From Thermoplasmata archaeon (lineage in GTDB: Archaea > Thermoplasmatota > Thermoplasmata > Thermoplasmatales > GCA-001856825), in assembly GCA_021797855.1 (NCBI GenBank), contig JAJZYX010000004.1, positions 1 to 64,000 of the forward strand: a stretch of 64,000 bases of DNA, written 5' to 3'. Position 1 is the stretch's first letter. Every line of letters begins with the position of its first letter. The translations under genes were made by a program, and so were the position numbers. Positions 1 to 64,000 of this stretch are shown one piece after another. The notes under the pieces were generated by a model. That model was not told the origin of the DNA. It did not search any database and saw nothing but the letters and a program-made list of their open reading frames with translations.

Positions 1-137
1 GACTTCTCGGCAAGCTCCTCTATTGCGTAACCCCTGTACCAAAGCCTGCCGTTCTGCCCGTCAACCTTCGATATAGAGCTCTCGTCTACGTAAATCCCCT
101 CCAATCCATAATTTATGGTTGGTTTAGTGTTCATCAT
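1..137 (-). CDS. gltA: Citrate synthase, N-terminal fragment (cut by left edge)
   Basis: The reverse strand reads from ATG at 137 (a second ATG lies at 134) into MMNTKPTINYGLEGIYVDES and then DGQNGRLWYRGYAIEELAEKS, which runs off the window. The GLEG(I/V)Y..E..I..(V/I)DG..G.L.YRGY.IE.LA pattern is the classic N-terminus of citrate synthase, which condenses acetyl-CoA and oxaloacetate into citrate. Only about 45 of some 380 residues are visible, so no catalytic residues can be checked. A TATA-like box lies upstream at 168-176. The assignment rests on the N-terminal motif; 2-methylcitrate synthase cannot be told apart here. Confidence 0.85.
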   Translation of the reverse strand, partial: MMNTKPTINYGLEGIYVDESSISKVDGQNGRLWYRGYAIEELAEK

Positions 138-167
138 CTAGATCACACTTTATAATTAGGTAAAACC

Positions 168-176
168 GATATAAAA
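168..176 (-). promoter_or_regulatory. TATA-like box of citrate synthase
   Basis: The reverse strand reads TTTTATATC about 31-39 nt before the ATG at 137, giving an expected transcription start near 146 and a very short leader. The position fits archaeal TATA geometry. Confidence 0.45.
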
Positions 177-208
177 CGCTGATTCAAAATTAAGCAAATC
201 TACGATCT

Positions 209-361
209 TTAATTGGATCGAATGCCAACTAACGCAATGCTGATTCCATCATCTTTTCTAACAGTTCCCGGCGGGACACCGAAGGTCTCTAGGCGCACAC
301 CCCGAACTATTCCTGCCCCTGGCAATCTGTAGGTTATGGGGCGAAATTATTCCTGCTTCAT
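209..361 (-). pseudogene. Small reading frame behind the metalloregulator, broken by a stop at codon 5
   Basis: An ATG at 361-359 overlaps the stop codon of the metalloregulator gene (ATGA). It reads four codons (MKQE), meets TAA, and then stays open in the same frame for 45 further codons to a stop at 209-211. The downstream part contains RPITYRLPGAGIVRGV and then GVPPGTVRKDDGISIALVGI. I do not recognise the family. The overlap geometry suggests a translationally coupled partner gene that has been inactivated or truncated; a chance open frame is also possible. There is no other gene in 138-357. Confidence 0.25.
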
Positions 362-750
362 GCGGGGAGTTTTATCCTGCTCTCTTTCACCTTGGTAGTG
401 AAAGTTCGCATCTTTTCAGCCAGATCCTCGTCGATGAAGTGCTCGAAAAAGCAGGCCTTCTCCTTCGCCGTTTCCTCGTCACATCCCATCAGTTTCAGAA
501 GTTCGTAAATTGAGCTCTCCTTCTTGCTCAGGTTTTCAAGTAGCTTCTTTCCTTTCTCCGATAGCGTCATCCCCCTGTATTTCTGGTAGTTGATGAGCCC
601 ATCCTTAGACAGCTTGCTCAGCATCTGGGATACCGATGCTGGGGTTACCTTCAAAAATTCAGCAATTTCAAGAGGTCGTGCATATCCCTGTAACCTTATG
701 AAATGGTCGATCGATTCGAGGTATTTTTCCCTGTCCTCGTTTGTTTTCAC
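358..750 (-). CDS. DtxR/IdeR-family metal-dependent transcriptional repressor
   Basis: A 130-residue protein with an N-terminal winged helix (about residues 8-65, with YARPLEIAEFLKVTPASVSQMLSKL as the recognition region) and the short metal-binding/dimerisation domain, but no SH3-like third domain. The second metal-site signature reads KACFFEHF, with Cys, Glu and His spaced as in DtxR/IdeR (Cys-x2-Glu-His) and not as in MntR (Glu-x2-Glu-His), which points to iron rather than manganese sensing. The His of the ancillary site (DtxR His79 region) is not obvious; the segment reads ESSIYELL. It starts with GTG at 750. It probably represses iron uptake or storage genes; IdeR-like sequence lies in the adjacent intergenic region. 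Confidence 0.85.
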   Translation of the reverse strand: MKTNEDREKYLESIDHFIRLQGYARPLEIAEFLKVTPASVSQMLSKLSKDGLINYQKYRGMTLSEKGKKLLENLSKKESSIYELLKLMGCDEETAKEKACFFEHFIDEDLAEKMRTFTTKVKESRIKLPA

Positions 751-837
751 CTACCTAAATTATTTAAGAATTATTACGCTTTCCTGCAAAAATTTAAGTA
801 CCATATCATTCGGCAACTAAAACTGTTTAGGGAACTC

Positions 838-846
838 GGTTAGCCT
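838..846. promoter_or_regulatory. Possible IdeR/DtxR half-operator
   Basis: GGTTAGCCT matches the central nine positions of the bacterial DtxR/IdeR consensus (TTAGGTTAGSCTAACCTAA), but the outer arms do not match. A second TTTAGG lies at 826-831 and TTTAGGTAGG occurs on the reverse strand just ahead of the regulator gene itself. It lies between the regulator and the transketolase operon. Binding is inferred only. Confidence 0.25.
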
Positions 847-882
847 TGAAGGAAGGCCTATCAAGAGGGAGGGGGAAATAAA

Positions 883-1054
883 ATGGGATGGCTAAATCAA
901 GCGAAAAAGGCAGAACGCTAGAGAGGCATATGATGAGTTCCAGTTGTCCCCAAAAGTGACGTCAGCATGGATGATGTCAGGAGTTGACAAAAAATTGAAT
1001 AAGATGGATGACGATTTGGGAAGGTGCAAGATTCCGTGCAATCGGAAGATCTAG
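883..1054 (+). pseudogene. Small frameshifted ORF ahead of transketolase
   Basis: A strong ribosome site (GAGGGAGGGGG at 865-875) precedes ATG at 883, which reads MGWLNQAKKAER and stops at 919-921. The +1-shifted frame (codon phase of position 914) is open from 896 to 1,054 and continues plausibly as NAREAYDEFQLSPKVTSAWM, then MSGVDKKLNKMDDDL. The break sits at a five-A run (904-908). Removing one A would give a single 56-residue protein. I do not recognise the family. It may be a decayed gene, a programmed frameshift or an assembly error. The tail overlaps the transketolase start. Confidence 0.35.
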
Positions 1055-1851
1055 AAGGCATAGCCAAGGAGGTCAGGAAATCAATCATAAGGATGACCTA
1101 CGAGGCAAAGAGCGGACATCCGGGTGGTTCCCTCAGTGCGACAGAAATACTCACGTACCTTTACTTCAGGGAATTGAGGATTGATCCATCAAATCCAAAC
1201 TGGCCTGACAGGGACAGGTTTGTTTTATCAAAGGGGCATGCAACCCCCGCACTCTATTCCGTTCTTGCAATGAGGGGGTTTTTTGACAAGAGCCTCCTCC
1301 AGGGATTCAGGAAGATAAATTCACTGCTTCAGGGTCATGCTGTTAATCACGTCCCTGGAGTGGACATAACTGCAGGGTCCCTTGGACAGGGACTCAGCAA
1401 TGCAGTAGGACTTGCGCTCGCTGCGAGGATTGACAACAAGAAATACAGAGTATTTGCGATGATAGGGGACGGGGAGTCTGACGAGGGGAGCATCTGGGAG
1501 GCAGCACTTTCCGCGGCTCACTTCAAGCTGTCTAACCTGATTGTGTTCCTGGACAGGAACATGATCCAGCTGGACGGCTTCACCGAAGAGATACTAACTC
1601 TTGGCGATCTGGAGGCTAAATTCAGGTCATTTGGCTGGTCGGCAATAACTATTGACGGCCACTCTTTCAACGAAATAAGGAATGCTTTGGAATGGGCCAA
1701 GGTTCAACAGGGCCCAAAGATGATCGTTGCCAGGACAGTCAAGGGGAAGGGAGTGAAATTCATGGAGAACAATCCCGAGTATCACGGCAAACCCGCACCC
1801 AACGAGGAGAAGCTAAACGAAGCGCTGAGGGACATCGAGGGGATGCAATAA
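1024..1851 (+). CDS. tktA: Transketolase, N-terminal (ThDP-binding) subunit
   Basis: A 275-residue half-transketolase covering the thiamine diphosphate-binding domain. SGHPGGSLSATEIL (about residues 30-43) and the ThDP motif GDGESDEG (148-155) followed by the Asn of LDRN (about 179) are intact. With the next gene it forms the split heterodimeric transketolase found in many archaea, which moves two-carbon units between sugar phosphates. The given start is GTG at 1,024; GTG at 1,036, nine nt after an AGGTG ribosome-like site, is an equally good choice. The stop overlaps the next start by one base (TAATG), so the two subunits are translationally coupled. Confidence 0.95.
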   Translation: MQDSVQSEDLEGIAKEVRKSIIRMTYEAKSGHPGGSLSATEILTYLYFRELRIDPSNPNWPDRDRFVLSKGHATPALYSVLAMRGFFDKSLLQGFRKINSLLQGHAVNHVPGVDITAGSLGQGLSNAVGLALAARIDNKKYRVFAMIGDGESDEGSIWEAALSAAHFKLSNLIVFLDRNMIQLDGFTEEILTLGDLEAKFRSFGWSAITIDGHSFNEIRNALEWAKVQQGPKMIVARTVKGKGVKFMENNPEYHGKPAPNEEKLNEALRDIEGMQ

Positions 1852-2831
1852 TGATGATGGCAGCAGAACTCCGCTGGCTACCGGACCTCATCAACGGACT
1901 GGAAAAGAAGAGCGTCAGGGAAGCGTACGGCAACACGTTAGTATCGATAGGCAGCGACAGGAATGTGGTGGTGCTCGATGCGGACCTTTCGACATCTACC
2001 CATACTTCCATGTTCCAGAAGAAGTATCCTGACAGGTTTTTCAACGTCGGGATTTCCGAGAACAATATGATGGGCATGGCAGCCGGACTGTCGTGGACGG
2101 GGAAGAAGGTTTTCGTTTCCTCCTTTGCCATATTTGCAACGGGACGGGCTTATGACTTCGTAAGGCAGAGCGTCTGCTACGCCGACAGCGACGTCAGGAT
2201 CGTTGCAACGCACGCTGGTCTCACTGTTGGGGAGGACGGTGCGACGCACCAGATGCTTGAAGACATAGGTCTTATGTCAGGCCTTCCGAGGATGCGTGTG
2301 CTGGTCCCATCAGACGCTGCTGAGACTGAACAGATAGTAAGATACGTTTATGAGAACAGGGGACCTTTCTACGTAAGGCTCTCAAGGGAAAAGGTTCCTG
2401 TAGTCCATGGTAACGAATCGTTCAAGTTCGGGAGAGCGGAGACGATAAGCGATGGTGATGATGTGACCATCGTTGCTACAGGCATCCTTGTGATGGCCGC
2501 GAAGATTGCCGCTTCCTATCTGAAAAAGAAGGGTATATCTGCAAGGGTGCTGAACATGTCCACGATCAAGCCCCTCGATGCCGAGGGGATTGTGAAGGCA
2601 GCAAGGGAGACGGGGAGAATAATTACGGCAGAGGAGCACAGCATCTATAACGGCCTAGGAAGTAGGGTGAGCGAGGTTGTTGCGGAGAGGTACCCCGTAC
2701 CTGTCAGAAGGCTGGGAGTGAACGACACTTTCGGTGAGTCGGGCAAATCGTGGGAACTGATGGACAAGTATGGGCTCAACCCGGCAGGGATAGTCAATGG
2801 AGTTGAAGAATTGTTGAAGGTGAAAGTATGA
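1851..2831 (+). CDS. tktB: Transketolase, C-terminal subunit
   Basis: A 326-residue partner half, starting at the ATG overlapping the previous stop (three consecutive ATG codons at 1,851-1,859; the exact one is uncertain). It contains the pyrimidine-binding domain with the catalytic Glu in [14 protein letters not shown] (about residue 72), the conserved [15 protein letters not shown] segment, and the C-terminal transketolase domain (roughly 200-326). The open frame extends upstream to 1,692 inside tktA, but that part is shadow sequence. It acts with the N-terminal subunit and the downstream transaldolase in the non-oxidative pentose phosphate pathway, supplying ribose and erythrose phosphates. 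Confidence 0.95.
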
Positions 2832-3496
2832 AATTCTTTCTGGATACTGCTAACATAGCTGAGATAGAGGAGGGTGTTTCTTGGGGGTGCGTTGACGGTG
2901 TCACGACGAATCCAACGCTCATATCCAAGGAGCTGACAGGAAATACAGACTTCAAGAAGCACGTAAGGAAAATTCTGAGCCTGGTCAATGGACCGGTCTC
3001 TTTGGAAGTAACTGCCACCTCGGCAAAAGAGATGGTGGAAGAAGGAAAGAGATTGAAGAAACTGGGGGATAATGTTGTCGTTAAAATTCCTGCTACCGTG
3101 GATGGGCTGAAGGCGCTGAAGGTGCTGAGGGAATTGAAAATAGATACCAACGCTACCCTGGTATTCTCCGTAAATCAGGCCCTTATGGTTTCCAAGGCCG
3201 GGGCTAACTACGTCTCACCGTTTGTCGGAAGGCTGGACGATATCAGCGAGGATGGAATGTCCCTTGTGGAGGATATAAGGGAGGTCTACGACAACTTCGG
3301 GTTAGAGACCAAGATCATCGTGGCTTCCATAAGGCATCCTGTTCACGTGAAGGACGCTGCCCTTATCGGAGCGGACATTGCCACTATGCCTTTCGATGTG
3401 TTCAGGAAGCTGATGAATCATCCAAAGACTGACGAAGGGCTTAAGAGGTTCCTGGATGACTGGCACAAGATAGACAAGAGCAAACTGATGTTCTGA
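2828..3496 (+). CDS. tal: Transaldolase (TalC / fructose-6-phosphate aldolase-like)
   Basis: A 222-residue single-domain transaldolase of the short subfamily. [15 protein letters not shown], then [12 protein letters not shown] (25-35), the Schiff-base Lys86 in VVVKIPAT, and [10 protein letters not shown] are typical. It moves dihydroxyacetone units between sugar phosphates. It overlaps tktB by four bases (ATGA) and the next gene by one base, so it belongs to the same operon. Short TalC proteins can be true transaldolases or fructose-6-phosphate aldolases; the transketolase neighbours favour transaldolase. Confidence 0.93.
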
Positions 3497-4314
3497 TGCC
3501 CAAGACTCTTGCGATTACGAGTCCACCTGACCTTGATGCTGTGGCATCCGCATATCTGCTTAGACGGGCCCTTCGAGAGGATTTGGAAGTTAGGTATCTG
3601 GACCACAGCATCATAGAAGTTTCAGAAGCTGATTACATCCTGGATTCCCCTCACGGAAAAGCCAGGATTATGCGGTTTGATCACCACGACACGAAGGAAT
3701 GGACATGCTCAGCCATGAAGGTTGTCGAATACTTCCACATGGGCCCAGCCGAGAGGAGGCTCGCTGAGGCGGTTTGCTGGCAGGACAATGCAGGTTGGCG
3801 CTCACTTGGAAGAGACGGGCTGGACAACACTCTCGATTCCGCACTGAAGAGCATGATGGTAGCGAGGTACAGCCAGGAGCAGTTTGAGGGTATATTCAAA
3901 AGCATCTTTGATGCGATGATCACCAAGTTTGAAGAGGATGAGAGGGTCATCTCGCAAATAGAGAAGAACATAATTTTCAGGAGCGAGGGTAACGAGGTCC
4001 TGACAGTCAATGGTGACTTCCCCAAGGACGTGATATTCCAGCAGTTTTCCCCTCATTTCCTGGTTAAGGTTTCCAGGTGGGGCATTTCCGTAACAAGAAT
4101 AGCCAAGCTTCGATCCCCTGATCTCTATGACTTCAAGGATTCCGTGAAGAAGATGCCCGGAAGCAATCCTGACAGATGGTTCTTTCATCCCCAGGGTTTC
4201 TATATAGGATATTCAATCAATCCTGACAGCAACGAGAGAATTCCAGTAGACCCGCTGGAATTTTCAAGGGAGCTGCTATCCTTCGTGAAGAATGATTCCA
4301 GGAAACCTGATTGA
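3496..4314 (+). CDS. MYG1/DHH-like predicted metal-dependent phosphohydrolase
   Basis: A 272-residue protein with the motif PDLDAVASA (residues 11-19), a FDHHDT motif (61-66) and a later CWQDNAG segment, resembling the metal-binding motifs of DHH phosphoesterases and MYG1-type nucleases. It carries no obvious DHHA1 GGGH motif. It is the last gene of the transketolase-transaldolase operon, with a one-base overlap at its start. The substrate is unknown; a nuclease or nucleotide phosphatase is the likely general class. The link to sugar-phosphate metabolism comes only from position. Confidence 0.6.
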   Translation: MPKTLAITSPPDLDAVASAYLLRRALREDLEVRYLDHSIIEVSEADYILDSPHGKARIMRFDHHDTKEWTCSAMKVVEYFHMGPAERRLAEAVCWQDNAGWRSLGRDGLDNTLDSALKSMMVARYSQEQFEGIFKSIFDAMITKFEEDERVISQIEKNIIFRSEGNEVLTVNGDFPKDVIFQQFSPHFLVKVSRWGISVTRIAKLRSPDLYDFKDSVKKMPGSNPDRWFFHPQGFYIGYSINPDSNERIPVDPLEFSRELLSFVKNDSRKPD

Positions 4315-4496
4315 ATTAAGTCCCGGACCATCTTCTAGAGAGTCAATACCCCTCAAAATTGAAAACAGAGGGACATTCAATACGATAAACGCGAAGTTGC
4401 AAATCGAACGCTCTCAATGCTGGCGTGAAGGATGATAGAAAACGTCTCCAGCCTCATAATTCTTCAGGTTCCTCTATTTTGTTGGAAAAATTAGGA

Positions 4497-4506
4497 AAAG
4501 TTTGAT
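4497..4506 (+). promoter_or_regulatory. TATA-like box of mptA
   Basis: AAAGTTTGATAAG lies 24-32 nt before the ATG at 4,529, so the transcript is probably leaderless. The rest of the 4,315-4,528 gap shows nothing recognisable. Confidence 0.4.
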
Positions 4507-4528
4507 AAGAGTCTAGCATTTCACCGAC

Positions 4529-5404
4529 ATGCAGAAATTCAAGGACGTCCAGTCCGAGCCACCTGAAAGCAACTACAGGCTGGACAGAGTGGGTCTTACC
4601 AACGTGATGAGACCAATTACGGTTCAGAGGAAGAGGAAGACGATAACCCTTGTTCCAACCTTCAGGGTGTTTGTGGACCTCCCCCCATCCAGGAAGGGGA
4701 GCGATCTTTCGAGGGACATAGAGGCTGTGGAAGATGTCGTAGAAGGGGAGGTAGAAGGGAGGACAAAGGGGATAGAGTACGTTGCTGAACTGATAGTTGA
4801 AAAGCTCCTGGCGAGACACCCTTATGCCACTTCCGCAGAGGCAGAACTGTCTGCGGACTACTTCCTAGAGAGAAGCAACCCGAAAGGGAGGAAGACGACG
4901 GAGAGGTATCTAATCAAAGGTATCGCAATCAAAAAAGACAAGGAGAAGACGAGGAGATATATAGGAGCAACGGCAACAGGTATAACGGTATGCCCATCCG
5001 CGATGAAAACTGTATCCGCACTCATGAACAGGGGGGACGACTCCCCACCCTACATATCCCATAACCAGCGCAATGACGTCTCAATACTTATGGAGGTGCC
5101 GGATGGGTGGGACGTCGAGGTAAACGAACTCATTGATATAGCTGAAAGTTCAATGAGCGCCCCAACCTACGAGCTCCTGAAGAGGGAGGAGGAAGGGATG
5201 CTGGTGCTGCAGGCGCACATGAACCCAAAGTTCGTTGAAGATGCCGTCAGGGACGCGATGAAGCTTATCGTGAAGAGATATTCTAACATGCCGGACGGGG
5301 CATGGGTCAAGGTCACCAGCGAGAGTTATGAGACGATACACAAGCACAACGCGTATGCTGAAAAGTCAGGGACTCTAGGGGAACTGAGGCGCGAGCTGGG
5401 TTAG
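4529..5404 (+). CDS. mptA: GTP cyclohydrolase MptA (type IV / FolE2 family)
   Basis: A 291-residue member of the FolE2/MptA family, which opens the GTP ring to start pterin synthesis; MptA forms 7,8-dihydroneopterin 2',3'-cyclic phosphate. Supporting segments are SNYRLDRVGLTNVMRP near the N-terminus, TATGITVCPSAM, YISHNQRNDVSILMEVP, and the C-terminal YELLKREEEGMLVLQAHMNP followed by KFVEDAVRD. In non-methanogens the product probably feeds folate- or tetrahydromethanopterin-like cofactors. Its stop overlaps the 3' end of the opposite-strand Lhr gene by four bases. Confidence 0.9.
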   Translation: MQKFKDVQSEPPESNYRLDRVGLTNVMRPITVQRKRKTITLVPTFRVFVDLPPSRKGSDLSRDIEAVEDVVEGEVEGRTKGIEYVAELIVEKLLARHPYATSAEAELSADYFLERSNPKGRKTTERYLIKGIAIKKDKEKTRRYIGATATGITVCPSAMKTVSALMNRGDDSPPYISHNQRNDVSILMEVPDGWDVEVNELIDIAESSMSAPTYELLKREEEGMLVLQAHMNPKFVEDAVRDAMKLIVKRYSNMPDGAWVKVTSESYETIHKHNAYAEKSGTLGELRRELG

Positions 5405-8106
5405 GACCAAAATCTCCTGTTTTTCGCGAATTCCACCTCATTCACAAGTATCTTTTCCAGAAGTTCGTTCTCGTTTCTCGAAGGGACTTCAAGTATCCTG
5501 GAGGCCCTTTCCGGTCCTATGCCGTGAGCCGCAAGGACAAGGAGTGCCTTTTCTTCGTACATCCTAAGGAGGTGGTATGACGCTGTTATCTTCCGTCTGG
5601 TATCCGGAGACATCTTCTTTGTACTTTCAACCTCGTACGGCTTTATCGGGGCAATCCTAGGGCTGCTGCAGAAAATGCATCTCCTCTCCCTCAGGTCCTG
5701 AATCCTGTTCTTGAAAACCCTCTGGCAGCTAAGGCAGTAGAATGCCATCTCCTCCGAAAGGAGCCTTCTCTTGACAGCTGCGAGTATGGGCGCAGTAGGC
5801 CTTATCGGCATCATCTTCTCCTTCAAGCTGCTCATATAGAGCCTGGAGGATTCAGAGAACGACGTTCTCGTTTCAATCTTCATCTTCCCGGAATAAATCA
5901 GTTCCCCGACCTTCGTCAAATTTTCAACGTCCAGATAATCCCACTTGAACTTCTCTACAGCCTCAACGAAGAACGGCGTTCCCTTGTGGGAAGAGAATAT
6001 CCTGTCTATGCGGATTCTCGTGAAGTCGCTATCCTTCGAGATAACCCCGAATTTCTTAGCCACGTTTATGGTGCTGTACTGGAACGTCTTCGACTTCTCA
6101 ACGTACCTCCCGATGTTAGGCAACTCATCATCCAGGTTCTTTATGATCTCCAGGATGTCATCAATTTCATACCTGCTGTTACCTCTTATCACAATGTGGT
6201 ATGGTGAATTATCAAAAAGGAATGATTCTCCGTATTTCTCTGACAGCCTGAATGTGATTACAAGCGCTAGGGTGTAGTTGGCCCTTGTTCCTGCTGTTAG
6301 CTGTATAACTGTTGTACCACCCTCTTTCTCCACCCTGATCTCCCTGTCGTTAGTTGCATCTCTCCTGAACTCCCTGATCCTATCCTTCGTGAAATCGTCG
6401 AGGTTGTCGTCAAGAATTCCCTCCCTCCTCTCGCGTCCAACTTCCATAGCTATTTCGTAAGGTACAGGAATCTCCTCACCGGACCAACTCGGAGGAACGG
6501 AGATTCCCTGGATGAAATCTACGTAGATGTATCTCTCCTTTACCGAGAGAACCCTCCACGTACTACCCTTCAGCGTGAAGGTGGATCCGACATCTATTTC
6601 AGTTGCGACGTACCCCTCGTCCAGAAAACCTATGATTTTGGAGGTACTGGATTCCTTCACAATGTACCTCTTTTCGTCGGGTATCATGGATATGTTTTCT
6701 ATGAAGTACTTCAGAGTCCTTCCGCTCTTTCTCACCAATCCAGTTAAAGGTTCATATCTTAGAGCCGATATCGAGGAAAGGAAGGAAAGGAGGGAATCCA
6801 TTTCATCCCTTGTGATGTAAGCGAAATTCCCGACCCTTCTGAAAATTTCCATCAGCCTGTCTATATTTGTCTCCTTCTCCGAATGCACTATCGCCATTAC
6901 CTGATTTGCAGCCACAATGAGCGGCTTTTCCCTTATCCTCACCTCCTCTATTGAGCCTCTCTCGGCGAATTTTGCAATCACGCCCCCCTCCTCAGCTTCG
7001 ATTTCGTTCATCGCAACGATTTCCCCAACTGAAACCTCGGAGAGTCGGTGCTTTCCTCTCCCAACCCTCTGAACCAGCCTGATGACCTGTCTGGGGGAAT
7101 TCACCTGTGCAACAAAACTCACGCTCCCTATGTCTATGCCCAGCTCCATGCTGGAAGTACAGATTATGCCGCTCAATTTTCCCCTCTTGAAGTCCTCTTC
7201 GATCTTCGTCCTTACATCTTTCCCGAGGGAGCCGTGGTGTACTTCCACGGGAATTTTCTCGTCAGCTAGCCTGAGCCTCATGACGATGTCCTCCGCAGTG
7301 GACCTCGTATTTGAGAATACAATGAACTGCTTGTTTTCGCGGTAAAGTCTCACTATGTAATCTATGACCTGAGAATAGTCTTCGTCAGACCCGATTACAT
7401 CCTTGAACGTAGGATCTGCACCATGGGGAATCGAAACCCTGATGTCGTAGTGCTTTGAAATGCCCGCCTTCAACACACGGTACTCCTCACCAAAGAAAAG
7501 TTTCTCTGCCACTTCCTCAGGATTTCCTATGGTCGCAGAAATAGCTATGATCTTGAAATCCGGGGCTATTTCCCTCATCCTCGAAAGGCCAAGCATCATC
7601 TGCCACCCTCTCTCGTCATTGAGGAGTTCGTGGACCTCGTCTATTATCACGTACCTGACGGACCTAAGATGCTCCCTTATCTTCTTCCCGCTGACTATCA
7701 GCTGAAGTGTCTCCGGGGTGGTTATGAGGACTTGGGGAGGGTGAAGGAGCTGGTATCTCCTTTCGCTCTCGCTGCTGTCTCCGTGTCTAACCCCAACCTC
7801 GAGACTAAATTCCTTCCCGTAGAACTCTATCCTGGAAAGTACATCCCTGTTCAGTGCCCTGAGGGGGGTTATGTATATCGCCCCGAATCCATTTATTCGC
7901 TCCTTAGCTTCACTGAGCCTCTGGAATACCGGGAGGACGGCCGCCTCAGTCTTCCCGCTGCCGGTGGGAGACGTAAGCAAGATATTCTGGCCTTTCAGTA
8001 TCTCAGGTATTCCTATCCTCTGGGGCTCGGTGAAATCTGAGAATCCCCTGCTTCTCAGGACATCAAGAAGCCTTCCTTCTATATTCTCATCGGAACGCGA
8101 TGCCAT
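5401..8106 (-). CDS. lhr: Lhr-type superfamily 2 helicase
   Basis: A 901-residue ATP-dependent helicase. Walker A is SPTGSGKT (46-53), motif II is DEVH in VRYVIIDEVHELLNDERG, motif III SAT follows, and the second RecA domain ends with RLVQRVGRGKH. Family knowledge: archaeal Lhr proteins unwind DNA and RNA-DNA hybrids in repair. The C-terminal part has a winged-helix/Lhr core and a treble-clef-like zinc site, CLSC-x18-CIFC (about residues 780-805), followed by a helical tail. The start ATG at 8,106 is 22-31 nt from a reverse-strand TTTTTAAAC box at 8,128-8,137. Confidence 0.95.
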   Translation of the reverse strand: MASRSDENIEGRLLDVLRSRGFSDFTEPQRIGIPEILKGQNILLTSPTGSGKTEAAVLPVFQRLSEAKERINGFGAIYITPLRALNRDVLSRIEFYGKEFSLEVGVRHGDSSESERRYQLLHPPQVLITTPETLQLIVSGKKIREHLRSVRYVIIDEVHELLNDERGWQMMLGLSRMREIAPDFKIIAISATIGNPEEVAEKLFFGEEYRVLKAGISKHYDIRVSIPHGADPTFKDVIGSDEDYSQVIDYIVRLYRENKQFIVFSNTRSTAEDIVMRLRLADEKIPVEVHHGSLGKDVRTKIEEDFKRGKLSGIICTSSMELGIDIGSVSFVAQVNSPRQVIRLVQRVGRGKHRLSEVSVGEIVAMNEIEAEEGGVIAKFAERGSIEEVRIREKPLIVAANQVMAIVHSEKETNIDRLMEIFRRVGNFAYITRDEMDSLLSFLSSISALRYEPLTGLVRKSGRTLKYFIENISMIPDEKRYIVKESSTSKIIGFLDEGYVATEIDVGSTFTLKGSTWRVLSVKERYIYVDFIQGISVPPSWSGEEIPVPYEIAMEVGRERREGILDDNLDDFTKDRIREFRRDATNDREIRVEKEGGTTVIQLTAGTRANYTLALVITFRLSEKYGESFLFDNSPYHIVIRGNSRYEIDDILEIIKNLDDELPNIGRYVEKSKTFQYSTINVAKKFGVISKDSDFTRIRIDRIFSSHKGTPFFVEAVEKFKWDYLDVENLTKVGELIYSGKMKIETRTSFSESSRLYMSSLKEKMMPIRPTAPILAAVKRRLLSEEMAFYCLSCQRVFKNRIQDLRERRCIFCSSPRIAPIKPYEVESTKKMSPDTRRKITASYHLLRMYEEKALLVLAAHGIGPERASRILEVPSRNENELLEKILVNEVEFAKNRRFWS

Positions 8107-8161
8107 GCACCAGTGGATAGACGGCTAGTTTAAAAATCAGATGCAGATGGGAAACAAGAAA

Positions 8162-8170
8162 ATTATTTAA
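8162..8170 (+). promoter_or_regulatory. TATA-like box deciding the start of the flavoprotein gene
   Basis: ATTATTTAA is centred 27 nt before the ATG at 8,193. The open frame has an earlier GTG at 8,172, but that codon lies directly behind the box and would not be in the mRNA. Confidence 0.5.
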
Positions 8171-8192
8171 GGTGTGTCAAACTTGCGCCCTG

Positions 8193-8924
8193 ATGTTAGG
8201 AAAGATGGGTCTCAAGCCCTTCTCGATCTATGAAATAAATGAGTTAACTCACGGTGAACCGGACAGTCCGAGGATAGTCAGCTTCAAGATGAGACCCAAG
8301 GATGGTCAGAAGGTGACCTTCATCCCAGGAATGTTTTCATCACTGTTCCTGAACCCAAATGACAAGCTCTTCCGTTCATACTCAATTGCTTCCTCCCCAA
8401 ACGAGGATTACCTGGAATTCATGATAGAACTCATTAATGGAAAGTTCACGAGCCAGCTTGCGAAGTTAAAGGAGGGGGATGAAATCTACGTTTCCGAGCC
8501 CAGGGGAGCTTTCCTTTTCGACTCGAACGGCGGGGGGAAAGACATGTTTCTAGCAGCGGGAATTGGCATCGCACCCTTCTTCTCGATGCTCAGGTACCTG
8601 AAGCAGATGAACCAGAAGAAGGACATCTACCTCTTCTACAGCATAAAGCACAGGGACGACATAGTTAACCCGCTAGAGCTGGAAACTTACAAGGCGCTAG
8701 GCCTGAAGGTCATTTACACAGTAACTAGGGACCCAGATTCTATCCCATGGAATGGGGAGAGAGGGAGAATCAATATAAAGATGATACAAAGCCACGCCCC
8801 GGACTTCGCGCACAGAACAGTATACCTCTGCGGAGGCATAAAGTTCGTGAAGGACCTGGTAGAGGAACTCAAGGCGGAGGGGATGAAGGACGAGGAAATA
8901 AAGAGGGATATATGGGGGGAGTAA
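8193..8924 (+). CDS. Ferredoxin/flavodoxin-NADP reductase-like flavoprotein
   Basis: A 243-residue FNR-family oxidoreductase. The FAD-binding beta-barrel has RSYSIAS (RxYS motif) and GKFTSQLAKLKEGDEIYVSE; the NAD(P) domain has FLAAGIGIAPFFSMLRYL and the closing YLCGGIKFVKDLVEEL. No 2Fe-2S ferredoxin domain is attached, so it should pass electrons between NAD(P)H and a separate carrier. It stands alone between lhr (divergent) and the peptide-transport operon. The exact partner (ferredoxin, flavodoxin or an oxygenase component) is not shown by the sequence. Confidence 0.85.
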   Translation: MLGKMGLKPFSIYEINELTHGEPDSPRIVSFKMRPKDGQKVTFIPGMFSSLFLNPNDKLFRSYSIASSPNEDYLEFMIELINGKFTSQLAKLKEGDEIYVSEPRGAFLFDSNGGGKDMFLAAGIGIAPFFSMLRYLKQMNQKKDIYLFYSIKHRDDIVNPLELETYKALGLKVIYTVTRDPDSIPWNGERGRINIKMIQSHAPDFAHRTVYLCGGIKFVKDLVEELKAEGMKDEEIKRDIWGE

Positions 8925-8988
8925 AGGATAGAATCAAATCTACCGTCATCTATGAAGGAAACTTACATAATTCAAAACTTGTTGTGTG

Positions 8989-9044
8989 TTTTCTTAAAAG
9001 AAAAAGTTGTAAGGTGGAGTTACTACTCCTTTTGAGTTGACAAC
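8989..9044. promoter_or_regulatory. Cluster of inverted repeats before the peptide-transport operon
   Basis: Three short inverted repeats lie in 56 bases: TTTTCTT-AA-AAGAAAA (8,989-9,004), GGAGT-TACT-ACTCC followed by TTTT (9,016-9,033), and GTTG-A-CAAC (9,036-9,044). The last abuts the TATA-like CTTAAATATC (9,046-9,055). The middle one could end the flavoprotein transcript; the others could be operators. Confidence 0.4.
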
Positions 9045-9045
9045 C

Positions 9046-9055
9046 CTTAAATATC
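9046..9055 (+). promoter_or_regulatory. TATA-like box of the peptide ABC operon
   Basis: CTTAAATATC is centred about 28 nt before the ATG at 9,080, favouring that start over the TTG at 9,056. Confidence 0.5.
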
Positions 9056-9079
9056 TTGCTTCCATTCGCATCAGATTGG

Positions 9080-10156
9080 ATGGAGCTTAGATATTTCATA
9101 CTTCGAAGGCTACTGCTTCTCATACCGACTGTTTTGGGTCTATCCATATTTATGTTTATTCTCATAGAAGCAGTCCCCAAAGCGATTTTGGTAACTCCAT
9201 ACATTAATCCGCACTCAAGAATTCCGTATATAATTCAGGAGGCTAATGCGCTGAAAATTCTTGGATTTAACTACCCTCCTCCTATCGCCTATCTTTTCTA
9301 TTTGGATAGGCTACTTCATGGCAATCTCGGCCTAATGTCGATGCCGGGTTATCCAAACTCGGTTGCAGCTGCAATAGTTGATGCGTTTCCCAACACGATT
9401 CAGCTTACAATTTTTGCTTCCTTACTTTCGATCGCAATTGCGATCCCTCTGGGAACGTACATAGGGGCAAGACCGAACTCCATTGCAGACCAGGCAGGTA
9501 GGGTCTTCTCTCTGACGGGCTATGCCATTCCGGCATTCTGGCTTGCCCTGATGCTCCAGATAGTTTTCGGGAAGAACATATTGCTCGGAAACCCCCTGGG
9601 AGTTCTTCCTTTTTCTGGTTCATTCAGTGCGTCTGCGATCCCGAATCCTACTCCGTCGTGGTTTGTAAACGGTATCACGTATCCAACTCATCTGGTAATA
9701 TTCGATGCCCTCATCCACGGTGACTTCCCATTGTTCGTAGATGCGCTGAAACACATAATACTCCCAGTCCTCACTCTTACTTACGGCATTCTCGCAGGGA
9801 TACTGAGATTCATGAGAGCTGGAATGGTGGACGCTTCCAATCAGGAATACGTCAAGACTGCGAGATCAAAGGGGGTTCCGGAAAAACTTGTGATAAAGAG
9901 GCATATAAGGAAGAACGCTATGATCCCAACCATAACGGTTATGGGCCTTCTGGTTGCCGGCCTTCTTGGAGGGGTCGTGCTTGTGGAATACGTTTTTGCA
10001 TACCCCGGAATGGGTTATCTGACAACTCAGGGTATCCTAAGTTACCAAATATGGCTTGTGATTGGGACAACTCTCATATTTGGCCTAATACTAGTTCTGA
10101 CCAATCTGATTGTGGATGTGGTCTATGCTCTAACTGATCCAAGGATCAGGTACTGA
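9080..10156 (+). CDS. dppB: Peptide ABC transporter permease, DppB/OppB type
   Basis: A 358-residue integral membrane protein starting MELRYFILRRLLLLIPTVLG, with the usual first transmembrane helix followed by a long external loop (about residues 40-95) and five more helices. The cytoplasmic EAA loop reads RAGMVDASNQEYVKTARSKG, then VPEKLVIKRHIRKNAMIPT, which contacts the ATPases. The C-terminal VVDVVYALTDPRIRY is the family ending. First gene of the operon with dppC, dppD and dppF; it moves oligopeptides across the membrane. Confidence 0.95.
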   Translation: MELRYFILRRLLLLIPTVLGLSIFMFILIEAVPKAILVTPYINPHSRIPYIIQEANALKILGFNYPPPIAYLFYLDRLLHGNLGLMSMPGYPNSVAAAIVDAFPNTIQLTIFASLLSIAIAIPLGTYIGARPNSIADQAGRVFSLTGYAIPAFWLALMLQIVFGKNILLGNPLGVLPFSGSFSASAIPNPTPSWFVNGITYPTHLVIFDALIHGDFPLFVDALKHIILPVLTLTYGILAGILRFMRAGMVDASNQEYVKTARSKGVPEKLVIKRHIRKNAMIPTITVMGLLVAGLLGGVVLVEYVFAYPGMGYLTTQGILSYQIWLVIGTTLIFGLILVLTNLIVDVVYALTDPRIRY

Positions 10157-10169
10157 GGTAGTGAATCTT

Positions 10170-11123
10170 ATGGCGACCGAATCAAATGTTGGCGGATCGA
10201 TTTTAAAGGCGCAACCCGTGAAACACAGGCCCAGAGTGGAGGATTTCAAGAGCACGTTCAAGCTGTTCATAAAGAACAGATTGGCCTTTGTGGGGTTCGT
10301 GATCGTACTGATATACTTCACCATAACAATCCTCGATTACGTATATCCCTCGTATCTCGGTGTCAAGGACATAAACACCATTGCTAGCTGGGTCCCGCAA
10401 CTTTCAAGCGGAGTTCCTTCAGGACCGACGCTTTCGCACGGATGGTGGTACATTTTTGGGGAAACACTCTACTTTGCTCCTATATTTCCTGTGATGCTTG
10501 CTGCTCTCAAAACGGATATCACCTACTCAATACTCATAGTTCTGACTGGTGCGCTTATCGGAATAATCCTAGGAACGATGTCCGGTTATTTTGGTAAGCT
10601 GTATGATGAAGTCCTTATGAGAGTAACCGATATATTCTTCAGCGTCCCGACTCTCGTGCTGGCCATTGCGGTTACCGTCGTTCTTGGGAAATCCCTCCAG
10701 AACGTGGTTATAGCGCTGATAATAATATGGTGGCCAATCTATGCAAGACTGACTAGGGGAGTCTCTCTATCAATAAAGTCGAACAAGTTTATAGAGGCTG
10801 CCACCGCGGCTGGATCTTCGGGGTTAAGGAACGTATTTGTGCACATCCTGCCTAACGTTCTCTCAGTGGTATTTGTCCAGTTTTCGCTTGACCTCGGGTC
10901 AATTATACAGCTATTCGCTGCCCTGGATTTCATTGGATTCAACGAGGGTTCTCCACTTCTTCCAGAGTTAGGGAACATGCTCACTTGGGGGACGAGTTAC
11001 CTAGTATCCGGGATTTGGTGGCCCATCGTTATTCCCGGAATATTCCTTCTGATATTCACGGTTGCAATTAACTTGATGGGGGATGGGCTAAGGGATGTCC
11101 TAGATCCAAAGCTCAGAAGGTGA
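10170..11123 (+). CDS. dppC: Peptide ABC transporter permease, DppC/OppC type
   Basis: A 317-residue permease with an N-terminal cytoplasmic tail, a first helix (AFVGFVIVLIYFTITIL), a periplasmic-side loop rich in Gly/Pro/Ser, then five helices. The EAA loop is ARLTRGVSLSIKSNKFIEAA. The ending LMGDGLRDVLDPKLRR is typical of the family. ATG at 10,170 has GAGGT ten nt upstream; the GTG at 10,161 has no room for one. It pairs with DppB to form the channel. Confidence 0.94.
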   Translation: MATESNVGGSILKAQPVKHRPRVEDFKSTFKLFIKNRLAFVGFVIVLIYFTITILDYVYPSYLGVKDINTIASWVPQLSSGVPSGPTLSHGWWYIFGETLYFAPIFPVMLAALKTDITYSILIVLTGALIGIILGTMSGYFGKLYDEVLMRVTDIFFSVPTLVLAIAVTVVLGKSLQNVVIALIIIWWPIYARLTRGVSLSIKSNKFIEAATAAGSSGLRNVFVHILPNVLSVVFVQFSLDLGSIIQLFAALDFIGFNEGSPLLPELGNMLTWGTSYLVSGIWWPIVIPGIFLLIFTVAINLMGDGLRDVLDPKLRR

Positions 11124-11129
11124 AGAAAA

Positions 11130-12692
11130 ATGATGCAGAATACAGAAGGAAAAAAGAGCGAAAGCGAGACATATCTGCGAGTTGAGAAGCTCAAAACACA
11201 GTTCTTTACTGCCAGGGGGATAGTGAAAGCACTGGATGAGATTGATCTAACGATCAGGAAGGGGGAGATTTACGGTCTTGTTGGCGAGAGCGGCTGCGGG
11301 AAAAGCGTAACCGCTCAGTCGATCATGTACCTAGTTCCTGATCCTCCTGGAAGAATCGTGAGCGGAAAAATATACGTTGGCAATGTGAACATTCTTACCG
11401 GACTGGAACAACTTGCTAAGATCACAGTAAAATCTGAAACAAACGTGAAGATCAAGAGAAATAAAAGAATGATAAAGAGGCACAACTACCTCCTCTCAAG
11501 GATAAGGGGGGACAGGATATCCATGATATTTCAGGAACCCACCCTGGCCCTGAATCCAGTAATAAGAGTCGGAGATCAGATAGCGGAGAATATCCTCCTC
11601 CATCTCAAGGTGGACATGGCCAATGCAATACTCAGAAGGGAGATGTCCACGAGGAAAGATTACGAATCATTTGTGCAGAAGGCACTGTCAATAGGCGATA
11701 AGGATGCGAGAAATAAAGCTATTCGAGAATGGTGCGAGAGTTATTCGATTTCCGATGCGGAGGAGCTGGTGAGGAACATCTTCCTCACCTATCAGGACCC
11801 GGAGACGGTAGTAAAGAGCATAGAATTCATAGTCAACGAAAGGAAGAGCGGGACAAATATAAACAGGCTATCCAGGGCCAGGGAGTATTATCTGTATCAG
11901 CAGAGGCTCTTCGAGGCCACCCTGAATCTGATGGAGGCGGAATCTGGGAAGAACCAGGATGAGATCGATAGGGCAAGGACTGCGCTGAACGAAATCAAGA
12001 AAGAAGGGAGCTCGTTCCTTTCATTTAGGATAATCAACAAATTCATAGGAAAGAGAATTGAAGCGCCACTCAGGGATGCCGCAAAGAGACGGGTTCATGA
12101 GCTACTCAACTTGGTGAACATAGCGGAACCCGAAAGGACAGCGCTGTCATATCCGCACGAGCTTAGCGGTGGAATGCAGCAGAGGGTGATGATTGCGATG
12201 GCTCTTGCTAGCAATCCTCAGATGCTCATCGCCGACGAACCTACCACAGCCCTGGATGTAACAACCCAGGCCCAAATACTTGACCTGATTAGGAATCTGA
12301 ACAGGCAGATGGGGTCATCGGTGCTCTTCATAACCCATGACCTGGCTGTGATAGCGCAAATGTGTAACAGGGTTGGGGTAATGTATGCTGGGAACATCGT
12401 GGAAGAGGCGGACGTGAACACGATTTTCGACAATCCCAAACATCCTTACACCATAGGACTGCTAAAGGCGCTCCCAAGGGCCGACAGGATTGCCGGCAAA
12501 ATGGTCAAGCTTGAGACTGTCGCAGGGAGCGTGCCAAACCTAATCACCCCGCCGACAGGGTGCAGGTTCCATCCAAGGTGCAAGTTCAAGATGGATATCT
12601 GCGAAAAGAAGAAGCCGGAACTTGATGATCTGGGGGACGGGCATAAGGTTGCATGCTGGCTGTATCAGGAACCTGGGGGGTCAGGCAAATGA
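11130..12692 (+). CDS. dppD: Peptide ABC transporter ATPase, DppD/OppD type, with large helical insertion
   Basis: A 520-residue nucleotide-binding subunit. Walker A is GESGCGKS (52-59), Q-loop Gln135 in MIFQEP, signature LSGGMQQ (345-351), Walker B MLIADEP (365-371), and the C-terminal oligopeptide-ATPase domain has GCRFHPRCKFKMDICEKKKP with cysteines for a possible metal or Fe-S site. About 210 residues separate Q-loop and signature, against roughly 60 in ordinary OppD; the extra part (about 160-310) is charged and helical. A smaller insertion lies at about 92-125. Translation is coupled to the next gene by ATGA. Confidence 0.92.
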   Translation: MMQNTEGKKSESETYLRVEKLKTQFFTARGIVKALDEIDLTIRKGEIYGLVGESGCGKSVTAQSIMYLVPDPPGRIVSGKIYVGNVNILTGLEQLAKITVKSETNVKIKRNKRMIKRHNYLLSRIRGDRISMIFQEPTLALNPVIRVGDQIAENILLHLKVDMANAILRREMSTRKDYESFVQKALSIGDKDARNKAIREWCESYSISDAEELVRNIFLTYQDPETVVKSIEFIVNERKSGTNINRLSRAREYYLYQQRLFEATLNLMEAESGKNQDEIDRARTALNEIKKEGSSFLSFRIINKFIGKRIEAPLRDAAKRRVHELLNLVNIAEPERTALSYPHELSGGMQQRVMIAMALASNPQMLIADEPTTALDVTTQAQILDLIRNLNRQMGSSVLFITHDLAVIAQMCNRVGVMYAGNIVEEADVNTIFDNPKHPYTIGLLKALPRADRIAGKMVKLETVAGSVPNLITPPTGCRFHPRCKFKMDICEKKKPELDDLGDGHKVACWLYQEPGGSGK

Positions 12693-14137
12693 CGGATTTT
12701 GGAACCGGTGACGGTGGAACGTTGCTGTACGTTTCCCATCTGAAGAAGTATTTTGAAATATCCAAGTCGGGATTCAGGGTGACGGGCCACGTTAAGGCAG
12801 TGGATGACGTCTCCTTCACGCTCAACCAGAATGAGACTCTCGGGGTAGTCGGTGAGACAGGATGCGGTAAGACCACTCTGGGACGATTAGTCCTCAGGCT
12901 CCTTGAATCGACGGACGGTGATGTCTACTTCAACGCACCCAAGGAGGTCATCGAGAAGGTCATGTCCCTTGAAAGGGAACTAGATAGGATGGGGGAAAGC
13001 AACGATGGCGTCGACAAGGAAAGGTATGATTCAATCCTGAAGGAGTTGAAGAAACTGAGCAGCGAATACTCCCTAACGAAGATGAGCCACCGTAAGCTGA
13101 AGAAGTACAGGAAGGAGATGCAGCCGGTATTCCAGGACCCGTTCAGCTCCCTCGACCCAAGGCAGATCATCAGGGACATCCTTGCGGAGCCCATGAAGCT
13201 CCTGACAGACATGAAACCTGAGCAGATAAGGGAGAAGAGCCTCCAGCTGATAAATGAAGTGGGATTGAGCGAGGACCATCTCTACAGGTTCCCTCACGAA
13301 TTCAGCGGTGGCCAGAGGCAGAGGATAGGGATTGCAAGGGCAATTTCTATCGAGCCGAAGCTTCTCGTACTGGACGAACCGACGTCAGCGCTTGACGTCT
13401 CAGTCCAGGCACAGATCCTGAACCTGCTGAAGGACCTCCAGGAGAGGAAGAAGCTGGCGTTCATATTCATCTCGCACCACCTGAATGTCATCAGATTGAT
13501 GTCCGATAAGGTTGCCGTGATGTACCTTGGCAAGATAGTGGAGCTCACCGATACGGAGAGGTTGTTCACCAATATGCTCCATCCTTACACGGAGGCACTC
13601 CTGTCTGCGATACCGATTCCAGATCCGAAGGTAGGCATGTCAAGGATAATCCTGGAAGGGGAAGTTCCCAGCCCAGCCAATCCGCCAAAGGGCTGCCATT
13701 TCCATCCCCGCTGCAAGTACGCCATGACCAACTGCGGCTGGTCTCCAAGAGACATGGTCCTCCCACTCCAAGAGATACTTGAGCCGCTAAGGGTGAAGAG
13801 TAGCGACGTACTTCCCACCACCAAGGAAATCCTTACGGACGAATCCAAGAATACAGTGGAACTTACTTTCGACAAGGCACTCACATCAGCGCAGTTCGAG
13901 ACGTTCAAGACTTTCATAAGCGAGGCTGCGGCGAAACCGAACGGAGTAAGGTTCAGGGCAATCAAGAGCATAACTTTAGGAGCAGGGGGCAACTCTATCC
14001 TTATGACAATGAGGGAAGCGGACGTTCCCAAGCTAAAGGAAGTAAAACCGGGACACTTCGTTTCGTGCCTTATGTACGAGAAGGGGGCGGAGAACACAGG
14101 GATAAGAGGAGCCAATGTCGGTAAAGCCGCGAGCTGA
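12689..14137 (+). CDS. dppF: Peptide ABC transporter ATPase, DppF/OppF type, extended
   Basis: A 482-residue second ATPase. Walker A is GETGCGKT (55-62), Q-loop Gln149, signature FSGGQRQ (205-211), Walker B LLVLDEP (225-231). A charged helical insertion of about 55 residues (roughly 83-140) sits between Walker A and the Q-loop. After the family's usual Cys-rich GCHFHPRCKYAMTNC segment there is about 130 residues of extra C-terminal sequence. The ATG overlaps the previous stop; an earlier in-frame ATG inside dppD is shadow. The 3' end overlaps the next gene by 23 bases. Confidence 0.92.
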   Translation: MTDFGTGDGGTLLYVSHLKKYFEISKSGFRVTGHVKAVDDVSFTLNQNETLGVVGETGCGKTTLGRLVLRLLESTDGDVYFNAPKEVIEKVMSLERELDRMGESNDGVDKERYDSILKELKKLSSEYSLTKMSHRKLKKYRKEMQPVFQDPFSSLDPRQIIRDILAEPMKLLTDMKPEQIREKSLQLINEVGLSEDHLYRFPHEFSGGQRQRIGIARAISIEPKLLVLDEPTSALDVSVQAQILNLLKDLQERKKLAFIFISHHLNVIRLMSDKVAVMYLGKIVELTDTERLFTNMLHPYTEALLSAIPIPDPKVGMSRIILEGEVPSPANPPKGCHFHPRCKYAMTNCGWSPRDMVLPLQEILEPLRVKSSDVLPTTKEILTDESKNTVELTFDKALTSAQFETFKTFISEAAAKPNGVRFRAIKSITLGAGGNSILMTMREADVPKLKEVKPGHFVSCLMYEKGAENTGIRGANVGKAAS

Positions 14138-14492
14138 AGTTAGGGAAGTAAGTGAAGAGGAGAAAGAGATAACATCAAAGGATCTGACAAGGAAGCAACT
14201 CGTTCTTTACGTCTTCAACGACTTCCTCAGAGGATTGTATGTGGCAGGATGCCTGTTCCTTGATGGACTGGTGATTCTATACATAACGTATTTCATTCCT
14301 CCCAAGTATCTCAACAGGGGAGCCCTATCAAACGTCTATATGAGGAACATAATTCTCAGCCTTTTTACGCTTTCCATAGAGGTCCTAGTCATATTCTACC
14401 AGTACAAAGCTTACAGGAGAATCTGGCCGAAGGGGGCGCTATTTATCGGCCATAGGAGAGATTATGAAATCCACAAAAAGGAACTATCTTAA
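14115..14492 (+). CDS. Small two-helix membrane protein in the peptide-transport operon
   Basis: A 125-residue protein that I do not recognise. A charged cytoplasmic head (residues 1-30, EVSEEEKEITSKDLTRK) is followed by two hydrophobic helices (about 42-62 and 75-97) and a basic tail. It begins inside the end of dppF and is therefore co-transcribed with it. It may be a small accessory subunit of the transporter; that is inferred from the overlap only. Confidence 0.7.
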   Translation: MSVKPRAEVREVSEEEKEITSKDLTRKQLVLYVFNDFLRGLYVAGCLFLDGLVILYITYFIPPKYLNRGALSNVYMRNIILSLFTLSIEVLVIFYQYKAYRRIWPKGALFIGHRRDYEIHKKELS

Positions 14493-14570
14493 TGCCAACA
14501 AAGACGGGATGTGGAACAAGGCAACGCAAGGGTTGTTAGAGGTCAGAAATTATCCACACTTTACGCAAGA

Positions 14571-14586
14571 AATTATTAATTAATAT
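14571..14586 (+). promoter_or_regulatory. TATA-like box
   Basis: AATTATTAATTAATAT lies about 24 nt (centre) before the GTG at 14,602 and supports a leaderless start there. Confidence 0.45.
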
Positions 14587-14601
14587 TTCTACTGGATAAC
14601 C

Positions 14602-15210
14602 GTGGCAAGGATCAAGGTAGTTGAGCGAAAAGGGATGACCATCAGAGAGAAATTTATTAGCTCGTTGAAGAACAGGGTAGTAATAGCTATGCTTGTCCTC
14701 CTCATCCTTGGCTTCAGCCTCCTGATTGTTGCCCAGGAATATCACCCTACAATCTACACTAATGTAGGAAGCTATCAGGTGAGTGAGGTTAATCCTAGAT
14801 TGAACACCTCTTTTTCCTTCAGCACAGACGGGAATTATGAAACTCTCGTCAACGTTTCTTTTCCGGCTAATGATGGAATTAGGTATTTCATAATGCTTAA
14901 CGATTCATACGTCAGGAACGGGGTGGAGGTTTTACTGTATTACCCTTACGGTTCTGGATACCAGAACCACAGTTTCTCTTTCGGAATCTCTAACCGTGGC
15001 GTGAGCGGAAACACTTACATGATGAACATAACATCCACGACAGGGGGCTCATTTCCAGTGAATGTTTCTTATCAGATCATCATACCTAACAGAGGGAATG
15101 CCAATCCCCTCGTCCAGACAGCAGGATTGGTCTTAACAATAGGATCGGTCATAGCTATCGCCACATACTTAACGTTCAAGAATCCATTCATGAAGGAAAG
15201 AAGGTTTTAG
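14602..15210 (+). CDS. Membrane-anchored extracellular protein of unknown function
   Basis: A 202-residue protein starting with GTG. A basic N-terminal stretch precedes a transmembrane helix (about 28-46, VVIAMLVLLILGFSLLIVA), then an external domain of about 120 residues rich in Asn, Ser and Tyr with several N-x-S/T sites (NTS, NVS, NHS, NIT), then a second helix (about 171-192). It sits between the peptide permease operon and the convergent binding-protein gene, so a link to that transporter is plausible. No family recognised. Confidence 0.65.
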   Translation: MARIKVVERKGMTIREKFISSLKNRVVIAMLVLLILGFSLLIVAQEYHPTIYTNVGSYQVSEVNPRLNTSFSFSTDGNYETLVNVSFPANDGIRYFIMLNDSYVRNGVEVLLYYPYGSGYQNHSFSFGISNRGVSGNTYMMNITSTTGGSFPVNVSYQIIIPNRGNANPLVQTAGLVLTIGSVIAIATYLTFKNPFMKERRF

Positions 15211-15214
15211 CTTA

Positions 15215-15232
15215 CAAAATGGTACCATTTTG
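15215..15232. terminator. Perfect 18-bp palindrome between convergent genes
   Basis: CAAAATGGTACCATTTTG is a perfect palindrome starting five bases after the stop of the preceding gene and 51 bases from the end of the convergent binding-protein gene. It could form a short hairpin for both transcripts, or be a protein-binding site. Confidence 0.4.
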
Positions 15233-15282
15233 AAATCACATATATTTAATAGAAAAATAAGAAAAAAAGAAAGAAATTAGGC

Positions 15283-18135
15283 CTACGTCAGTGTCAGGTA
15301 GTTGTACATCAGATCGCCGCCTCCACCCATCATAACGTTCTCTTGGTAGTCGATTATGGTGGATGGGGTCACGTGCGAGTTCATGATCCAGAACGCGCTA
15401 GACTGATCCAGGTAGACGTAGAACGTCATGTTCACAAGCATCTCGTTCAGTGCGTGGAAGTTTTGCAGTGCTATCGTTGGGTTTCCAGTTTCGCTTCCAT
15501 TCAGGTACCAGTTTACCATTTCCGTGAGGTTCTGATACTGTATCTTCATTCCTGGTAGGGAGCTTACCGGGTTGGACGAGTTGTTGAACCAGGACGGGAA
15601 CATTCCGTTTGGTCCGGGATAAGTACTGACATCTGATGGATATGCCATTGGTCCCATATAGTCCGTAGGATACGGGTAATCAGGCGCCCATCCGAGCTCA
15701 TAGATTGGAGCAGGATTTGATCCGGGTACCATCCAGCTCAGCAGTGTTGTGAATGGCTCAGGTTCTACCGGGAATGACGCACCAGTTATGAAAGTTGCGA
15801 GATTTGTTCCCCATGTCGTTGCACCTTCCACATCTACTGGGTCTGCGCTGAATATAGATATGGGGATGTTGAGTGGAGCTCCGTTGTACATAATCGTACC
15901 TCCAGTTCCCACGGAAAGTCCTTCCGCAGAGAAATAGGCTGAATGTACGAAGGCTGTCCAGTTCTGTTCTGCATAAGTAAGATTATATTGTGGTAGTGAA
16001 ACGCCTGCAGCTTTTAGGGTCGCATTGCTCTGATACCCGAGCATTCCGTTTGGTAGCATACCCGCATATCCCGTACCGAACGTTGTATTGTATACCGCAT
16101 TACCTACCTGCTCTGCCAGATAATAGGGGTAATTGTAGGCATCCGCAAATGCCCTTCTTACCTGGATGGAGTCAAAGAAGGTCTGTGGAACGTTGGCGGA
16201 TGGGAAGGTCTTTGCCAGCAGTGTTTCATTGATGTTCGCGTTGAGGTTGTACCAGAAGATAGATATCGTTGGGAACGGGTAAACTTTCACTATGCCTGAC
16301 CTCTCCAGACCCTGGACTAGATACCAGTCGCTGCTGGGTATGCCGGCTGTATATGCGTACCCTGACTTGAGTTGCAGATACCTCGTGGATTCTTGTCCGA
16401 TGTACTCGATGATGACCATCTTTATCGCTGGTCTTGGTTCATGCCCCCCAGCCGGTGGATTGTAGTTGGGATTTGCTGTAAGAACCACCTCAGACGCGGG
16501 TACGGTGTAATCTACCGTGTAAGGTCCGCTTGCCATTACGTTGTTCACCAAGTAACTTATGTAATCGCCAGCGCTTCCGTGTGCCTGATAGGCGGCGAAA
16601 TCAGATGCGTTCCATCCAATTCCTCCACCGTGTGCCTGAACCCAGGATGCATCAAGAATCATGACTCCGCTGGTGAATCCCATTATCTCGAATACTAGCG
16701 AGGGGGCCATCGGCTCCTGGAAGTGGAAGGTCACGTTATTCGTAGCGTTGTTCCAGGTTATGTTCTGTGTTATGTTCCAGAAGGTGTTGGATGCATAATA
16801 GTTCCCGGGTAGCAGGTACTGGGCGTTTATCCATCCTGGGGTACCTGGTGATCCAGCATCAAATAGCAGGTCTCTGATGAACGAGAATGCAACGTCCCAT
16901 GCGGTTACCTTGCTACCATCTTGGAATGTTGCATTAGACCGTATGTGGAATGTGTAGTTCTCGTACGGCTTTATTGTTACGTTGTAGCTTCCGCTGTATC
17001 CAGCCACTGCGGGATTCACATGAACTGTGTAGTTAGCCCAGTTCGTGTTTATTCCTCCGTTTGTTGTTGATGGAAGGTATGCAGCCAGGTACGGGAAGAA
17101 CTGAGATGAGCTGCTTCCATTGTAGCCGACAAGTGTTGCCATTGTGTTTAGAAGAATCTCATAGCTAACTGTGTCGTATGCAACAGCAGGGTCTAAGGTC
17201 TTGTAACCTCCTGTCTCAGCCTCTGCATTCACGAATGCGAATGTGGTAGTTGCCGCCTGGTATGCCTTTGCTGTAGAGAATGACGGGATGTCGGAATAAT
17301 AGGCCGTGTCAAACACTCCCATCGAGGTGTTAACTGCACCAGATGAGGCGTTAACTGCAGCGGTGTAGGTAGTCACTTCAAGCTGGTAGTATCCTGTATT
17401 CAGGGTCAGGTTGTATATGGCGCTGCTTATGGGCAGTTCGTACTGGCCCGCAGACATGTTAAAGTAGTACGGAAGGACCACTGAATTCACTTCAGACCCG
17501 TTGAACGATACTGTTAGAGTCTGTGAGACCACCTGGTAGCTTGAGTTTGCTGGCGGAGTGAAGTAAGCCAGCAGCAGAGATAGCGTTGTTCCGGGAGCGT
17601 ACACCCAGCTTCCGTTTATAAGCGGGCTAGAGGACGCTGACTGCAGTGCTATATCTCCGTAAGAATCAGTTGCAGGCAGTGCAGATGATGCTGCACTCAC
17701 TCCTACAGGTATAAGCTCCATGTTGCTCGTGTATGTTGTTGTTGGATAGTTCACGACGTAGTACACGTAGAAGTTCCCTGGACTCGTGTAGGTGTGTGAT
17801 ACGTTCACATAGTCAGATCCGGAATATGGAATCACCTGTGGTGCTCCATCTCCCCAGTAAAGGTCTATGCTGTTGAACATTCCGTTCGTCTTTATTGATA
17901 TGTTGTAAGGCGTATTGTACTGAGCCACTGTACTTGCTGACTGTATACTGGCTGTTGTTCCTACTGGCACCTTTGGTGTCGGGTGGTAGAATGCAAAGAC
18001 GCCGAGGGCAGCTATAATCACCACCAAGACGATGATTATCGCATACCACTTTGCGTTAGACGTTCCTTGCTTCTTGGGAGGTTGAGGTGCCGGACCTGGC
18101 ATCGATGGTTGGTTGTCTTTCTGATCAGTTGTCAT
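15283..18135 (-). CDS. Membrane-anchored peptide-binding protein (SBP family 5)
   Basis: A 950-residue extracellular solute-binding protein. A Pro/Gln-rich cytoplasmic head (1-28) leads to one transmembrane anchor (about 30-50, WYAIIIVLVVIIAALGVFAF). Next comes a PKD-like beta domain (about 58-130, with LYWGDG and VNVSHTYTSPGNFYVYYVV), a further beta-rich region, and the family-5 binding domain (about 275-945, including YTFHIRSNATFQDGSKVTAWD). It has many N-x-S/T sequons, expected for a glycosylated surface protein. ATG at 18,135 follows GGAGG at 18,145-18,149; an upstream ATG at 18,171 lies before the probable mRNA leader. It should deliver peptides to DppBCDF. Confidence 0.92.
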   Translation of the reverse strand: MTTDQKDNQPSMPGPAPQPPKKQGTSNAKWYAIIIVLVVIIAALGVFAFYHPTPKVPVGTTASIQSASTVAQYNTPYNISIKTNGMFNSIDLYWGDGAPQVIPYSGSDYVNVSHTYTSPGNFYVYYVVNYPTTTYTSNMELIPVGVSAASSALPATDSYGDIALQSASSSPLINGSWVYAPGTTLSLLLAYFTPPANSSYQVVSQTLTVSFNGSEVNSVVLPYYFNMSAGQYELPISSAIYNLTLNTGYYQLEVTTYTAAVNASSGAVNTSMGVFDTAYYSDIPSFSTAKAYQAATTTFAFVNAEAETGGYKTLDPAVAYDTVSYEILLNTMATLVGYNGSSSSQFFPYLAAYLPSTTNGGINTNWANYTVHVNPAVAGYSGSYNVTIKPYENYTFHIRSNATFQDGSKVTAWDVAFSFIRDLLFDAGSPGTPGWINAQYLLPGNYYASNTFWNITQNITWNNATNNVTFHFQEPMAPSLVFEIMGFTSGVMILDASWVQAHGGGIGWNASDFAAYQAHGSAGDYISYLVNNVMASGPYTVDYTVPASEVVLTANPNYNPPAGGHEPRPAIKMVIIEYIGQESTRYLQLKSGYAYTAGIPSSDWYLVQGLERSGIVKVYPFPTISIFWYNLNANINETLLAKTFPSANVPQTFFDSIQVRRAFADAYNYPYYLAEQVGNAVYNTTFGTGYAGMLPNGMLGYQSNATLKAAGVSLPQYNLTYAEQNWTAFVHSAYFSAEGLSVGTGGTIMYNGAPLNIPISIFSADPVDVEGATTWGTNLATFITGASFPVEPEPFTTLLSWMVPGSNPAPIYELGWAPDYPYPTDYMGPMAYPSDVSTYPGPNGMFPSWFNNSSNPVSSLPGMKIQYQNLTEMVNWYLNGSETGNPTIALQNFHALNEMLVNMTFYVYLDQSSAFWIMNSHVTPSTIIDYQENVMMGGGGDLMYNYLTLT

Positions 18136-18174
18136 CGACAATTTCCTCCAAAATCTCGAGCTCCCATTCAAATA

Positions 18175-18187
18175 CCTTTATTAAATG
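18175..18187 (-). promoter_or_regulatory. TATA-like box of the binding-protein gene
   Basis: The reverse strand reads CATTTAATAAAGG, predicting a start of transcription near 18,155 and a leader of about 20 nt that contains GGAGG. The remaining 18,190-18,393 shows no gene; see the rejected C/D-box note. Confidence 0.45.
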
Positions 18188-18393
18188 TTTTCCTTCCGAG
18201 AGTATTTGAGAGTTGCTTGGCGAATAAGATAAATTGATAAGATTAAGCAGGCCTTGATTGCGGTATTGAAGTTAGGTGATGATAATTCGATTGCATCAAG
18301 GCGCATTCTCCAGTATCCTTGACACTACAGAGGAATGCTGAACAATAGGAAAGCTTAAGGGTTATACTTTTAGAATATACCTCTGGAACGGAG

Positions 18394-19320
18394 TTATAGC
18401 ACGAATTTACCTATCTCCTTTGGAAACAGGACCACATCAGAAATACGTTCCGCTCCCAGTATGAACCTCACGAATCTCTCAATTCCGATTCCGAAACCTG
18501 CCGAAGGGGGTATGCCGAGCCTTGCAGCCTCCAAAAGGAGCGCATAATCCTCCTTCCTCTGCCCTTTCTTGGCTATTCTCTGTAATATCCTCTCATATTT
18601 GTATTCCCTTTCCCCCCCGCTGATGGCCTCTCCATAACCTAGGGGGTAAATCAGATCCATATCCATAAGAACCCCTTCCTCATCGTCCTTCTCCCTGTCG
18701 TAGAACTCCCTTTCCATCAGGGGTATGTCTATGATCCAGAAAGGCTCCTCTGCCTCCTGGCTCATCTTAGTTTCAAAGTTTTTACCATATTCCTCCACTG
18801 CGTCAAGATATCTCACCTTCCTGAAGGGCCTTTTGTACCTCCTAAGTCCCGGATTTAGGCTTCCTCTATCCAGGGCATTCAGGACATTTTCAATTGCATC
18901 ATCGATCATTCCTTCTGCGATCTTCATCACAAATTCCCTTCCTTTTCCCTTCACCTCAAGGTCCAGTTGAGTGAATTCCGCCAGGTGTCTTCCCGTACCT
19001 CTTCTTTCCAGGGGTTCAAGTCTTATGTTAGGGGAGAAGGAGTATATCTTGTCGAAATGGACAAGGGCAAGCTGCTTGTGAAATATCATGGATTTAGTCA
19101 GGCGGTATCTATAACCGTAATAACTAAGAGTTGGGTCGTCCACCGGGTGATTGAGAGGGTCTGATATTGGTGAGATGATGACAGGATTTATCTCAAGGAA
19201 ACCTAACCTGTCAAGGTATCTTTTCATCGATCCCCTGATTATGGTGTTCACTTTTGTGCCCAGATATATCTTTTCCTTGTCCCTGTGGAAGAAACCTTCT
19301 ATCGGACTAGCCTCAATCAT
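18394..19320 (-). CDS. Archaeal asparagine synthetase (AsnRS-like, AS-AR type)
   Basis: A 308-residue class II synthetase core related to asparaginyl/aspartyl-tRNA synthetase but without the N-terminal OB-fold anticodon domain. Visible are IRLEPLERRGTGRHLAEFTQ (motif 2 area), GYGEAISGGEREY and the C-terminal GFGIGIERFVRFILG (motif 3). Such stand-alone cores in archaea make asparagine from aspartate and ammonia or glutamine (known for Pyrococcus). The open frame reaches 19,410, but that part overlaps the divergent promoter; ATG at 19,320 gives the usual length. The AsnC/Lrp gene lies directly across the divergent promoter. Confidence 0.85.
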   Translation of the reverse strand: MIEASPIEGFFHRDKEKIYLGTKVNTIIRGSMKRYLDRLGFLEINPVIISPISDPLNHPVDDPTLSYYGYRYRLTKSMIFHKQLALVHFDKIYSFSPNIRLEPLERRGTGRHLAEFTQLDLEVKGKGREFVMKIAEGMIDDAIENVLNALDRGSLNPGLRRYKRPFRKVRYLDAVEEYGKNFETKMSQEAEEPFWIIDIPLMEREFYDREKDDEEGVLMDMDLIYPLGYGEAISGGEREYKYERILQRIAKKGQRKEDYALLLEAARLGIPPSAGFGIGIERFVRFILGAERISDVVLFPKEIGKFVL

Positions 19321-19388
19321 AAGGACTGGAATAATATCATCCGGATTACTTTTAGGTCCATGCGGATGTACTTTTTGATTAGAAAAGG

Positions 19389-19408
19389 TTATAATAAGAA
19401 TATATATC
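19389..19408. promoter_or_regulatory. Shared AT-rich promoter between asparagine synthetase and the Lrp/AsnC regulator
   Basis: TTATAATAAG (19,389-19,398) is about 25 nt before the ATG at 19,416 and TATATATC follows. Both divergent genes must start from this 95-bp gap, a natural place for autoregulation. Confidence 0.5.
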
Positions 19409-19415
19409 AAACATT

Positions 19416-19859
19416 ATGAAAACTATTGATGATATAGATAAACAAATTGTAAACTATCTAATGGAGAATGGAAGGGACAGGGTTACGTACATCGCGGATG
19501 CCCTGGGATTGAATAGGGTGACCGTTGCCCAAAGGATAGAGAGGCTGGTTAAGACAGGGGTCATAAGGCGATTCACTGTTAAGCTCAACTACGAATCACT
19601 GGGGTTGGATGTTCTGGCCTTCGTTTTCATCTCCTTCAAGAAGACTGACGGGACGACCCAGGAGGAGCTTGCCAAGATGATTTCCGAAATGGAGGGTGTT
19701 GAGGAGGTGCACATCATAGCCGGAGAATTTGACATAATTGCGAGGGTCAGGGCAAGGAACCTAAGGGAGCTCGGAGAGAAGGTTGTTAACAAAATAAGAA
19801 GCTATGAGGGAGTGGAAAACACGTTTTCACACCTCGTCTTCCAGACGATAAAGGAATAG
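19416..19859 (+). CDS. Lrp/AsnC-family transcriptional regulator
   Basis: A 147-residue regulator with an N-terminal helix-turn-helix (DDIDKQIVNYLMENGRDRVT, recognition helix around NRVTVAQRIERL) and a C-terminal RAM effector-binding domain (about 62-147, LAFVFISFKK, then VEEVHIIAGEFDIIARVRA). Its divergent placement against asparagine synthetase mirrors the bacterial asnC-asnA arrangement and suggests control by asparagine or another amino acid. Probably leaderless. The neighbouring geranylgeranyl reductase gene is convergent and unrelated. Confidence 0.93.
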   Translation: MKTIDDIDKQIVNYLMENGRDRVTYIADALGLNRVTVAQRIERLVKTGVIRRFTVKLNYESLGLDVLAFVFISFKKTDGTTQEELAKMISEMEGVEEVHIIAGEFDIIARVRARNLRELGEKVVNKIRSYEGVENTFSHLVFQTIKE

Positions 19860-19861
19860 GG

Positions 19862-20953
19862 TCAAATCCTGACAGATCTTGATATGAAGTCAGTGAGAGC
19901 AGATGGAATCCTGAACGGAAACGAAAAAAGGATATAGAGTAATGCCCGAGAAGGATAGTCAACATCTCCTACCCTGTTGACTCCAGAGATGCTAGAGGAG
20001 ACCATTGGTACCCACAGCCAGTAGTGCTTTTCGTACCTATCCAGGAGCTGACGTATCTTGAAATCCCTACTTATTTCCTGGCCAAAAGATCTTTGCCAGT
20101 TTTTCTGATAATCTCCAAGAACATCCTCCCCCTTTTCAATGGCTCTAGACAGAGTAATACCGGAATTCAGGGCAGCATAGAGCCCCCCTCCTGTTGTGGC
20201 CTTACTTAGGCCTGCAGCATCACCTATTAGGAATCCCCCACCTTTACCAAGTTCCGTGGGTCCGAGAGGGATGAGACCACCTCTCTTCCTGATTACTCTC
20301 TCGCTTCCTGCAATCCCCCTCACGACTTCCTCGCTTCTTGCTCCGGATGCACCTATCTCAACCTCGTCACCGTTTGGGACTTCCCAGGAGAAGAAGTCCG
20401 GGGTTCTCGTCCTGTCGAGGTATATCTTCACTTCTTCTGATTTCCGGGCCACATCGTATTGAATAGAACTCAGCAGGCGGGGAGATCGTATCCCAAGCCC
20501 TCTTCTCACCGTACTAGCTGGCCCGTCCGCCCCTATTATGAACCTTGATTCCACCTTCTCATACCCTTTCCTGGATTTGAGAAGAGATACTGTCCTGCCA
20601 CCACTCTGATGGAACTCTGTCAGGCTTGTCCTAAGGGCCAGTTCGGCGCCTTCAGACTGCGCCATATCTGCCAACTTAACGTCTAGAGCCACCCTGTCAA
20701 TCACCCTCATCCTGTCTGATTTTAGAGTGAATGATCCCAGCGGGGTGGTGACTTCTGCACTTGCCGGCTTTCCGACAACAAGGTCCTCACCAACCATGTC
20801 TACGACTCTTCTGTCCACCAACCCGGAGCAGTGATTTGGAATCCCTATCCTCTCCTTAAGGTCGATGATCTTTACCCTGAACCCCTTCCGGGACAGCTCG
20901 TAGGATATATTGGATCCTGCGGGCCCGGCACCAACGACAAGAGCGTCGTACAC
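19862..20953 (-). CDS. Geranylgeranyl reductase family flavoprotein
   Basis: A 363-residue FAD enzyme. The dinucleotide site is VVGAGPAGSNISYEL (6-20), NHCSGLV follows near 40-46, then the second FAD motif IIGADGPAS and GFLIGDAAGLSKATTGGGLY. This is the archaeal family that saturates geranylgeranyl chains of membrane ether lipids. It is shorter than Thermoplasma GGR (about 400 residues) at the C-terminus. Starts with GTG at 20,953, 26-30 nt from an AT-rich box shared with the divergent S15 gene. Which lipid it reduces cannot be told from sequence. Confidence 0.88.
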   Translation of the reverse strand: MYDALVVGAGPAGSNISYELSRKGFRVKIIDLKERIGIPNHCSGLVDRRVVDMVGEDLVVGKPASAEVTTPLGSFTLKSDRMRVIDRVALDVKLADMAQSEGAELALRTSLTEFHQSGGRTVSLLKSRKGYEKVESRFIIGADGPASTVRRGLGIRSPRLLSSIQYDVARKSEEVKIYLDRTRTPDFFSWEVPNGDEVEIGASGARSEEVVRGIAGSERVIRKRGGLIPLGPTELGKGGGFLIGDAAGLSKATTGGGLYAALNSGITLSRAIEKGEDVLGDYQKNWQRSFGQEISRDFKIRQLLDRYEKHYWLWVPMVSSSISGVNRVGDVDYPSRALLYILFSFPFRIPSALTDFISRSVRI

Positions 20954-21007
20954 TCGGACCCATTAAAACTTAAGTATTAAAACTAAATGGGCTGCAAAGG
21001 TGCAATA

Positions 21008-21463
21008 ATGGCAAGGATGCATACGAGGAAAAGAGGGAAAGCATCATCTAAACGTCCGGTCAGGGAGGGTAAGCCCAGCTGGGTTACTATAGGCAGCGAA
21101 GAACTTGATCAGCTGATAGTGAAACTCAAGAGGGAGGGACTCACCAAATCCAAGCTGGGAATGATCCTGAGGGACCAGTATGGCATCCCCAAGGTTAAGG
21201 AACTCAGAGGCATTAGAATTTCAAAGATCCTTAAGACCAATGGGATAGAGGATCAGGTGCCCGAGGATCTTTCTGCCTTGCTGTCTAAGGCGGTCAACCT
21301 TAACAAGCATCTAGTCCTGAACCCAAAGGACCTCAAGAACAGAAGGGGCCTGGAACTTGTTGAGGCAAAAATAAAGAGGCTTAGCGATTACTACAAGAGG
21401 AAGAGCAAGCTTCCTGCGAACTGGAGCTACTCCAAGGCAGCCTCAGAACTCAGTGTCAAATGA
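21008..21463 (+). CDS. rps15: Small ribosomal subunit protein uS15
   Basis: A 151-residue archaeal/eukaryal-type S15, starting MARMHTRKRGKASS. The N-terminal archaeal extension (1-70) is followed by the S15 core with KNRRGLELVEAKIKRLSDYY near the end. The ATG at 21,008 is preceded by AAAGGTG; the ATG at 20,987 is too close to the TATA-like box. It binds the central domain of 16S rRNA. Coupled to the next gene by ATGA, an arrangement common in archaea (rps15 with a RecJ-like gene). Confidence 0.96.
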   Translation: MARMHTRKRGKASSKRPVREGKPSWVTIGSEELDQLIVKLKREGLTKSKLGMILRDQYGIPKVKELRGIRISKILKTNGIEDQVPEDLSALLSKAVNLNKHLVLNPKDLKNRRGLELVEAKIKRLSDYYKRKSKLPANWSYSKAASELSVK

Positions 21464-22779
21464 TATCGATCAACGAGGAATACGCATCAAAATTTGAAGA
21501 GGCAAGGAAGGTAATAGAGAAGGAGAGTTTTTTCAGGGTTTTCAGCCATTATGATGGCGACGGTGTTTCTTCTGCACTAATAATAGCGGAATCGCTTAGG
21601 AGGCTCCACAAGGGGTTCCATCTCTCGTTCCTCAGGTCGATGGAACTGGACGCCAAGAAGGAATCCGGAGAGCACCCTATAATCCTCAGCGATCTTGGAA
21701 CGGAAGTACCGTCAGGCATAAAACCTGAGGCAGGGGTGATAATTCTTGACCATCATATGTTCTCAGGTGCTGATCGACAGGGGGTCATAAATCTGAACCC
21801 GAGGAGGTACGGCTATGACGGCACCAGGGAGGCCTGCTCCAGCACAGTTTCCTTCCTTCTTTCTCTTGCAATCGATCCCTCTAACTACGACCTATTTCCT
21901 GCATTCATTGCTGGCGTCATAGGAGACAAGCAGAATATTGGAGGTTTCAGCGGTATAAACGCGAAAATTGTAGAAGATATGAAGGGAAGGTATCAGTCGA
22001 CAAAGGACCTGAACTTTTTCGGGAAATCAATATCCGAAGGGATATACCTCTCCATAGAACCGTACTTCGACGGCCTCAGCGGGAACCTGGAGGGTTCCAG
22101 ATATTTCCTCCAAAACCTCGGGATAGACCCAGATTCCCCAGTTTCAAGTCTCAGGACAGACGAGAAGGAGAGGATAGTAGATTCACTGACTATCCAGCTT
22201 GTCAGGCAGAATGCCGCAAGGGAGGGGTATGAGACACTTGTAAACGATACTTTCATTTTCAAGGACATCGGCTTGAGCGGCAACCAGGCCAGCGAATATT
22301 TCGATGCCGCGGGAAGGAACGGAAGGATGGGTCTACCGACATCATGGTTCATGGGGTATGAAGATGGCAAGGAGGAAATGGAGGAACTTTACAGCACGCT
22401 CAGGAAGGAGGCCCTCGAACAGATCAGGAAGTCCTACGCTTCCAGAAAAGAATTCGATAATTTTCATTTGGCATACGTAGAGAACCCGAATCTCGCGGGC
22501 GTGACTGCTAGTACAATGATGCTTTACCTTGTATCTGGCCGGAAGCCGGTAATAGCCCTTTACAGGAATAAGGGAACGAAGATTTCCGGCAGGGGCACAA
22601 GGGAGCTGTTATCGAAGGGGTTGGATCTCTCGAAGGCAATTGGGGAGGCTGCCGAAAGTGTCGGGGGTCACGGAGGGGGCCACAACATAGCTGCCGGGGG
22701 AGAGATACCCTTCGATAAGGAGGAATCATTCCTTAGAAGGCTCAACGAAGTGTTGGGTGATCAGATTGGAAATACCTAA
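21460..22779 (+). CDS. RecJ-like DHH-family single-strand exonuclease
   Basis: A 439-residue DHH/DHHA1 protein. Motif I is HYDGDGVSSA (30-39), a downstream Asp sits in ILSDLGTE (about 78), the DHH triad is 97-99, and GVIGDKQN supplies motif IV. The DHHA1 domain ends with ESVGGHGGGHNIAAGG. Archaeal RecJ-like proteins of this kind act on DNA or RNA ends and associate with the CMG replication helicase (GAN/RecJ family). Overlaps rps15 by four bases and the next gene by 23. Confidence 0.9.
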   Translation: MISINEEYASKFEEARKVIEKESFFRVFSHYDGDGVSSALIIAESLRRLHKGFHLSFLRSMELDAKKESGEHPIILSDLGTEVPSGIKPEAGVIILDHHMFSGADRQGVINLNPRRYGYDGTREACSSTVSFLLSLAIDPSNYDLFPAFIAGVIGDKQNIGGFSGINAKIVEDMKGRYQSTKDLNFFGKSISEGIYLSIEPYFDGLSGNLEGSRYFLQNLGIDPDSPVSSLRTDEKERIVDSLTIQLVRQNAAREGYETLVNDTFIFKDIGLSGNQASEYFDAAGRNGRMGLPTSWFMGYEDGKEEMEELYSTLRKEALEQIRKSYASRKEFDNFHLAYVENPNLAGVTASTMMLYLVSGRKPVIALYRNKGTKISGRGTRELLSKGLDLSKAIGEAAESVGGHGGGHNIAAGGEIPFDKEESFLRRLNEVLGDQIGNT

Positions 22780-23503
22780 GGGGCATCCAAGATATGAAAG
22801 CCTCAAGAGGAGAGAGGCCCTGATAGATTTCTATGAAAAGGGGATTGTTACGGTCTCCGGGTTGATATCCCACGGGAGGGGGGAGGCTTTCGATTACATC
22901 ATCGGGGAAAAGAGCAGGCCGTTCGCGATCGAGGCCGAAAAGGCGGCTCTTGACAGGATTCTCAATTCAAGGAATGCCGTCATATCTGTTAATGGGAACG
23001 TTGCAGCGCTCGCCGGGAAGGAGATAGCTGACTTCGCAAGGAAGTTCGGGGTGACGGTGGAAGCAAACATATTCTACTGGTCGAAGGAGAGAATGGAGAA
23101 GATCGTCTCACTTTTCAGGAGGATGGGGTTGGAAGTCTTGGGAATGAATCAGGATGCTCTTATACCAGGTCTCGACAGCAACAGGGGAAAGTGTGAAAGC
23201 GCGGGCATATTCTCTGCCGACACGGTGCTCATACCTCTGGAGGATGGGGACAGGGCAGAAGCCCTCAAAAAGATGGGGAAGTTCGTTATATCCTTGGACC
23301 TCAACCCACTCTCCCGGACATCCAGGTACAGTGACATCACCATAGTTGACGATGTCACAAGGACATTCAGGAATTTCTTGGAATTCAGGGAGAGCGATTA
23401 CTCAGGACACTCATCATCCTTCAACAACGCAAGTAATGTGAAAGAGGCAATATCCTTCATGGCGGACAGGTTGCGATCACTGAAAAACTGGCCAGACCTA
23501 TGA
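22757..23503 (+). CDS. 4-phosphopantoate--beta-alanine ligase (archaeal phosphopantothenate synthetase)
   Basis: A 248-residue protein of the archaeal PPS family, which joins 4-phosphopantoate to beta-alanine in coenzyme A synthesis. Diagnostic segments are IPKGHPRYESLKRREALIDF, then GLISHGRGEAFDYIIGEKS, NAVISVNGNVAALAG, and SLDLNPLSRTSRYSDITIVD with DDVTRTFRNF near the end. The start is GTG at 22,757 (TTG at 22,766 is possible), 23 bases inside the RecJ gene. No pantoate kinase is present in the window. Confidence 0.92.
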   Translation: MIRLEIPKGHPRYESLKRREALIDFYEKGIVTVSGLISHGRGEAFDYIIGEKSRPFAIEAEKAALDRILNSRNAVISVNGNVAALAGKEIADFARKFGVTVEANIFYWSKERMEKIVSLFRRMGLEVLGMNQDALIPGLDSNRGKCESAGIFSADTVLIPLEDGDRAEALKKMGKFVISLDLNPLSRTSRYSDITIVDDVTRTFRNFLEFRESDYSGHSSSFNNASNVKEAISFMADRLRSLKNWPDL

Positions 23504-23917
23504 TTTTTCCTTAAGCATCCTTATGATCTTTCTCGTCCCGTCGAACTCGCTCTCTGAGTATTTGGATATCCTTACCACCTTGAGGTCAATACCCCTCTTC
23601 TTTCCTTCATTCACAATCTCTTCAGGATCAAAATTCTGGTCGTAGCCCAGGGTAACTATGTTCGGTCTCACCGTTGTCAATATGTCATAAATGTTGCCCT
23701 CGACCCCAAGTATTGCCCTGTCAACGGGCTTCAAGGCTGCAACCATTGCAACCCTAATGTTCTCTGGAATGAAGGGACGTCTCTTCATCTTCTCTGCCAC
23801 CGAATCCCTCGCAACTACCACAACCAGCTCGTCACCGAGTTTCTTTGATTCCGTAAGGAAGTGCACGTGACCGGGATGCAGTATGTCAAAAACACCAGTT
23901 GCGAGGACCCTTATCAT
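23498..23917 (-). CDS. ribL: FAD synthetase RibL
   Basis: A 139-residue cytidylyltransferase-fold enzyme with ATGVFDILHPGHVHFL (HxGH at 14-17) and the C-terminal YSESEFDGTRKIIRML in place of bacterial ISSTxIR. This matches archaeal RibL, which adenylates FMN to FAD; glycerol-3-phosphate cytidylyltransferase relatives are the alternative. Its 3' end overlaps the convergent ligase gene by six bases. It complements the ribB-ribC-ribH operon near 44-46 kb. Confidence 0.88.
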   Translation of the reverse strand: MIRVLATGVFDILHPGHVHFLTESKKLGDELVVVVARDSVAEKMKRRPFIPENIRVAMVAALKPVDRAILGVEGNIYDILTTVRPNIVTLGYDQNFDPEEIVNEGKKRGIDLKVVRISKYSESEFDGTRKIIRMLKEKS

Positions 23918-23951
23918 TGAGCAGGCTATTCAAGCCGGCTAAATAATTATT

Positions 23952-24404
23952 TCAGTCAAGACTCTTCTCAAGCCTGATAGCATTTCTCGATCCCCGGTAT
24001 GGGGTGCGGTAGTAGTTCAGTACCAGCTCCTTGACCTTGTATCCACTGCGTACGTAAAGATTCAGTGCGGAGACATTTTTCTCAAACGTCTCGAGCACAA
24101 TTCTGGAACACCCCCTCTCCTCGGATACCCTGTCAACTTCCCTTATGAGAATCTTGCCAATTCCCGTTCCCTGATAATCAGGATCTACTGCAATACTCTC
24201 GAGGTGAGAAATGCTCGAGTTCTTCCTGAAGTAAACGGTGGCATATGCCACAATAGTTCCATCGACCGTCGCTACAGTTGTGACTGAGTTTGCTATGGCG
24301 AGCATGTATTGGAGCGCTTGGTGATCGTAGGCATGCTCCCCGAATGCTCTGTTTTCGACTTTCTCAATCCCTTCCAGGTCGCCTAAATTGCCCCTCCTTA
24401 TCAT
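23952..24404 (-). CDS. RimI-like GNAT N-acetyltransferase
   Basis: A 150-residue GNAT protein. The acetyl-CoA motif is SIAVDPDYQGTGIGKILI (Q/RxxGxG/A), with the RimI-like ending ALNLYVRSGYKVKELVLNYYRTPYRG. It probably acetylates protein N-termini, as archaeal Ard1/RimI does. I place the start at ATG 24,404, just past the stop of the acidic mini-ORF; ATG at 24,419 is possible. The longer open frame to 24,443 is the out-of-phase reading of Asp/Glu codons in that mini-ORF. Confidence 0.85.
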   Translation of the reverse strand: MIRRGNLGDLEGIEKVENRAFGEHAYDHQALQYMLAIANSVTTVATVDGTIVAYATVYFRKNSSISHLESIAVDPDYQGTGIGKILIREVDRVSEERGCSRIVLETFEKNVSALNLYVRSGYKVKELVLNYYRTPYRGSRNAIRLEKSLD

Positions 24405-24408
24405 GGGT

Positions 24409-24468
24409 TCAGAAATCATCATCATCCTCGTCGTCTTCATCATCGTCCGGCCTTCTCTTGATCGACAT
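24409..24468 (-). CDS. Acidic 19-residue mini-ORF leading the acetyltransferase gene
   Basis: The reverse strand has GGGAGGTG, six nt later ATG at 24,468, and the frame MSIKRRPDDDEDDEDDDDF ending in TGA at 24,409-24,411. The acetyltransferase ATG follows four bases later. A TATA-like ACTTTAATAAACC lies about 24-27 nt before the ribosome site. Basic head and Asp/Glu tail, no known family. It could be a leader peptide, a tiny functional protein or a translational coupling device. Confidence 0.5.
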   Translation of the reverse strand: MSIKRRPDDDEDDEDDDDF

Positions 24469-24608
24469 CAGAGCACCTCCCACGGAGGGGGGATGGAGTT
24501 CGGTTTATTAAAGTGTTGTCATACGCATCTGAGACAGACCGTTTCATGAGATGATGGGGTGCATGTAAGGTCAAAAAAGAATTAATAGTCCGGGAAGTTG
24601 GTTCATCT

Positions 24609-25754
24609 ATGCATGAGGAGACGGTAATATGCCCAAACTGCGGAGCGGAGATACCTGTAACTACCGCTCTGAAGGAATCGATAGAAATGAGGGCCAACGA
24701 GTTGTACGAGACGCGGCTAAGGGCAGAGCTGGAGAAGAAGATGGCAGAGGAGAGGGAAAGGATGAAGCAGCAGATAGGGGAAGAATTCAGCTCCAGGCTT
24801 GCTGCGATGGAAGATGCAATAAACGTGAAAGACAAGCATCTCCAGGAAGCGAGGAAGATGGAGAGCGAGGAAAGGAGAAGGAGAATAGAAACTGAGGAGA
24901 GAATAAAGGAGCTGAGGCTGGCCTCAGAAAGGCAATTAGAGGAAGAGAGGGGAAAGATGAGGGAAGCCCTAAGGAGGGAGTATGACGAAGCTTACAATCT
25001 GGAAAAGCGTGAAAACCAGCAGAAGATAGAAGGGCTAATGAGGAAGGTGCAGGAACTTACTCAGAAGCTTGAGCAGGGATCACAGCAGGTTCAGGGCGAG
25101 GCGATGGAAGGCGAACTAGAGGACAGGCTGAGGAGTGCTTTCTCGTTAGATTCCATAGAACCTGTTCCGCAGGGTACAAAGGGGCCGGACCTGATACAGA
25201 CAGTCAGGAACTCTTCAGGCATGGAATCCGGAAGAATCGCCTGGGAGGCAAAGAGGACAAAGGAGTGGAACGATGAATGGATAGCAAAGCTAAAGGAGGA
25301 CCTGGTTAAATACAGGGCGGAGATAGGAATAATAGTTTCAAAGACACTTCCAAGGGAAATCAAAAATTTCGGGATGAGGGAAGGGATACTGATAAGTGAT
25401 TTTGAAAGTGCGATTCCCCTCGCCGGAATAGCAAGAAGCAATCTCATCGAGCTCGCAAGGCAAAAACGGTTGGGAGAGAGCGGAAGTGAGATGAAGGACA
25501 TTCTATACAGATACCTGACCAGCACGGAGTTCAGGCAAAGGGTCGAGGCAGTCGCCCAAGGTATCGTGAGTATGAGGGAGGAGTTGGAAACGGAGCGCAG
25601 ATCGATGGAGAGGCAATGGGCAAGGAGGACGAAAGAGATAGAGAGAACAATGATAAATTTTTCAGGGATGTTTGGGGACCTTCAGGGTATCCTGGGCACT
25701 GGTCTCCCTACGGTCAAGACTCTAGGGATATCGGACGAAGACGAGAGGGAGTGA
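24609..25754 (+). CDS. DUF2130 coiled-coil protein with N-terminal zinc finger
   Basis: A 381-residue protein. CPNCG at 8-12 is half of a zinc ribbon (no second pair follows), then a charged coiled coil (about 20-155), then the DUF2130 domain (about 165-340) with IAWEAKRTKEWNDEWIAKLK, then YRAEIGIIVSK, a segment resembling PD-(D/E)xK nuclease folds (E-x-K and later Lys). The C-terminus is again helical. Function unknown; a nuclease or DNA-structure role is an inference. It has its own promoter region after the divergent mini-ORF. Confidence 0.8.
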   Translation: MHEETVICPNCGAEIPVTTALKESIEMRANELYETRLRAELEKKMAEERERMKQQIGEEFSSRLAAMEDAINVKDKHLQEARKMESEERRRRIETEERIKELRLASERQLEEERGKMREALRREYDEAYNLEKRENQQKIEGLMRKVQELTQKLEQGSQQVQGEAMEGELEDRLRSAFSLDSIEPVPQGTKGPDLIQTVRNSSGMESGRIAWEAKRTKEWNDEWIAKLKEDLVKYRAEIGIIVSKTLPREIKNFGMREGILISDFESAIPLAGIARSNLIELARQKRLGESGSEMKDILYRYLTSTEFRQRVEAVAQGIVSMREELETERRSMERQWARRTKEIERTMINFSGMFGDLQGILGTGLPTVKTLGISDEDERE

Positions 25755-25786
25755 AGCGGGATAAATCTCCGATCTTCAGGTTCCCC

Positions 25787-26365
25787 CTATTTCCTGTAAG
25801 AGAGGCCCATCAAAAAGGCTCCGTATCCTACTCCCCATAAAAGGAAGGGGTAAACAACCAATCTTTCCCACCCTCCAGCGCCGAAGAGTGAGTTGCCGTA
25901 AAGTACCGGCAGGGCTATGGCAAGATATGAGATAATGCCCAATACCACGGACACGAATTTAAACGGAGATGTTTCATACCTGTAGGCATATATTGCGGTG
26001 AGAGGTCCCAGTATGAAGGTGAAAAACGACACATAACCGTGTATAGCCCCGAAGTGTTCGTTGAAGACCCCCACCAAAAGAGCACCCAATCCAGTAAGTG
26101 CGATCAGGACCGGAAATATTTTGGCGTCGAAGCCCTTGTAAACGAAATAAGAAGATATGATGACAGCGATGCCCAGGAAGGATATGGAAGAGTCAAACAG
26201 CATGCCCGTCGATCCAACTCCAAGGTCACTGATGTAGTTGTTGGCAATGCTGTAGTGTGGGTAAAGTGATTCAGCTATAAACATCGTTATCACAAATTGT
26301 ACTGAGAATACGAAAAGGAGGATGCCGGCGATGTTCAGGCTCCTGCTGGAAGCTATCTTAAGCAT
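25787..26365 (-). CDS. DUF998 membrane protein
   Basis: A 192-residue protein with six predicted transmembrane helices. The N-terminal helix and loop NYISDLGVGSTGMLFDSSI is the hallmark of DUF998, and HGYVSFFTFILGPLTAIYA follows. Function unknown. Convergent with the DUF2130 gene, with 32 bases between their ends; transcribed away from the hydrolase gene. Confidence 0.8.
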   Translation of the reverse strand: MLKIASSRSLNIAGILLFVFSVQFVITMFIAESLYPHYSIANNYISDLGVGSTGMLFDSSISFLGIAVIISSYFVYKGFDAKIFPVLIALTGLGALLVGVFNEHFGAIHGYVSFFTFILGPLTAIYAYRYETSPFKFVSVVLGIISYLAIALPVLYGNSLFGAGGWERLVVYPFLLWGVGYGAFLMGLSYRK

Positions 26366-26445
26366 AGTAGAGTATGATTTTAACCCCTTATAAAGGTAGT
26401 GGAGGAATTAGAGTAAGGATTTATTGCGTAAGTTTATATCACCCA

Positions 26446-27153
26446 GTGATCAGGAAAAGTTTCAAGTCATCTCATGGTACGGTATCGTACATAGAAAGGG
26501 ATGGCCCCATACCCGTGATATTCCTCCACGGCCTCGGCGGCACAGGTAACTCTTGGATCAAACTATCCCAGTATATGGACTCTGAGTTCGGGCTCTATTT
26601 CCTCGATCTCCTTGGGCACGGCAGATCTGAGAAGAGGGAAATGGAGTACACAGTTTCCGTCCAGGAGGACGTCATTGAGGAATTCGCTCGCGAAAAGCAT
26701 CTGGAGGAATACTCTTTGATGGGTAATTCCTACGGAGGGTGGATTGCCATGCGTTTTTCCGTCGACAGGCAACTTCCATCGCATTTAGTTCTCGAAGATA
26801 GCGCAGGGATAAACAGAACATTCGGAGAAACTGACGAAGAGAGGAGAAGACAGTTCGTGAAAATGGTGGTAAAAAGCAACTCGATGAATTCTGAGTATGT
26901 CATCGACAACATAGTCAGGAACAATGCCAACCCAGTATGGAAAATGAAGGAGTCTGAATTGCGGGGGCTTAAAGTAAAAACCCTCATAATCTGGGGCAAG
27001 GATGATACGGTGATTCCAATAGAACACGGTTTGCGCCTCAAGGAACTCATTCCTTCATGCGTATTTCAGGAGATAGATGGAGGGGGGCATGTTCCTCATG
27101 TTCGTAAACCGGAGCAGGTCGCAGGCCTTGTCAACAGCTTTTTGAAATCTTGA
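26446..27153 (+). CDS. Alpha/beta-hydrolase
   Basis: A protein of about 235 residues with the alpha/beta-hydrolase fold. IFLHGLGGTGNSW gives the oxyanion loop, MGNSYGGW the nucleophile Ser, IIWGKDDTVIP the acid Asp, and GGGHVPHVRKPEQV the catalytic His. Substrate unknown; esterases, C-C hydrolases and peptidases share this pattern. The frame is open from ATG 26,374, but that segment holds TATA-like boxes; GTG at 26,446 gives a start (VIRKSFKSSHGTVSY) usual for the family. The start remains uncertain. Confidence 0.85.
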   Translation: MIRKSFKSSHGTVSYIERDGPIPVIFLHGLGGTGNSWIKLSQYMDSEFGLYFLDLLGHGRSEKREMEYTVSVQEDVIEEFAREKHLEEYSLMGNSYGGWIAMRFSVDRQLPSHLVLEDSAGINRTFGETDEERRRQFVKMVVKSNSMNSEYVIDNIVRNNANPVWKMKESELRGLKVKTLIIWGKDDTVIPIEHGLRLKELIPSCVFQEIDGGGHVPHVRKPEQVAGLVNSFLKS

Positions 27154-27170
27154 TTTCCAGAAAACCAGAA

Positions 27171-27182
27171 ATCTTATATTCC
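27171..27182 (+). promoter_or_regulatory. TATA-like box
   Basis: ATCTTATATTCC is centred about 25 nt before the ATG at 27,201, so that start is probably leaderless. Confidence 0.45.
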
Positions 27183-27200
27183 TGAAATCTATACATTACT

Positions 27201-27659
27201 ATGGCAGATAAGAAAAAGGAAAGCGGAGACGAAGATACGGAAAATATATCAATTAAGGGCGTACAGAGGAGGGTATATGAAAGGGTCAAAAAACTGGCAA
27301 ATGAGACTGGAAGGACGGTGGGAGAACTGACAAACGATGCCTTCAAGGTCCTGATATCTGCAGCAGAGGAGACAAGAAAGGTGGGGGAGGAGTTCATCAA
27401 CGCCGTCAGGGATTCAAGGGTGACATATGTCCAGGACCTCAATTCTATAGAAATATCTGGAAGCGAACTGGCAAAGAACAACAGAAAAGTTGCTTTCAGG
27501 AACATCCAAAATCTTGTGCTGAAGGATATCACAGAATCTGATTTTGACAGGTATGTTGAATCTCTTGTAAACGTGAAGTTTCTGGAAGTTCCGAAAAGTG
27601 TCTCAAAGTTCAAGGTGCTTGAGAGGGCGAAGTACGTGGACAACATAAAGTTCACGTGA
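27201..27659 (+). CDS. Unknown protein with ribbon-helix-helix-like N-terminus
   Basis: A 152-residue protein that I do not recognise. After a charged head (1-15) comes ISIKGVQRRVYERVKKLANE, then TGRTVGELTNDAFKVLI, which has the pattern of a ribbon-helix-helix DNA-binding unit (short strand, two helices). The rest (60-152) is a mixed helical/strand domain with SRVTYVQDLNSIEISGSELAKNN and several Lys-rich segments. It could be a small regulator; it has its own promoter, and the hydrolase and TauE genes lie on either side. Confidence 0.65.
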   Translation: MADKKKESGDEDTENISIKGVQRRVYERVKKLANETGRTVGELTNDAFKVLISAAEETRKVGEEFINAVRDSRVTYVQDLNSIEISGSELAKNNRKVAFRNIQNLVLKDITESDFDRYVESLVNVKFLEVPKSVSKFKVLERAKYVDNIKFT

Positions 27660-27699
27660 GCTTAAGCAAAATTAATCTCCATTGTCCAGATTAACCTCG

Positions 27700-28554
27700 G
27701 TGTTTGACTTAACCATTTCCTACATTTTATTAATTTTAATCACAGCAGTTTTTGCTGGGATCATAGGATCGATGGCAGGTCTGGGTGGGGGTGTTCTCAT
27801 TGTGCCATTCCTCACCCTTTACTTTCACGTCCCGGTATCTCTTGCAATAGGTGCCTCGATAATTTCCGTCATCGCTACGTCAAGCGGTTCTGCTTCCGCT
27901 TACGTCAAAGACAGGATATCCAACATTAGGGTTGGAACATTTCTTGTTCTTTTCACCACCACAGGAGCTATAGTAGGGGCTTTCCTCGAACACATAGCGC
28001 CAACAAGAATTATCTACCTCGTATTCGGCACGGTCCTTCTCATATCAATCCTGCCACTTCTGAAGAGGATGGGGGAGGTCAATCAGCCAAGCAACGTGAA
28101 GAACGATCCGATAGCTGAGAAACTCTCACTCAACTCTCACTATCACAATATGGAACTTGGCAGAGAAGTCGGATACAACGTAGCAGGCGTTAAGAGCGGT
28201 TCTGCAATGATGTTCGTGGCAGGCGTCCTATCAGGTCTTCTAGGGATAGGTTCCGGAGTCTTCAAGGTAATAGCCATGGATACGTTCATGAAGCTTCCGA
28301 TAAAGGTCTCAACAACTACATCAAATTTCATGATAGGGATGACGGCTGCGGCCAGTGCTGGGATATACTTCTTCAACGGATATGTAAATCCCTACATTTC
28401 TGCCCCAGTGGCAGTTGGAGTCCTGATAGGGGCAGTGCTTGGTGCAAGGCTTTTGGTGAAGACAAGGGGATCGACGGTGAGGATCATCTTTGCTGTAATA
28501 ATAGTGGTTGTCGCTGTAGAGATGCTTCTTAACGGGGTGGGAATACGGGTATAG
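27700..28554 (+). CDS. TauE/SafE-family (COG0730) membrane permease
   Basis: A 284-residue membrane protein with about eight helices and the twin repeats of the family: GIIGSMAGLGGGVLIVPFL (near the N-terminus) and VAGVLSGLLGIGSGVFKVIAM (middle). Relatives export sulfite, sulfoacetate or other organic anions. GTG at 27,700 fits a leaderless start behind CTTAAGCAAAATTAA (27,661-27,675); the frame is open back to 27,682. The next gene encodes DUF1634, a usual neighbour. Confidence 0.88.
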   Translation: MFDLTISYILLILITAVFAGIIGSMAGLGGGVLIVPFLTLYFHVPVSLAIGASIISVIATSSGSASAYVKDRISNIRVGTFLVLFTTTGAIVGAFLEHIAPTRIIYLVFGTVLLISILPLLKRMGEVNQPSNVKNDPIAEKLSLNSHYHNMELGREVGYNVAGVKSGSAMMFVAGVLSGLLGIGSGVFKVIAMDTFMKLPIKVSTTTSNFMIGMTAAASAGIYFFNGYVNPYISAPVAVGVLIGAVLGARLLVKTRGSTVRIIFAVIIVVVAVEMLLNGVGIRV

Positions 28555-28649
28555 AATCTGGCATAAGGGAAAAAGAGATAGAGCGGGAAAAGGAAGAAGA
28601 GGAAGACATTTCTTCGAAGATACTCCCCTTATATCTCATATGGAGCGTC

Positions 28650-28991
28650 TTGATATCACTCGCCGTAATAGTAATCGGAGTTGTTGAATACGTTATAATT
28701 GGCAATACCGGTTACTTGAAAGTTCCACTGGACGTACTGATTAAGTCTGGGGGGCCATCAACAAATGTGTTCCCCCACTACCTTGGGGCTATTGCGTACG
28801 GAGTGCTTCAGTTCAAATCTTTCGGGATAATACAGCTCGGAATACTGCTGCTGATCCTCTCCCCTATCGGTAGGATATTCCTACAAATATTGATATATGC
28901 GAAGGAGAGAGACCGCGCGTTCATAGCAATCGCCGCCACAGTCTTCGTGATTCTCCTCATTTCTCTATACCTTTCGAGATACATCGCGTAG
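28650..28991 (+). CDS. DUF1634 membrane protein, true start unclear
   Basis: A small membrane protein with three helices, matching DUF1634, which accompanies TauE/SafE permeases (central segment ILLLILSPIGRIFLQILIYA, then KERDRAFIAI). The first usable start codon in frame is TTG at 28,650, inside the first helix. The frame is open back to 28,533, overlapping the TauE stop, and that part (ESGIREKEIEREKEEEEDIS) looks like a normal charged cytoplasmic head. No ATG, GTG or TTG exists there. ATA at 28,551 or a frameshift from the TauE frame are possible. Confidence 0.75.
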   Translation: MISLAVIVIGVVEYVIIGNTGYLKVPLDVLIKSGGPSTNVFPHYLGAIAYGVLQFKSFGIIQLGILLLILSPIGRIFLQILIYAKERDRAFIAIAATVFVILLISLYLSRYIA

Positions 28992-29099
28992 GTGCCTGTG
29001 ATCTCAAGCGGATAGGGGAGGAGTTCAGCCAAACATAAGGCAGACTCACGGTCAGAATGCGAATTGCGAAGACCTCGACATAAAGCTTGTCTTCTCTCC

Positions 29100-29579
29100 C
29101 TATTCCAGTTTCTTTCCGTATATTGACAGGATGCTCCTCATCCCCAGACTGGTGTAGAACTTGTGTGCGAGCAGATTCTCTGAGGGGAACTCCACTGTAA
29201 CAATATTGCAGCTCTTCCCCTTCTCTTTCTCTATCAGCACATCAAGCATCCTCTTTCCCAATCCGCTCTTCCTGAACTCCGGAAGGAGGTATATCTCCGT
29301 GACCCTCAGCTCCTTCCCAGGCTGATAGAAGGGCCTATTGAGAATCTCCCCCATGATGACACCAACTATCTTCTTCTTATAGTCAGCGACCAGAACGTCT
29401 CTGGTCTCCATTTTTATTGCGCTCTCAAGGTACTCAGCAACGTTCTTCTCCAGATCAGGAGAGACGCTGAAAAGCGGATCATGTTCAGAATTGAATTTCT
29501 TGAGTCTCACGACTAAATTCGTGGCATCCTTCAAATCTTCTTTCCTGAGGTCTCTTATCCTTATCTCTTCCATTTTCAT
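29100..29579 (-). CDS. GNAT-family N-acetyltransferase
   Basis: A 159-residue GNAT protein. The acetyl-CoA site reads EIYLLPEFRKSGLGKRMLDVL (RxxGxG variant) and the family end ENLLAHKFYTSLGMRS follows. Substrate unknown. Its ATG overlaps the stop of the malic enzyme gene by four bases, so the two are co-transcribed; protein or small-metabolite acetylation linked to central carbon metabolism is only a guess. Confidence 0.85.
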   Translation of the reverse strand: MKMEEIRIRDLRKEDLKDATNLVVRLKKFNSEHDPLFSVSPDLEKNVAEYLESAIKMETRDVLVADYKKKIVGVIMGEILNRPFYQPGKELRVTEIYLLPEFRKSGLGKRMLDVLIEKEKGKSCNIVTVEFPSENLLAHKFYTSLGMRSILSIYGKKLE

Positions 29580-30910
29580 TTCACCCCCTTAATAAGTCCC
29601 TGGCCCATCATTTTTTCTATCATTTCCCTGTTGCCTGATATTATCTCCTTGGCTCTGGAATAAAACTCCTGCTGACTTTTCCTTACCCTTGCAAGGTTCT
29701 CCTTCACTCCCTCGTCAGCTATCGCTGCTGCAACTCTCGGAAACACTTCCCATTCTTCCATGGTTGGGATTATGTAGTCACTGCTTATCCCTCTCTCTTC
29801 CGCGAACAATGCCAGTTCTTTTGATGCCCTGACGACCATCTGTTCGTTGATTTTCTTCACCCTCGCGTCAAGTGCTCCCCTGAAAACCCCTGGAAAAACG
29901 AGGCTATTGTTGACCTGATTTGGGAAATCAGACCTACCGGTCCCCACGATCTCAGCGCCATATTCCTTGGCCTCGTTTGGCCATATCTCTGGAACAGGAT
30001 TTGCCAACGCAAAGACAATTGCCCGTCTTTCCATCCTCTTGATCCATTCTCCCTTTATGACTCCTGGGCCGGGTTTTGATGCGGCAATAACAACGTCTGC
30101 CCCATCCATCGCATCCTTAATGTCACCACTGATCCTTCTCCTGTTTGTTCTGATGCCAAGGTCGTACTTCCAGGGGTTGTTCCTCATGAGAGAGTCCATG
30201 TCCTCCCTTTCGGGGTGCAGTATTCCATGTGAATCAACAGCAGTGATATTTCCTATGTCAAATCCGGCAGCCTCAAAGAGCTTTATCGTCGCGATGTTCG
30301 CAGCACCTGACCCAACGACCACGATCTTAGTATCCCTCTCATTCCTTCCTGTCAGCTTTAGTGCGTTAAGCAGTCCCGCTAGTGTTGCTCCAGCGGTACC
30401 GAGTTGATCGTCGTGCCACACGGGTATGTTCATCTCTTTTCTAAGGGTCTCCAGAAGGTAGAAACACTTCGGCGACTCGATATCTTCTAGATTGATGCCC
30501 CCGAACGCGGGTTCTATTGCCTTCACGACACTGGCTATCTGCTCCCTTTCATGAACGTTCACAGGGATGGGTATTGCATCGACCCCTCCCAGATACTTGA
30601 AAATGAGCCCCTTCCCTTCCATGACTGGCAGGGATGCCTCTGGTCCTACGTTCCCAAGTCCTAGAACCCTGGTCCCATCTGTCACTATTGCTACCGTATT
30701 CCATCTCCAGGTCATGTCGAACGAAAGGTCCTTATTTCTCGCTATTTCCAGCGAAACTGCAGCGACGCCGGGTGTATACCATACCGAAAAGTCACTCAGG
30801 CTTCTAACAGGGACCTTAGGCATGGTCTGTATCTTTCCTAGATATTCTCTGGAGTACTTGATGGCAAGTTCTGAAAAATTCTCACCACCAGTTTCCCCCT
30901 CATTTCTCAT
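29576..30910 (-). CDS. maeB: NAD(P)-dependent malic enzyme
   Basis: A 444-residue malate dehydrogenase (decarboxylating). The malic N-domain has VWYTPGVAAVSLEIA and TDGTRVLGLGNVGPEA (Tyr and metal/substrate contacts), PVWHDDQLGTAGATLAGLLN binds the metal, and the NAD domain has IVVVGSGAANIATIKLFEAAG. ALANPVPEIWPNEA closes the fold. It converts malate to pyruvate and CO2. No phosphotransacetylase domain is attached, unlike the long MaeB form. Probably leaderless (TATA-like CATTTAACATC on the reverse strand at 30,929-30,940). Confidence 0.95.
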   Translation of the reverse strand: MRNEGETGGENFSELAIKYSREYLGKIQTMPKVPVRSLSDFSVWYTPGVAAVSLEIARNKDLSFDMTWRWNTVAIVTDGTRVLGLGNVGPEASLPVMEGKGLIFKYLGGVDAIPIPVNVHEREQIASVVKAIEPAFGGINLEDIESPKCFYLLETLRKEMNIPVWHDDQLGTAGATLAGLLNALKLTGRNERDTKIVVVGSGAANIATIKLFEAAGFDIGNITAVDSHGILHPEREDMDSLMRNNPWKYDLGIRTNRRRISGDIKDAMDGADVVIAASKPGPGVIKGEWIKRMERRAIVFALANPVPEIWPNEAKEYGAEIVGTGRSDFPNQVNNSLVFPGVFRGALDARVKKINEQMVVRASKELALFAEERGISSDYIIPTMEEWEVFPRVAAAIADEGVKENLARVRKSQQEFYSRAKEIISGNREMIEKMMGQGLIKGVK

Positions 30911-30977
30911 ATTACCGTATCAATAACGAGATGTTAAATGTTGTCAGGAGTCCACGCAGGACCGGATTTTGTTTCAA

Positions 30978-30986
30978 TTTTTAAAG
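30978..30986 (+). promoter_or_regulatory. TATA-like box of the zinc-ribbon/SPFH operon
   Basis: TTTTTAAAG is centred 24 nt before GTG at 31,006 and supports that start over the TTG at 30,988. Confidence 0.45.
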
Positions 30987-31005
30987 CTTGAACGAAGGCT
31001 TAAGC

Positions 31006-31617
31006 GTGGAAGACCAAAGAGCTGCCGCAGGGGAATCAATGCAAGGAGAAATATTATGTAGAAAGTATTTAGATTATGTTTCCTATCACAAGACCATGGC
31101 GGATTTAAGGGATCAGGTCGTTGAGGATAGAGGTATAATCAAGAAGATTCAACTTCTGTTCCCGGGTTATCACGGATACAGGATAAACGAAGATTTGAGG
31201 GATGCGGATGTGATCCTCAAGGACGAGCTCTACAAGAAGATGCTTGATGTCATAGCGAAACTCAAGACAGGCGAGAGCTCGCTCGTGAGTGCAGGACAGT
31301 TCAAGGGACTGGAGGCAATCGGAGCCTTAAGGTCCAGGATGCAAACAGCAGCAGAGGACGTGAAACACCATAGTGCTGGCTATTCCGGCATTTCCGCACC
31401 AATAAAAGTTGACGCGAAGAAAATTTCCGCCCTTTATGATTTAGACATGAAGATCTTTGACCAGATTCAGAGCCTCCAGAGGGGAGTTTCTGATTTTGTT
31501 AGCAAATGCGCTTCAGGGAGCATAGATCAATCCAAGCTGCAGGAGATCGATGCGGTAATTTCGTCTATAACGGACTTGAACAACAGCAGAGAAAACCTCC
31601 TGTATGGGGGTGTTTAA
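31006..31617 (+). CDS. Unknown helical protein heading the SPFH/zinc-ribbon operon
   Basis: A protein of about 203 residues of no family I recognise. It looks almost entirely helical: a first segment to about residue 75 (including YLDYVSYHKTMADLRDQVVE), a middle part with amphipathic repeats, and a last helical hairpin (about 145-200). No signal peptide or transmembrane helix. Its stop touches the next ATG (TAA ATG), and GGGGGTG at its 3' end is the ribosome site for that gene. Likely a structural or adaptor partner of the two following proteins. Confidence 0.65.
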   Translation: MEDQRAAAGESMQGEILCRKYLDYVSYHKTMADLRDQVVEDRGIIKKIQLLFPGYHGYRINEDLRDADVILKDELYKKMLDVIAKLKTGESSLVSAGQFKGLEAIGALRSRMQTAAEDVKHHSAGYSGISAPIKVDAKKISALYDLDMKIFDQIQSLQRGVSDFVSKCASGSIDQSKLQEIDAVISSITDLNNSRENLLYGGV

Positions 31618-32778
31618 ATGGTATTCGGCAAGAAGGGTGGTGATATACCCTCGAAGGGAGGGAGCGTTTTCGGTTCAACTACATTCGAGTGGGAAGATCA
31701 GTTCAAACAGGGGAACATCATGTGGAAGGTCCCCAGGCTCATCAGACTGAACGACAACGTCGTTGTGAGGGAAGATGAAACCGCAGTCTTCTTCAGGGAT
31801 GGGAAGGCTATTTGGTACATCGACAAACCGGGGAGGTATGCACTCACAGACCTCAACGCTCCAATTGTGGGAGGACTTGTCAAGGCGCTAACAGGAATCC
31901 AGCAACAGGCTTACGTCTATTACCTCCAGAGGAGAATAATAGATGGCAAATTCGGGTCAAAGGAACCTTACGCCTTCAGGGACAAGGATTTCGATATAGT
32001 CATGCTGAGACTCTTCGGTGATATGAGGTACAGGATATCAGACCCATCCATCTTCATCAACCAATTTGTGGGTACCTTCAACGCAGAGACAAGCGCTGAT
32101 GTCGAGAGCAGAATAAGGGATCAGGTAGTACTGCTTATATACAACATCCTAGGAAAGATGAAGGATCAGGGAGTCTCGGTCCTTGACCTTCCCTCAAACC
32201 TGTTGAACATAGAGGAGGCCGTGCTCGCTTCTTCAAAGGCAGCCTTTGATCAGTACGGAATTGAAATTAACAAGATATCCGGACTCAACATCTCGCTTCC
32301 GGAAGCAGTGCAGAAGGCGATTGATACCCGTTCAAGCATGAAGGTTGTAGGCGCAAACTATCTTCAGTTTCAGGCGGGTCAGGCGATGGTCGATGCCGCC
32401 AAGAACCCTGGCGGGACTGCTGGTGCCGGAGTAGGACTTGGAATGGGTCTCGGTGCAGGCGCAGGAATGGCGTATCCAATGGCATCCAATATAACGCAGG
32501 GGATGAGCCAGCAGCCCCCCCAACAGGAGAGGAAGGTGAAGAAGTGTCCGAAGTGCCAGACGGAGGTAGACGAGAACGCGAAATTCTGCCCGTCATGCGG
32601 GTATAATTTTGAGTCAGACCAGTTGATGAAATGCCCGAGCTGTGGAAAGGATATCCCCAAAACCTCAAAGTTCTGCCCTGAGTGCGGGAAGCCGATAGTA
32701 ACAAAATGCCTGAAGTGCGGAACTGAAATTCCAGCTGGGGCTAAGTTCTGTCCAAATTGCGGAGAAAAGGTGGTATGA
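31618..32778 (+). CDS. SPFH / virion-core-like protein with three C-terminal zinc ribbons
   Basis: A 386-residue protein. The N-terminal region (about 1-260) matches the YdjI/COG4260 group of SPFH-type proteins: TFEWEDQFKQGNIMWKVPRL, then VVVREDETAVFFRDGKAIW, and ISDPSIFINQFVG. A Gly/Ala-rich linker (about 262-300) is followed by three double-CxxC zinc ribbons (about 307-330, 336-358, 362-384). Relatives bind membranes or assemble rings in stress responses; B. subtilis YdjI works with zinc-ribbon partners and PspA. No transmembrane helix is seen. Confidence 0.8.
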   Translation: MVFGKKGGDIPSKGGSVFGSTTFEWEDQFKQGNIMWKVPRLIRLNDNVVVREDETAVFFRDGKAIWYIDKPGRYALTDLNAPIVGGLVKALTGIQQQAYVYYLQRRIIDGKFGSKEPYAFRDKDFDIVMLRLFGDMRYRISDPSIFINQFVGTFNAETSADVESRIRDQVVLLIYNILGKMKDQGVSVLDLPSNLLNIEEAVLASSKAAFDQYGIEINKISGLNISLPEAVQKAIDTRSSMKVVGANYLQFQAGQAMVDAAKNPGGTAGAGVGLGMGLGAGAGMAYPMASNITQGMSQQPPQQERKVKKCPKCQTEVDENAKFCPSCGYNFESDQLMKCPSCGKDIPKTSKFCPECGKPIVTKCLKCGTEIPAGAKFCPNCGEKVV

Positions 32779-32779
32779 G

Positions 32780-33703
32780 TTGTATTGCAGGAAGTGCGGC
32801 TCCCAGATTCCGGACGATTCAGACTTTTGCCCGAAATGCGGTGCACCTCAGAAGGTAGGGTCTGGCCAAGCTCAGTCCGGCGAGAAACCACAGGACCAGG
32901 AAGAAGTTCTCAAGGAAATGAAATGCCCCAACTGCGGTGCTCCTCTGAATCCTGCATCCGGCGAAGCGATGGTAGTGTGCAGCTACTGCGGTACATCAAT
33001 ATCCCTAGGCTCGCTCGGATGGACCAAGGTCGAGAAACACTTCATTCTTGACATAAAGGTACAGATGAGGGATCAGGCAGAGCAGATTGCAAAGGAGTTC
33101 CTGGACAGCAGCATCTTTCACAGACATCTGTTCGAGAAAAGCGAGCTGAAGAAATCGGAGTTGAATTATCTCCCCTACTGGATAATTGACGCTGGATACT
33201 CCGCCCAATATCAGTACAAGAGGGAACAGGTAAACCCAGGTGGGTTTGTTGCAGTTGGAATGGGAGGAAGGGGAGGCTTCGGGGGGCCCACTGTCAACAT
33301 CCAAACTATCGTTGAATCCGGATCGGACGTGAATGAGGTAAGCTACCCGGTTATAGCAATAGAGAACATGAACCAGTACCAACCTCCTGATTATGTGTTC
33401 AACCTCGCTGCAAAGAGACCCATAGGACAGACCGACATGAACGGTCCGGTGAAACTGCTGAACGGCACGATGGGGGAAGAAAAGGCGAGAATGGAAGGTA
33501 AAATAAGAATTCAGCAGTGGGAAATCAGAAAATTACAGAGGACAGTGAGAGGATTCCTGTCAGCAAGCGTTACGGTTGACTTGGCGGATATGTATCTGGT
33601 GCACATCCCGATCTGGTCTCTCCAATTTCAGCACAAGGACCAGACGATATTCCTCCTGATCGATGCACACAATGCAAGGGTAATGGAAGAAACGAAGTCC
33701 TAA
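32780..33703 (+). CDS. Zinc-ribbon protein of the SPFH operon (YdjG-like)
   Basis: A 307-residue protein. Zinc ribbon 1 (CRKCG...CPKCG, residues 3-21) is followed by a linker and zinc ribbon 2 (CPNCGAPLNPASG, then VVCSYCGTSI, about 49-75), then a beta-rich domain of about 225 residues with a Gly-rich loop (VGMGGRGGFGG). TTG at 32,780 is chosen because AAAGGTGG lies just ahead and no other start fits before the first CxxC. It sits two bases after the SPFH gene's stop. The domain set resembles bacterial YdjG/YdjH-type partners of SPFH/virion-core proteins. Confidence 0.72.
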   Translation: MYCRKCGSQIPDDSDFCPKCGAPQKVGSGQAQSGEKPQDQEEVLKEMKCPNCGAPLNPASGEAMVVCSYCGTSISLGSLGWTKVEKHFILDIKVQMRDQAEQIAKEFLDSSIFHRHLFEKSELKKSELNYLPYWIIDAGYSAQYQYKREQVNPGGFVAVGMGGRGGFGGPTVNIQTIVESGSDVNEVSYPVIAIENMNQYQPPDYVFNLAAKRPIGQTDMNGPVKLLNGTMGEEKARMEGKIRIQQWEIRKLQRTVRGFLSASVTVDLADMYLVHIPIWSLQFQHKDQTIFLLIDAHNARVMEETKS

Positions 33704-33879
33704 AGGCGGAAAGCAGAACGACCCATAGGTAATGGAGAAATCTTCATCCCATGTGCGTGTGCCCTCAATCAATATTTTAGTAATCTTTCCCTAACCTCCC
33801 AGGCAAATGCGAGACCTGTCGTTTAAAAGTTTCACGTTTCGATTGAATTGTCTTTAATTTACAGTTACGCTAGAACATA

Positions 33880-33894
33880 CGGAATAATATTCCG
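33880..33894. promoter_or_regulatory. Perfect inverted repeat before the M61 peptidase gene
   Basis: CGGAATAATATTCCG has 7-bp arms around one base and lies about 92 nt before the peptidase start, upstream of a TATATT at 33,926-33,931. A candidate operator. The rest of the 33,704-33,985 gap shows no coding. Confidence 0.35.
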
Positions 33895-33985
33895 AACTTC
33901 CCCTGTACAACAGCATAAATCTTCCATATATTGGACATTCGATGAGGGAGAGCAATCTTTTTTTGGAATGTAAGTTTAACATGCT

Positions 33986-35695
33986 ATGCCGGTTAGATTT
34001 GTCTTGGACCTGTCTGAGGCTCATACTGGGATTGTGAACGTCCACATGGAGTTCCCTTCCTCTGGTAAGGAAGAGGTTGTGATGCCTGTCTGGACCCCGG
34101 GTTCTTACCTCGTCAGAGACTTCTCCAGGCATGTATCGGGAATCAGAGCTGATGGCAAGATAGAGCAGATTTCAAAGAACAGGTGGTCGGTCCTATCGAA
34201 GGGGGATACGGCAATCGTTGACTACCAGGTTTTCTGTGACGAGTTAACTGTCGATACGCCATATTCGAACGGTTCATTCGTCCTCATTAACGGAGCGGGC
34301 ATATTCTTCTATCCTGAGGGGAAGAAAGACTGCGAATATAACGTGAAAATAAGGAACTACGGGAAATGGAAGATAGCCACAGGAATGCCCGAGAAAGGTG
34401 GTGTATATGTCGCAGAGGACTACGACCACCTTGTGGACTGTCCGTTTCTTATCGGCGATCTCCAAATGATGGAATTTTCTGTAAAAGGCAAGAAGCACAC
34501 AATAGCGTGGCAGGGGAAAATGATTAGGGAGAAGAGCAGAATAACCGACGACTTCAGGAGGATAGTTGAAGCAGAGGGGAGGATATTCGGGGAATTGCCG
34601 TACGACAGGTACGTCTTTCTCATCATGTCTGTCCCAGATGAGTACTACGGAGGACTGGAGCACAAGAACAGCACCGCAATTCTCACACCCGATTACAAGC
34701 TCATCGAGGACTATGACTACAAGCTTTTCCTGACAACGGTCTCCCATGAATTTTTCCACACATGGAATGTCAAGAGGATAAGGCCCAAGGAGCTGGGACC
34801 CTTTGATTATACGAGGGAGGTATACACCAATCTACTCTGGCTGAGTGAAGGTTTCACGTCTTATTACGAATGGGTCGTCCTCTGGAGGGCAGGGTTGGTA
34901 AAGGAGGATGAGTACATCTCACACATAACGAAGATGATAGACTACTACAGGATGCAGCCAGGTCATATCCTACCAGCGGACCTGTCGTCTTTTACCACCT
35001 GGATAAAGCTGTACAAACCTGACGGGAACTCAATAAATTCCTACGTCTCTTATTACCTGAAGGGGGAGTTGATCGCCTTCGCACTAAACAGCGAGATAAT
35101 CAGGAAGACCGGAGGAAAGAGATCGCTTGATGATGTTTTCCGGGAGCTGTTCGAGGAGTTCAAGAAGACCGGCAGGGGCATAGATAAGGAGGACCTGATA
35201 GCAAAGGTGGATGGGCTAATCGGGGAAGAGGCAGGCAGACTTGTCAAAAGACTTTCAGAGACAACGGAGGAGATAAATTTCGATGGGTACCTGCGGCAAA
35301 TGGGCTACAGGGTAAGCAGGAAATACGCAGAAAAGAGAACAAGTCCAAGAGCGTTCCTGGGGATGTTCGTATCGACCGAAGCTGGAAAAGTCGCTGTCAG
35401 GAGCGTGATAAAGGGTTATCCTGCCCACAAGGCCGGAATCCTGCCCGGGGACGAGCTCGTAGCAATAAATGGCGAAAGATTCACCGATACATTCACGAGG
35501 ATTCTGGCTAAGGAGCTCAGGTCAGCAAAGGTCGATTCCCTAAAGCACCTGAAGCCGGGTGATGATGTGGAACTTTACGTCTTCAGGAAGAACAACCTCC
35601 ATTACTTCAGGATGAAGGCCAGTGAGGAACCGAAGGAAACTGTAGCAGTTAAGGGGAGGAGCACTAAAATAAAGTCAAAGATGCTTTCAGGATAG
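33986..35695 (+). CDS. M61-family metallopeptidase (glycyl aminopeptidase-like) with PDZ domain
   Basis: A 569-residue protein. The N-terminal beta domain (1-160) is followed by the catalytic domain with SHEFFHTWNVKRIRP (zinc HExxH near residue 253, seen as HEFFH) and the third ligand Glu in LWLSEGFTSYYE (about 292). A PDZ domain (about 445-540, RAFLGMF...GYPAHKAGILPGDELVAINGE) ends the protein. No signal peptide, so it is probably cytosolic and trims peptides from the N-terminus, downstream of the proteasome. Its 3' end overlaps the opposite-strand UDG gene by nine bases. Confidence 0.93.
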   Translation: MPVRFVLDLSEAHTGIVNVHMEFPSSGKEEVVMPVWTPGSYLVRDFSRHVSGIRADGKIEQISKNRWSVLSKGDTAIVDYQVFCDELTVDTPYSNGSFVLINGAGIFFYPEGKKDCEYNVKIRNYGKWKIATGMPEKGGVYVAEDYDHLVDCPFLIGDLQMMEFSVKGKKHTIAWQGKMIREKSRITDDFRRIVEAEGRIFGELPYDRYVFLIMSVPDEYYGGLEHKNSTAILTPDYKLIEDYDYKLFLTTVSHEFFHTWNVKRIRPKELGPFDYTREVYTNLLWLSEGFTSYYEWVVLWRAGLVKEDEYISHITKMIDYYRMQPGHILPADLSSFTTWIKLYKPDGNSINSYVSYYLKGELIAFALNSEIIRKTGGKRSLDDVFRELFEEFKKTGRGIDKEDLIAKVDGLIGEEAGRLVKRLSETTEEINFDGYLRQMGYRVSRKYAEKRTSPRAFLGMFVSTEAGKVAVRSVIKGYPAHKAGILPGDELVAINGERFTDTFTRILAKELRSAKVDSLKHLKPGDDVELYVFRKNNLHYFRMKASEEPKETVAVKGRSTKIKSKMLSG

Positions 35696-36364
35696 GAATT
35701 TATCCCTAATCTCTGAAAGAACGTTCACAAACCTAACCTTTGTCAATCTGCCGGTGTTGACGTTTCTCGGGCTGGGGTGGTAGGAAGCGTACAACCATAC
35801 GCCCCCTAACCTGTATGCAGCGCCATGCTTGAAGACCAGTCCTGAAACGTCATAACCCTTGCTCTTATAATAGGCTTTACAGATATCAAAAGCAATCTTC
35901 CCCAGGGTCAGAATGACCTTCAGATTCTTCATGTGCTCAATTTCAAACTCCCGATAGTCGCTGCAGTTCGAGAGCTCCTGACGTGTCGGCTTGTCGCTGG
36001 GCGGAACGCACTTGAGGACAGCCGTAATGTAGAGGTCTTCGAGTCTGAGGCCGTCGTCCTTTGACACGGAATCTGGCTTATTTGACAGGCCTACATCGTA
36101 CAGGCAAGAGAAAAGGAAAGAGGCGCTCTTGTCCCCTGTGAATACCCGCCCCGTCCTATTCCCTCCGGTTGCGGCTGGAGCCAGGCCTAGTATCAGGAGC
36201 CTGGAATCGATGTTTCCAAATCCTGGAACTGGCCTGCTCCAGAAGCTTTCCCCCAGAAACCTGGAATTTCTCTTCGCCACTGCAACCCTGAACTTGACTA
36301 GTCTCGGGCATCTCCTGCATCTCACCAGTTTTGAATTCATCTCCTCCAGAGATTTGAAACTCAT
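35687..36364 (-). CDS. Uracil-DNA glycosylase, family 5 (UDGb)
   Basis: A 225-residue DNA repair enzyme. CRRCPRL (16-22) and later VLKCVPP and NCSDY supply four Cys for a 4Fe-4S cluster. Motif A is GLAPAATGGNRTGRVFTGD, motif B is YHPSPRNVNTGRLT, matching family 5, which lacks the polar catalytic residue of families 1 and 4. It removes uracil, hypoxanthine and related lesions, useful in a hot acidic habitat. ATGA overlap with the upstream phosphatase gene. Confidence 0.92.
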   Translation of the reverse strand: MSFKSLEEMNSKLVRCRRCPRLVKFRVAVAKRNSRFLGESFWSRPVPGFGNIDSRLLILGLAPAATGGNRTGRVFTGDKSASFLFSCLYDVGLSNKPDSVSKDDGLRLEDLYITAVLKCVPPSDKPTRQELSNCSDYREFEIEHMKNLKVILTLGKIAFDICKAYYKSKGYDVSGLVFKHGAAYRLGGVWLYASYHPSPRNVNTGRLTKVRFVNVLSEIRDKFLS

Positions 36365-37110
36365 AATCCCTTCCTGAACATTTCGTTCTGTTTCTTAAGC
36401 AGGGTCTCCAGAAAAGCTCTCATCATTGAAGGGGTTGGTAGCCTGTATCTTGCTGCAGTCTCCCCATCCCCTACCTTTATCGTCACATGTTTTGACAGTT
36501 TCTCGAAAGCCTCCTCGTCTGTCCTGTCATCCCCAGCGAATAATACGAGGTCTTCAGTTCCGATGAGTTTCAACATAGCAGTCCCCTTATTCACACCCTT
36601 CACCCTGAGTTCGTAAACAAACTTTCCGCTATATAATTCAAACCCGTCCTCCCGTATGTTGGATATAACATATTCAAGATCGTCAAGTCTGTTCCTTGCC
36701 ACGTTATAGTAATGGAACTGCAATCCACCCCTCTTGTCTATGATACGCAAGCCAGGGAATTCCTCTTCAAGATAGGAATATTTATTTGCCATTTTCCGTG
36801 TTTCCTTCCTGTAATAGTCAAAACCCTCTATGAAACTCTTCTCTCCGTCCTCACTCATCCGTTCAGAGCCGTGCATTGCGATGATATTGAATCCCTTCCC
36901 AATCAAGGAGACGAACCCGTCAAGGTCTCGCCCTGTCACAAGGTAGAGGGGCAATCTCGATTTCAGCGCAACCAGGAGATCAATCAGACCCCTGTCCGGA
37001 ATCGCAAGTTCTGGCTGTGATGTTATGTCCACGAGAGTTCCATCGTAGTCCAGGAACATCTTTGTAAGTCCACCCCTTTCCTTGATATCTCTCAATATAT
37101 CCTCAAGCAT
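36361..37110 (-). CDS. otsB: Trehalose-6-phosphate phosphatase (HAD family, OtsB)
   Basis: A 249-residue HAD phosphatase. Motif I is FLDYDGTLVDI (DxDGT; about 19-29), motif II VTGRDLDGF, Lys in VKGVNKGTAMLKLIG, and motif IV FAGDDRTDEEAF, all as in OtsB, which dephosphorylates trehalose-6-phosphate to trehalose. No trehalose-phosphate synthase gene is near, so other sugar-phosphate substrates remain possible. Starts at ATG 37,110; 101 bases separate it from the helicase gene. Confidence 0.88.
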   Translation of the reverse strand: MLEDILRDIKERGGLTKMFLDYDGTLVDITSQPELAIPDRGLIDLLVALKSRLPLYLVTGRDLDGFVSLIGKGFNIIAMHGSERMSEDGEKSFIEGFDYYRKETRKMANKYSYLEEEFPGLRIIDKRGGLQFHYYNVARNRLDDLEYVISNIREDGFELYSGKFVYELRVKGVNKGTAMLKLIGTEDLVLFAGDDRTDEEAFEKLSKHVTIKVGDGETAARYRLPTPSMMRAFLETLLKKQNEMFRKGL

Positions 37111-37211
37111 CGTAGCATTCCTGTGTAGTATTCCCCGAGTAATTGGATAATTGCTAATTTACCTTTCCGAAGGCTCCGTCATCAAGCACTATGTCCCGAC
37201 ATAAGGGAGAA

Positions 37212-38726
37212 TCAGGACTGATCGAAGGAATCGAATGTAGTCTGTATATTCCTACTTCCCCCTCCCTTCAGAATGTTCTTCATCTTCTTCTCCTTCCTTC
37301 CTGCGGAATAGTAGTAGGAAAAGTCCCTGGTGTTCTCCATTGTCAGGACGTATACCTTGCCCCTCCCAAACCTCCCAGTCCTCCCCCTCCTCTGAATAGA
37401 TCTCACCTCACTCGCCACAGGCTCGTGAAAAATGACTGTGTCAGCAGAAGGAACGTCAAGTCCCTCCTCGCCCACCTGTGTTGCCACAAGAACCTTTATC
37501 TTTCCTTCCCTGAAGAGTTGGAGTGTCGTAGTCTGCTCCTTCTGGCTCATCCCCTTGCCTTCCTTTCCGGAACTCTGTCCAATGAATTTCTCGCAGGAGA
37601 ACCCCTCGCCCCTCAGTATTTCGGAGAGAATGTTGGCCGTTATCCTGTAATGGCAGAACACAATAGCCTTTTCATAGCTTCTTCCCCTCAGTATTTCTAT
37701 TATCTTGGAAATTTTTGGCGTATGCTTGTCCAGTGGTTGTTTTAATAGGGACTCAACCCTCTCCTCTATGTAGGAGATCCTCTTGTCCGCCATGATCTTT
37801 TTCGCATTGCCACCTTTCTTCTTCATTTCCTCAAGGTATGCCTGAAAAGGCAAAATGCCCTGCGTTTCTGCAAACTCAAGAAGGTAGTCTATGAGTATTG
37901 CGTGGGTCCTGATCCTCAGGGCCGAATATAGATACCTGTTTCCCCTCCTGATCTCACTGAAAATGTAGTCACCCAAATCTATGAGTTCCTTTCTAGAGTG
38001 ACCTTGAAGCCGCAAGGAGAACGATTCCAATTTCCTCACCATCTCGCCAAGCATCTCTCTCAGAACACCTATAATTTCAGCGACTCCATCCGGAGTAGGT
38101 ATCCTGACCTGTTCAATCTCTATCCCCTTTATGTAAGCTACCACGTCAGGGGAGTTTTCATCCCTGACCTCAAGTTCGACAATCTTGAGATTCTTGATAA
38201 TCTCTTCAATCTTTTCCCTATCCCCTCCGGGGGAAGCAGTTGTTGCGATGATCCTTGATTCCCGGAAAAATTCAGCGATCTCCACATAGGAATAATTCCC
38301 TATGGCCCTGTGCGCTTCATCGAATATCACGACCTTCACATCATTCTTTATGTCTTCAAGAAGTGAGAAATCGTTACTTATCACCTGTGGAGTGGAAACA
38401 ATGACCCTTGCACTCTGATACCTCTCCCTCCTTTCCTTTTTCTTCGTCTCCCCCGTAACCTCTACAATCTCAGCCTCGTCCAACGTAAGCAACTTCCTAA
38501 GGTTGGTGGCATGCTGGTGAACAAGTGGCCTGGTGGGGGCAAGAAATATGCCTTTTCCACCATCACGGATTAGGATTGAGAGGGCAATGATCGCTATGAT
38601 CGTCTTGCCGAGGGCTGTTGGTATGACCACCAAAGTATTCTTTTCAACTGCCTTGAGCGCAATGCTCTCTTGATATTCCCTGAACTCTATCAGGTCATCC
38701 CTGAGGAGTTCAGAATATTTTGGCAC
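37212..38726 (-). CDS. hef: Hef-type helicase without nuclease domain
   Basis: A 504-residue superfamily 2 helicase related to Hef/FANCM. Walker A is PTALGKT (36-42), DEAH lies in VVIFDEAHRAIGNYSYVE, motif III TTASPGG, motif VI QRRGRTGRFG. An inserted helical domain (about 210-330) is typical of Hef. The ERCC4/XPF nuclease and HhH domains of full-length Hef are absent; the protein ends just after the helicase with RNIQTTFDSFDQS, which resembles a PCNA-binding peptide (QxxhxxaF-like). It probably remodels stalled replication forks. Confidence 0.9.
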   Translation of the reverse strand: MPKYSELLRDDLIEFREYQESIALKAVEKNTLVVIPTALGKTIIAIIALSILIRDGGKGIFLAPTRPLVHQHATNLRKLLTLDEAEIVEVTGETKKKERRERYQSARVIVSTPQVISNDFSLLEDIKNDVKVVIFDEAHRAIGNYSYVEIAEFFRESRIIATTASPGGDREKIEEIIKNLKIVELEVRDENSPDVVAYIKGIEIEQVRIPTPDGVAEIIGVLREMLGEMVRKLESFSLRLQGHSRKELIDLGDYIFSEIRRGNRYLYSALRIRTHAILIDYLLEFAETQGILPFQAYLEEMKKKGGNAKKIMADKRISYIEERVESLLKQPLDKHTPKISKIIEILRGRSYEKAIVFCHYRITANILSEILRGEGFSCEKFIGQSSGKEGKGMSQKEQTTTLQLFREGKIKVLVATQVGEEGLDVPSADTVIFHEPVASEVRSIQRRGRTGRFGRGKVYVLTMENTRDFSYYYSAGRKEKKMKNILKGGGSRNIQTTFDSFDQS

Positions 38727-38811
38727 GATGGTTAATCACTGAATGGCTTTAACTTTAACCAAAGAGTACCAAGGTTTTATTTCTATAAAAATCTCTATAT
38801 TTTTAAAAAAG

Positions 38812-38820
38812 GTTTATTTA
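38812..38820 (+). promoter_or_regulatory. TATA-like box of the glycosyltransferase gene
   Basis: GTTTATTTA is centred 27 nt before GTG at 38,843. On the other strand GGTTAAAGTTAAAG (38,746-38,759) is in position for the divergent hef gene. Confidence 0.45.
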
Positions 38821-38842
38821 CGCGTTTCACATACACACTGCA

Positions 38843-40084
38843 GTGCTACCGATCTACAGGGATGTCCTATTAGTCTCGATTCTCACGACGATAATCTATC
38901 TCCTCTACTATTCTGTCAATACCTATTACCTCACCAGGCACGAATCCGTCACTAAGCCCGAATTGAATGTGGATTTAGAGGAGGTAACGGTCGTTGTCCC
39001 GGTCTACAATGAAAAGGTCGACGTATTTGAGAAGGTCGTAGCAGCCATAAAGGAGCAGAACGTTAGGTTCGTCGTAGTGGGGGATTCCAGCAATGAGCCC
39101 TACAGGTCGATCGTGGAGAGGAACGGTGGCACCTTCGTTTATCTTCAAAACCGCAGCGGGAAGCGGATAGCAATTTCTGAAGGGATGCAGCGTGTAACCA
39201 CCAAGTTTGTGCTGTTCGTTGACAGCGACACCACCCTCCCCCCTGACACGGTTGTAAAGATGCTGGGGCACTTTGACGAAAACGTTGGAGGGGTTGGGGC
39301 GAATGTTTCAGTGAGAAGGTCACCATCTGGAGCATCCTATAGCGCTGAATTCCTGGAGAGGACAAGGGAGGTCATACTGAAGGCTATGGCTGCTAACGGA
39401 GGGAGCGTTATGGTTATAGACGGCAAGTGTGCGATGTATAGGACGGAATTGGTGAAGCCCCTGCTGATATCCGATGAATTCAGAAACTACAGGGTGGCCG
39501 GAAGGGTCGCAACGATGGGGGACGATCAGCAGCTTACTGCTTACATCATAAGGAATGGCTATAAGGCAGCCAAGTGTTTTGACGTTACGGTTGAAACAGA
39601 ACCTCCTGAGGATTTCAGGCAGTTCGCAAAGCAGAGTGTCAGATGGGCGAGGAGCTCCTATTATTACTTTATAAAGAATCTGTTCGATGGTACCACATTC
39701 AAGGCTGGGCCTTTCTATGCATTCGAAGCTATAAGTACGTTTGCCCTTCCTGTAATCACGCTAGGTCTCGGTTTTTTCAGGCTGTATCTCAGCATACACA
39801 TTCTGGGAACGTATGCAGGCAACAGTCTTGATACCATTTTAGACCTTCTGGCAAATCCATCAGTCTTGTTTACCAACAGGGTGGACCGTGCACTTCTCCA
39901 TCCGTTTCTTACTCTGATCAGCCTTCCTGGGCCAATAATATTCGGGACTGCCGTGGCCTATAACCTTAGGAAGGAGAGGTTGAGGACACTGGGGTACGGC
40001 GGACTGGCGCTCCTTATAATTTTCTTCACCTCAATATATGGATTTATGACCTGCTGGAAACAGTCGAAGTGGATGACGAGATAG
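38843..40084 (+). CDS. Membrane glycosyltransferase, family 2 (synthase-like)
   Basis: A 413-residue processive-type GT2. One N-terminal helix (about 8-27) precedes the catalytic domain: VTVVVPVYNEK, the metal site LFVDSDTTLPP, GDDQQLTAYI (acid catalyst region) and QSVRWARSSYY (QxxRW), as in hyaluronan, chitin and cellulose synthases. Three to four helices follow (about 290-405). It likely extends a surface polysaccharide or glycan. GTG start, probably leaderless. First gene of the surface-sugar cluster. Confidence 0.88.
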   Translation: MLPIYRDVLLVSILTTIIYLLYYSVNTYYLTRHESVTKPELNVDLEEVTVVVPVYNEKVDVFEKVVAAIKEQNVRFVVVGDSSNEPYRSIVERNGGTFVYLQNRSGKRIAISEGMQRVTTKFVLFVDSDTTLPPDTVVKMLGHFDENVGGVGANVSVRRSPSGASYSAEFLERTREVILKAMAANGGSVMVIDGKCAMYRTELVKPLLISDEFRNYRVAGRVATMGDDQQLTAYIIRNGYKAAKCFDVTVETEPPEDFRQFAKQSVRWARSSYYYFIKNLFDGTTFKAGPFYAFEAISTFALPVITLGLGFFRLYLSIHILGTYAGNSLDTILDLLANPSVLFTNRVDRALLHPFLTLISLPGPIIFGTAVAYNLRKERLRTLGYGGLALLIIFFTSIYGFMTCWKQSKWMTR

Positions 40085-40105
40085 CTATGGATTCTGATAG
40101 AATGA

Positions 40106-40129
40106 TCTGCGCCCCGATTTTAGCGCAGA
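40106..40129. terminator. Hairpin between convergent glycosyltransferase and sugar kinase genes
   Basis: TCTGCGC (40,106-40,112) and GCGCAGA (40,123-40,129) are perfect arms around a 10-base loop. The stem is GC-rich and lies in the 63-bp gap between two convergent stop codons, suggesting a bidirectional terminator. Confidence 0.45.
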
Positions 40130-40147
40130 GAAAGCTAGTGGTGGACT

Positions 40148-41140
40148 TCAATGAGATAGGACTTTCGGTCCCGCTAAATCAAACGAAACCCTGGTAACAA
40201 AGTCAGAATGTTCCATCATAACCTTCTGGACGCTCCATAGGTTATCTGGATCTGCTAGGATGAGAACAAAGCCCTCGGATCCTCCTCCCATCAAGCGGGC
40301 AGCAAGTGCGCCGCTATCCTTTGCCTCCTTTATGAGTCTGTCAACATTAGGATTGCTTATCTTATCCGACAGGGCCTTCTTCAAGCGCCAGCCGTCATCG
40401 ACCAGCGTTGCAAATTTATGGAAATCACTCTCCTTAATCGCCTTCCTCGCCTCTTCCGTATTTCTTTTTATGTCCAACAACCGCTTAATTATGACGGTAG
40501 AACCTTCCTTCAATTTGCTTACCTCTCCCTGCAGCTCGTCGGAGCTGTTGTGGGACGAGCCAGTGTAAACCATCAGGGTCGACTTCTCAATCTGCTGTAC
40601 GATATAAGAACGGTAATCGAAAGCTTCCATGGTGAAATTGCTCCCTGAGAACTCAAAATACTTGAACCCACCAAAGGCGATCGCAAAGGGATCCTGCCAC
40701 CCCAGGGTGGCTCCAAAGAAATTCCTTTCAACATCGTAAGCCTCCTTCGCAAGTTCCTCCCTCATCAATTCCTTTCCGTTCAGGACTTTCTCGATCTGTA
40801 TGAGACCGAGAACAAGTGAGCTTGATGTACCCAACCCGGTTCCAGGAGGGACATCTCCGGATATGCTTATTCTGCCACTGACCACCCCCCGGGCCTTCAG
40901 GAGTGTCGCAATGCCTTCCATGAAACTGTTGTGCACCTTCTTCGAGAAGCTCCAGCTCTTCAGGAGATCCCTCGAGGATATTTCCAGGGGCTGTCCATCA
41001 TCCACGTACTCAAGTCTAATCCCCCTGTCTATGGTTGCATTTATCACTCTTCCCCCGTACATCTCCGGGAAAGGGGGAATATCCGTCCCTCCTCCGGTAA
41101 AACTTATCCGATAAGGGCAGGTGACTGAGATTCTTTTCAT
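40148..41140 (-). CDS. GHMP sugar kinase (heptose-7-phosphate kinase/HddA-like)
   Basis: A 330-residue GHMP kinase. RISFTGGGTDIPPFPEMYGG (11-30) is the substrate motif of the HddA/galactokinase-like group, the ATP loop is GTGLGTSSSLVLGLIQI, and the third motif is ALAARLMGGGSEGFVLIL. It should phosphorylate a sugar or sugar phosphate at C1, preparing it for nucleotide transfer. It fits next to a nucleotidyltransferase and UDP-sulfoquinovose synthase. The sugar (heptose, fucose, galactose) is not fixed by sequence. Promoter-like GGTTATTAAG on the reverse strand at 41,163-41,172. Confidence 0.85.
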   Translation of the reverse strand: MKRISVTCPYRISFTGGGTDIPPFPEMYGGRVINATIDRGIRLEYVDDGQPLEISSRDLLKSWSFSKKVHNSFMEGIATLLKARGVVSGRISISGDVPPGTGLGTSSSLVLGLIQIEKVLNGKELMREELAKEAYDVERNFFGATLGWQDPFAIAFGGFKYFEFSGSNFTMEAFDYRSYIVQQIEKSTLMVYTGSSHNSSDELQGEVSKLKEGSTVIIKRLLDIKRNTEEARKAIKESDFHKFATLVDDGWRLKKALSDKISNPNVDRLIKEAKDSGALAARLMGGGSEGFVLILADPDNLWSVQKVMMEHSDFVTRVSFDLAGPKVLSH

Positions 41141-41252
41141 TGTCTAAGAGTAAATAAAAATTTCTTAATAACCATGATGCAGGTTGCGGAGAAGGAACGG
41201 AAAAATGAAGGATGAAGTCAAAGTTAAAATCGTTCATCCACCTCCCTGAGAT

Positions 41253-42425
41253 ATGAAAGTCCTTGTTCTGGGAGTGGATGGCTACATAGGGTGGGCCCTA
41301 GCTCAGAAACTTGTCAAGAAGGGGCATGAGGTTTATGGGGCTGATAACTTCTTCACCAGGAAGAGAGTCAGGGAAGTAGGCTCTGATTCTGTCCTTCCAA
41401 TCCCCCCGATTTCAAGGAGACTTCTGGATTTCAGAGCTCATTATGGAAAGAGCCTAGTTTTCTACAGGGGGAATGTAACGAACCCAAAGTTCATGTATGA
41501 CTTATTCAGGAAGGTGAAACCTGATGCCGTATATCATCTTGCCGAACAGAGGTCTGCCCCATACTCCATGATCGGCTTGAAGCAGGCAAACGAGACTATG
41601 GTGAACAACATAGTGAGCACCATGAACCTCATCTATGCAGCAAAGGACATAAATCCAGATGTGCACATCATCAAGCTTGGAACGATGGGTGAGTACGGAA
41701 CACCAAACATAGACATCGCAGAGGGGTTCTTCGAGGTCGAATTCAGGGGAAGAAGGGACACGTTGCCGTTCCCGAGAAATGCTGGTTCGTGGTACCACTG
41801 GACAAAAGTGCATGATTCAAACAACCTTATGTTCGCGAACAGGCTGTGGAATCTCAGGATAACGGACGTAATGCAGGGAGTAGTCTACGGAACTTCCACA
41901 GCCGAAATAAAAGATTCCCGTCTTTTCACGAGGTTCGACATAGACGAAGTTTGGGGAACGGCATTGAACAGGTTCGTTGCCCAGGCTGTTGCGGGTCTTC
42001 CGATAACGCCTTATGGAAAGGGGAATCAGAAGAGGGGATTCCTTTCCCTGGAGGACAGCATAAACTGCCTGAACATAGCACTTGAGAAGCCACCTGGAGA
42101 CGGAGAATACAGGGTCCTCAACCAATTCGACCAGTACTACTCGGTGAACTTTCTTGCCGAAACCGTAAGGGATGTCTACGGCGAACTGACAGGAAATGAG
42201 GCAAAGATAGAACATGTGAGGAACCCCCGGGTTGAATCGGAGGATCACTATTACAACCCTGACCACGCCAAGCTACGAGAGCTGGGCTACAAACCATCTG
42301 GGGACTTGCGAGGGGACATCAGGAATATGATTTCTGACCTTATGGAACATAAGGAAAAGTGCTTGCTGCTGAGGAAAGTGGTCATGCCCAAGACTCTGTG
42401 GAGAGGGAGCCCAGGAGTTTCCTGA
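41253..42425 (+). CDS. agl3: UDP-sulfoquinovose synthase (SQD1/Agl3-like)
   Basis: A 390-residue extended short-chain dehydrogenase. The NAD site is LVLGVDGYIGWALAQKL, the Thr of KLGTMGEYGTPNIDIAEG and the YHWTKVHDSNNL (YxxxK) pair give catalysis, and RRGFLSLEDSINCLNIAL matches SQD1. SQD1 and Sulfolobus Agl3 make UDP-sulfoquinovose from UDP-glucose and sulfite for sulfolipid or N-glycans. ATG at 41,253 is 26 nt from AAGTTAAAATCG (41,220-41,231), so leaderless. Sulfosugars are known in S-layer or membrane glycans of acidophilic archaea. Confidence 0.93.
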   Translation: MKVLVLGVDGYIGWALAQKLVKKGHEVYGADNFFTRKRVREVGSDSVLPIPPISRRLLDFRAHYGKSLVFYRGNVTNPKFMYDLFRKVKPDAVYHLAEQRSAPYSMIGLKQANETMVNNIVSTMNLIYAAKDINPDVHIIKLGTMGEYGTPNIDIAEGFFEVEFRGRRDTLPFPRNAGSWYHWTKVHDSNNLMFANRLWNLRITDVMQGVVYGTSTAEIKDSRLFTRFDIDEVWGTALNRFVAQAVAGLPITPYGKGNQKRGFLSLEDSINCLNIALEKPPGDGEYRVLNQFDQYYSVNFLAETVRDVYGELTGNEAKIEHVRNPRVESEDHYYNPDHAKLRELGYKPSGDLRGDIRNMISDLMEHKEKCLLLRKVVMPKTLWRGSPGVS

Positions 42426-42429
42426 ATCA

Positions 42430-43164
42430 TCACCGCATGGAGCTTGCAGCATACTTGTACGTAATTCCCAAAATTCGGATATAATCATCGGCCAAACCAA
42501 CACTTATCCATGATTTCTTTGGGACTTTGATTGCTCTGAATTTAATTCCTGACCTGATGCAGGAGTCTATCGCGTCAGTCAGTTCAGCATTGCCATCCTT
42601 GTAGGTTATGAAGTTGAAGATGCGAGGCGGGAGGTAGTACAATGCACACATCGCAAAATTTGATCGTGGGGTGTCTGGCTTTTCCACCACGCTTTCAACC
42701 TCTCCCCTCTTGACAACTGCAACGCCATATCTCCTTGGGTCTTGAACTCTCATGATGAACAGAGTCCATCTCTTCCTTGCCTCGGCCTGAATGAGAACAT
42801 TCCGGTAACTCTCGATATTCATTAGTAACCCATCCCCTGCAGCAAGAAGGAATCCTTCATCCCTAACGAAGTCCCTGGCGGCCGCCACCGCATCCCCAAA
42901 CCCCTTCCTCTCCTTCTGGAAGAAAATCTTAACGTCCGGGTATGCCCTCCCTACATAATCCCTGGATATACTGTCGCCGGGATCTAGAACAACAGCCACT
43001 TCTCTGATCCCCATCCTCATCAGCCTGAAGATAAGTTCATCAAGGATCGGTCTCAGCTGGATAGTTCCGTCCCTGGAGACGTATATGTTCAGGAGCTCCT
43101 TCCTCATGATCCCATTCAGTCCGGATCTCCTGCCCAGCCCTGCTGCGGTTATTATGGCCTTCAT
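42430..43164 (-). CDS. Sugar-1-phosphate nucleotidyltransferase (GalU/RfbA-like)
   Basis: A 244-residue NTP transferase. MKAIITAAGLGRRSG is the nucleotide motif, RKELLNI replaces the usual PKxMLPI, AAGDGLLMNI supplies the metal Asp, and VVEKPDTPRSNFAMCALYYL follows. It most likely makes UDP-glucose, the substrate of the neighbouring sulfoquinovose synthase, or activates the product of the sugar kinase. ATG at 43,164 lies 26 nt from a reverse-strand TTTATAT (43,187-43,193); the open frame to 43,290 overlaps the neighbour's promoter and is not coding. Confidence 0.87.
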   Translation of the reverse strand: MKAIITAAGLGRRSGLNGIMRKELLNIYVSRDGTIQLRPILDELIFRLMRMGIREVAVVLDPGDSISRDYVGRAYPDVKIFFQKERKGFGDAVAAARDFVRDEGFLLAAGDGLLMNIESYRNVLIQAEARKRWTLFIMRVQDPRRYGVAVVKRGEVESVVEKPDTPRSNFAMCALYYLPPRIFNFITYKDGNAELTDAIDSCIRSGIKFRAIKVPKKSWISVGLADDYIRILGITYKYAASSMR

Positions 43165-43250
43165 TGTTGGAGGAGATTGGAGAGTCATATAAATTCTTCC
43201 GGAAGCATTCACAGACCCAAGCAACGCTGCTTGTAAACCCATCAGAAGGG

Positions 43251-43264
43251 CTATATTATTAATG
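43251..43264 (+). promoter_or_regulatory. TATA-like box of the cation exchanger gene
   Basis: CTATATTATTAATG is centred about 28 nt before GTG at 43,284. Confidence 0.45.
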
Positions 43265-43283
43265 CGGAAATCATTGGGGAGAG

Positions 43284-44243
43284 GTGTCACCCCTGCTCCT
43301 GTCCACCTCTCTAATCGCTGCCGGGATAGCGATGCTTATAGCATCTTCGTTTCTTCTGACGATAACCATTGAGGATCTTGGGAAGAGGGGGAGGTTCAGC
43401 GATAGGTTCACGGGAGCAGTCATCAGTCCACTATTCACAGCGTTGCCTGAACTGGTGGTCATAATTTTCGCTCTAGTTTTGGTGGGCAAGGAATCGGGAG
43501 CTGAGATAGCAGCTGGAACTATCATAGGAGAACCGTTCATGGTCTCCGCTCTTGGTTTCCCTGCTGTTGCGCTGGCGTTGTTCATTGCTGGAAGAAAAGG
43601 AAGGAACGACCAACTGGACCCAGCTCTCCCACTCACTCTCATCTTCTTGGGGGCAGTGTTTCCGATAATGCTCATCCCATCTTTCTTCCGCTCCCTCCTC
43701 CTGAGGGTGTTTATTGCTGCAGTACTTGTGTCACTCTACTTCCTCTTCTTGAGATTCGTCAGAGGTGAAAGGAACGAGGGGGAAATGGCAGAGGAGCTCA
43801 GGATAGGCAATAGGATCATCCTCGTTGCAGCTATACTTTCCGGATTGGCACTCCTGTTTGCAGGTTCTGCAGCCCTTGTCAGAGGCATTGACTCAGTCTC
43901 AATCATCACAGGAGTGAATCAGGAGTTGGTCACCATCCTCCTCGTACCAATTGGCACTATCGTGCCTGAAACAATGAATGCTATAATATGGGCATCCAGA
44001 AACAAGACAAACCTCTCTATCGGAGCTATTGCAGGGGAGGAGGTTTTCTTTGTGACACTCTTCCCCGCTTTGGGGATCTTGGCAAGCCAATGGATCGTGA
44101 CGAGGGACGGGATAATAGCTGTCTCCCTCACATCAATCCTGTCGGTAGCAATTGGGATTGTGATGTATCGATTCAGGGAAGCTGTCCATGTCTTTATTGT
44201 TTACCTTCTCTCCTTAATCATTTTTTTGGTGCTCATTTACTAA
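43284..44243 (+). CDS. Sodium/calcium exchanger-like membrane protein (CaCA superfamily)
   Basis: A 319-residue protein with about ten helices. Two alpha-repeat motifs appear: SPLFTALPELVVIIFAL (about residues 48-64) and PIGTIVPETMNAIIWAS (about 220-236), each with the acidic residue that binds cations. A hydrophilic loop (about 150-170) separates the halves. It probably exchanges Ca2+ (or another divalent cation) for Na+ or H+. A perfect inverted repeat begins at its stop codon. Confidence 0.85.
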   Translation: MSPLLLSTSLIAAGIAMLIASSFLLTITIEDLGKRGRFSDRFTGAVISPLFTALPELVVIIFALVLVGKESGAEIAAGTIIGEPFMVSALGFPAVALALFIAGRKGRNDQLDPALPLTLIFLGAVFPIMLIPSFFRSLLLRVFIAAVLVSLYFLFLRFVRGERNEGEMAEELRIGNRIILVAAILSGLALLFAGSAALVRGIDSVSIITGVNQELVTILLVPIGTIVPETMNAIIWASRNKTNLSIGAIAGEEVFFVTLFPALGILASQWIVTRDGIIAVSLTSILSVAIGIVMYRFREAVHVFIVYLLSLIIFLVLIY

Positions 44244-44268
44244 TTTTTTGGTAAATCCAAAAAATTAG
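44240..44268. promoter_or_regulatory. Perfect 12-bp inverted repeat between exchanger and ribB
   Basis: CTAATTTTTTGG (44,240-44,251) and CCAAAAAATTAG (44,257-44,268) are exact complements around TAAAT. The repeat starts at the exchanger's stop codon and ends four bases before the ribB TATA-like box (TGTTAAAATACC, 44,272-44,283). It may end the exchanger mRNA, or bind a regulator of riboflavin synthesis. Confidence 0.5.
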
Positions 44269-44302
44269 AAATGTTAAAATACCGTCCTTAACTCATAGCA
44301 AT

Positions 44303-44962
44303 ATGGCTGACCTAACTCCAGAATTGCTTTCAGGTATAAGAGGGGATTTATTGAATGGAGTCCCCGTAATAGTCTATGATTTTGATAAAAGGGAAGAGGA
44401 GGCCGACATGGTCTTCTACGCAGGGGCCATAACGTGGAGCTCAATAAATCGTCTCAGGAAGGATGCGGGCGGGCTCATATGCTATGTCACAGGCTCGGAA
44501 GAGGCAAGGGATATTGGACTCAGATTCCTCACGGACGAATGGAAAACCCATCCCGTTTACAATGGCCTCATAAAGAGGCCCTCTTACGGCGATTATCCCT
44601 CCTTCACGATGTGGGTAAACCATGTTTCTGTATCGACGGGAATCTCAGACTCTGACAGGGCAAGTACGATCAGGGAACTCCACAATCTTCTGACGGACCA
44701 TGTAATCAACAAGGAAGAGTATTTTCACAGGAATTTCTACGCGCCGGGGCACGTCCCTATTCTGGCATCCAGAGGGTTGGAACAGAGAAGGGGGCATACC
44801 GAACTTGTCTCGCGCCTGGCCGAACTGATTGGCCTGCCTAGAAGCATGGTGATTGCCGAAATGCTTGGCGAAGGAAAAAGCATGAAGAAGGATGCCGCGG
44901 AAAGGTATGCTTCCGAGAATAACCTGATTTTTCTTGAAGGGAAGGACATCTTAAGGGCGTGA
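44303..44962 (+). CDS. ribB: 3,4-dihydroxy-2-butanone 4-phosphate synthase
   Basis: A 219-residue RibB. The acidic loop FDKREEEADMVFYAGAIT binds Mg2+ and ribulose 5-phosphate, and MWVNHVSVSTGISDSDRAST and LEQRRGHTELVSRLAELIGL complete the active site. It makes the four-carbon precursor of lumazine. First gene of ribB-ribC-ribH. ATG at 44,303 is 26 nt from the TATA-like box, so leaderless. GTGA overlap with the next open frame. Confidence 0.96.
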   Translation: MADLTPELLSGIRGDLLNGVPVIVYDFDKREEEADMVFYAGAITWSSINRLRKDAGGLICYVTGSEEARDIGLRFLTDEWKTHPVYNGLIKRPSYGDYPSFTMWVNHVSVSTGISDSDRASTIRELHNLLTDHVINKEEYFHRNFYAPGHVPILASRGLEQRRGHTELVSRLAELIGLPRSMVIAEMLGEGKSMKKDAAERYASENNLIFLEGKDILRA

Positions 44963-44967
44963 CGGAT

Positions 44968-45438
44968 ATGACGAAGTACGGCATTGTCGACACGACTTTC
45001 TCAAGGATTGATATGGGGAAATACGCCTTCGAAACGATAAGGAGGGAGGACCCGGACGGCGAGATACTTCGCTACACGGTGCCGGGGATAAAGGACCTCC
45101 CTGTCGGAGCGACAAAACTGTTCGAAAGGGGGTGCGAGGGGGTCATAACACTTGGCTGGGTTGGCAAGACGAAGCTTGACAAGTACAGTTACCTTGCGGC
45201 CAGCATCGGCCTGATACAGGCCCAACTCATTGCGAAAAGGCACATAATGGATGTGACGGTACATGAGGACGAAGTTGAGGAATCACAGCTCCCCGCACTG
45301 GCGAAGGACAGGGCAGTCAAGCATGCAGTCAATCTGGTGAAACTTGTCAGGGACGGAGGCGAAGCACTTTCCCCCATGGCCGGAAGGGGACTCAGGCAAG
45401 GTTATAATAACGCAGGAAAGATTCTAAGTGAGGATTAG
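44968..45438 (+). CDS. ribC: Riboflavin synthase, archaeal type (RibC)
   Basis: A 156-residue enzyme of the archaeal riboflavin synthase family, which resembles lumazine synthase rather than the bacterial trimeric enzyme. Segments: [40 protein letters not shown], and [20 protein letters not shown]. It dismutates two lumazines to riboflavin. ATG at 44,968 matches family length; an in-frame GTG at 44,959 overlaps the ribB stop and is the alternative. Confidence 0.95.
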
Positions 45439-45439
45439 A

Positions 45440-45853
45440 ATGACAAAAATAGGACTTGTTGTCTCAGATTTCAACTATGACATAACGTCCCTCATGCAAA
45501 GGAAGGCTGAGGAGCAGGCTGAGCTTCTTGGGTTCGAGCACGAAGCCGTCCGAGTTCCTGGTGTTTTTGACATGCCCCTTGCAGTCAAGACCCTCCTCAA
45601 GAAGAGGGAAATCGAAGGAGTCGCTCTGCTTGGTGCGGTAATAAAGGGGGAGACGAAGCACGATGAGCTTGTTATAAGTCAGTCCATCAGGAAAATAGTG
45701 GATCTATCCACGGAATACGATAAACCGGTTACACTGGGGATCATAGGGCCGGGTGCTGAACATGATCAGGCAGTGGCCAGAATAGAGGAGTACTCTGTAC
45801 GGGCTGTCGAATCACTCGCAAAGGTGTTCAGGGCCCTGGGTAGAAAAAAATAA
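45440..45853 (+). CDS. ribH: 6,7-dimethyl-8-ribityllumazine synthase
   Basis: A 137-residue lumazine synthase with [28 protein letters not shown], and the catalytic [13 protein letters not shown] region. It condenses the RibB product with the pyrimidine intermediate. ATG at 45,440 starts one base after the ribC stop; the open frame from 45,428 is an extension into ribC. Last gene of the operon; archaeal arfA/B/C genes for the other branch are not in the window. Confidence 0.95.
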
Positions 45854-45862
45854 CGAGAATCT

Positions 45863-45872
45863 TTTTTTAATC
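45863..45872 (+). promoter_or_regulatory. TATA-like box of valS
   Basis: TTTTTTTAATC is centred 24 nt before the ATG at 45,891; the T-run could also help end the rib transcript. Confidence 0.4.
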
Positions 45873-45890
45873 TGGCGCTATCCGCAACAA

Positions 45891-48443
45891 ATGCCGTACG
45901 ACTTTAAGGAAAGTGAGAGGAAGTGGAGTTCATTCTGGAATGATGAAAGGATATTCCAGTACGATTTTCATTCCTCGAAACCCACATACAGCATAGATAC
46001 ACCTCCCCGTTACGCGTCTGGGAAAATGCACATTGGTCATGCTTTCCACTATTCCCACATAGACATGGTGGCCAAATATCACAAGCTAAAGGGGGAGGAG
46101 GTATTTTTCCCGCTCTGTTTCGACGTCAACGGAATGCCCATCGAGGTGAATGTCGAGAAGAAGTATGGCATTAGGATGAGGGAATATGACAGGCAGAAGT
46201 TTGTGAAGCTCTGTGAGGATTTTGCAGAATCCAATATCCAGGCTATGATTGCCCAGTTCAAGTCCCTTGGGATAACAGCAGACCCTTCGCTCTATTTCAA
46301 AACTGACTCTGAGATGTACAGGAAATACACCCAGATATCTTTCATAAGGATGTACAGGAACGGATTGGCCTACAGAGGGAAGCATCCGGTAAACTGGTGC
46401 CCAAGATGTGAAACGGCAATCGCCGAGTCTGAGATCGTATATGAGGAGAGAGAAGTCTTCCTGTACGACGTAAGGTTTCGGGGAGAGGGATTTGAACTGG
46501 TCATCTCGACCACAAGGCCTGAACTATTATTTGCATGCTTAGCAGTTGCAGTTAATCCAACGGACGAACGCTATTCTTCCTTCGGAGGGAGGAAAGTTAA
46601 GATTCCCATCTTCGAAAAGGAGGTTCCCGTAATAACGGACGAGGAGGTCATCAAGGATTTTGGAACAGGCGCTGAAATGGTCTGTTCCGTGGGAGATAAG
46701 ACAGATCTCAGGATGATCTACAGGCATTCCCTCCCCTTCCTCAAGAGCATAGACGAACGCGGAAGGCTGACGGAGAATGCTGGTCGCTATGCGAATCTGT
46801 CGGTACAGGATGCGAAGAAGAGGATTGTTGAAGACCTGGAAGCATCTGGGAATCTTGTATCGGCCAAGAACATAAAGCAGAATGTGGGAACATGCTGGAG
46901 ATGCGGTGCACCCCTTGAATTTCTGCAGAAGGAGCAGTGGTTCATCAGGTCCATTGATTTCAAGGAAGACTTGAAGAGATGGACCAACGAGCTGGAATGG
47001 TACCCCCAGTTTATGAAGAAGAGATTGGAAGACTGGATCGATTCGCTGTCATGGGACTGGGTCATCTCGAGGCAGAGATACTTTGCAACCCCAATCCCTG
47101 TATGGGAATGCGAAAATGGACACGTGGTTGTAGCAGAGGAAGAGCAGTGCTATGTTGACCCACTCATTGATCCGCCTCCTACGGGGAAGTGTCCGGTCTG
47201 TCAGCTCCCTCTTAAGGGCTCTGAAGAGGTATTTGATACCTGGATGGATTCTTCCATCTCTCCCCTTTTCAACACATTCTATGTTCGTGACGGAGACCTA
47301 TTTTCGAAATTGTATCCAATGTCCCTCAGACCACAGGGGCAGGACATAATAAGGACGTGGGCCTACTACAGCTTACTGAGGGGGAACCTCCTAACTGGAA
47401 AGAATCCATGGAAGAGCATAATGGTAGATGGAAACATAATGGCGCCTGACGGAAGGCCAATGCACGCTTCCTGGGGTAATGTGGTAGACCCCAATGTCTT
47501 GCTTGAGAAGTACGGAGCCGATGCATTCAGGTATTTCACCGCCTCCTGTTCCCTTGGAGAGGATACCGCTTTCAGGGAGAGGGACCTGGTCCGAGGTCAG
47601 CGTTTCGTCAACAAGATTTACAACCTGGTCAACTTCGTGGATTTCTACAACGGTAAGCAGAGCAAGAGTGATGATCTGAGGCCGGCAGATCATTGGATTC
47701 TGCGCCAGATGAACATAACGCTTGAACAGGTCAAAGAAGCCATGGATAAGTTCGAGTTTGATCGTGCAGCTAGGATAATAGAATCATTTGTGTGGCATGA
47801 CGTTGCTGATAACTACGTGGAAATCGTTAAGCACAGGATAGATGGTATCGGCACATTCAATACCGTTTACAGGGTCATACTATCTTCCCTGGTAATGGTC
47901 GCTCCAATCTTCCCCTTCATAGCTGAAGATTCCTTTCAGAGGGCGTTCAGGGCAACTGAAGGGAAGAAGAGCATTTTCGAGCTAGAGTTCCCTGACAAGG
48001 TTCCCTTTAACGAAGAGAAGGCTGTTACTGGGGAAACAACAGTCAGGGCAATAGCAATGATGAGGGACCTGAAGGTAAAGGAAAAGATACCTCTCTCCGG
48101 AGAGATAGCGGAGGCATCGATATTCTCAGATTCTAAAATAGATGTAGATGAGGGGGACATAATCGGCACAATCAAGGCCAAACAGATTTCTTACAAGAGG
48201 GGAGAGGTCGAGGAGAAGGTTCTTTCTGCGAAGCTCACCCCCGAGCTCTATTCAGTCCTGCGGGAGAAAGCAGGTAACTTTCTGAAGAATTTGACAGAAG
48301 ACCCGAAAATGCTGGATGCGGGAACGATTGAATTCGAGGGGGTAACCATTAGGTCCAAGGACATAATCCTGACGAAATCGTACCACATCCAGGGGAAGAA
48401 CGTGAACTGCGGAAATCATTTTTGCGTATCGGTTTCGAAATGA
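45891..48443 (+). CDS. valS: Valyl-tRNA synthetase with altered KMSKS loop
   Basis: An 850-residue class I synthetase. The HIGH motif is KMHIGHAFHYSH (about 46-55), the editing domain begins at STTRPELLFACLAVAVNPTDE, two zinc-binding pairs appear (CPRC near 167, CWRCG near 325, CENG/CPVC near 405-435), then SWDWVISRQRYFATPIPVWEC and LRPQGQDIIRTWAYY. The KMSKS signature is replaced: the raw codons at 47,454-47,477 read PMHASWGN, keeping GNVVDP but neither lysine. The anticodon-binding domain (about 600-760) is present. It charges tRNA-Val. Confidence 0.92.
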   Translation: MPYDFKESERKWSSFWNDERIFQYDFHSSKPTYSIDTPPRYASGKMHIGHAFHYSHIDMVAKYHKLKGEEVFFPLCFDVNGMPIEVNVEKKYGIRMREYDRQKFVKLCEDFAESNIQAMIAQFKSLGITADPSLYFKTDSEMYRKYTQISFIRMYRNGLAYRGKHPVNWCPRCETAIAESEIVYEEREVFLYDVRFRGEGFELVISTTRPELLFACLAVAVNPTDERYSSFGGRKVKIPIFEKEVPVITDEEVIKDFGTGAEMVCSVGDKTDLRMIYRHSLPFLKSIDERGRLTENAGRYANLSVQDAKKRIVEDLEASGNLVSAKNIKQNVGTCWRCGAPLEFLQKEQWFIRSIDFKEDLKRWTNELEWYPQFMKKRLEDWIDSLSWDWVISRQRYFATPIPVWECENGHVVVAEEEQCYVDPLIDPPPTGKCPVCQLPLKGSEEVFDTWMDSSISPLFNTFYVRDGDLFSKLYPMSLRPQGQDIIRTWAYYSLLRGNLLTGKNPWKSIMVDGNIMAPDGRPMHASWGNVVDPNVLLEKYGADAFRYFTASCSLGEDTAFRERDLVRGQRFVNKIYNLVNFVDFYNGKQSKSDDLRPADHWILRQMNITLEQVKEAMDKFEFDRAARIIESFVWHDVADNYVEIVKHRIDGIGTFNTVYRVILSSLVMVAPIFPFIAEDSFQRAFRATEGKKSIFELEFPDKVPFNEEKAVTGETTVRAIAMMRDLKVKEKIPLSGEIAEASIFSDSKIDVDEGDIIGTIKAKQISYKRGEVEEKVLSAKLTPELYSVLREKAGNFLKNLTEDPKMLDAGTIEFEGVTIRSKDIILTKSYHIQGKNVNCGNHFCVSVSK

Positions 48444-48477
48444 AAAACGATTTATTCGATAAATGGGTGCATATTTA

Positions 48478-48852
48478 GTGGTAAAGAGACCCAGCGACGC
48501 CGAACTTATATTTAATGTCCTGGACATTCTGAGGAAGAACGGGGAGATAGTTGGCGAAATAAATTTTCTGCAATCTCTCAAGAAAAGGAATATAGGTGCG
48601 TCTCCCAGGAGGTTCCGCAGGCTCATCTTCGAAATCCCAGAGATTGAAGTTGAGGTGAGGTATTCAAAGAAGAAATTTGGACAGCTGAAGAGGTGCCCTG
48701 TTTGCAGCTCCAAACTTACTGCGATCAAGGGGATAAATCTTGAAGGAAAGAGGAAGGTCATAGGTTACAGATGCGCAGTGTGTGGATACAACTCCACGAG
48801 TAACGGGAAACCCTATATATACGTGTTCAGGTTAAAGAGTCATGATCTCTGA
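48478..48852 (+). CDS. Small zinc-ribbon protein of unknown function
   Basis: A 124-residue protein. An N-terminal helical part (VKRPSDAELIFNVLDILRK, likely winged-helix-like) leads to a zinc ribbon (RCPVCSSKL ... YRCAVCGYNS, about 73-107). I do not recognise the family. GTG at 48,478 lies 26 nt from GATTTATTC (48,448-48,456), which favours it over ATG 48,463. It overlaps the PPC-domain gene by 11 bases, so the pair is co-transcribed; a nucleic-acid role is likely. Confidence 0.7.
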   Translation: MVKRPSDAELIFNVLDILRKNGEIVGEINFLQSLKKRNIGASPRRFRRLIFEIPEIEVEVRYSKKKFGQLKRCPVCSSKLTAIKGINLEGKRKVIGYRCAVCGYNSTSNGKPYIYVFRLKSHDL

Positions 48853-49258
48853 CATAGAAAAAAATTACATTGTTGTGAAGATAGAAAAAGGAGAGGATGT
48901 TGGAGAATCGATCACTCAGGTTCTTGAAGATTATGGTATTTATTCTGGCCTGATTGTGTATGGGATAGGAATGATTAGGGACCTGGAGGTAGGGTACTGG
49001 AATGGGAAGGAATACGAGCGAGCGAAGCTGGATATGCCTGGGGAGGTTGTATCTTTCCACGGTAGCATTTCTTCAAACGAGCCGAGACTGCACATCCATA
49101 CATCAGTAGCCCTTAGCGATCATAATGTCAAGGGAGGGCACTTTTTTTCGGGGGTAGCCGATCCTCTGATGGAGCTACACATCCTAAGGCTCGAAGAGAT
49201 AGTTCTAAAGAGGGAATTGAATCAGAACTCAGGCCTAAGGGAACTTAAAATCGACTGA
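48842..49258 (+). CDS. PPC/DUF296-domain protein
   Basis: A 138-residue single-domain PPC (DUF296) protein with VVKIEKGEDVGESITQVLED, GIGMIRDLEVGYW, LHIHTSVALSDHNVKGGHFF and the closing MELHILRLEE. Plant relatives attach this domain to AT-hook DNA-binding proteins; stand-alone microbial forms have a His-rich metal site (HIHTS and GGHFF here). Function in archaea is unknown. ATG at 48,842 lies within the end of the zinc-ribbon gene. Confidence 0.85.
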   Translation: MISDIEKNYIVVKIEKGEDVGESITQVLEDYGIYSGLIVYGIGMIRDLEVGYWNGKEYERAKLDMPGEVVSFHGSISSNEPRLHIHTSVALSDHNVKGGHFFSGVADPLMELHILRLEEIVLKRELNQNSGLRELKID

Positions 49259-49275
49259 TTCCCGTCAAATCCTCT

Positions 49276-49285
49276 GGAATATTCC
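49276..49285. repeat. Short palindrome after the PPC gene
   Basis: GGAATATTCC is perfect, flanked by CCTCT on the left and AGAGG (after GGG) on the right, 18 bases past the stop at 49,258. It may be a terminator stem or chance. The rest of 49,259-49,407 shows nothing recognisable. Confidence 0.25.
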
Positions 49286-49407
49286 GGGAGAGGTTGAGGT
49301 GGCATACAGAAATCTAGGAAAAAGAGGGGACTGGAGCTATACCTCAATCAGATGGGGAGGAATCTGCAGAGAATCCAACCAACGGAAAGTTCATTGTCCT
49401 TAAAAGT

Positions 49408-49419
49408 GATATATATGTG
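49408..49419 (+). promoter_or_regulatory. TATA-like box
   Basis: TGATATATATGT is centred about 28 nt before the ATG at 49,441. Confidence 0.45.
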
Positions 49420-49440
49420 AATTGAATCGTAGCATATCGG

Positions 49441-49947
49441 ATGAGAGTCACATTTCCCGTGCCGCTATGGTTGTCTATAATTGGATACGTCCTGTTCTTT
49501 GCAATGATTATAGGGTTCACTGTCTTTCTCCCCTGGATTGTCCCGGTCTCACTTATCATCGGGGCCTTCATCATAGGTCTCCTTGCATGGGGCGTCCACA
49601 AGAGGAGGGTTAACCTGCTTGTCGGGATTGTGATGAGCGCGGTTGCTGCAATATTCTTCATCCTGGCCTTCAGGGGGTTCGTCCTATTCGTCGAAACTCA
49701 ACCGGAAGGGAAGGGGTTCCTCATAGCCGGAATCTTGGGTCTCGCTATAATATTCTTCGGTAGACGGAGGAAGGAAATCGAGGAATTTGAGAAATTCATA
49801 GGATTCCAGACTCCGCTTAGGGGACTAAGAAAGAACAGCCTCTATCTGGCAGGTCCCATCCTTGATCTCGGAAAAATACTGTCAAGAATTTACCACCCTA
49901 AACCAAAGAGCCGTTTATCGACTAGGAAGAAGATCCTGAGGAAGTAG
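49441..49947 (+). CDS. Four-helix membrane protein of unknown function
   Basis: A 168-residue protein. Four hydrophobic helices (about 9-28, 31-50, 57-80, 89-104) are followed by a basic cytoplasmic tail of about 60 residues (GRRRKEIEEFEKFIGF ... PKSRLSTRKKILRK). No family recognised. It stands alone with its own promoter. The tail's charge suggests contact with nucleic acid, lipid heads or the ribosome, but nothing in the context decides. Confidence 0.65.
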   Translation: MRVTFPVPLWLSIIGYVLFFAMIIGFTVFLPWIVPVSLIIGAFIIGLLAWGVHKRRVNLLVGIVMSAVAAIFFILAFRGFVLFVETQPEGKGFLIAGILGLAIIFFGRRRKEIEEFEKFIGFQTPLRGLRKNSLYLAGPILDLGKILSRIYHPKPKSRLSTRKKILRK

Positions 49948-50270
49948 GGGAAGGAACGTTCCAGCCTTGACATTTTGGCCGGAGGTGGGACGATAGGTGA
50001 GAATGACCGGTCTGTGCATTTTCCTTATCCAAACTTCCGAGGAAGGGGATTGCGATTTGGGTGAAAAGAGAAAGAAGATCCATAAAGGATTTAATAGTCG
50101 ATTTACCGTGTTTCCAACGAGGCTGTCATGAGCTGAGGTTCTTAACATTGAAGATTGTGACTGAAAGTTTTGTAGGTTTGGAAATCAATGGATTTACACC
50201 CCCCTGCAGCAATCAGCATAACCTCTTTCCTCTTAAACGCAAAACTCTCTCTCGTTCCTTCGGACTTGTC
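49948..50270. other. 323-bp gap without a recognisable gene
   Basis: The gap lies between convergent genes. It holds CTTCCGAGGAAG (50,033-50,044), a short imperfect palindrome, and no open frame with a ribosome site or family match. I see no tRNA fold or clear C/D box. A small RNA cannot be excluded. Confidence 0.4.
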
Positions 50271-50846
50271 TTAGCTGGAGAATAATTTCCTTATTCTGTC
50301 TGTCAGGAGGAGGGTACCTATGGAGTACACTTTCTCGTGCTCCACATCTATCACCGTCATCGAGGCCAGCTTTATGTCAATGCCGTAACTCTCCCTCTCG
50401 TCCAGTCCCAAAAAGCTAGAGACAAGAACCCTTATCGGAAGGGCGTGGCTGACAAAAATGTAGGAACCATCATAATCCATCAGCGCGCTCCTCATCCTTT
50501 CCAGCTGCGAATTCCAGGTTTCCATTCCTAAATCCTCCCTGTTGAGTTTCGGAACATCATCAACCTTGTATCCATTGTAGGGGCCAAGACCCGACTCTCT
50601 GATTTTGTTGCTTTCCGTGACCTTCAGGCCAATGACCTCGCCAACTGTCTTTGCGGTCTGCCTGGTCCTGAGCAGGGGGCTACATACTATTCCATCGAAC
50701 TTCAGGCCCCTGAGTTGCTCTGCTGAAAATAATATCTGCTCCACTCCCCTCTCCGTCAGGGGGTACAGGTTCATATCCTCCGATATAATGCTACTGACAT
50801 TGGCAAAACTTTCTCCATGCCTCATAAGAATCAATTTTCTAATCAA
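50271..50846 (-). CDS. Histidine phosphatase family protein (phosphoglycerate mutase-like)
   Basis: A 191-residue member of the histidine phosphatase superfamily. LILMRHGESFANVSSII carries the RHG motif, VCSPLLRTRQTAKTV the second Arg, and YIFVSHALPIRVLVSSFLG the second catalytic His. It may be a cofactor-dependent phosphoglycerate mutase or a phosphatase for small phosphates; the family does not separate these by motif. Start is TTG at 50,846 (another TTG at 50,834); no ATG fits before the RHG. Confidence 0.85.
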   Translation of the reverse strand: MIRKLILMRHGESFANVSSIISEDMNLYPLTERGVEQILFSAEQLRGLKFDGIVCSPLLRTRQTAKTVGEVIGLKVTESNKIRESGLGPYNGYKVDDVPKLNREDLGMETWNSQLERMRSALMDYDGSYIFVSHALPIRVLVSSFLGLDERESYGIDIKLASMTVIDVEHEKVYSIGTLLLTDRIRKLFSS

Positions 50847-50981
50847 CTAAATCTACCAATCTTTAATCATACGGTTTACTAAAATTTTCCTAAATGATGG
50901 TCATGAAAATGGTCCCATGGAAACATTCGGTGCTATTCTTCTCCCTACCGCAGCCGGGAACGCGGGCGAGGTTGCCAGCTT

Positions 50982-51872
50982 CTAGGGCCGCCTGAATGAC
51001 CTGAAATGATCAAAACCCTCCGGGGGGTGGGTGTTGCCATCGATGTCAACCAGTCCCTTTCCTTCAACGACCCTCCCAACGACAGGGAAACCCCTCAGTC
51101 TTCGGGGCGAAGTAAATATGAGCTCGTAGTCACCCCCAAGGGAGAATAATGACCTTCTCTCTCTTTCGCCCTTCGAATTGATTGTGACGTCATTCTCTAT
51201 AACTATCCTAACTCCGCTCAGCCGGGAGATGAGAGCGAGTGACTTGTATATTCCATCAGAATTGTCGATGCAGGAAGTAACCCCGGCCTTGCTCAGTCTT
51301 TCCCTCAGGTCCAGCCTGGGAGTTATGTCTAGTATATCTCCCTCTGATCCTTTCTCCCCGTTGTAATAACTCCTTATTGCACGCTCCTGCTTCCCGATTC
51401 TTGAGGAGATGTAAACGTAGTCCCCAGGTTTCGCGCCGCTTCTCCTAAATTCCCTTCCCTTGTGAACCTCCCCTATGACTAGTCCTGTCAGTGATATTCT
51501 CCTGGCTTCCTTCAGGTCCCCTCCGGAAAATTTAAGGCCGTACTTTTCAACCTCACCTTTCATTCCGCTAACAAGCTTTGAAACCCAAGTTTCTTCAAGG
51601 TCCCGGGGGAACGAGAACGAGACCATCAGTTCCAGAGGGATACCGTTCTTGGCGGCAATATCGCTCAAATTGATGTCCACCAGAAACTTCCCTATTTGTT
51701 CAGGATTCCACGATCTCTCGAAGTGGAACCCCTCGTTTATGGTATCCATTGCGAGAAGGAGGTACTTTCCGCCATTATCGAGGAAGTGTACGTCCTCATC
51801 CTCATTCTTCCCGCCGACCAGCCCCCAGATGTGGTCTATTAGCTTCCTCTCCCCCATTCTGCCGATCTTCAT
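50982..51872 (-). CDS. thiL: Thiamine-monophosphate kinase (ThiL) or close AIR-synthase relative
   Basis: A 296-residue PurM/ThiL-fold protein. AMDTINEGFHFERSW corresponds to the ThiL D-x-(L/T)-V-EG-x-HF metal/ATP region, then DINLSDIAAKNGIP, FSGGDLKEARRISLTGLVIGE, and CIDNSDGIYKSLALIS with the late SLGGDYELIFT. ThiL phosphorylates thiamine monophosphate to the diphosphate used by transketolase. ATG at 51,872 is taken; GTG at 51,875 is adjacent. Divergent from the metallophosphoesterase, sharing an AT-rich gap. Confidence 0.88.
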   Translation of the reverse strand: MKIGRMGERKLIDHIWGLVGGKNEDEDVHFLDNGGKYLLLAMDTINEGFHFERSWNPEQIGKFLVDINLSDIAAKNGIPLELMVSFSFPRDLEETWVSKLVSGMKGEVEKYGLKFSGGDLKEARRISLTGLVIGEVHKGREFRRSGAKPGDYVYISSRIGKQERAIRSYYNGEKGSEGDILDITPRLDLRERLSKAGVTSCIDNSDGIYKSLALISRLSGVRIVIENDVTINSKGERERRSLFSLGGDYELIFTSPRRLRGFPVVGRVVEGKGLVDIDGNTHPPEGFDHFRSFRRP

Positions 51873-51887
51873 CACAAAGATAATTAG

Positions 51888-51903
51888 ATTTACTTTAATA
51901 AGT
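51888..51903. promoter_or_regulatory. Shared AT-rich divergent promoter
   Basis: GATTTACTTTAATAAG lies between thiL and the metallophosphoesterase gene; TTTACTT is about 22 nt from ATG 51,913 and the reverse TTATTAAAG about 25 nt from 51,872. Confidence 0.35.
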
Positions 51904-51912
51904 TATCAAGAG

Positions 51913-52623
51913 ATGGACGAAATCGAGGTCGAGAATGGCATATTTTTCACCAGATACGGGGCTGCATACCTTGAGGACATCTCTGCTGTAGCGGTCTCAG
52001 ACGTACATCTTGGCTACGAGGATGTCCTCGCGATGAATGGCATTTTTATGCCGAGGGTGCAGTCTGAAATGATTTACGAAACAGTCTCCCTCATAATTGA
52101 CAAGTACAAGCCCGAGAAGTTCATTATAAACGGGGACCTCAAGCACGAGTTCTCACGAAACACTCCGCAGGAATGGAGCGATGTGTACGAACTTCTGAGG
52201 ATAATAGACCAGAAGTCAGAGCCGATTGTCGTCAAGGGTAATCATGACAACTACGTTGCCAATATCTCTTCAAAGCTCGGTATACGCACCTACGACATCT
52301 ACAGGGATGGGAGATACACCTTTCATCACGGTCACAAGGCATTCAAGTGGGACGACATGGCAATAATTGGGAATGAACATCCTGCAGTTGGACTGAGGGA
52401 CTCTGTTGATTCTGTGCTTAAGTTGCACTGTTTCCTGTACTTCAAGAAGGAACGGTTGATTGTCCTACCTGCTCTTTCGATATATGCCGGGGGATCTGAC
52501 ATCCTCAAAAACGATATTTCATCCCCTGTACTTAGGAACGTGAACCTGAATGATGGAAGGGTCTACGGTCTCTGGGATGCGTACGGGACCATAGATCTGG
52601 GAAAGGTGGGGGACCTCCTGTGA
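51913..52623 (+). CDS. Calcineurin-like metallophosphoesterase (COG1407)
   Basis: A 236-residue phosphoesterase. Metal motifs are VSDVHLGYED (D-x-H), INGDLKHEF (GD), VVKGNHDNY (GNHD) and TFHHGHKAF (GH). Archaeal members of COG1407 often sit beside Lhr or ligase genes and are thought to act on nucleic acid or nucleotides. The frame is open back to 51,475, but that section is antisense to thiL. Last base pairs overlap DphB by GTGA. Confidence 0.87.
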   Translation: MDEIEVENGIFFTRYGAAYLEDISAVAVSDVHLGYEDVLAMNGIFMPRVQSEMIYETVSLIIDKYKPEKFIINGDLKHEFSRNTPQEWSDVYELLRIIDQKSEPIVVKGNHDNYVANISSKLGIRTYDIYRDGRYTFHHGHKAFKWDDMAIIGNEHPAVGLRDSVDSVLKLHCFLYFKKERLIVLPALSIYAGGSDILKNDISSPVLRNVNLNDGRVYGLWDAYGTIDLGKVGDLL

Positions 52624-53351
52624 TTGGATTCATATCAGCAGGCTTCAATCCGCCGCAAAGTCTCACTAAGGAGGAGATGAGTTTCCTGAGAGTCTCGGAT
52701 ACAATAATAGTGGATACGTATACTTCCCCCAATTACCTCAGGTCGTTCGAAGGCAGGGAACTGACGTTTGCAAGTAGGGAGAGAATGGAGGATTTCGAAT
52801 GGATTCTGAGGTTAAAGGGAAACGTGTCTATAGTCATCCCTGGGGATTCATTCTCCGCTACCACCCATTTCTCCATCTATCAGCAGGCCGTAAAAGAGGG
52901 GGTTGAAATAAAGGTATTCCACAACGCATCCATTTTCCCTGTTGCCGCCACCAGGCTTGGGTTGCATCTCTACAAGGTCGGACCAGCGGTCTCCCTCCCA
53001 AGGTTCAAAGGGAGGTTCAGACCGGTCTCCCCGTACGACAAGATACTCGAAAACTTTAGGAGAGGGCTGCACACCATAGTTCTTCTTGACACAGAACCAC
53101 CGATGAGGTTGAGTGATGCGCTAGATGAACTTCAGTGGATGGAAGCGGAGAGAAATGAGGGGCTATTCAGGGATGAAACCTCGGTGGGGGTGTTAAGCGG
53201 CCTGGGAATGCCTAACGAGAAGATTGCATTCGGAAATATGTCAACACTTAAGAAGTGGAACGAGGGGGATGTCCCGTTCACGATCGTTGTTCCAGGAGAA
53301 CTCCATTTCCAGGAGAAGGAGGCGCTAGAACTGTTCAGGGTCAGGTTGTGA
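52620..53351 (+). CDS. dphB: Diphthine synthase (diphthamide methyltransferase)
   Basis: A 243-residue tetrapyrrole-methylase-fold enzyme. SIVIPGDSFSATTHFSIYQQA and the HNASIFPVAATRLGLHLYKVG segment are specific to DphB, which methylates the modified histidine of elongation factor 2 during diphthamide synthesis. TIVVPGELHFQEKEALELF closes the domain. GTG at 52,620 overlaps the previous stop. Dph2 is not in the window. Confidence 0.94.
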   Translation: MIGFISAGFNPPQSLTKEEMSFLRVSDTIIVDTYTSPNYLRSFEGRELTFASRERMEDFEWILRLKGNVSIVIPGDSFSATTHFSIYQQAVKEGVEIKVFHNASIFPVAATRLGLHLYKVGPAVSLPRFKGRFRPVSPYDKILENFRRGLHTIVLLDTEPPMRLSDALDELQWMEAERNEGLFRDETSVGVLSGLGMPNEKIAFGNMSTLKKWNEGDVPFTIVVPGELHFQEKEALELFRVRL

Positions 53352-53421
53352 TTCCCTCGCTAAAAACATCTCATAAAGATTTATTACTGCGTTGGCATAT
53401 ACGGAGAAAGTAGGTGAAATG

Positions 53422-54132
53422 ATGCAATCAGCACAAATGGCATATGATAGAGCCATCACAGTGTTCTCACCCGACGGCAGATTGTTTCAGGTAGAGTATG
53501 CAAGGGAAGCCGTCAAGAGAGGTACAACTGCCATAGGTATAGTATTCGAGGATGGGGCAATCCTAATGGCAGACAAGAGGGTTAAAAGCGGTCTAATCGA
53601 CGAAAGGAGCATAGAGAAGATATTCGCAATAGACGGTCATATTGGTGCTGCCTCGTCAGGTCTCATAGGGGATGCAAGAATACTGATAGACCACGCAAGG
53701 CTCCAGGCCCAGTCGGAAAAGGTGACTTATGGACAGGACATTATAGTAGAATCTTTGGTTAAGAAGGTGTGCGATCTCCTGCAGCAGTACACACAGTACG
53801 GAGGCGTGAGACCGTTCGGTGCTTCTCTCCTCATCACCGGAATTGACGAGACTGGAATAAGCCTCTTTGAAACGGACCCGTCAGGACTCTCGACCGGATA
53901 CAAGGCGGACGCAATCGGCTACGGTAGGGATGCCGCAATGGATGTTTTTGAGAAGGAGTACAAGAGTGGACTTCAGCTCAAGGAAGCCGCCGAGCTTGGA
54001 ATAAAGGCACTTAAAGCGGGTCTTGAGCAGGGACAGGGGCTTGGGACAATCAGCGTGGGACTCATAACCAAGGGGCAAAAGTTCAAGATTCTATCTTCGG
54101 AGGAGACGGGCAAGCTCATAGGCAACAAGTGA
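53422..54132 (+). CDS. psmA: Proteasome subunit alpha
   Basis: A 236-residue alpha subunit. The N-terminal gate region MQSAQMAYDRAITVFSPDGR, then LFQVEYAREAVKRG, is nearly identical to that of the Thermoplasma proteasome. It forms the outer rings and gate of the 20S particle; it has no catalytic Thr. ATG at 53,422 (or 53,419) has AGTAGGTGA just ahead, and GATTTATTAC at 53,379-53,388 gives a leader of about 15 nt. The frame extends to a TTG at 53,392, which is not needed. Heads the superoperon with SBDS and exosome genes. Confidence 0.96.
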   Translation: MQSAQMAYDRAITVFSPDGRLFQVEYAREAVKRGTTAIGIVFEDGAILMADKRVKSGLIDERSIEKIFAIDGHIGAASSGLIGDARILIDHARLQAQSEKVTYGQDIIVESLVKKVCDLLQQYTQYGGVRPFGASLLITGIDETGISLFETDPSGLSTGYKADAIGYGRDAAMDVFEKEYKSGLQLKEAAELGIKALKAGLEQGQGLGTISVGLITKGQKFKILSSEETGKLIGNK

Positions 54133-54140
54133 GAGAACCA

Positions 54141-54836
54141 ATGGTCAAAGTAGAAGACGCGCTTATAGCGAGATACGAATCCAAGGGACACCGGTTTGAA
54201 GTCCTGATCGATCAGAAGCTGGTAGACCTTGTGAAATCCGGAAAGAGCGTCAACGTATCTGACTACATGGCTGCAGACATGATATTTAAGGATAGCAGCA
54301 AGGGGGACAGAGCCTCGGAGGAAGTGATAAGAGAGGTATTTGGAACCGACGATCTGCCAACAGTTGTCATTGAGATTGTCAAGAAGGGACAGGTTCAACT
54401 GACCACAGAGCAGAGAAGGAAGATGCTGGAGGAAAAAAGAAGACAGATCATAGAAATCATCTCCAGAGAATCAATGAATCCGCAATCGGGGACCCCGCAC
54501 CCCCCGCAGAGGATAGAGAAGGCCATGGAGGAGGCAAGGGTCCGGATAGACCCGTTCAAGAGCGCAGAGGAGCAGGTCAACGACGTACTGAAGGCAATCA
54601 GGGTAATCCTGCCAATAAAGTTTGAACACGTCAAGATGGAAATCGAGGTTCCGGGCGGAGAATACGGGAAGATTTACGCGGAAATGGTGCGGCTTGGCCA
54701 GATAGTGAAGGAAGATTGGAAGAACAATGGGAATTACAGCGCAATAGTTGAGATTCCCGCAGGTGTTCAGGATCAGCTATACGATTTCCTGAACAAGAGG
54801 ACGAAAGGAAACGTCAGTATAAAATTGGTAAAATAG
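54141..54836 (+). CDS. sdo1: Ribosome maturation protein SBDS
   Basis: A 231-residue SBDS/Sdo1 protein of three domains: the FYSH domain (about 1-90, MVKVEDALIARYESKGHRFE, then ASEEVIREVFGTDD), a helical linker (95-160, TTEQRRKMLEEKRRQIIEII, IDPFKSAEEQV) and a ferredoxin-like C-terminal domain. It helps release the anti-association factor aIF6 from the large subunit. ATG at 54,141 matches family N-termini; GTG at 54,129, overlapping the psmA stop, is possible. Confidence 0.95.
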   Translation: MVKVEDALIARYESKGHRFEVLIDQKLVDLVKSGKSVNVSDYMAADMIFKDSSKGDRASEEVIREVFGTDDLPTVVIEIVKKGQVQLTTEQRRKMLEEKRRQIIEIISRESMNPQSGTPHPPQRIEKAMEEARVRIDPFKSAEEQVNDVLKAIRVILPIKFEHVKMEIEVPGGEYGKIYAEMVRLGQIVKEDWKNNGNYSAIVEIPAGVQDQLYDFLNKRTKGNVSIKLVK

Positions 54837-54842
54837 AGGTGA

Positions 54843-55511
54843 ATGTATTTGGATATTGAGAGAAAGATCGTACTGCCAGGGGAAGAGATAAATCTGGAGG
54901 GGATGAAACAGGGAAACGGAATATATCACGAGGGGGGGAAGTTCTACGCATACCAGATGGGCGTTGTTCAGGTCTATAACAACTACGCAAACATCATCCC
55001 CCTATCGGGCAAATATTACCCTGTGAGGAACGACAGGATAATTGCGAAGGTGATAGACATAGCACCCTCGTTCTGGATAATGGACATAAGAGGGCCATAT
55101 CCAGGCTTCCTGCATATAAACGATACACCGTGGAGGAACGTGGACCAGGACCTTAGCAAGATACTTGGCATAGGGGATACCGTCTTCCTGAAAGTCAATG
55201 AGATCACGGAATCACGGCAGATATGGCTTTCATTGAAAGATGCAGGCCTGAGGAAGCTCGAGGGAGGGCACATAGTCATGGTCCAGCCTACAAAGGTTTC
55301 CAGAATAATCGGGAAAGGAGGGTCGATGGTCAACACCATAAAGGAGGTAACCGGGGTGAGGGTTCAGCTTGGACAGAATGGCGTCGTATGGCTTGACGGA
55401 CCGGTCGAAAAGGTAATGGCAGTAAGGAAGATTTTGAAATTTATAGAGAAGGAGGCCCATACTTCAGGGCTCACGGAAAGAGTGAAGAAGATGCTAGAGG
55501 AGGGTAGGTGA
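54843..55511 (+). CDS. rrp4: Exosome RNA-binding subunit Rrp4
   Basis: A 222-residue protein with the N-terminal domain ([12 protein letters not shown]), an S1 domain (about 60-130, [20 protein letters not shown]) and a KH domain whose loop is [20 protein letters not shown]. It caps the RNase PH ring and feeds RNA into it. GAGGTGA lies directly before the ATG at 54,843; TTG at 54,849 has better spacing to it and may be the real start. Confidence 0.95.
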
Positions 55512-56269
55512 TAAGGTTGGGAATGCAGAGTGAAATCAAACTGATAAACGAGGAAGGTTTAAGGATAGACGGAAGGAAATACAATGAATTGAGGCCTATA
55601 AAAATAGAGGTTGGGGTGCTCAACAGGGCGGACGGCTCGGCCTACATAGAATGGGGCGGAAACAAGGTTCTGGTGGCGGTATATGGCCCCCGTGAGGCGT
55701 TTCCAAAGCACACCCAAAACCCCTCAAGGGCAATAATCAACGCAAGGTATAATATGGCGGCATTCTCTGTGGACGAAAGGAAACGACCCGGACCGGACAG
55801 GAGGGCAGTTGAGATAAGCAAGGTCATAGGGGAGGCCCTTGAATGTGCCGTGTTTACGGAACAGTTCCCGAGAACTAGCATAGATGTGTACATAGAGGTG
55901 CTGCAGGCAGATGCCGGCACCAGGATAGCAGGGTTGACTGCGGCTTCGGTTGCCTTGGTGGACGCAGGCATACCAATGAAGGATATGGTTGTGGGATGTG
56001 CAGCCGGAAAGATAGACGGAAAGGTGGTTCTTGACCTTAACAAGGAAGAGGACAATTTTGGTCAGGCCGATATGCCTATGGCGATAATACCCAGGACACA
56101 GGAGATAGTCCTGCTCCAGATGGACGGGAACATGACAAGGGATGAACTTGCCGAGGCCGTGGAACTTTCCAAGAAGGCATCAATGTACATTTCCGCCCTT
56201 CAAAAGGAGGCGCTCCTAGCAAAGTATAAGGTTCAAGAATCAGAGAAGGAAGGTGAGCAAGGTGAGTAA
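55508..56269 (+). CDS. rrp41: Exosome catalytic subunit Rrp41
   Basis: A 253-residue RNase PH-type subunit. [53 protein letters not shown] (phosphate-binding Arg), and the catalytic acidic stretch [20 protein letters not shown] are in place. It degrades RNA 3' to 5' using phosphate. GTG at 55,508 overlaps the rrp4 stop and follows GGAGGGTAG; ATG at 55,523 is an alternative. Confidence 0.96.
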
Positions 56270-57047
56270 GAGCGCAGATGAAATAGTTTATGGGCTTAAG
56301 AGGGAGTATCTGGAGAAGATATCAGCGGAGGGTAACAGGATAGACGGGAGAAAGCTGGATGAAACACGAAAGGCCATAGTCAACACCAACTTTGTTCCGA
56401 GAGCTGAGGGTTCCGCAGAGGTGCGGCTGGGGGACACAAGGGTGCTTGTGGGAATCAAGATAGAGCAGGGAGAGCCATTCCCAGATACACCGAACAGCGG
56501 AATACTCACCACCAATGCGGAACTTCTTCCGATGGCATCCCCCACATTCGAGTCAGGCCCGCCGAGCGAAGATGCAATAGAGCTTGCAAGGGTAGTGGAC
56601 AGGGGGATAAGGGAATCAAAGATGATCGACCTGGACAAGCTTGTCATAAAGGAAGGGGAGAAGGTCTGGGTTGTTTTCATAGACATGCACATCCTCGACT
56701 ACGACGGCAACCTCATAGATGCATGCTCCCTCGGGGCAGTTGCAGCCCTCCTTGAGGCGAAGGTCCCTGCATCGAAGATTGGCGGGGAAGATTTTCCTCT
56801 GCCCATAAATCACGTCCCGGTGACGGTTACTTTCGCAAAGATAGGATCAGTGATGGTCGCGGACCCGAATCTGGATGAGGAAGAGGTGGCCTCAGCCAGA
56901 TTGTCTGTTGCCACAAACGAGGAAGGGGCTGTCGTGGCAATGCAGAAGGGTCTTGGCGGTAGCATCACTCAGGAAGAACTGTTTGCGGCTGTAGATACGT
57001 CAATCAGGGTGGGAAAGGATATTAGGAAGAGAGTACTTGGGAGATAG
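56253..57047 (+). CDS. rrp42: Exosome non-catalytic subunit Rrp42
   Basis: A 264-residue RNase PH-fold partner. [60 protein letters not shown] and the late [15 protein letters not shown] are as in archaeal Rrp42. It lacks the Rrp41-type catalytic acidic cluster and builds the hexamer with it. GTG at 56,253 (or 56,262) lies inside the end of rrp41, preceded by GGAAGGTGAG. Confidence 0.96.
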
Positions 57048-57050
57048 GCC

Positions 57051-57308
57051 ATGACAAAGAAGACGAAGAAGGTAGGTAGCTCAGGCAGATTCGGCGCCAG
57101 GTACGGGTCGACCGTCAAGAAAAGGTGGCTGGAGATGGAAAATCTGAGAAAGGCCACATACGTGTGCCCCAGATGCCACCACGTGTCTGTAAAGAGGAAA
57201 CATCCCGGTATCTGGGAGTGCAGGAAATGCGGATTTGAGTACGTAGGAGATGCCTATTCGCCGGAACTGAACACGGAATTTAAGAAGGTTGATCTGGAAA
57301 ATGTTTAA
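57051..57308 (+). CDS. rpl37ae: Large ribosomal subunit protein eL43 (L37ae)
   Basis: An 85-residue ribosomal protein with MTKKTKKVGSSGRFGARYGS and a four-Cys zinc ribbon (CPRCHHVSVK ... WECRKCGFEY). Starts three bases after rrp42 and overlaps rpoP by eight bases. Length and motif match archaeal L37ae. Confidence 0.96.
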   Translation: MTKKTKKVGSSGRFGARYGSTVKKRWLEMENLRKATYVCPRCHHVSVKRKHPGIWECRKCGFEYVGDAYSPELNTEFKKVDLENV

Positions 57309-57432
57309 GTGCATAAGGTGCGGCAGGGAATTGAAGGACGAGGGGGATACAACCCAGTTTGAGTGCGAGTGCGGATCCAAGGTATTCGTCAGGATCCCCG
57401 GGAACGTCGTAAAGACAGTAGAAGTAAAATAG
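57301..57432 (+). CDS. rpoP: DNA-directed RNA polymerase subunit P (RpoP/Rpb12)
   Basis: A 43-residue protein too short for usual ORF limits. ATG at 57,301 overlaps the rpl37ae end and reads MFKCIRCGRELKDEG, then QFECECGSKVFVRIPG, and VVKTVEVK. CxxC...CxC is the zinc knuckle of Rpb12/RpoP, one Cys of the second pair being spaced CEC rather than CxxC. The place between rpl37ae and an RNA-modification gene is its normal archaeal position. Ends at the base before the pus10 ATG. Confidence 0.88.
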   Translation: MFKCIRCGRELKDEGDTTQFECECGSKVFVRIPGNVVKTVEVK

Positions 57433-58503
57433 ATGTTCCTCTGCACAAGCTGCAGGGAGAGGCTCTCATTTGAGGGCGATCCTCCATCAGACAAGGGCAG
57501 TACATGCGAAATTTGCGGTGGCCTGCTCGACCATATAGACGATTACTTCAGGATGTTCCTTGAGGAGGCAAAAATCTACGATTCAGGAACGTTCCTTATT
57601 GGGCTAAGGGCATCACCAGAGAAACTCAAGGCAGAGAAAGACCTGATGGCAAAATTAGGCGTCGTAACAGGGTCTTACAAGGAGGAGTTTCAGGTCAGAC
57701 TTGGGTCCAGGATTGAGGAGGAGACTGGCTACAGGGCCGAGTTCTCAAGGCCTGACCTGACATTCACCGTCAACCAGGAAGATTTAGGTTACAGAGTATC
57801 CGTGAGGTCAATCTACGTTAAGGGGCGTTACCTCAAGAAGAGGAGAGGCATTCCGCAGTCCCCGTGGATAAAGCCTGGGGCAGGAAAGGATCAGGAGAAA
57901 TCCGTTTCAGAGTACATTGGTAAGGTTGTCTGCGACTCTTTTGAAGGATCTGACTACAATTTCTATGCTTCAGGAAGGGAGGATGTGGATGCCCTCATGC
58001 TGGGAACAGGGAGACCCTTCTACGTGGAAGTCAGGAATCCAAGGAGAAGAAGGTCAGAAATGGGAAATATCGCCGCCAATGTTCTCAGTTTCTCCAGGGG
58101 AGGGGTCGAGGTGGTAGGGCTATCCCTGGCTGACCCGATGGAAGTTGAGGAAATGAAAAATTCGAGGCCTGACAAGACATACGAAGTCGGGATAACTGTG
58201 GATGGTGAAATGCCTCCTGATATATTTGAGAACCTAAGGAAGTTCCAGAACTATAAGATTAGTCAGAAGACCCCTAGCAGAGTCCTGGGCATCCGAAGGG
58301 ATAAGGTGAGGGAAAAGAGCATCAGAAGTACTGAGGTCATCAGGATTTCCGGCAACAATATAATCCTGCGCATAAGGGCGGAGGCCGGGACGTACATAAA
58401 GGAATTTATTACAGGAGACAAAGGACGCACTGTCCCCAGTTTGAAGAGTGAACTTGACATAAACGTTAAAATAGATTATCTTGATGTGCTCGAAGTCAAG
58501 TAG
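57433..58503 (+). CDS. pus10: tRNA pseudouridine synthase Pus10
   Basis: A 356-residue protein. The N-terminal zinc site is CTSCRERL and CEICGGLLD (4-29), then a THUMP-like domain, then the catalytic region ASGREDVDALMLGTGRPFYV (Asp in the GREDVD loop), SQKTPSRVLGIRRDKVREK and AEAGTYIKEFITGDKGRTVP. It makes pseudouridine 54 and 55 in archaeal tRNA. In many archaea pcc1 and prefoldin follow rpoP; here pus10 does. ATG adjoins the rpoP stop. Confidence 0.95.
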   Translation: MFLCTSCRERLSFEGDPPSDKGSTCEICGGLLDHIDDYFRMFLEEAKIYDSGTFLIGLRASPEKLKAEKDLMAKLGVVTGSYKEEFQVRLGSRIEEETGYRAEFSRPDLTFTVNQEDLGYRVSVRSIYVKGRYLKKRRGIPQSPWIKPGAGKDQEKSVSEYIGKVVCDSFEGSDYNFYASGREDVDALMLGTGRPFYVEVRNPRRRRSEMGNIAANVLSFSRGGVEVVGLSLADPMEVEEMKNSRPDKTYEVGITVDGEMPPDIFENLRKFQNYKISQKTPSRVLGIRRDKVREKSIRSTEVIRISGNNIILRIRAEAGTYIKEFITGDKGRTVPSLKSELDINVKIDYLDVLEVK

Positions 58504-58514
58504 GGGATGTAATA

Positions 58515-58805
58515 ATGGGGAAAATGTCTCACGGTCCCAGATCCAAGACGAGGTACAAGCTTAGGAAGAAGCTAAAGGAGAGGGGGCCAGTTACTGTAAA
58601 TAGGATAGTGAAAAGGTTCGAGGTAGGGGACACTGTGGCAATCGATATAGAACCGTCCTTTCACAACGGAATGCCGTTCAAGAGATTCCAGGGAATGACG
58701 GGAGTAGTAGAGGGTCAGAGAGGGGATGCGTACATAGTGAAGATAAGCGATCAGGGGAAACCCAAGACAGTGGTGGCTTATCCAGTACATCTGAAGAGGA
58801 CGTGA
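58515..58805 (+). CDS. rpl21e: Large ribosomal subunit protein eL21
   Basis: A 96-residue ribosomal protein: SHGPRSKTRYKLRKKLKERG at the N-terminus, GDTVAIDIEPSFHNGMPFKR in the middle (SH3-like barrel), and VVAYPVHLKRT at the end. Starts 11 bases after pus10 with GGGGATGTAAT as the ribosome site region. Confidence 0.96.
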   Translation: MGKMSHGPRSKTRYKLRKKLKERGPVTVNRIVKRFEVGDTVAIDIEPSFHNGMPFKRFQGMTGVVEGQRGDAYIVKISDQGKPKTVVAYPVHLKRT

Positions 58806-58814
58806 AGCTGGGTA

Positions 58815-59129
58815 ATGAAGATCAACTATATCCCCCTTGCAAAGGCAAAGGAACTTCTAACAGAAGCATCGAAGGAGAGGGAGCTGGATGAAGTGCAGAC
58901 TGCAGCACTTAAGCACGTTTCAAAATTCTCCAAGGTTTCTGCTGACAAAGCTGCCAAGCTCCAAAAGGAGCTAGAATCCCTGGGCCTAGATGAGATGCTT
59001 GCAGTGAAGGTTATCGATATTATGCCCACCACGCTGGATGAGCTCAGATCAATACTCTATCCACACGTCCAGAATCTCGAGCAGGATCTAGGAAACAAGG
59101 TAATTGAGATTATTCAGAAGAGCAGGTGA
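58815..59129 (+). CDS. rpoF: DNA-directed RNA polymerase subunit F (RpoF/Rpb4)
   Basis: A 104-residue helical subunit. PLAKAKELLTEASKERELDE, TAALKHVSKFSKVSADKAAK and VKVIDIMPTTLDELRSILYP match archaeal Rpb4, which forms the polymerase stalk with RpoE. It follows rpl21e, the usual archaeal order. GTGA overlap with the next gene. Confidence 0.94.
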   Translation: MKINYIPLAKAKELLTEASKERELDEVQTAALKHVSKFSKVSADKAAKLQKELESLGLDEMLAVKVIDIMPTTLDELRSILYPHVQNLEQDLGNKVIEIIQKSR

Positions 59130-59683
59130 TTCCTGTGGAAGAGTATGCATACGTGCTTGACATCCTTCCACAAGGAAGAATGGAGGAGAAGGCATTCAAG
59201 AGGGTTCCTCTGTCCCTGGCAATAGGAGAGGAGGAAATGAAACTCTTCGAGCTAATTCCAAAGCAGGGCGTTGTCCTGACTATTGGCGACAAGGTTTACA
59301 TCGGAAAGGACCTAGAGAAGAGGGACAAGATAAGCAGCGTGAGGAGGAGGATATCATTCGAGGAGCTCACTCCTGGGGCCCAGAACGAGCTGGAGTTCGT
59401 GATCAGGCAGATAATAGAGAACAACGAATCCAGGTTCGTGAATTTCTTCAATACAGCCCAGCCGGTTACGGCCAGGCTTCATCAGCTTGATCTCCTCTAT
59501 GGGATAGGAAGGAACCTCATGTGGGAAATACTTGATGAGAGAAAGAAGGGCCCATTCAAGGACTTTCAGGATCTGAAGGCGAGGGTTAAGGGTCTCAGAG
59601 ACCCAGAGAAGATGATAACGGAAAGGGTAATCAGGGAGCTGAAGAACAAGGAAGAAAGGCACAGACTCTTCGTTTCCGGATAG
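59126..59683 (+). CDS. DUF655 putative RNA-binding protein
   Basis: A 185-residue archaeal DUF655 protein. An OB-like N-terminal half (AYVLDILPQGRMEEKAFKRV, then TIGDKVYIGKDLEKRDKISS) is followed by a helix-hairpin-helix segment (LLYGIGRNLMWEILDERKKG) and a helical end. Always found next to rpoF and ksgA in archaea, which suggests a role in rRNA processing or modification. GTG at 59,126 overlaps the rpoF stop. Confidence 0.9.
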   Translation: MIPVEEYAYVLDILPQGRMEEKAFKRVPLSLAIGEEEMKLFELIPKQGVVLTIGDKVYIGKDLEKRDKISSVRRRISFEELTPGAQNELEFVIRQIIENNESRFVNFFNTAQPVTARLHQLDLLYGIGRNLMWEILDERKKGPFKDFQDLKARVKGLRDPEKMITERVIRELKNKEERHRLFVSG

Positions 59684-60388
59684 ATGATGCACAGAACCAG
59701 GAGGGATGGAGTAAACTTTCTCAATGATCCTAGGATTGCGGAGAGGATAGTGTCCCTGGTGGACACCAAAGAAAAGAGGATTCTCGAGATTGGAGGAGGG
59801 CTCGGTCAACTCACCAGGTTCATCAGGAACTTCAGGTCGCTCATCATCATAGAGAAGGACCCTGATTTCGCAAAGCGTCTTACTGCGATGTTTCCCGAGG
59901 CAACGGTGATGAATGCCGATGCCCTCAGGGTTGAGTGGCCGGAATTCGACGTATTTCTGTCAAACATGCCCTACTCAATTTCTTCACCACTCCTCGAGAG
60001 GCTCTGGAACAGTGAGTTCGAGACGGGGGTCGTGACCGTCCAGAAAGAGGTAGCAGATAGGATCACAGCCGAGCCCGGAACAAAGGACTATTCAAGGCTG
60101 TCTGTCATGATGCAGATGAAATTCAGGATTGAGAGGGAATTTGACATCCCTCCGGTGAAGTTTACCCCCAGGCCTGCTGTTTACAGCACTGTCCTGAGAC
60201 TTAGGAGGGGCAATGATGCAATCCCTGAAGGATTCGACAGTTTTCTGAAGACAATATTCTCGCAGAGGAGGAAGAAGCTAAGGAACATAGTGAAGACGGA
60301 TTTATTCGGTGACTCCAGACCTGAGGAGCTCTCTAGAACGGACCTGCTGGAGGTCTTCAAAATAGTTAGCGAGCAGCAACGATCTTGA
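59684..60388 (+). CDS. ksgA: rRNA adenine dimethyltransferase KsgA/Dim1
   Basis: A 234-residue methyltransferase. VNFLNDPRIAERIVSLVDTK, the SAM motif ILEIGGGLGQLTRFI, the acidic IIEKDPDF, and NMPYSISSPLLERLW (N-x-PY motif) mark KsgA, which dimethylates two adenines near the 3' end of 16S rRNA. It starts directly after the DUF655 stop and closes the superoperon. Its 3' end overlaps the opposite-strand GTPase by 23 bases. It is slightly shorter than bacterial KsgA. Confidence 0.95.
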   Translation: MMHRTRRDGVNFLNDPRIAERIVSLVDTKEKRILEIGGGLGQLTRFIRNFRSLIIIEKDPDFAKRLTAMFPEATVMNADALRVEWPEFDVFLSNMPYSISSPLLERLWNSEFETGVVTVQKEVADRITAEPGTKDYSRLSVMMQMKFRIEREFDIPPVKFTPRPAVYSTVLRLRRGNDAIPEGFDSFLKTIFSQRRKKLRNIVKTDLFGDSRPEELSRTDLLEVFKIVSEQQRS

Positions 60389-61553
60389 TGACATCTCCGT
60401 CTACCAGAACGTAATCTTTCCCCAGTACCCTTTTTGTGCGTCCGTTGACAGCCCTTATAAATTTTTCACCTAGGTCCGTGTGCACCTTGTATGCGAGATC
60501 AATGGCAGTTGATCCTTCCCGCATCAGAATGGCATCCGGCAGTACATTCCCATTCTTGTCCGTCCAGTGATTCTCATCCTCAACGGGGTAAACGACGATC
60601 ATCCTGAGCACCTTGTAGACCAGATGCTCGATCGCATCCTGGGTTCCAGTACCTCCATTTAACTTCAAGAAATCAGCCACCATCCTGAGAGCATCCCTTT
60701 GTGAAGGGCTGAGCTTGGCATCATCCTTGACTGTGAAGTACGTATCTCCGGGGAAATAATCAATGAGACCAGCCTTGGCCGCTCTTCTCAGGACGAGCTC
60801 GTAGTCACCGGAAACTACGTAAGCACCCCTTCCACGGAGTCTATCTGCATCCTCCTTCGTAATCTTGTCCCCCTTTGAAGCCACTATTATTCCAGGCTTT
60901 GAGATTTTGACTATCCCCTCAGCAACTCTGAAAGTGACGTCGTCATCCCAGTTCTTCAGGTTGCTGGGAATTCCTGCATTCTTCACGGCCAGTGCGACGT
61001 CCTTCGGGTCTATGCCCAGACCGGAAACCTTCTCATATATGATCCCTTCAATTTTCCCCCCTTCGCTCTCCAGTTTTCTCAGGTTTCTGATAAGACCGTC
61101 TGATATGATGTCTGCAAGCCAGAGAACGATTTCCCTGTGGACAAATTCTGCATCGCTGAGAGGGTCCACCCTCCCCCTTCCCACATTGTTGCCGTTCTGG
61201 TCCAGGGACCCGGTGGAATCAACGATCTGTATGAAGCCGTCTGCTCTCCTGAGGTCATCAAGAAATTTATTTCCTAGACCCTTCCCTTCATGAGCCCCTG
61301 GAACAAGTCCGGCTACATCGATAAGTTCGACCGGAACGAGCCTTGTCCCGTTGGAGCATCTCCCAAAATTGGGGCTGCACTTCCTCCCTATGTCCTTTTC
61401 AGGGCATCTTGTCCGTATATAGGTGACACCGCGATTGGAATCAATAGTGGTAAACGGATAATCTGCTATCTCCACCGGATTCTCGGTGAGTGCGGAGAAA
61501 AAGGTGCTCTTCCCGACGTTCGGTTTACCTATAATTCCGATGAGGATGCTCAT
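60366..61553 (-). CDS. Archaeal Obg/YchF-type GTP-binding protein with TGS domain
   Basis: A 395-residue GTPase. P-loop GIIGKPNVGKST (7-18), switch region ADYPFTTIDSNRG, G3 VPVELIDVAGLVPGAHEGKG, and the TGS domain at the C-terminus (about 305-395, AIDLAYKVHTDLGEKFIRAV). A helical insertion sits before it. The G4 site reads ASKGDK, where most GTPases have NKxD, and YchF has NxxE; nucleotide choice is therefore open. Relatives act on ribosomes. ATGA overlap with UPF0179. Confidence 0.92.
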   Translation of the reverse strand: MSILIGIIGKPNVGKSTFFSALTENPVEIADYPFTTIDSNRGVTYIRTRCPEKDIGRKCSPNFGRCSNGTRLVPVELIDVAGLVPGAHEGKGLGNKFLDDLRRADGFIQIVDSTGSLDQNGNNVGRGRVDPLSDAEFVHREIVLWLADIISDGLIRNLRKLESEGGKIEGIIYEKVSGLGIDPKDVALAVKNAGIPSNLKNWDDDVTFRVAEGIVKISKPGIIVASKGDKITKEDADRLRGRGAYVVSGDYELVLRRAAKAGLIDYFPGDTYFTVKDDAKLSPSQRDALRMVADFLKLNGGTGTQDAIEHLVYKVLRMIVVYPVEDENHWTDKNGNVLPDAILMREGSTAIDLAYKVHTDLGEKFIRAVNGRTKRVLGKDYVLVDGDVIKIVAAR

Positions 61554-61972
61554 TCTATCTTCGCTTCTATCAGGTCGTAGCCTCTTGGACAGGTTTGGTC
61601 AGCAATGCTGTTTATCTTGACCTTGGACCTGTCCTTTGTGAAACTGAGGATACAGATTTCAGAAAACTTGCACTCATAGTCGTCACAGTCCGGTTTCCTG
61701 TAAGTGACTTTTGCGCCTTCCTTCGCAATCTTCCTGGGGATCATCACACTCCTCTCAACCTCCTCCACCTCTACCGTATAGACCTTGTCACCTTCATGAA
61801 TGAAGCATTTGTGCTCCTTCTCCCTGAATTTAGTAACGCTGTAGTGGGAACCGGGAGTGAGGTTATGGCAAACGTTCTTCAGGTTACAGACATTGCATTC
61901 CTGGGCCGGAGAGAAGTACTGGAAAACGGATCCCTCCTTAGTGAGATTCTTCGGAACGAGGGTAATTACCAT
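61550..61972 (-). CDS. UPF0179 cysteine-rich protein
   Basis: A 140-residue member of UPF0179, an archaea-only family of unknown function. Cys-rich motifs CNVCNLKNVC, CDDYECKFSEICIL and a final TCPRGYDLIEA suggest zinc or iron-sulfur binding. Its ATG directly follows the egsA stop (TAG ATG) and its end overlaps the GTPase start by four bases, so these three genes form an operon. Confidence 0.88.
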   Translation of the reverse strand: MVITLVPKNLTKEGSVFQYFSPAQECNVCNLKNVCHNLTPGSHYSVTKFREKEHKCFIHEGDKVYTVEVEEVERSVMIPRKIAKEGAKVTYRKPDCDDYECKFSEICILSFTKDRSKVKINSIADQTCPRGYDLIEAKIE

Positions 61973-63031
61973 CTAGGATACTCCCGTTATGCGAAGCGCC
62001 TCCCTGGCAGCGCTTTCACTCAGGCCATTTTCGCCAAGGATTGTGTATCTGTCAGGCCTGGTCTTGTGGGCCATCATAAGGGCTTGAATGGCATCCTCCT
62101 CTGTTAGTGAAACCTGGTCCAAGGTCGTCGGTGCGCCGATCGTCTGAAGGGTGTTCTTTATGGTTACCCAATCAGCTCCATGAAGGTACATTGCAATAAT
62201 GGACCCTATCCCGCACAGCTCTCCGTGGAGGCCGTTCCCCTTCTTGATGGTGTCGACTGCGTGAGCAAACATGTGCTCGGCACCGGATGCCGGTCTTGAA
62301 CTTCCAGCAATGCTCATTGCTATTCCAGAGAACACAATCTGTTTGATCACAAGCCAGACACTCTCCTCAACGTGCGGTTTGATCTGCGAGGCATTGTTGA
62401 TTATCTCTTTAGCGGCAAATTCCGAGATGGCATAAGCTGAACTGCTAATTCTCTCCCCCTTTAGTCTGTGACCAAGACTCCAGTCCCTCAGCGCCGGTAA
62501 ATTGGATAGTACGTCTGCTGCACCAGCAGCAAGAAATCTAAACGGTGCAGTAACTATGATCTCCGTGTCTGCAATAATTGCAGCCGGCATAGTTGCTTCA
62601 ACTGAAGACGAGAGTCCATTCTTGCTTATTGTGGCCCTGGGGCTCGCCACCCCGTCATGACTTGCAGAGGTGGGGATTGAGATGAAATCAAGACCCAAGT
62701 CAAAGGCACTCTTCTTTGCAATGTCTATCTTGGTACCTCCACCGATGCCTATTATAACCTTGGCCTCGGATTTCTTAGTCTTTTCCTTGACAATTTCAAC
62801 ATTCTCTTCCGTGGCCCGGTCGGTGATAACTATCTCAGTAGCTATTCCAGAATCTTCCAGGAGGGTTCTGACACGTTCTCCCGCAAGCTTTACTGTTGTG
62901 CTGCCTGTCACTATCACCCCCTTCCTAGATATTGTAAGCTTCCTGAAGACATCTCCCACCTTTTCGATTGCACCGTGACCTCCGATGACCTCCCTGGGAA
63001 GTATCATCTCGGCCAGTTTCTCGAATGGCAC
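61973..63031 (-). CDS. egsA: sn-Glycerol-1-phosphate dehydrogenase
   Basis: A 352-residue archaeal enzyme that makes the glycerol-1-phosphate backbone of ether lipids. IGIGGGTKIDIAKKSA binds NAD, PTSASHDGVASPRA and AADVLSNLPALRDW the substrate, and AEHMFAHAVDT and GLHGELCGIGS supply the zinc histidines. GTG at 63,031 lies about 27 nt from a reverse-strand CATAAATAATC (63,052-63,062), so leaderless. Presence of this gene marks the organism as archaeal. Confidence 0.96.
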   Translation of the reverse strand: MPFEKLAEMILPREVIGGHGAIEKVGDVFRKLTISRKGVIVTGSTTVKLAGERVRTLLEDSGIATEIVITDRATEENVEIVKEKTKKSEAKVIIGIGGGTKIDIAKKSAFDLGLDFISIPTSASHDGVASPRATISKNGLSSSVEATMPAAIIADTEIIVTAPFRFLAAGAADVLSNLPALRDWSLGHRLKGERISSSAYAISEFAAKEIINNASQIKPHVEESVWLVIKQIVFSGIAMSIAGSSRPASGAEHMFAHAVDTIKKGNGLHGELCGIGSIIAMYLHGADWVTIKNTLQTIGAPTTLDQVSLTEEDAIQALMMAHKTRPDRYTILGENGLSESAAREALRITGVS

Positions 63032-63085
63032 ACCGCCATATCCAATATTGATTATTTATGATTTGCTTGCCGGAGTTTGTGCCCC

Positions 63086-64000
63086 TCAGGTCCCTTCCTG
63101 CCAGGAATTGATGTATCTTTCCTGCTCTTTCGTCAGTGTGTCTATCTTTATCCCCTGGGAATTCAGGTACAGGTTCGCGACCTTCAGGTCTATCTCTTGA
63201 GGAACAGGAAATACTCTTGCCTTCTTTGGTGGGTTCTTTGCTATGAATTCTGCGGTTAGGGCCTGTATGGAAAATGAGAGGTCCATTATCTCAACTGGAT
63301 GTCCCTGCCCCGCTGCGAGGTTAACAAGTCTTCCATCAGATAGGACGTAAATTTTCTTCCTGCCAACTGAATACTGTTTCACATTCCTTCTTACCTCTCT
63401 TCCCCTTCCGAACTCCTTTTCTATGTCGTCTACCGCAATCTCATTGTTGAAATGGCCAGAGTTTGCAAGAATTATGCCATCCTTTGCGTGCTTCAGCATT
63501 TCTGGTGTGACTATATCCTTCACCCCTGTTGCAGTTATTACAAAATCTGCACGCTTTATCGCCTCCTTCATTTCCTCAACGTCGAATCCATCCATGTGTG
63601 CCTCAATTGATTTGAATGGGTCGATTTCCGTTACAGTGACATTTGCCCCTAGACCCCTCATCTTGTTTGCAATCCCCCTTCCGCACCAGCCGTAGCCCGC
63701 CACGACCACTCTCTTACCTGCGATTACAAGGTTTGTTGCAGTCATGAGACCATCAATTGTGCTCTGCCCGGTTCCATATCTGTTATCAAACAGGTGCTTC
63801 ATGAGGGCATCGTTGACGTCAAACATTGGAAACTTAAGCGCACCTGCCTTCTCCATGTTTTTCAAACGAACTACCCCAGTAGTTGTTTCCTCATTTCCAC
63901 CCTTGACATTTTTGTACATCTCCCTGTCCTTTAGAACGAGGGTGGTTAGGTCACCACCATCATCTATAATTATGTCTGGTTCAGTCTCCACCGTGCGGGC
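63086..64000 (-). CDS. ahcY: S-adenosylhomocysteine hydrolase, N-terminus cut by right edge
   Basis: The visible 304 residues are the C-terminal three quarters of adenosylhomocysteinase. DIIIDDGGDLTTLVL, TTTGVVRLKNME, FDNRYGTGQSTIDGLMTATN (Lys-loop and NAD contacts), the Rossmann motif VVVAGYGWCGRGIA, and DGRLVNLAAGQGHPVEIMDL are family hallmarks. It splits S-adenosylhomocysteine to adenosine and homocysteine. The frame stays open to base 64,000; about 110 N-terminal residues are missing. Confidence 0.95.
   Translation of the reverse strand, partial: ARTVETEPDIIIDDGGDLTTLVLKDREMYKNVKGGNEETTTGVVRLKNMEKAGALKFPMFDVNDALMKHLFDNRYGTGQSTIDGLMTATNLVIAGKRVVVAGYGWCGRGIANKMRGLGANVTVTEIDPFKSIEAHMDGFDVEEMKEAIKRADFVITATGVKDIVTPEMLKHAKDGIILANSGHFNNEIAVDDIEKEFGRGREVRRNVKQYSVGRKKIYVLSDGRLVNLAAGQGHPVEIMDLSFSIQALTAEFIAKNPPKKARVFPVPQEIDLKVANLYLNSQGIKIDTLTKEQERYINSWQEGT

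Follow-up and report, generated by a model that had tools for sequence, protein, structure and literature searches.

What does a YdjI-type SPFH gene serve in an archaeon in whose class PspA is undetected, and what is the helical protein encoded directly in front of it? This question is raised by a three-gene locus in the stretch of Thermoplasmata DNA analyzed here (64,000 nucleotides of contig JAJZYX010000004.1; hereafter the window). In the first-pass annotation, the locus was read as an archaeal version of the COG4260/YdjI arrangement of Bacillus subtilis, in which the helical first protein replaces PspA or the membrane anchor.

Layout of the operon and the start of gene 1

The three genes lie on the same strand and are separated by gaps of 0 and 1 base (Table 1), as had been annotated. 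In contrast, the annotated start of gene 1 at 31006 was too early. Orthologs of gene 1 start at the methionine encoded at 31096, and a strong third-position bias extends from 31096 onward across all three genes. Comparison of relatives over 30988-31095 revealed indels, with changes spread evenly across the codon positions. Therefore, the ortholog starts and the codon-position bias, together with a BRE/TATA-like element ~27 nt upstream, place the start of gene 1 at the ATG at 31096. The same element is found at the same distance in other members of the genus (L026-L029), and AT-rich TATA-like boxes occur at a similar position upstream of gene 1 in L030-L033. Judged from sequence, the element may be an archaeal BRE/TATA pair, which would give a leaderless or near-leaderless operon transcript.

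The genes are under purifying selection, with third-position differences of 50-63% compared to second-position differences of 4-18%. The locus is flanked by a malic enzyme gene on the opposite strand and by an M61 peptidase gene downstream. The nearest relatives retain these flanks; other families do not.

Table 1. Coordinates of the genes and features of the operon (positions in the window).
Feature	Position	Strand	Description	Basis
Gene 1	31096..31617	+	173 aa, helical	Start from orthologs and codon bias
Gene 2	31618..32778	+	386 aa, COG4260/YdjI-type SPFH	Pfam
Gene 3	32780..33703	+	307 aa, TTG start, YdjG-like	Pfam, AlphaFold2
BRE/TATA-like element	31060..31073	+	AGAAAG-TATTTAGA	By eye; genus conservation
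Gene 2 zinc ribbons	32536..32775	+	Three, residues ~307-386	Sequence, Pfam
Gene 3 zinc ribbons	32783..32998	+	Two, residues ~2-23 and ~47-73	Pfam

The three proteins

The gene 2 protein contains a Band_7_1 domain (PF13421; residues 42-243, 1.1e-33, score 117 vs. a cut-off of 24), followed by a Gly/Ala/Met-rich linker (~262-305) and by three C-terminal stretches matching Zn_Ribbon_1 (1.1e-23). Its SPFH part shares 42-89% identity with those of 14 diverse relatives. B. subtilis YdjI has the same build, i.e., an SPFH domain, a low-complexity region, and a C-terminal zinc finger, without an anchor of its own (PMC8581546). By its domain, linker, C-terminal ribbons, and lack of a TM segment, the gene 2 protein can be assigned to the COG4260/YdjI-type SPFH proteins. 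YdjI is not mentioned in the main text of a study on SPFH subfamilies (PMC2636767), and the PDB sequences matched by gene 2 were small zinc-ribbon proteins only. A strongly diverged SPFH-ribbon protein is encoded directly after gene 1 at L076:5481-6590, and the SPFH matches of the class family that includes this locus (f11) score just ~1e-13 to 1e-17. In families f8, f19, and f23, SPFH matches contain one or two in-frame TGA/TAG stops (G115:C50, G102:C43, G113:C10, G175:C28, and others), which possibly arise from extension of the reading frame beyond the start into upstream sequence.

The gene 3 protein starts with two zinc ribbons (Zn_Ribbon_1, 4.1e-13). The earlier count of five ribbons in the last two genes is thus correct, and all five are of the Cys4 type. 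In the AlphaFold2 model of this protein (mean pLDDT 87), the ribbons are followed by helices and long strands, and the segments YLPYW... and HIPIW...LIDA suggest that the beta-rich region is a duplicated unit. PepSY/YpeB (PF03413) matched 6 of the 33 gene 3 relatives (best 4.4e-4), with the window protein itself unmatched. A TM segment is absent from gene 3 in the window and in close relatives, but is present in more distant ones. In YdjG of B. subtilis, two ribbons precede a YpeB-related domain and a TM segment (PMC11237479), and on sequence the gene 3 protein can be described as YdjG-like. Its model gave nothing significant against PDB folds; the best Foldseek matches were pore-forming proteins (E 0.1, TM-scores <0.15), which we judged to be noise from the long beta strands.

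No Pfam family was found for the gene 1 protein. However, it is matched by NCBIfam NF047596, the LIMLP_15305 family of Leptospira (E 1.3e-5 to 1.9e-5), in an alignment that covers 155 of 175 positions. The same model matches 66/66 aligned archaeal relatives of gene 1, with a best value of 5.8e-18. The scores (25 bits for the window protein, up to 64 bits for relatives) are far below the curated cut-off of 210 bits, and gene 1 is therefore a distant relative rather than a member of this equivalog. The sequence matches support homology to NF047596, but not membership in the family. Gene 1 had been described as family-less, which holds for Pfam, but overlooks this distant kinship. No known unrelated family matched it.

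Two motifs, PG[YF]xGYRxxEDLRxAD and HxxxGYSGIS, are conserved in gene 1. R29, D33, and Y96 are among the invariant residues of the protein. Its AlphaFold2 model (mean pLDDT 81) has five helices and places both motifs, PGYxGYR..ED and GYSGIS in their invariant parts, in or beside loops. The first-pass annotation had proposed comparing gene 1 with PspA/Vipp1 by profile and predicted structure. The model has no significant match among PDB folds, with no PspA/Vipp1 among the 50 best listed, and hhalign of the gene 1 profile against five archaeal PspA proteins gave a probability of 0.3%. With Pfam also giving no match, gene 1 was rejected as a PspA homolog at the sensitivity of these comparisons. 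Nor does the predicted model, in the same comparison with PDB folds, place gene 1 in an ESCRT-III-like fold. Sequence matches of gene 1 in the PDB were nearly all designed helical bundles (best 0.008) and were judged compositional. As the gene 1 and gene 3 models both lack a significant PDB match, their function cannot be read from the fold.

At two loci (L073:4773-5507 and L159:4752-5528), gene 1 is fused to an N-terminal Cys4 zinc ribbon of its own, which is a further tie to ribbon partners. In L155, the frame labelled gene 2 is 705 aa long, but it is not a gene 1 fusion because gene 1 is a separate frame there. A second, stand-alone gene 1 paralog (~23-27% identical) is found in the window's own genome (G000:C6:231596-232048) and in relatives L046-L055; it occurs in two adjacent families, one of which is that of the window. 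The L046 paralog adjoins genes for a zinc alcohol dehydrogenase and a cobalamin-independent methionine synthase-like protein, with no SPFH gene nearby.

Linkage, distribution, and membrane partners

The genes had been expected to stay together in related genomes, and the gene-order survey bears this out. An SPFH gene directly follows gene 1 in 115 of 122 ortholog loci, a set that includes some loci from two collections and comprises ~110 distinct ones. Six of the others are at contig ends; in the remaining locus, L132, the SPFH gene is also next to gene 1, but its called start is over-long. Gene 2 thus directly follows gene 1 in 116/116 loci where the contig continues. The gaps between these two genes are mostly -4 to +16, and the flanks are unrelated. 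Orthologs of gene 1 were found in Thermoplasmatota, Methanoperedens, ANME-2, Methanocorpusculum, and Methanomicrobium genomes, so the pair spans Thermoplasmatota and Halobacteriota. As the other neighbours vary, gene 1 and gene 2 form a functional pair and do not merely reflect general synteny. Gene 3-like proteins are encoded nearby in 20/20 loci of the order and in ~60% of loci elsewhere.

Among 101 genomes of the order, gene 1 is present in 52 and the SPFH gene in 53, the difference being one fragment. The NF047596 model search found gene 1 in 102 of the 150 genomes of the class: 97 have both genes, 5 only gene 1, 4 only the SPFH gene, and 44 neither. The module is absent from about half of the order's genomes and is therefore dispensable. 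A plasmid search returned no bacterial gene 1 homologs, and the viral contigs searched gave no match. Plasmid-borne bacterial SPFH genes had neighbours other than gene 1 in the two cases inspected.

The hydropathy threshold for a TM helix was not reached by any of the three window proteins, in line with the earlier reading, and from sequence the products of the window's locus look soluble. This leaves gene 1 unsupported as the membrane anchor, a role that had been suggested for it, as does the composition of larger loci, where the membrane element consists of a separate 4-TM gene and TM-bearing ribbon proteins. Some or all of a set of extra module genes are found at the locus in Methanomicrobiales, Methanoperedens, and DHVE2, as well as in several other Thermoplasmata. 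Two of these encode ribbon proteins (~250 and ~340 aa) with TM segments at the C terminus, another a ribbon protein of ~197 aa that is soluble, and the last a 4-TM protein of ~112 aa; this last gene lies directly upstream of gene 1. The 4-TM gene has this position in 37 of 116 loci. At L061, L087, L094, L104, L134, L135, and L140, the SPFH pair is accompanied by the small 4-TM protein and by ribbon proteins that have a pair of TM segments at the C terminus; beyond the ribbons, these proteins have no Pfam match. At the locus of the window and of its nearest relatives, both the 4-TM protein and TM-bearing ribbon proteins are missing. When 21 relatives were searched with the 250-aa type, nearly all matches were to the ribbons of gene 3-like proteins; a search of the same relatives with the 4-TM protein, run without a positive control, gave no match.

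Many loci, including that of the window, have no nearby TM partner, which counts against a membrane reading. The lack of TM segments in all three window proteins would fit a protein-quality-control or assembly scaffold, in which the SPFH-ribbon oligomer would hold cytoplasmic protein or RNA clients, with gene 1 as a co-factor and the membrane as a secondary matter. Protein or nucleic acid is a common ligand of Cys4 ribbons. A chaperone-like role has been proposed for the band-7 and TPM partners of PspA (PMC11237479). However, TM partners are common among relatives, and the partly annotated neighbourhoods showed no further conserved gene. We consider such a client scaffold doubtful.

Co-occurrence with PspA and ESCRT-III

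PspA_IM30 (PF04012) was over its cut-off in 0/150 Thermoplasmata genomes, with 9 of 14 control genomes positive. Snf7 was over its cut-off in 15 of the 101 genomes of the order. Gene 1 is present in 2 of these 15 genomes compared to 50 of the 86 others (Fisher 0.0016, uncorrected for phylogeny). This suggests that Snf7 and gene 1 seldom share a genome in the order, but the pattern is not exclusive, as both occur in G065 and G084. The module coexists with PspA in 4 of the 16 genomes that carry named loci, among them two Methanoperedens and one ANME-2 archaeon; since these lineages hold both, there is no simple swap. Strict mutual exclusion of the module with Snf7 or PspA is ruled out by the genomes that hold both.

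These distributions bear on whether gene 1 is a non-homologous functional replacement of PspA or ESCRT-III, which would polymerize on or coat membranes and be recruited by gene 2 as YdjI recruits PspA. The lack of detectable PspA in the class and the scarcity of gene 1 in Snf7 genomes are consistent with this, and gene 1 comes first in the operon, as pspA does in pspA-ydjGHI. On the other hand, the gene 1 profile does not match PspA, the five predicted helices are shorter and have no PspA-like match among the 50 best PDB folds listed, and the module coexists with PspA in some archaea and with Snf7 in the two genomes named above. The claim that gene 1 replaces PspA therefore fails as far as homology is concerned; a functional replacement is possible, given that PspA was undetected in the 150 genomes, but it appears unlikely. 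The broader idea that gene 1 founds an undescribed membrane-maintenance family, which together with the SPFH platform does the job of PspA/ESCRT-III in archaea lacking both, is similarly improbable. A third reading would make the locus a relative of ESCRT or vesicle-sorting systems, like the Meth_adaptin loci, which combine an SPFH-zinc-ribbon protein with Vps4 and ESCRT-III. An SPFH protein with a coiled coil and a zinc ribbon has indeed been reported in Meth_adaptin ESCRT loci (PMC10936438). However, Snf7 is mostly missing from the genomes of the order in which gene 1 occurs, and we consider such a relationship highly improbable.

Proposed role and comparison with known systems

We favour the reading that the operon encodes a YdjI-type peripheral-membrane scaffold complex, with gene 1 as the obligate partner, gene 3 as a YdjG-like partner, and a role in membrane stress (probability roughly 0.55). 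The operon would most likely be an archaeal relative of the YdjGHI platform in reduced form, with gene 1 as a previously undescribed obligate subunit. That it is an archaeal version of the COG4260/YdjI arrangement, as first annotated, is supported by its being kept as a unit. In this complex, gene 2 would oligomerize via its SPFH domain and display its ribbons on the flexible Gly-rich linker. Gene 1 would dock on gene 2, probably via the invariant PGYxGYR..ED and GYSGIS loops, and gene 3 would join as a zinc-ribbon/PepSY-like partner. In many relatives, the 4-TM protein and the TM-bearing ribbon proteins may tie the complex to the membrane. In the window's lineage, which lacks these parts, the membrane would be reached, if at all, by surface contacts of the SPFH domain or by the linker. 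The analogy with B. subtilis PspA-YdjGHI suggests that the complex may act in envelope stress and would most likely sense or stabilize stressed membrane regions in archaea without PspA. This membrane-surveillance role is proposed because YdjI is required for PspA at the membrane and in turn depends on YdjG and YdjH (PMC8581546).

The module is thus a concrete candidate in the matter of how PspA-less archaea monitor or repair their membranes. It is a small, expressible test case, since none of its three proteins has a TM segment and the first is tied to SPFH across two archaeal phyla. Gene 1 adds a conserved subunit not described before, whose two invariant loops can be mutated, and the relatives offer candidate membrane partners in the 4-TM protein and the TM-bearing ribbon proteins.

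The SPFH-ribbon arrangement is already known from YdjI and from the Meth_adaptin ESCRT loci of Methanobacteriales (PMC10936438); among the open-licence papers searched, none was found to describe gene 1 or the way it is linked to SPFH. Like the window's operon, the Meth_adaptin loci are archaeal, membrane-related, and hold an SPFH protein with a zinc ribbon. In contrast, their Vps4, ESCRT-III, and adaptin-like proteins are not among the genes kept with the module. The Leptospira LIMLP_15305 family resembles gene 1 in that its model matches the window protein and all 66 aligned archaeal relatives, but the archaeal scores of 25-64 bits set these proteins apart from it at a cut-off of 210 bits. 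The B. subtilis pspA-ydjGHI operon differs in several respects: the first gene of the window's operon is not pspA, and no pspA is present in it; gene 3 lacks the TM segment of YdjG; the gene order is unlike; and relatives of the window's operon use another, 4-TM protein, with no YdjH/TPM domain in the Pfam scans of those neighbours that were scanned. Nevertheless, in both operons a helical protein is encoded first, a two-ribbon protein is present (gene 3 and YdjG), with a possible PepSY/YpeB-like region in gene 3 going by the matches in 6 of its 33 relatives, and gene 2 resembles YdjI in its SPFH domain, low-complexity linker, C-terminal ribbon or ribbons, and lack of an anchor of its own.
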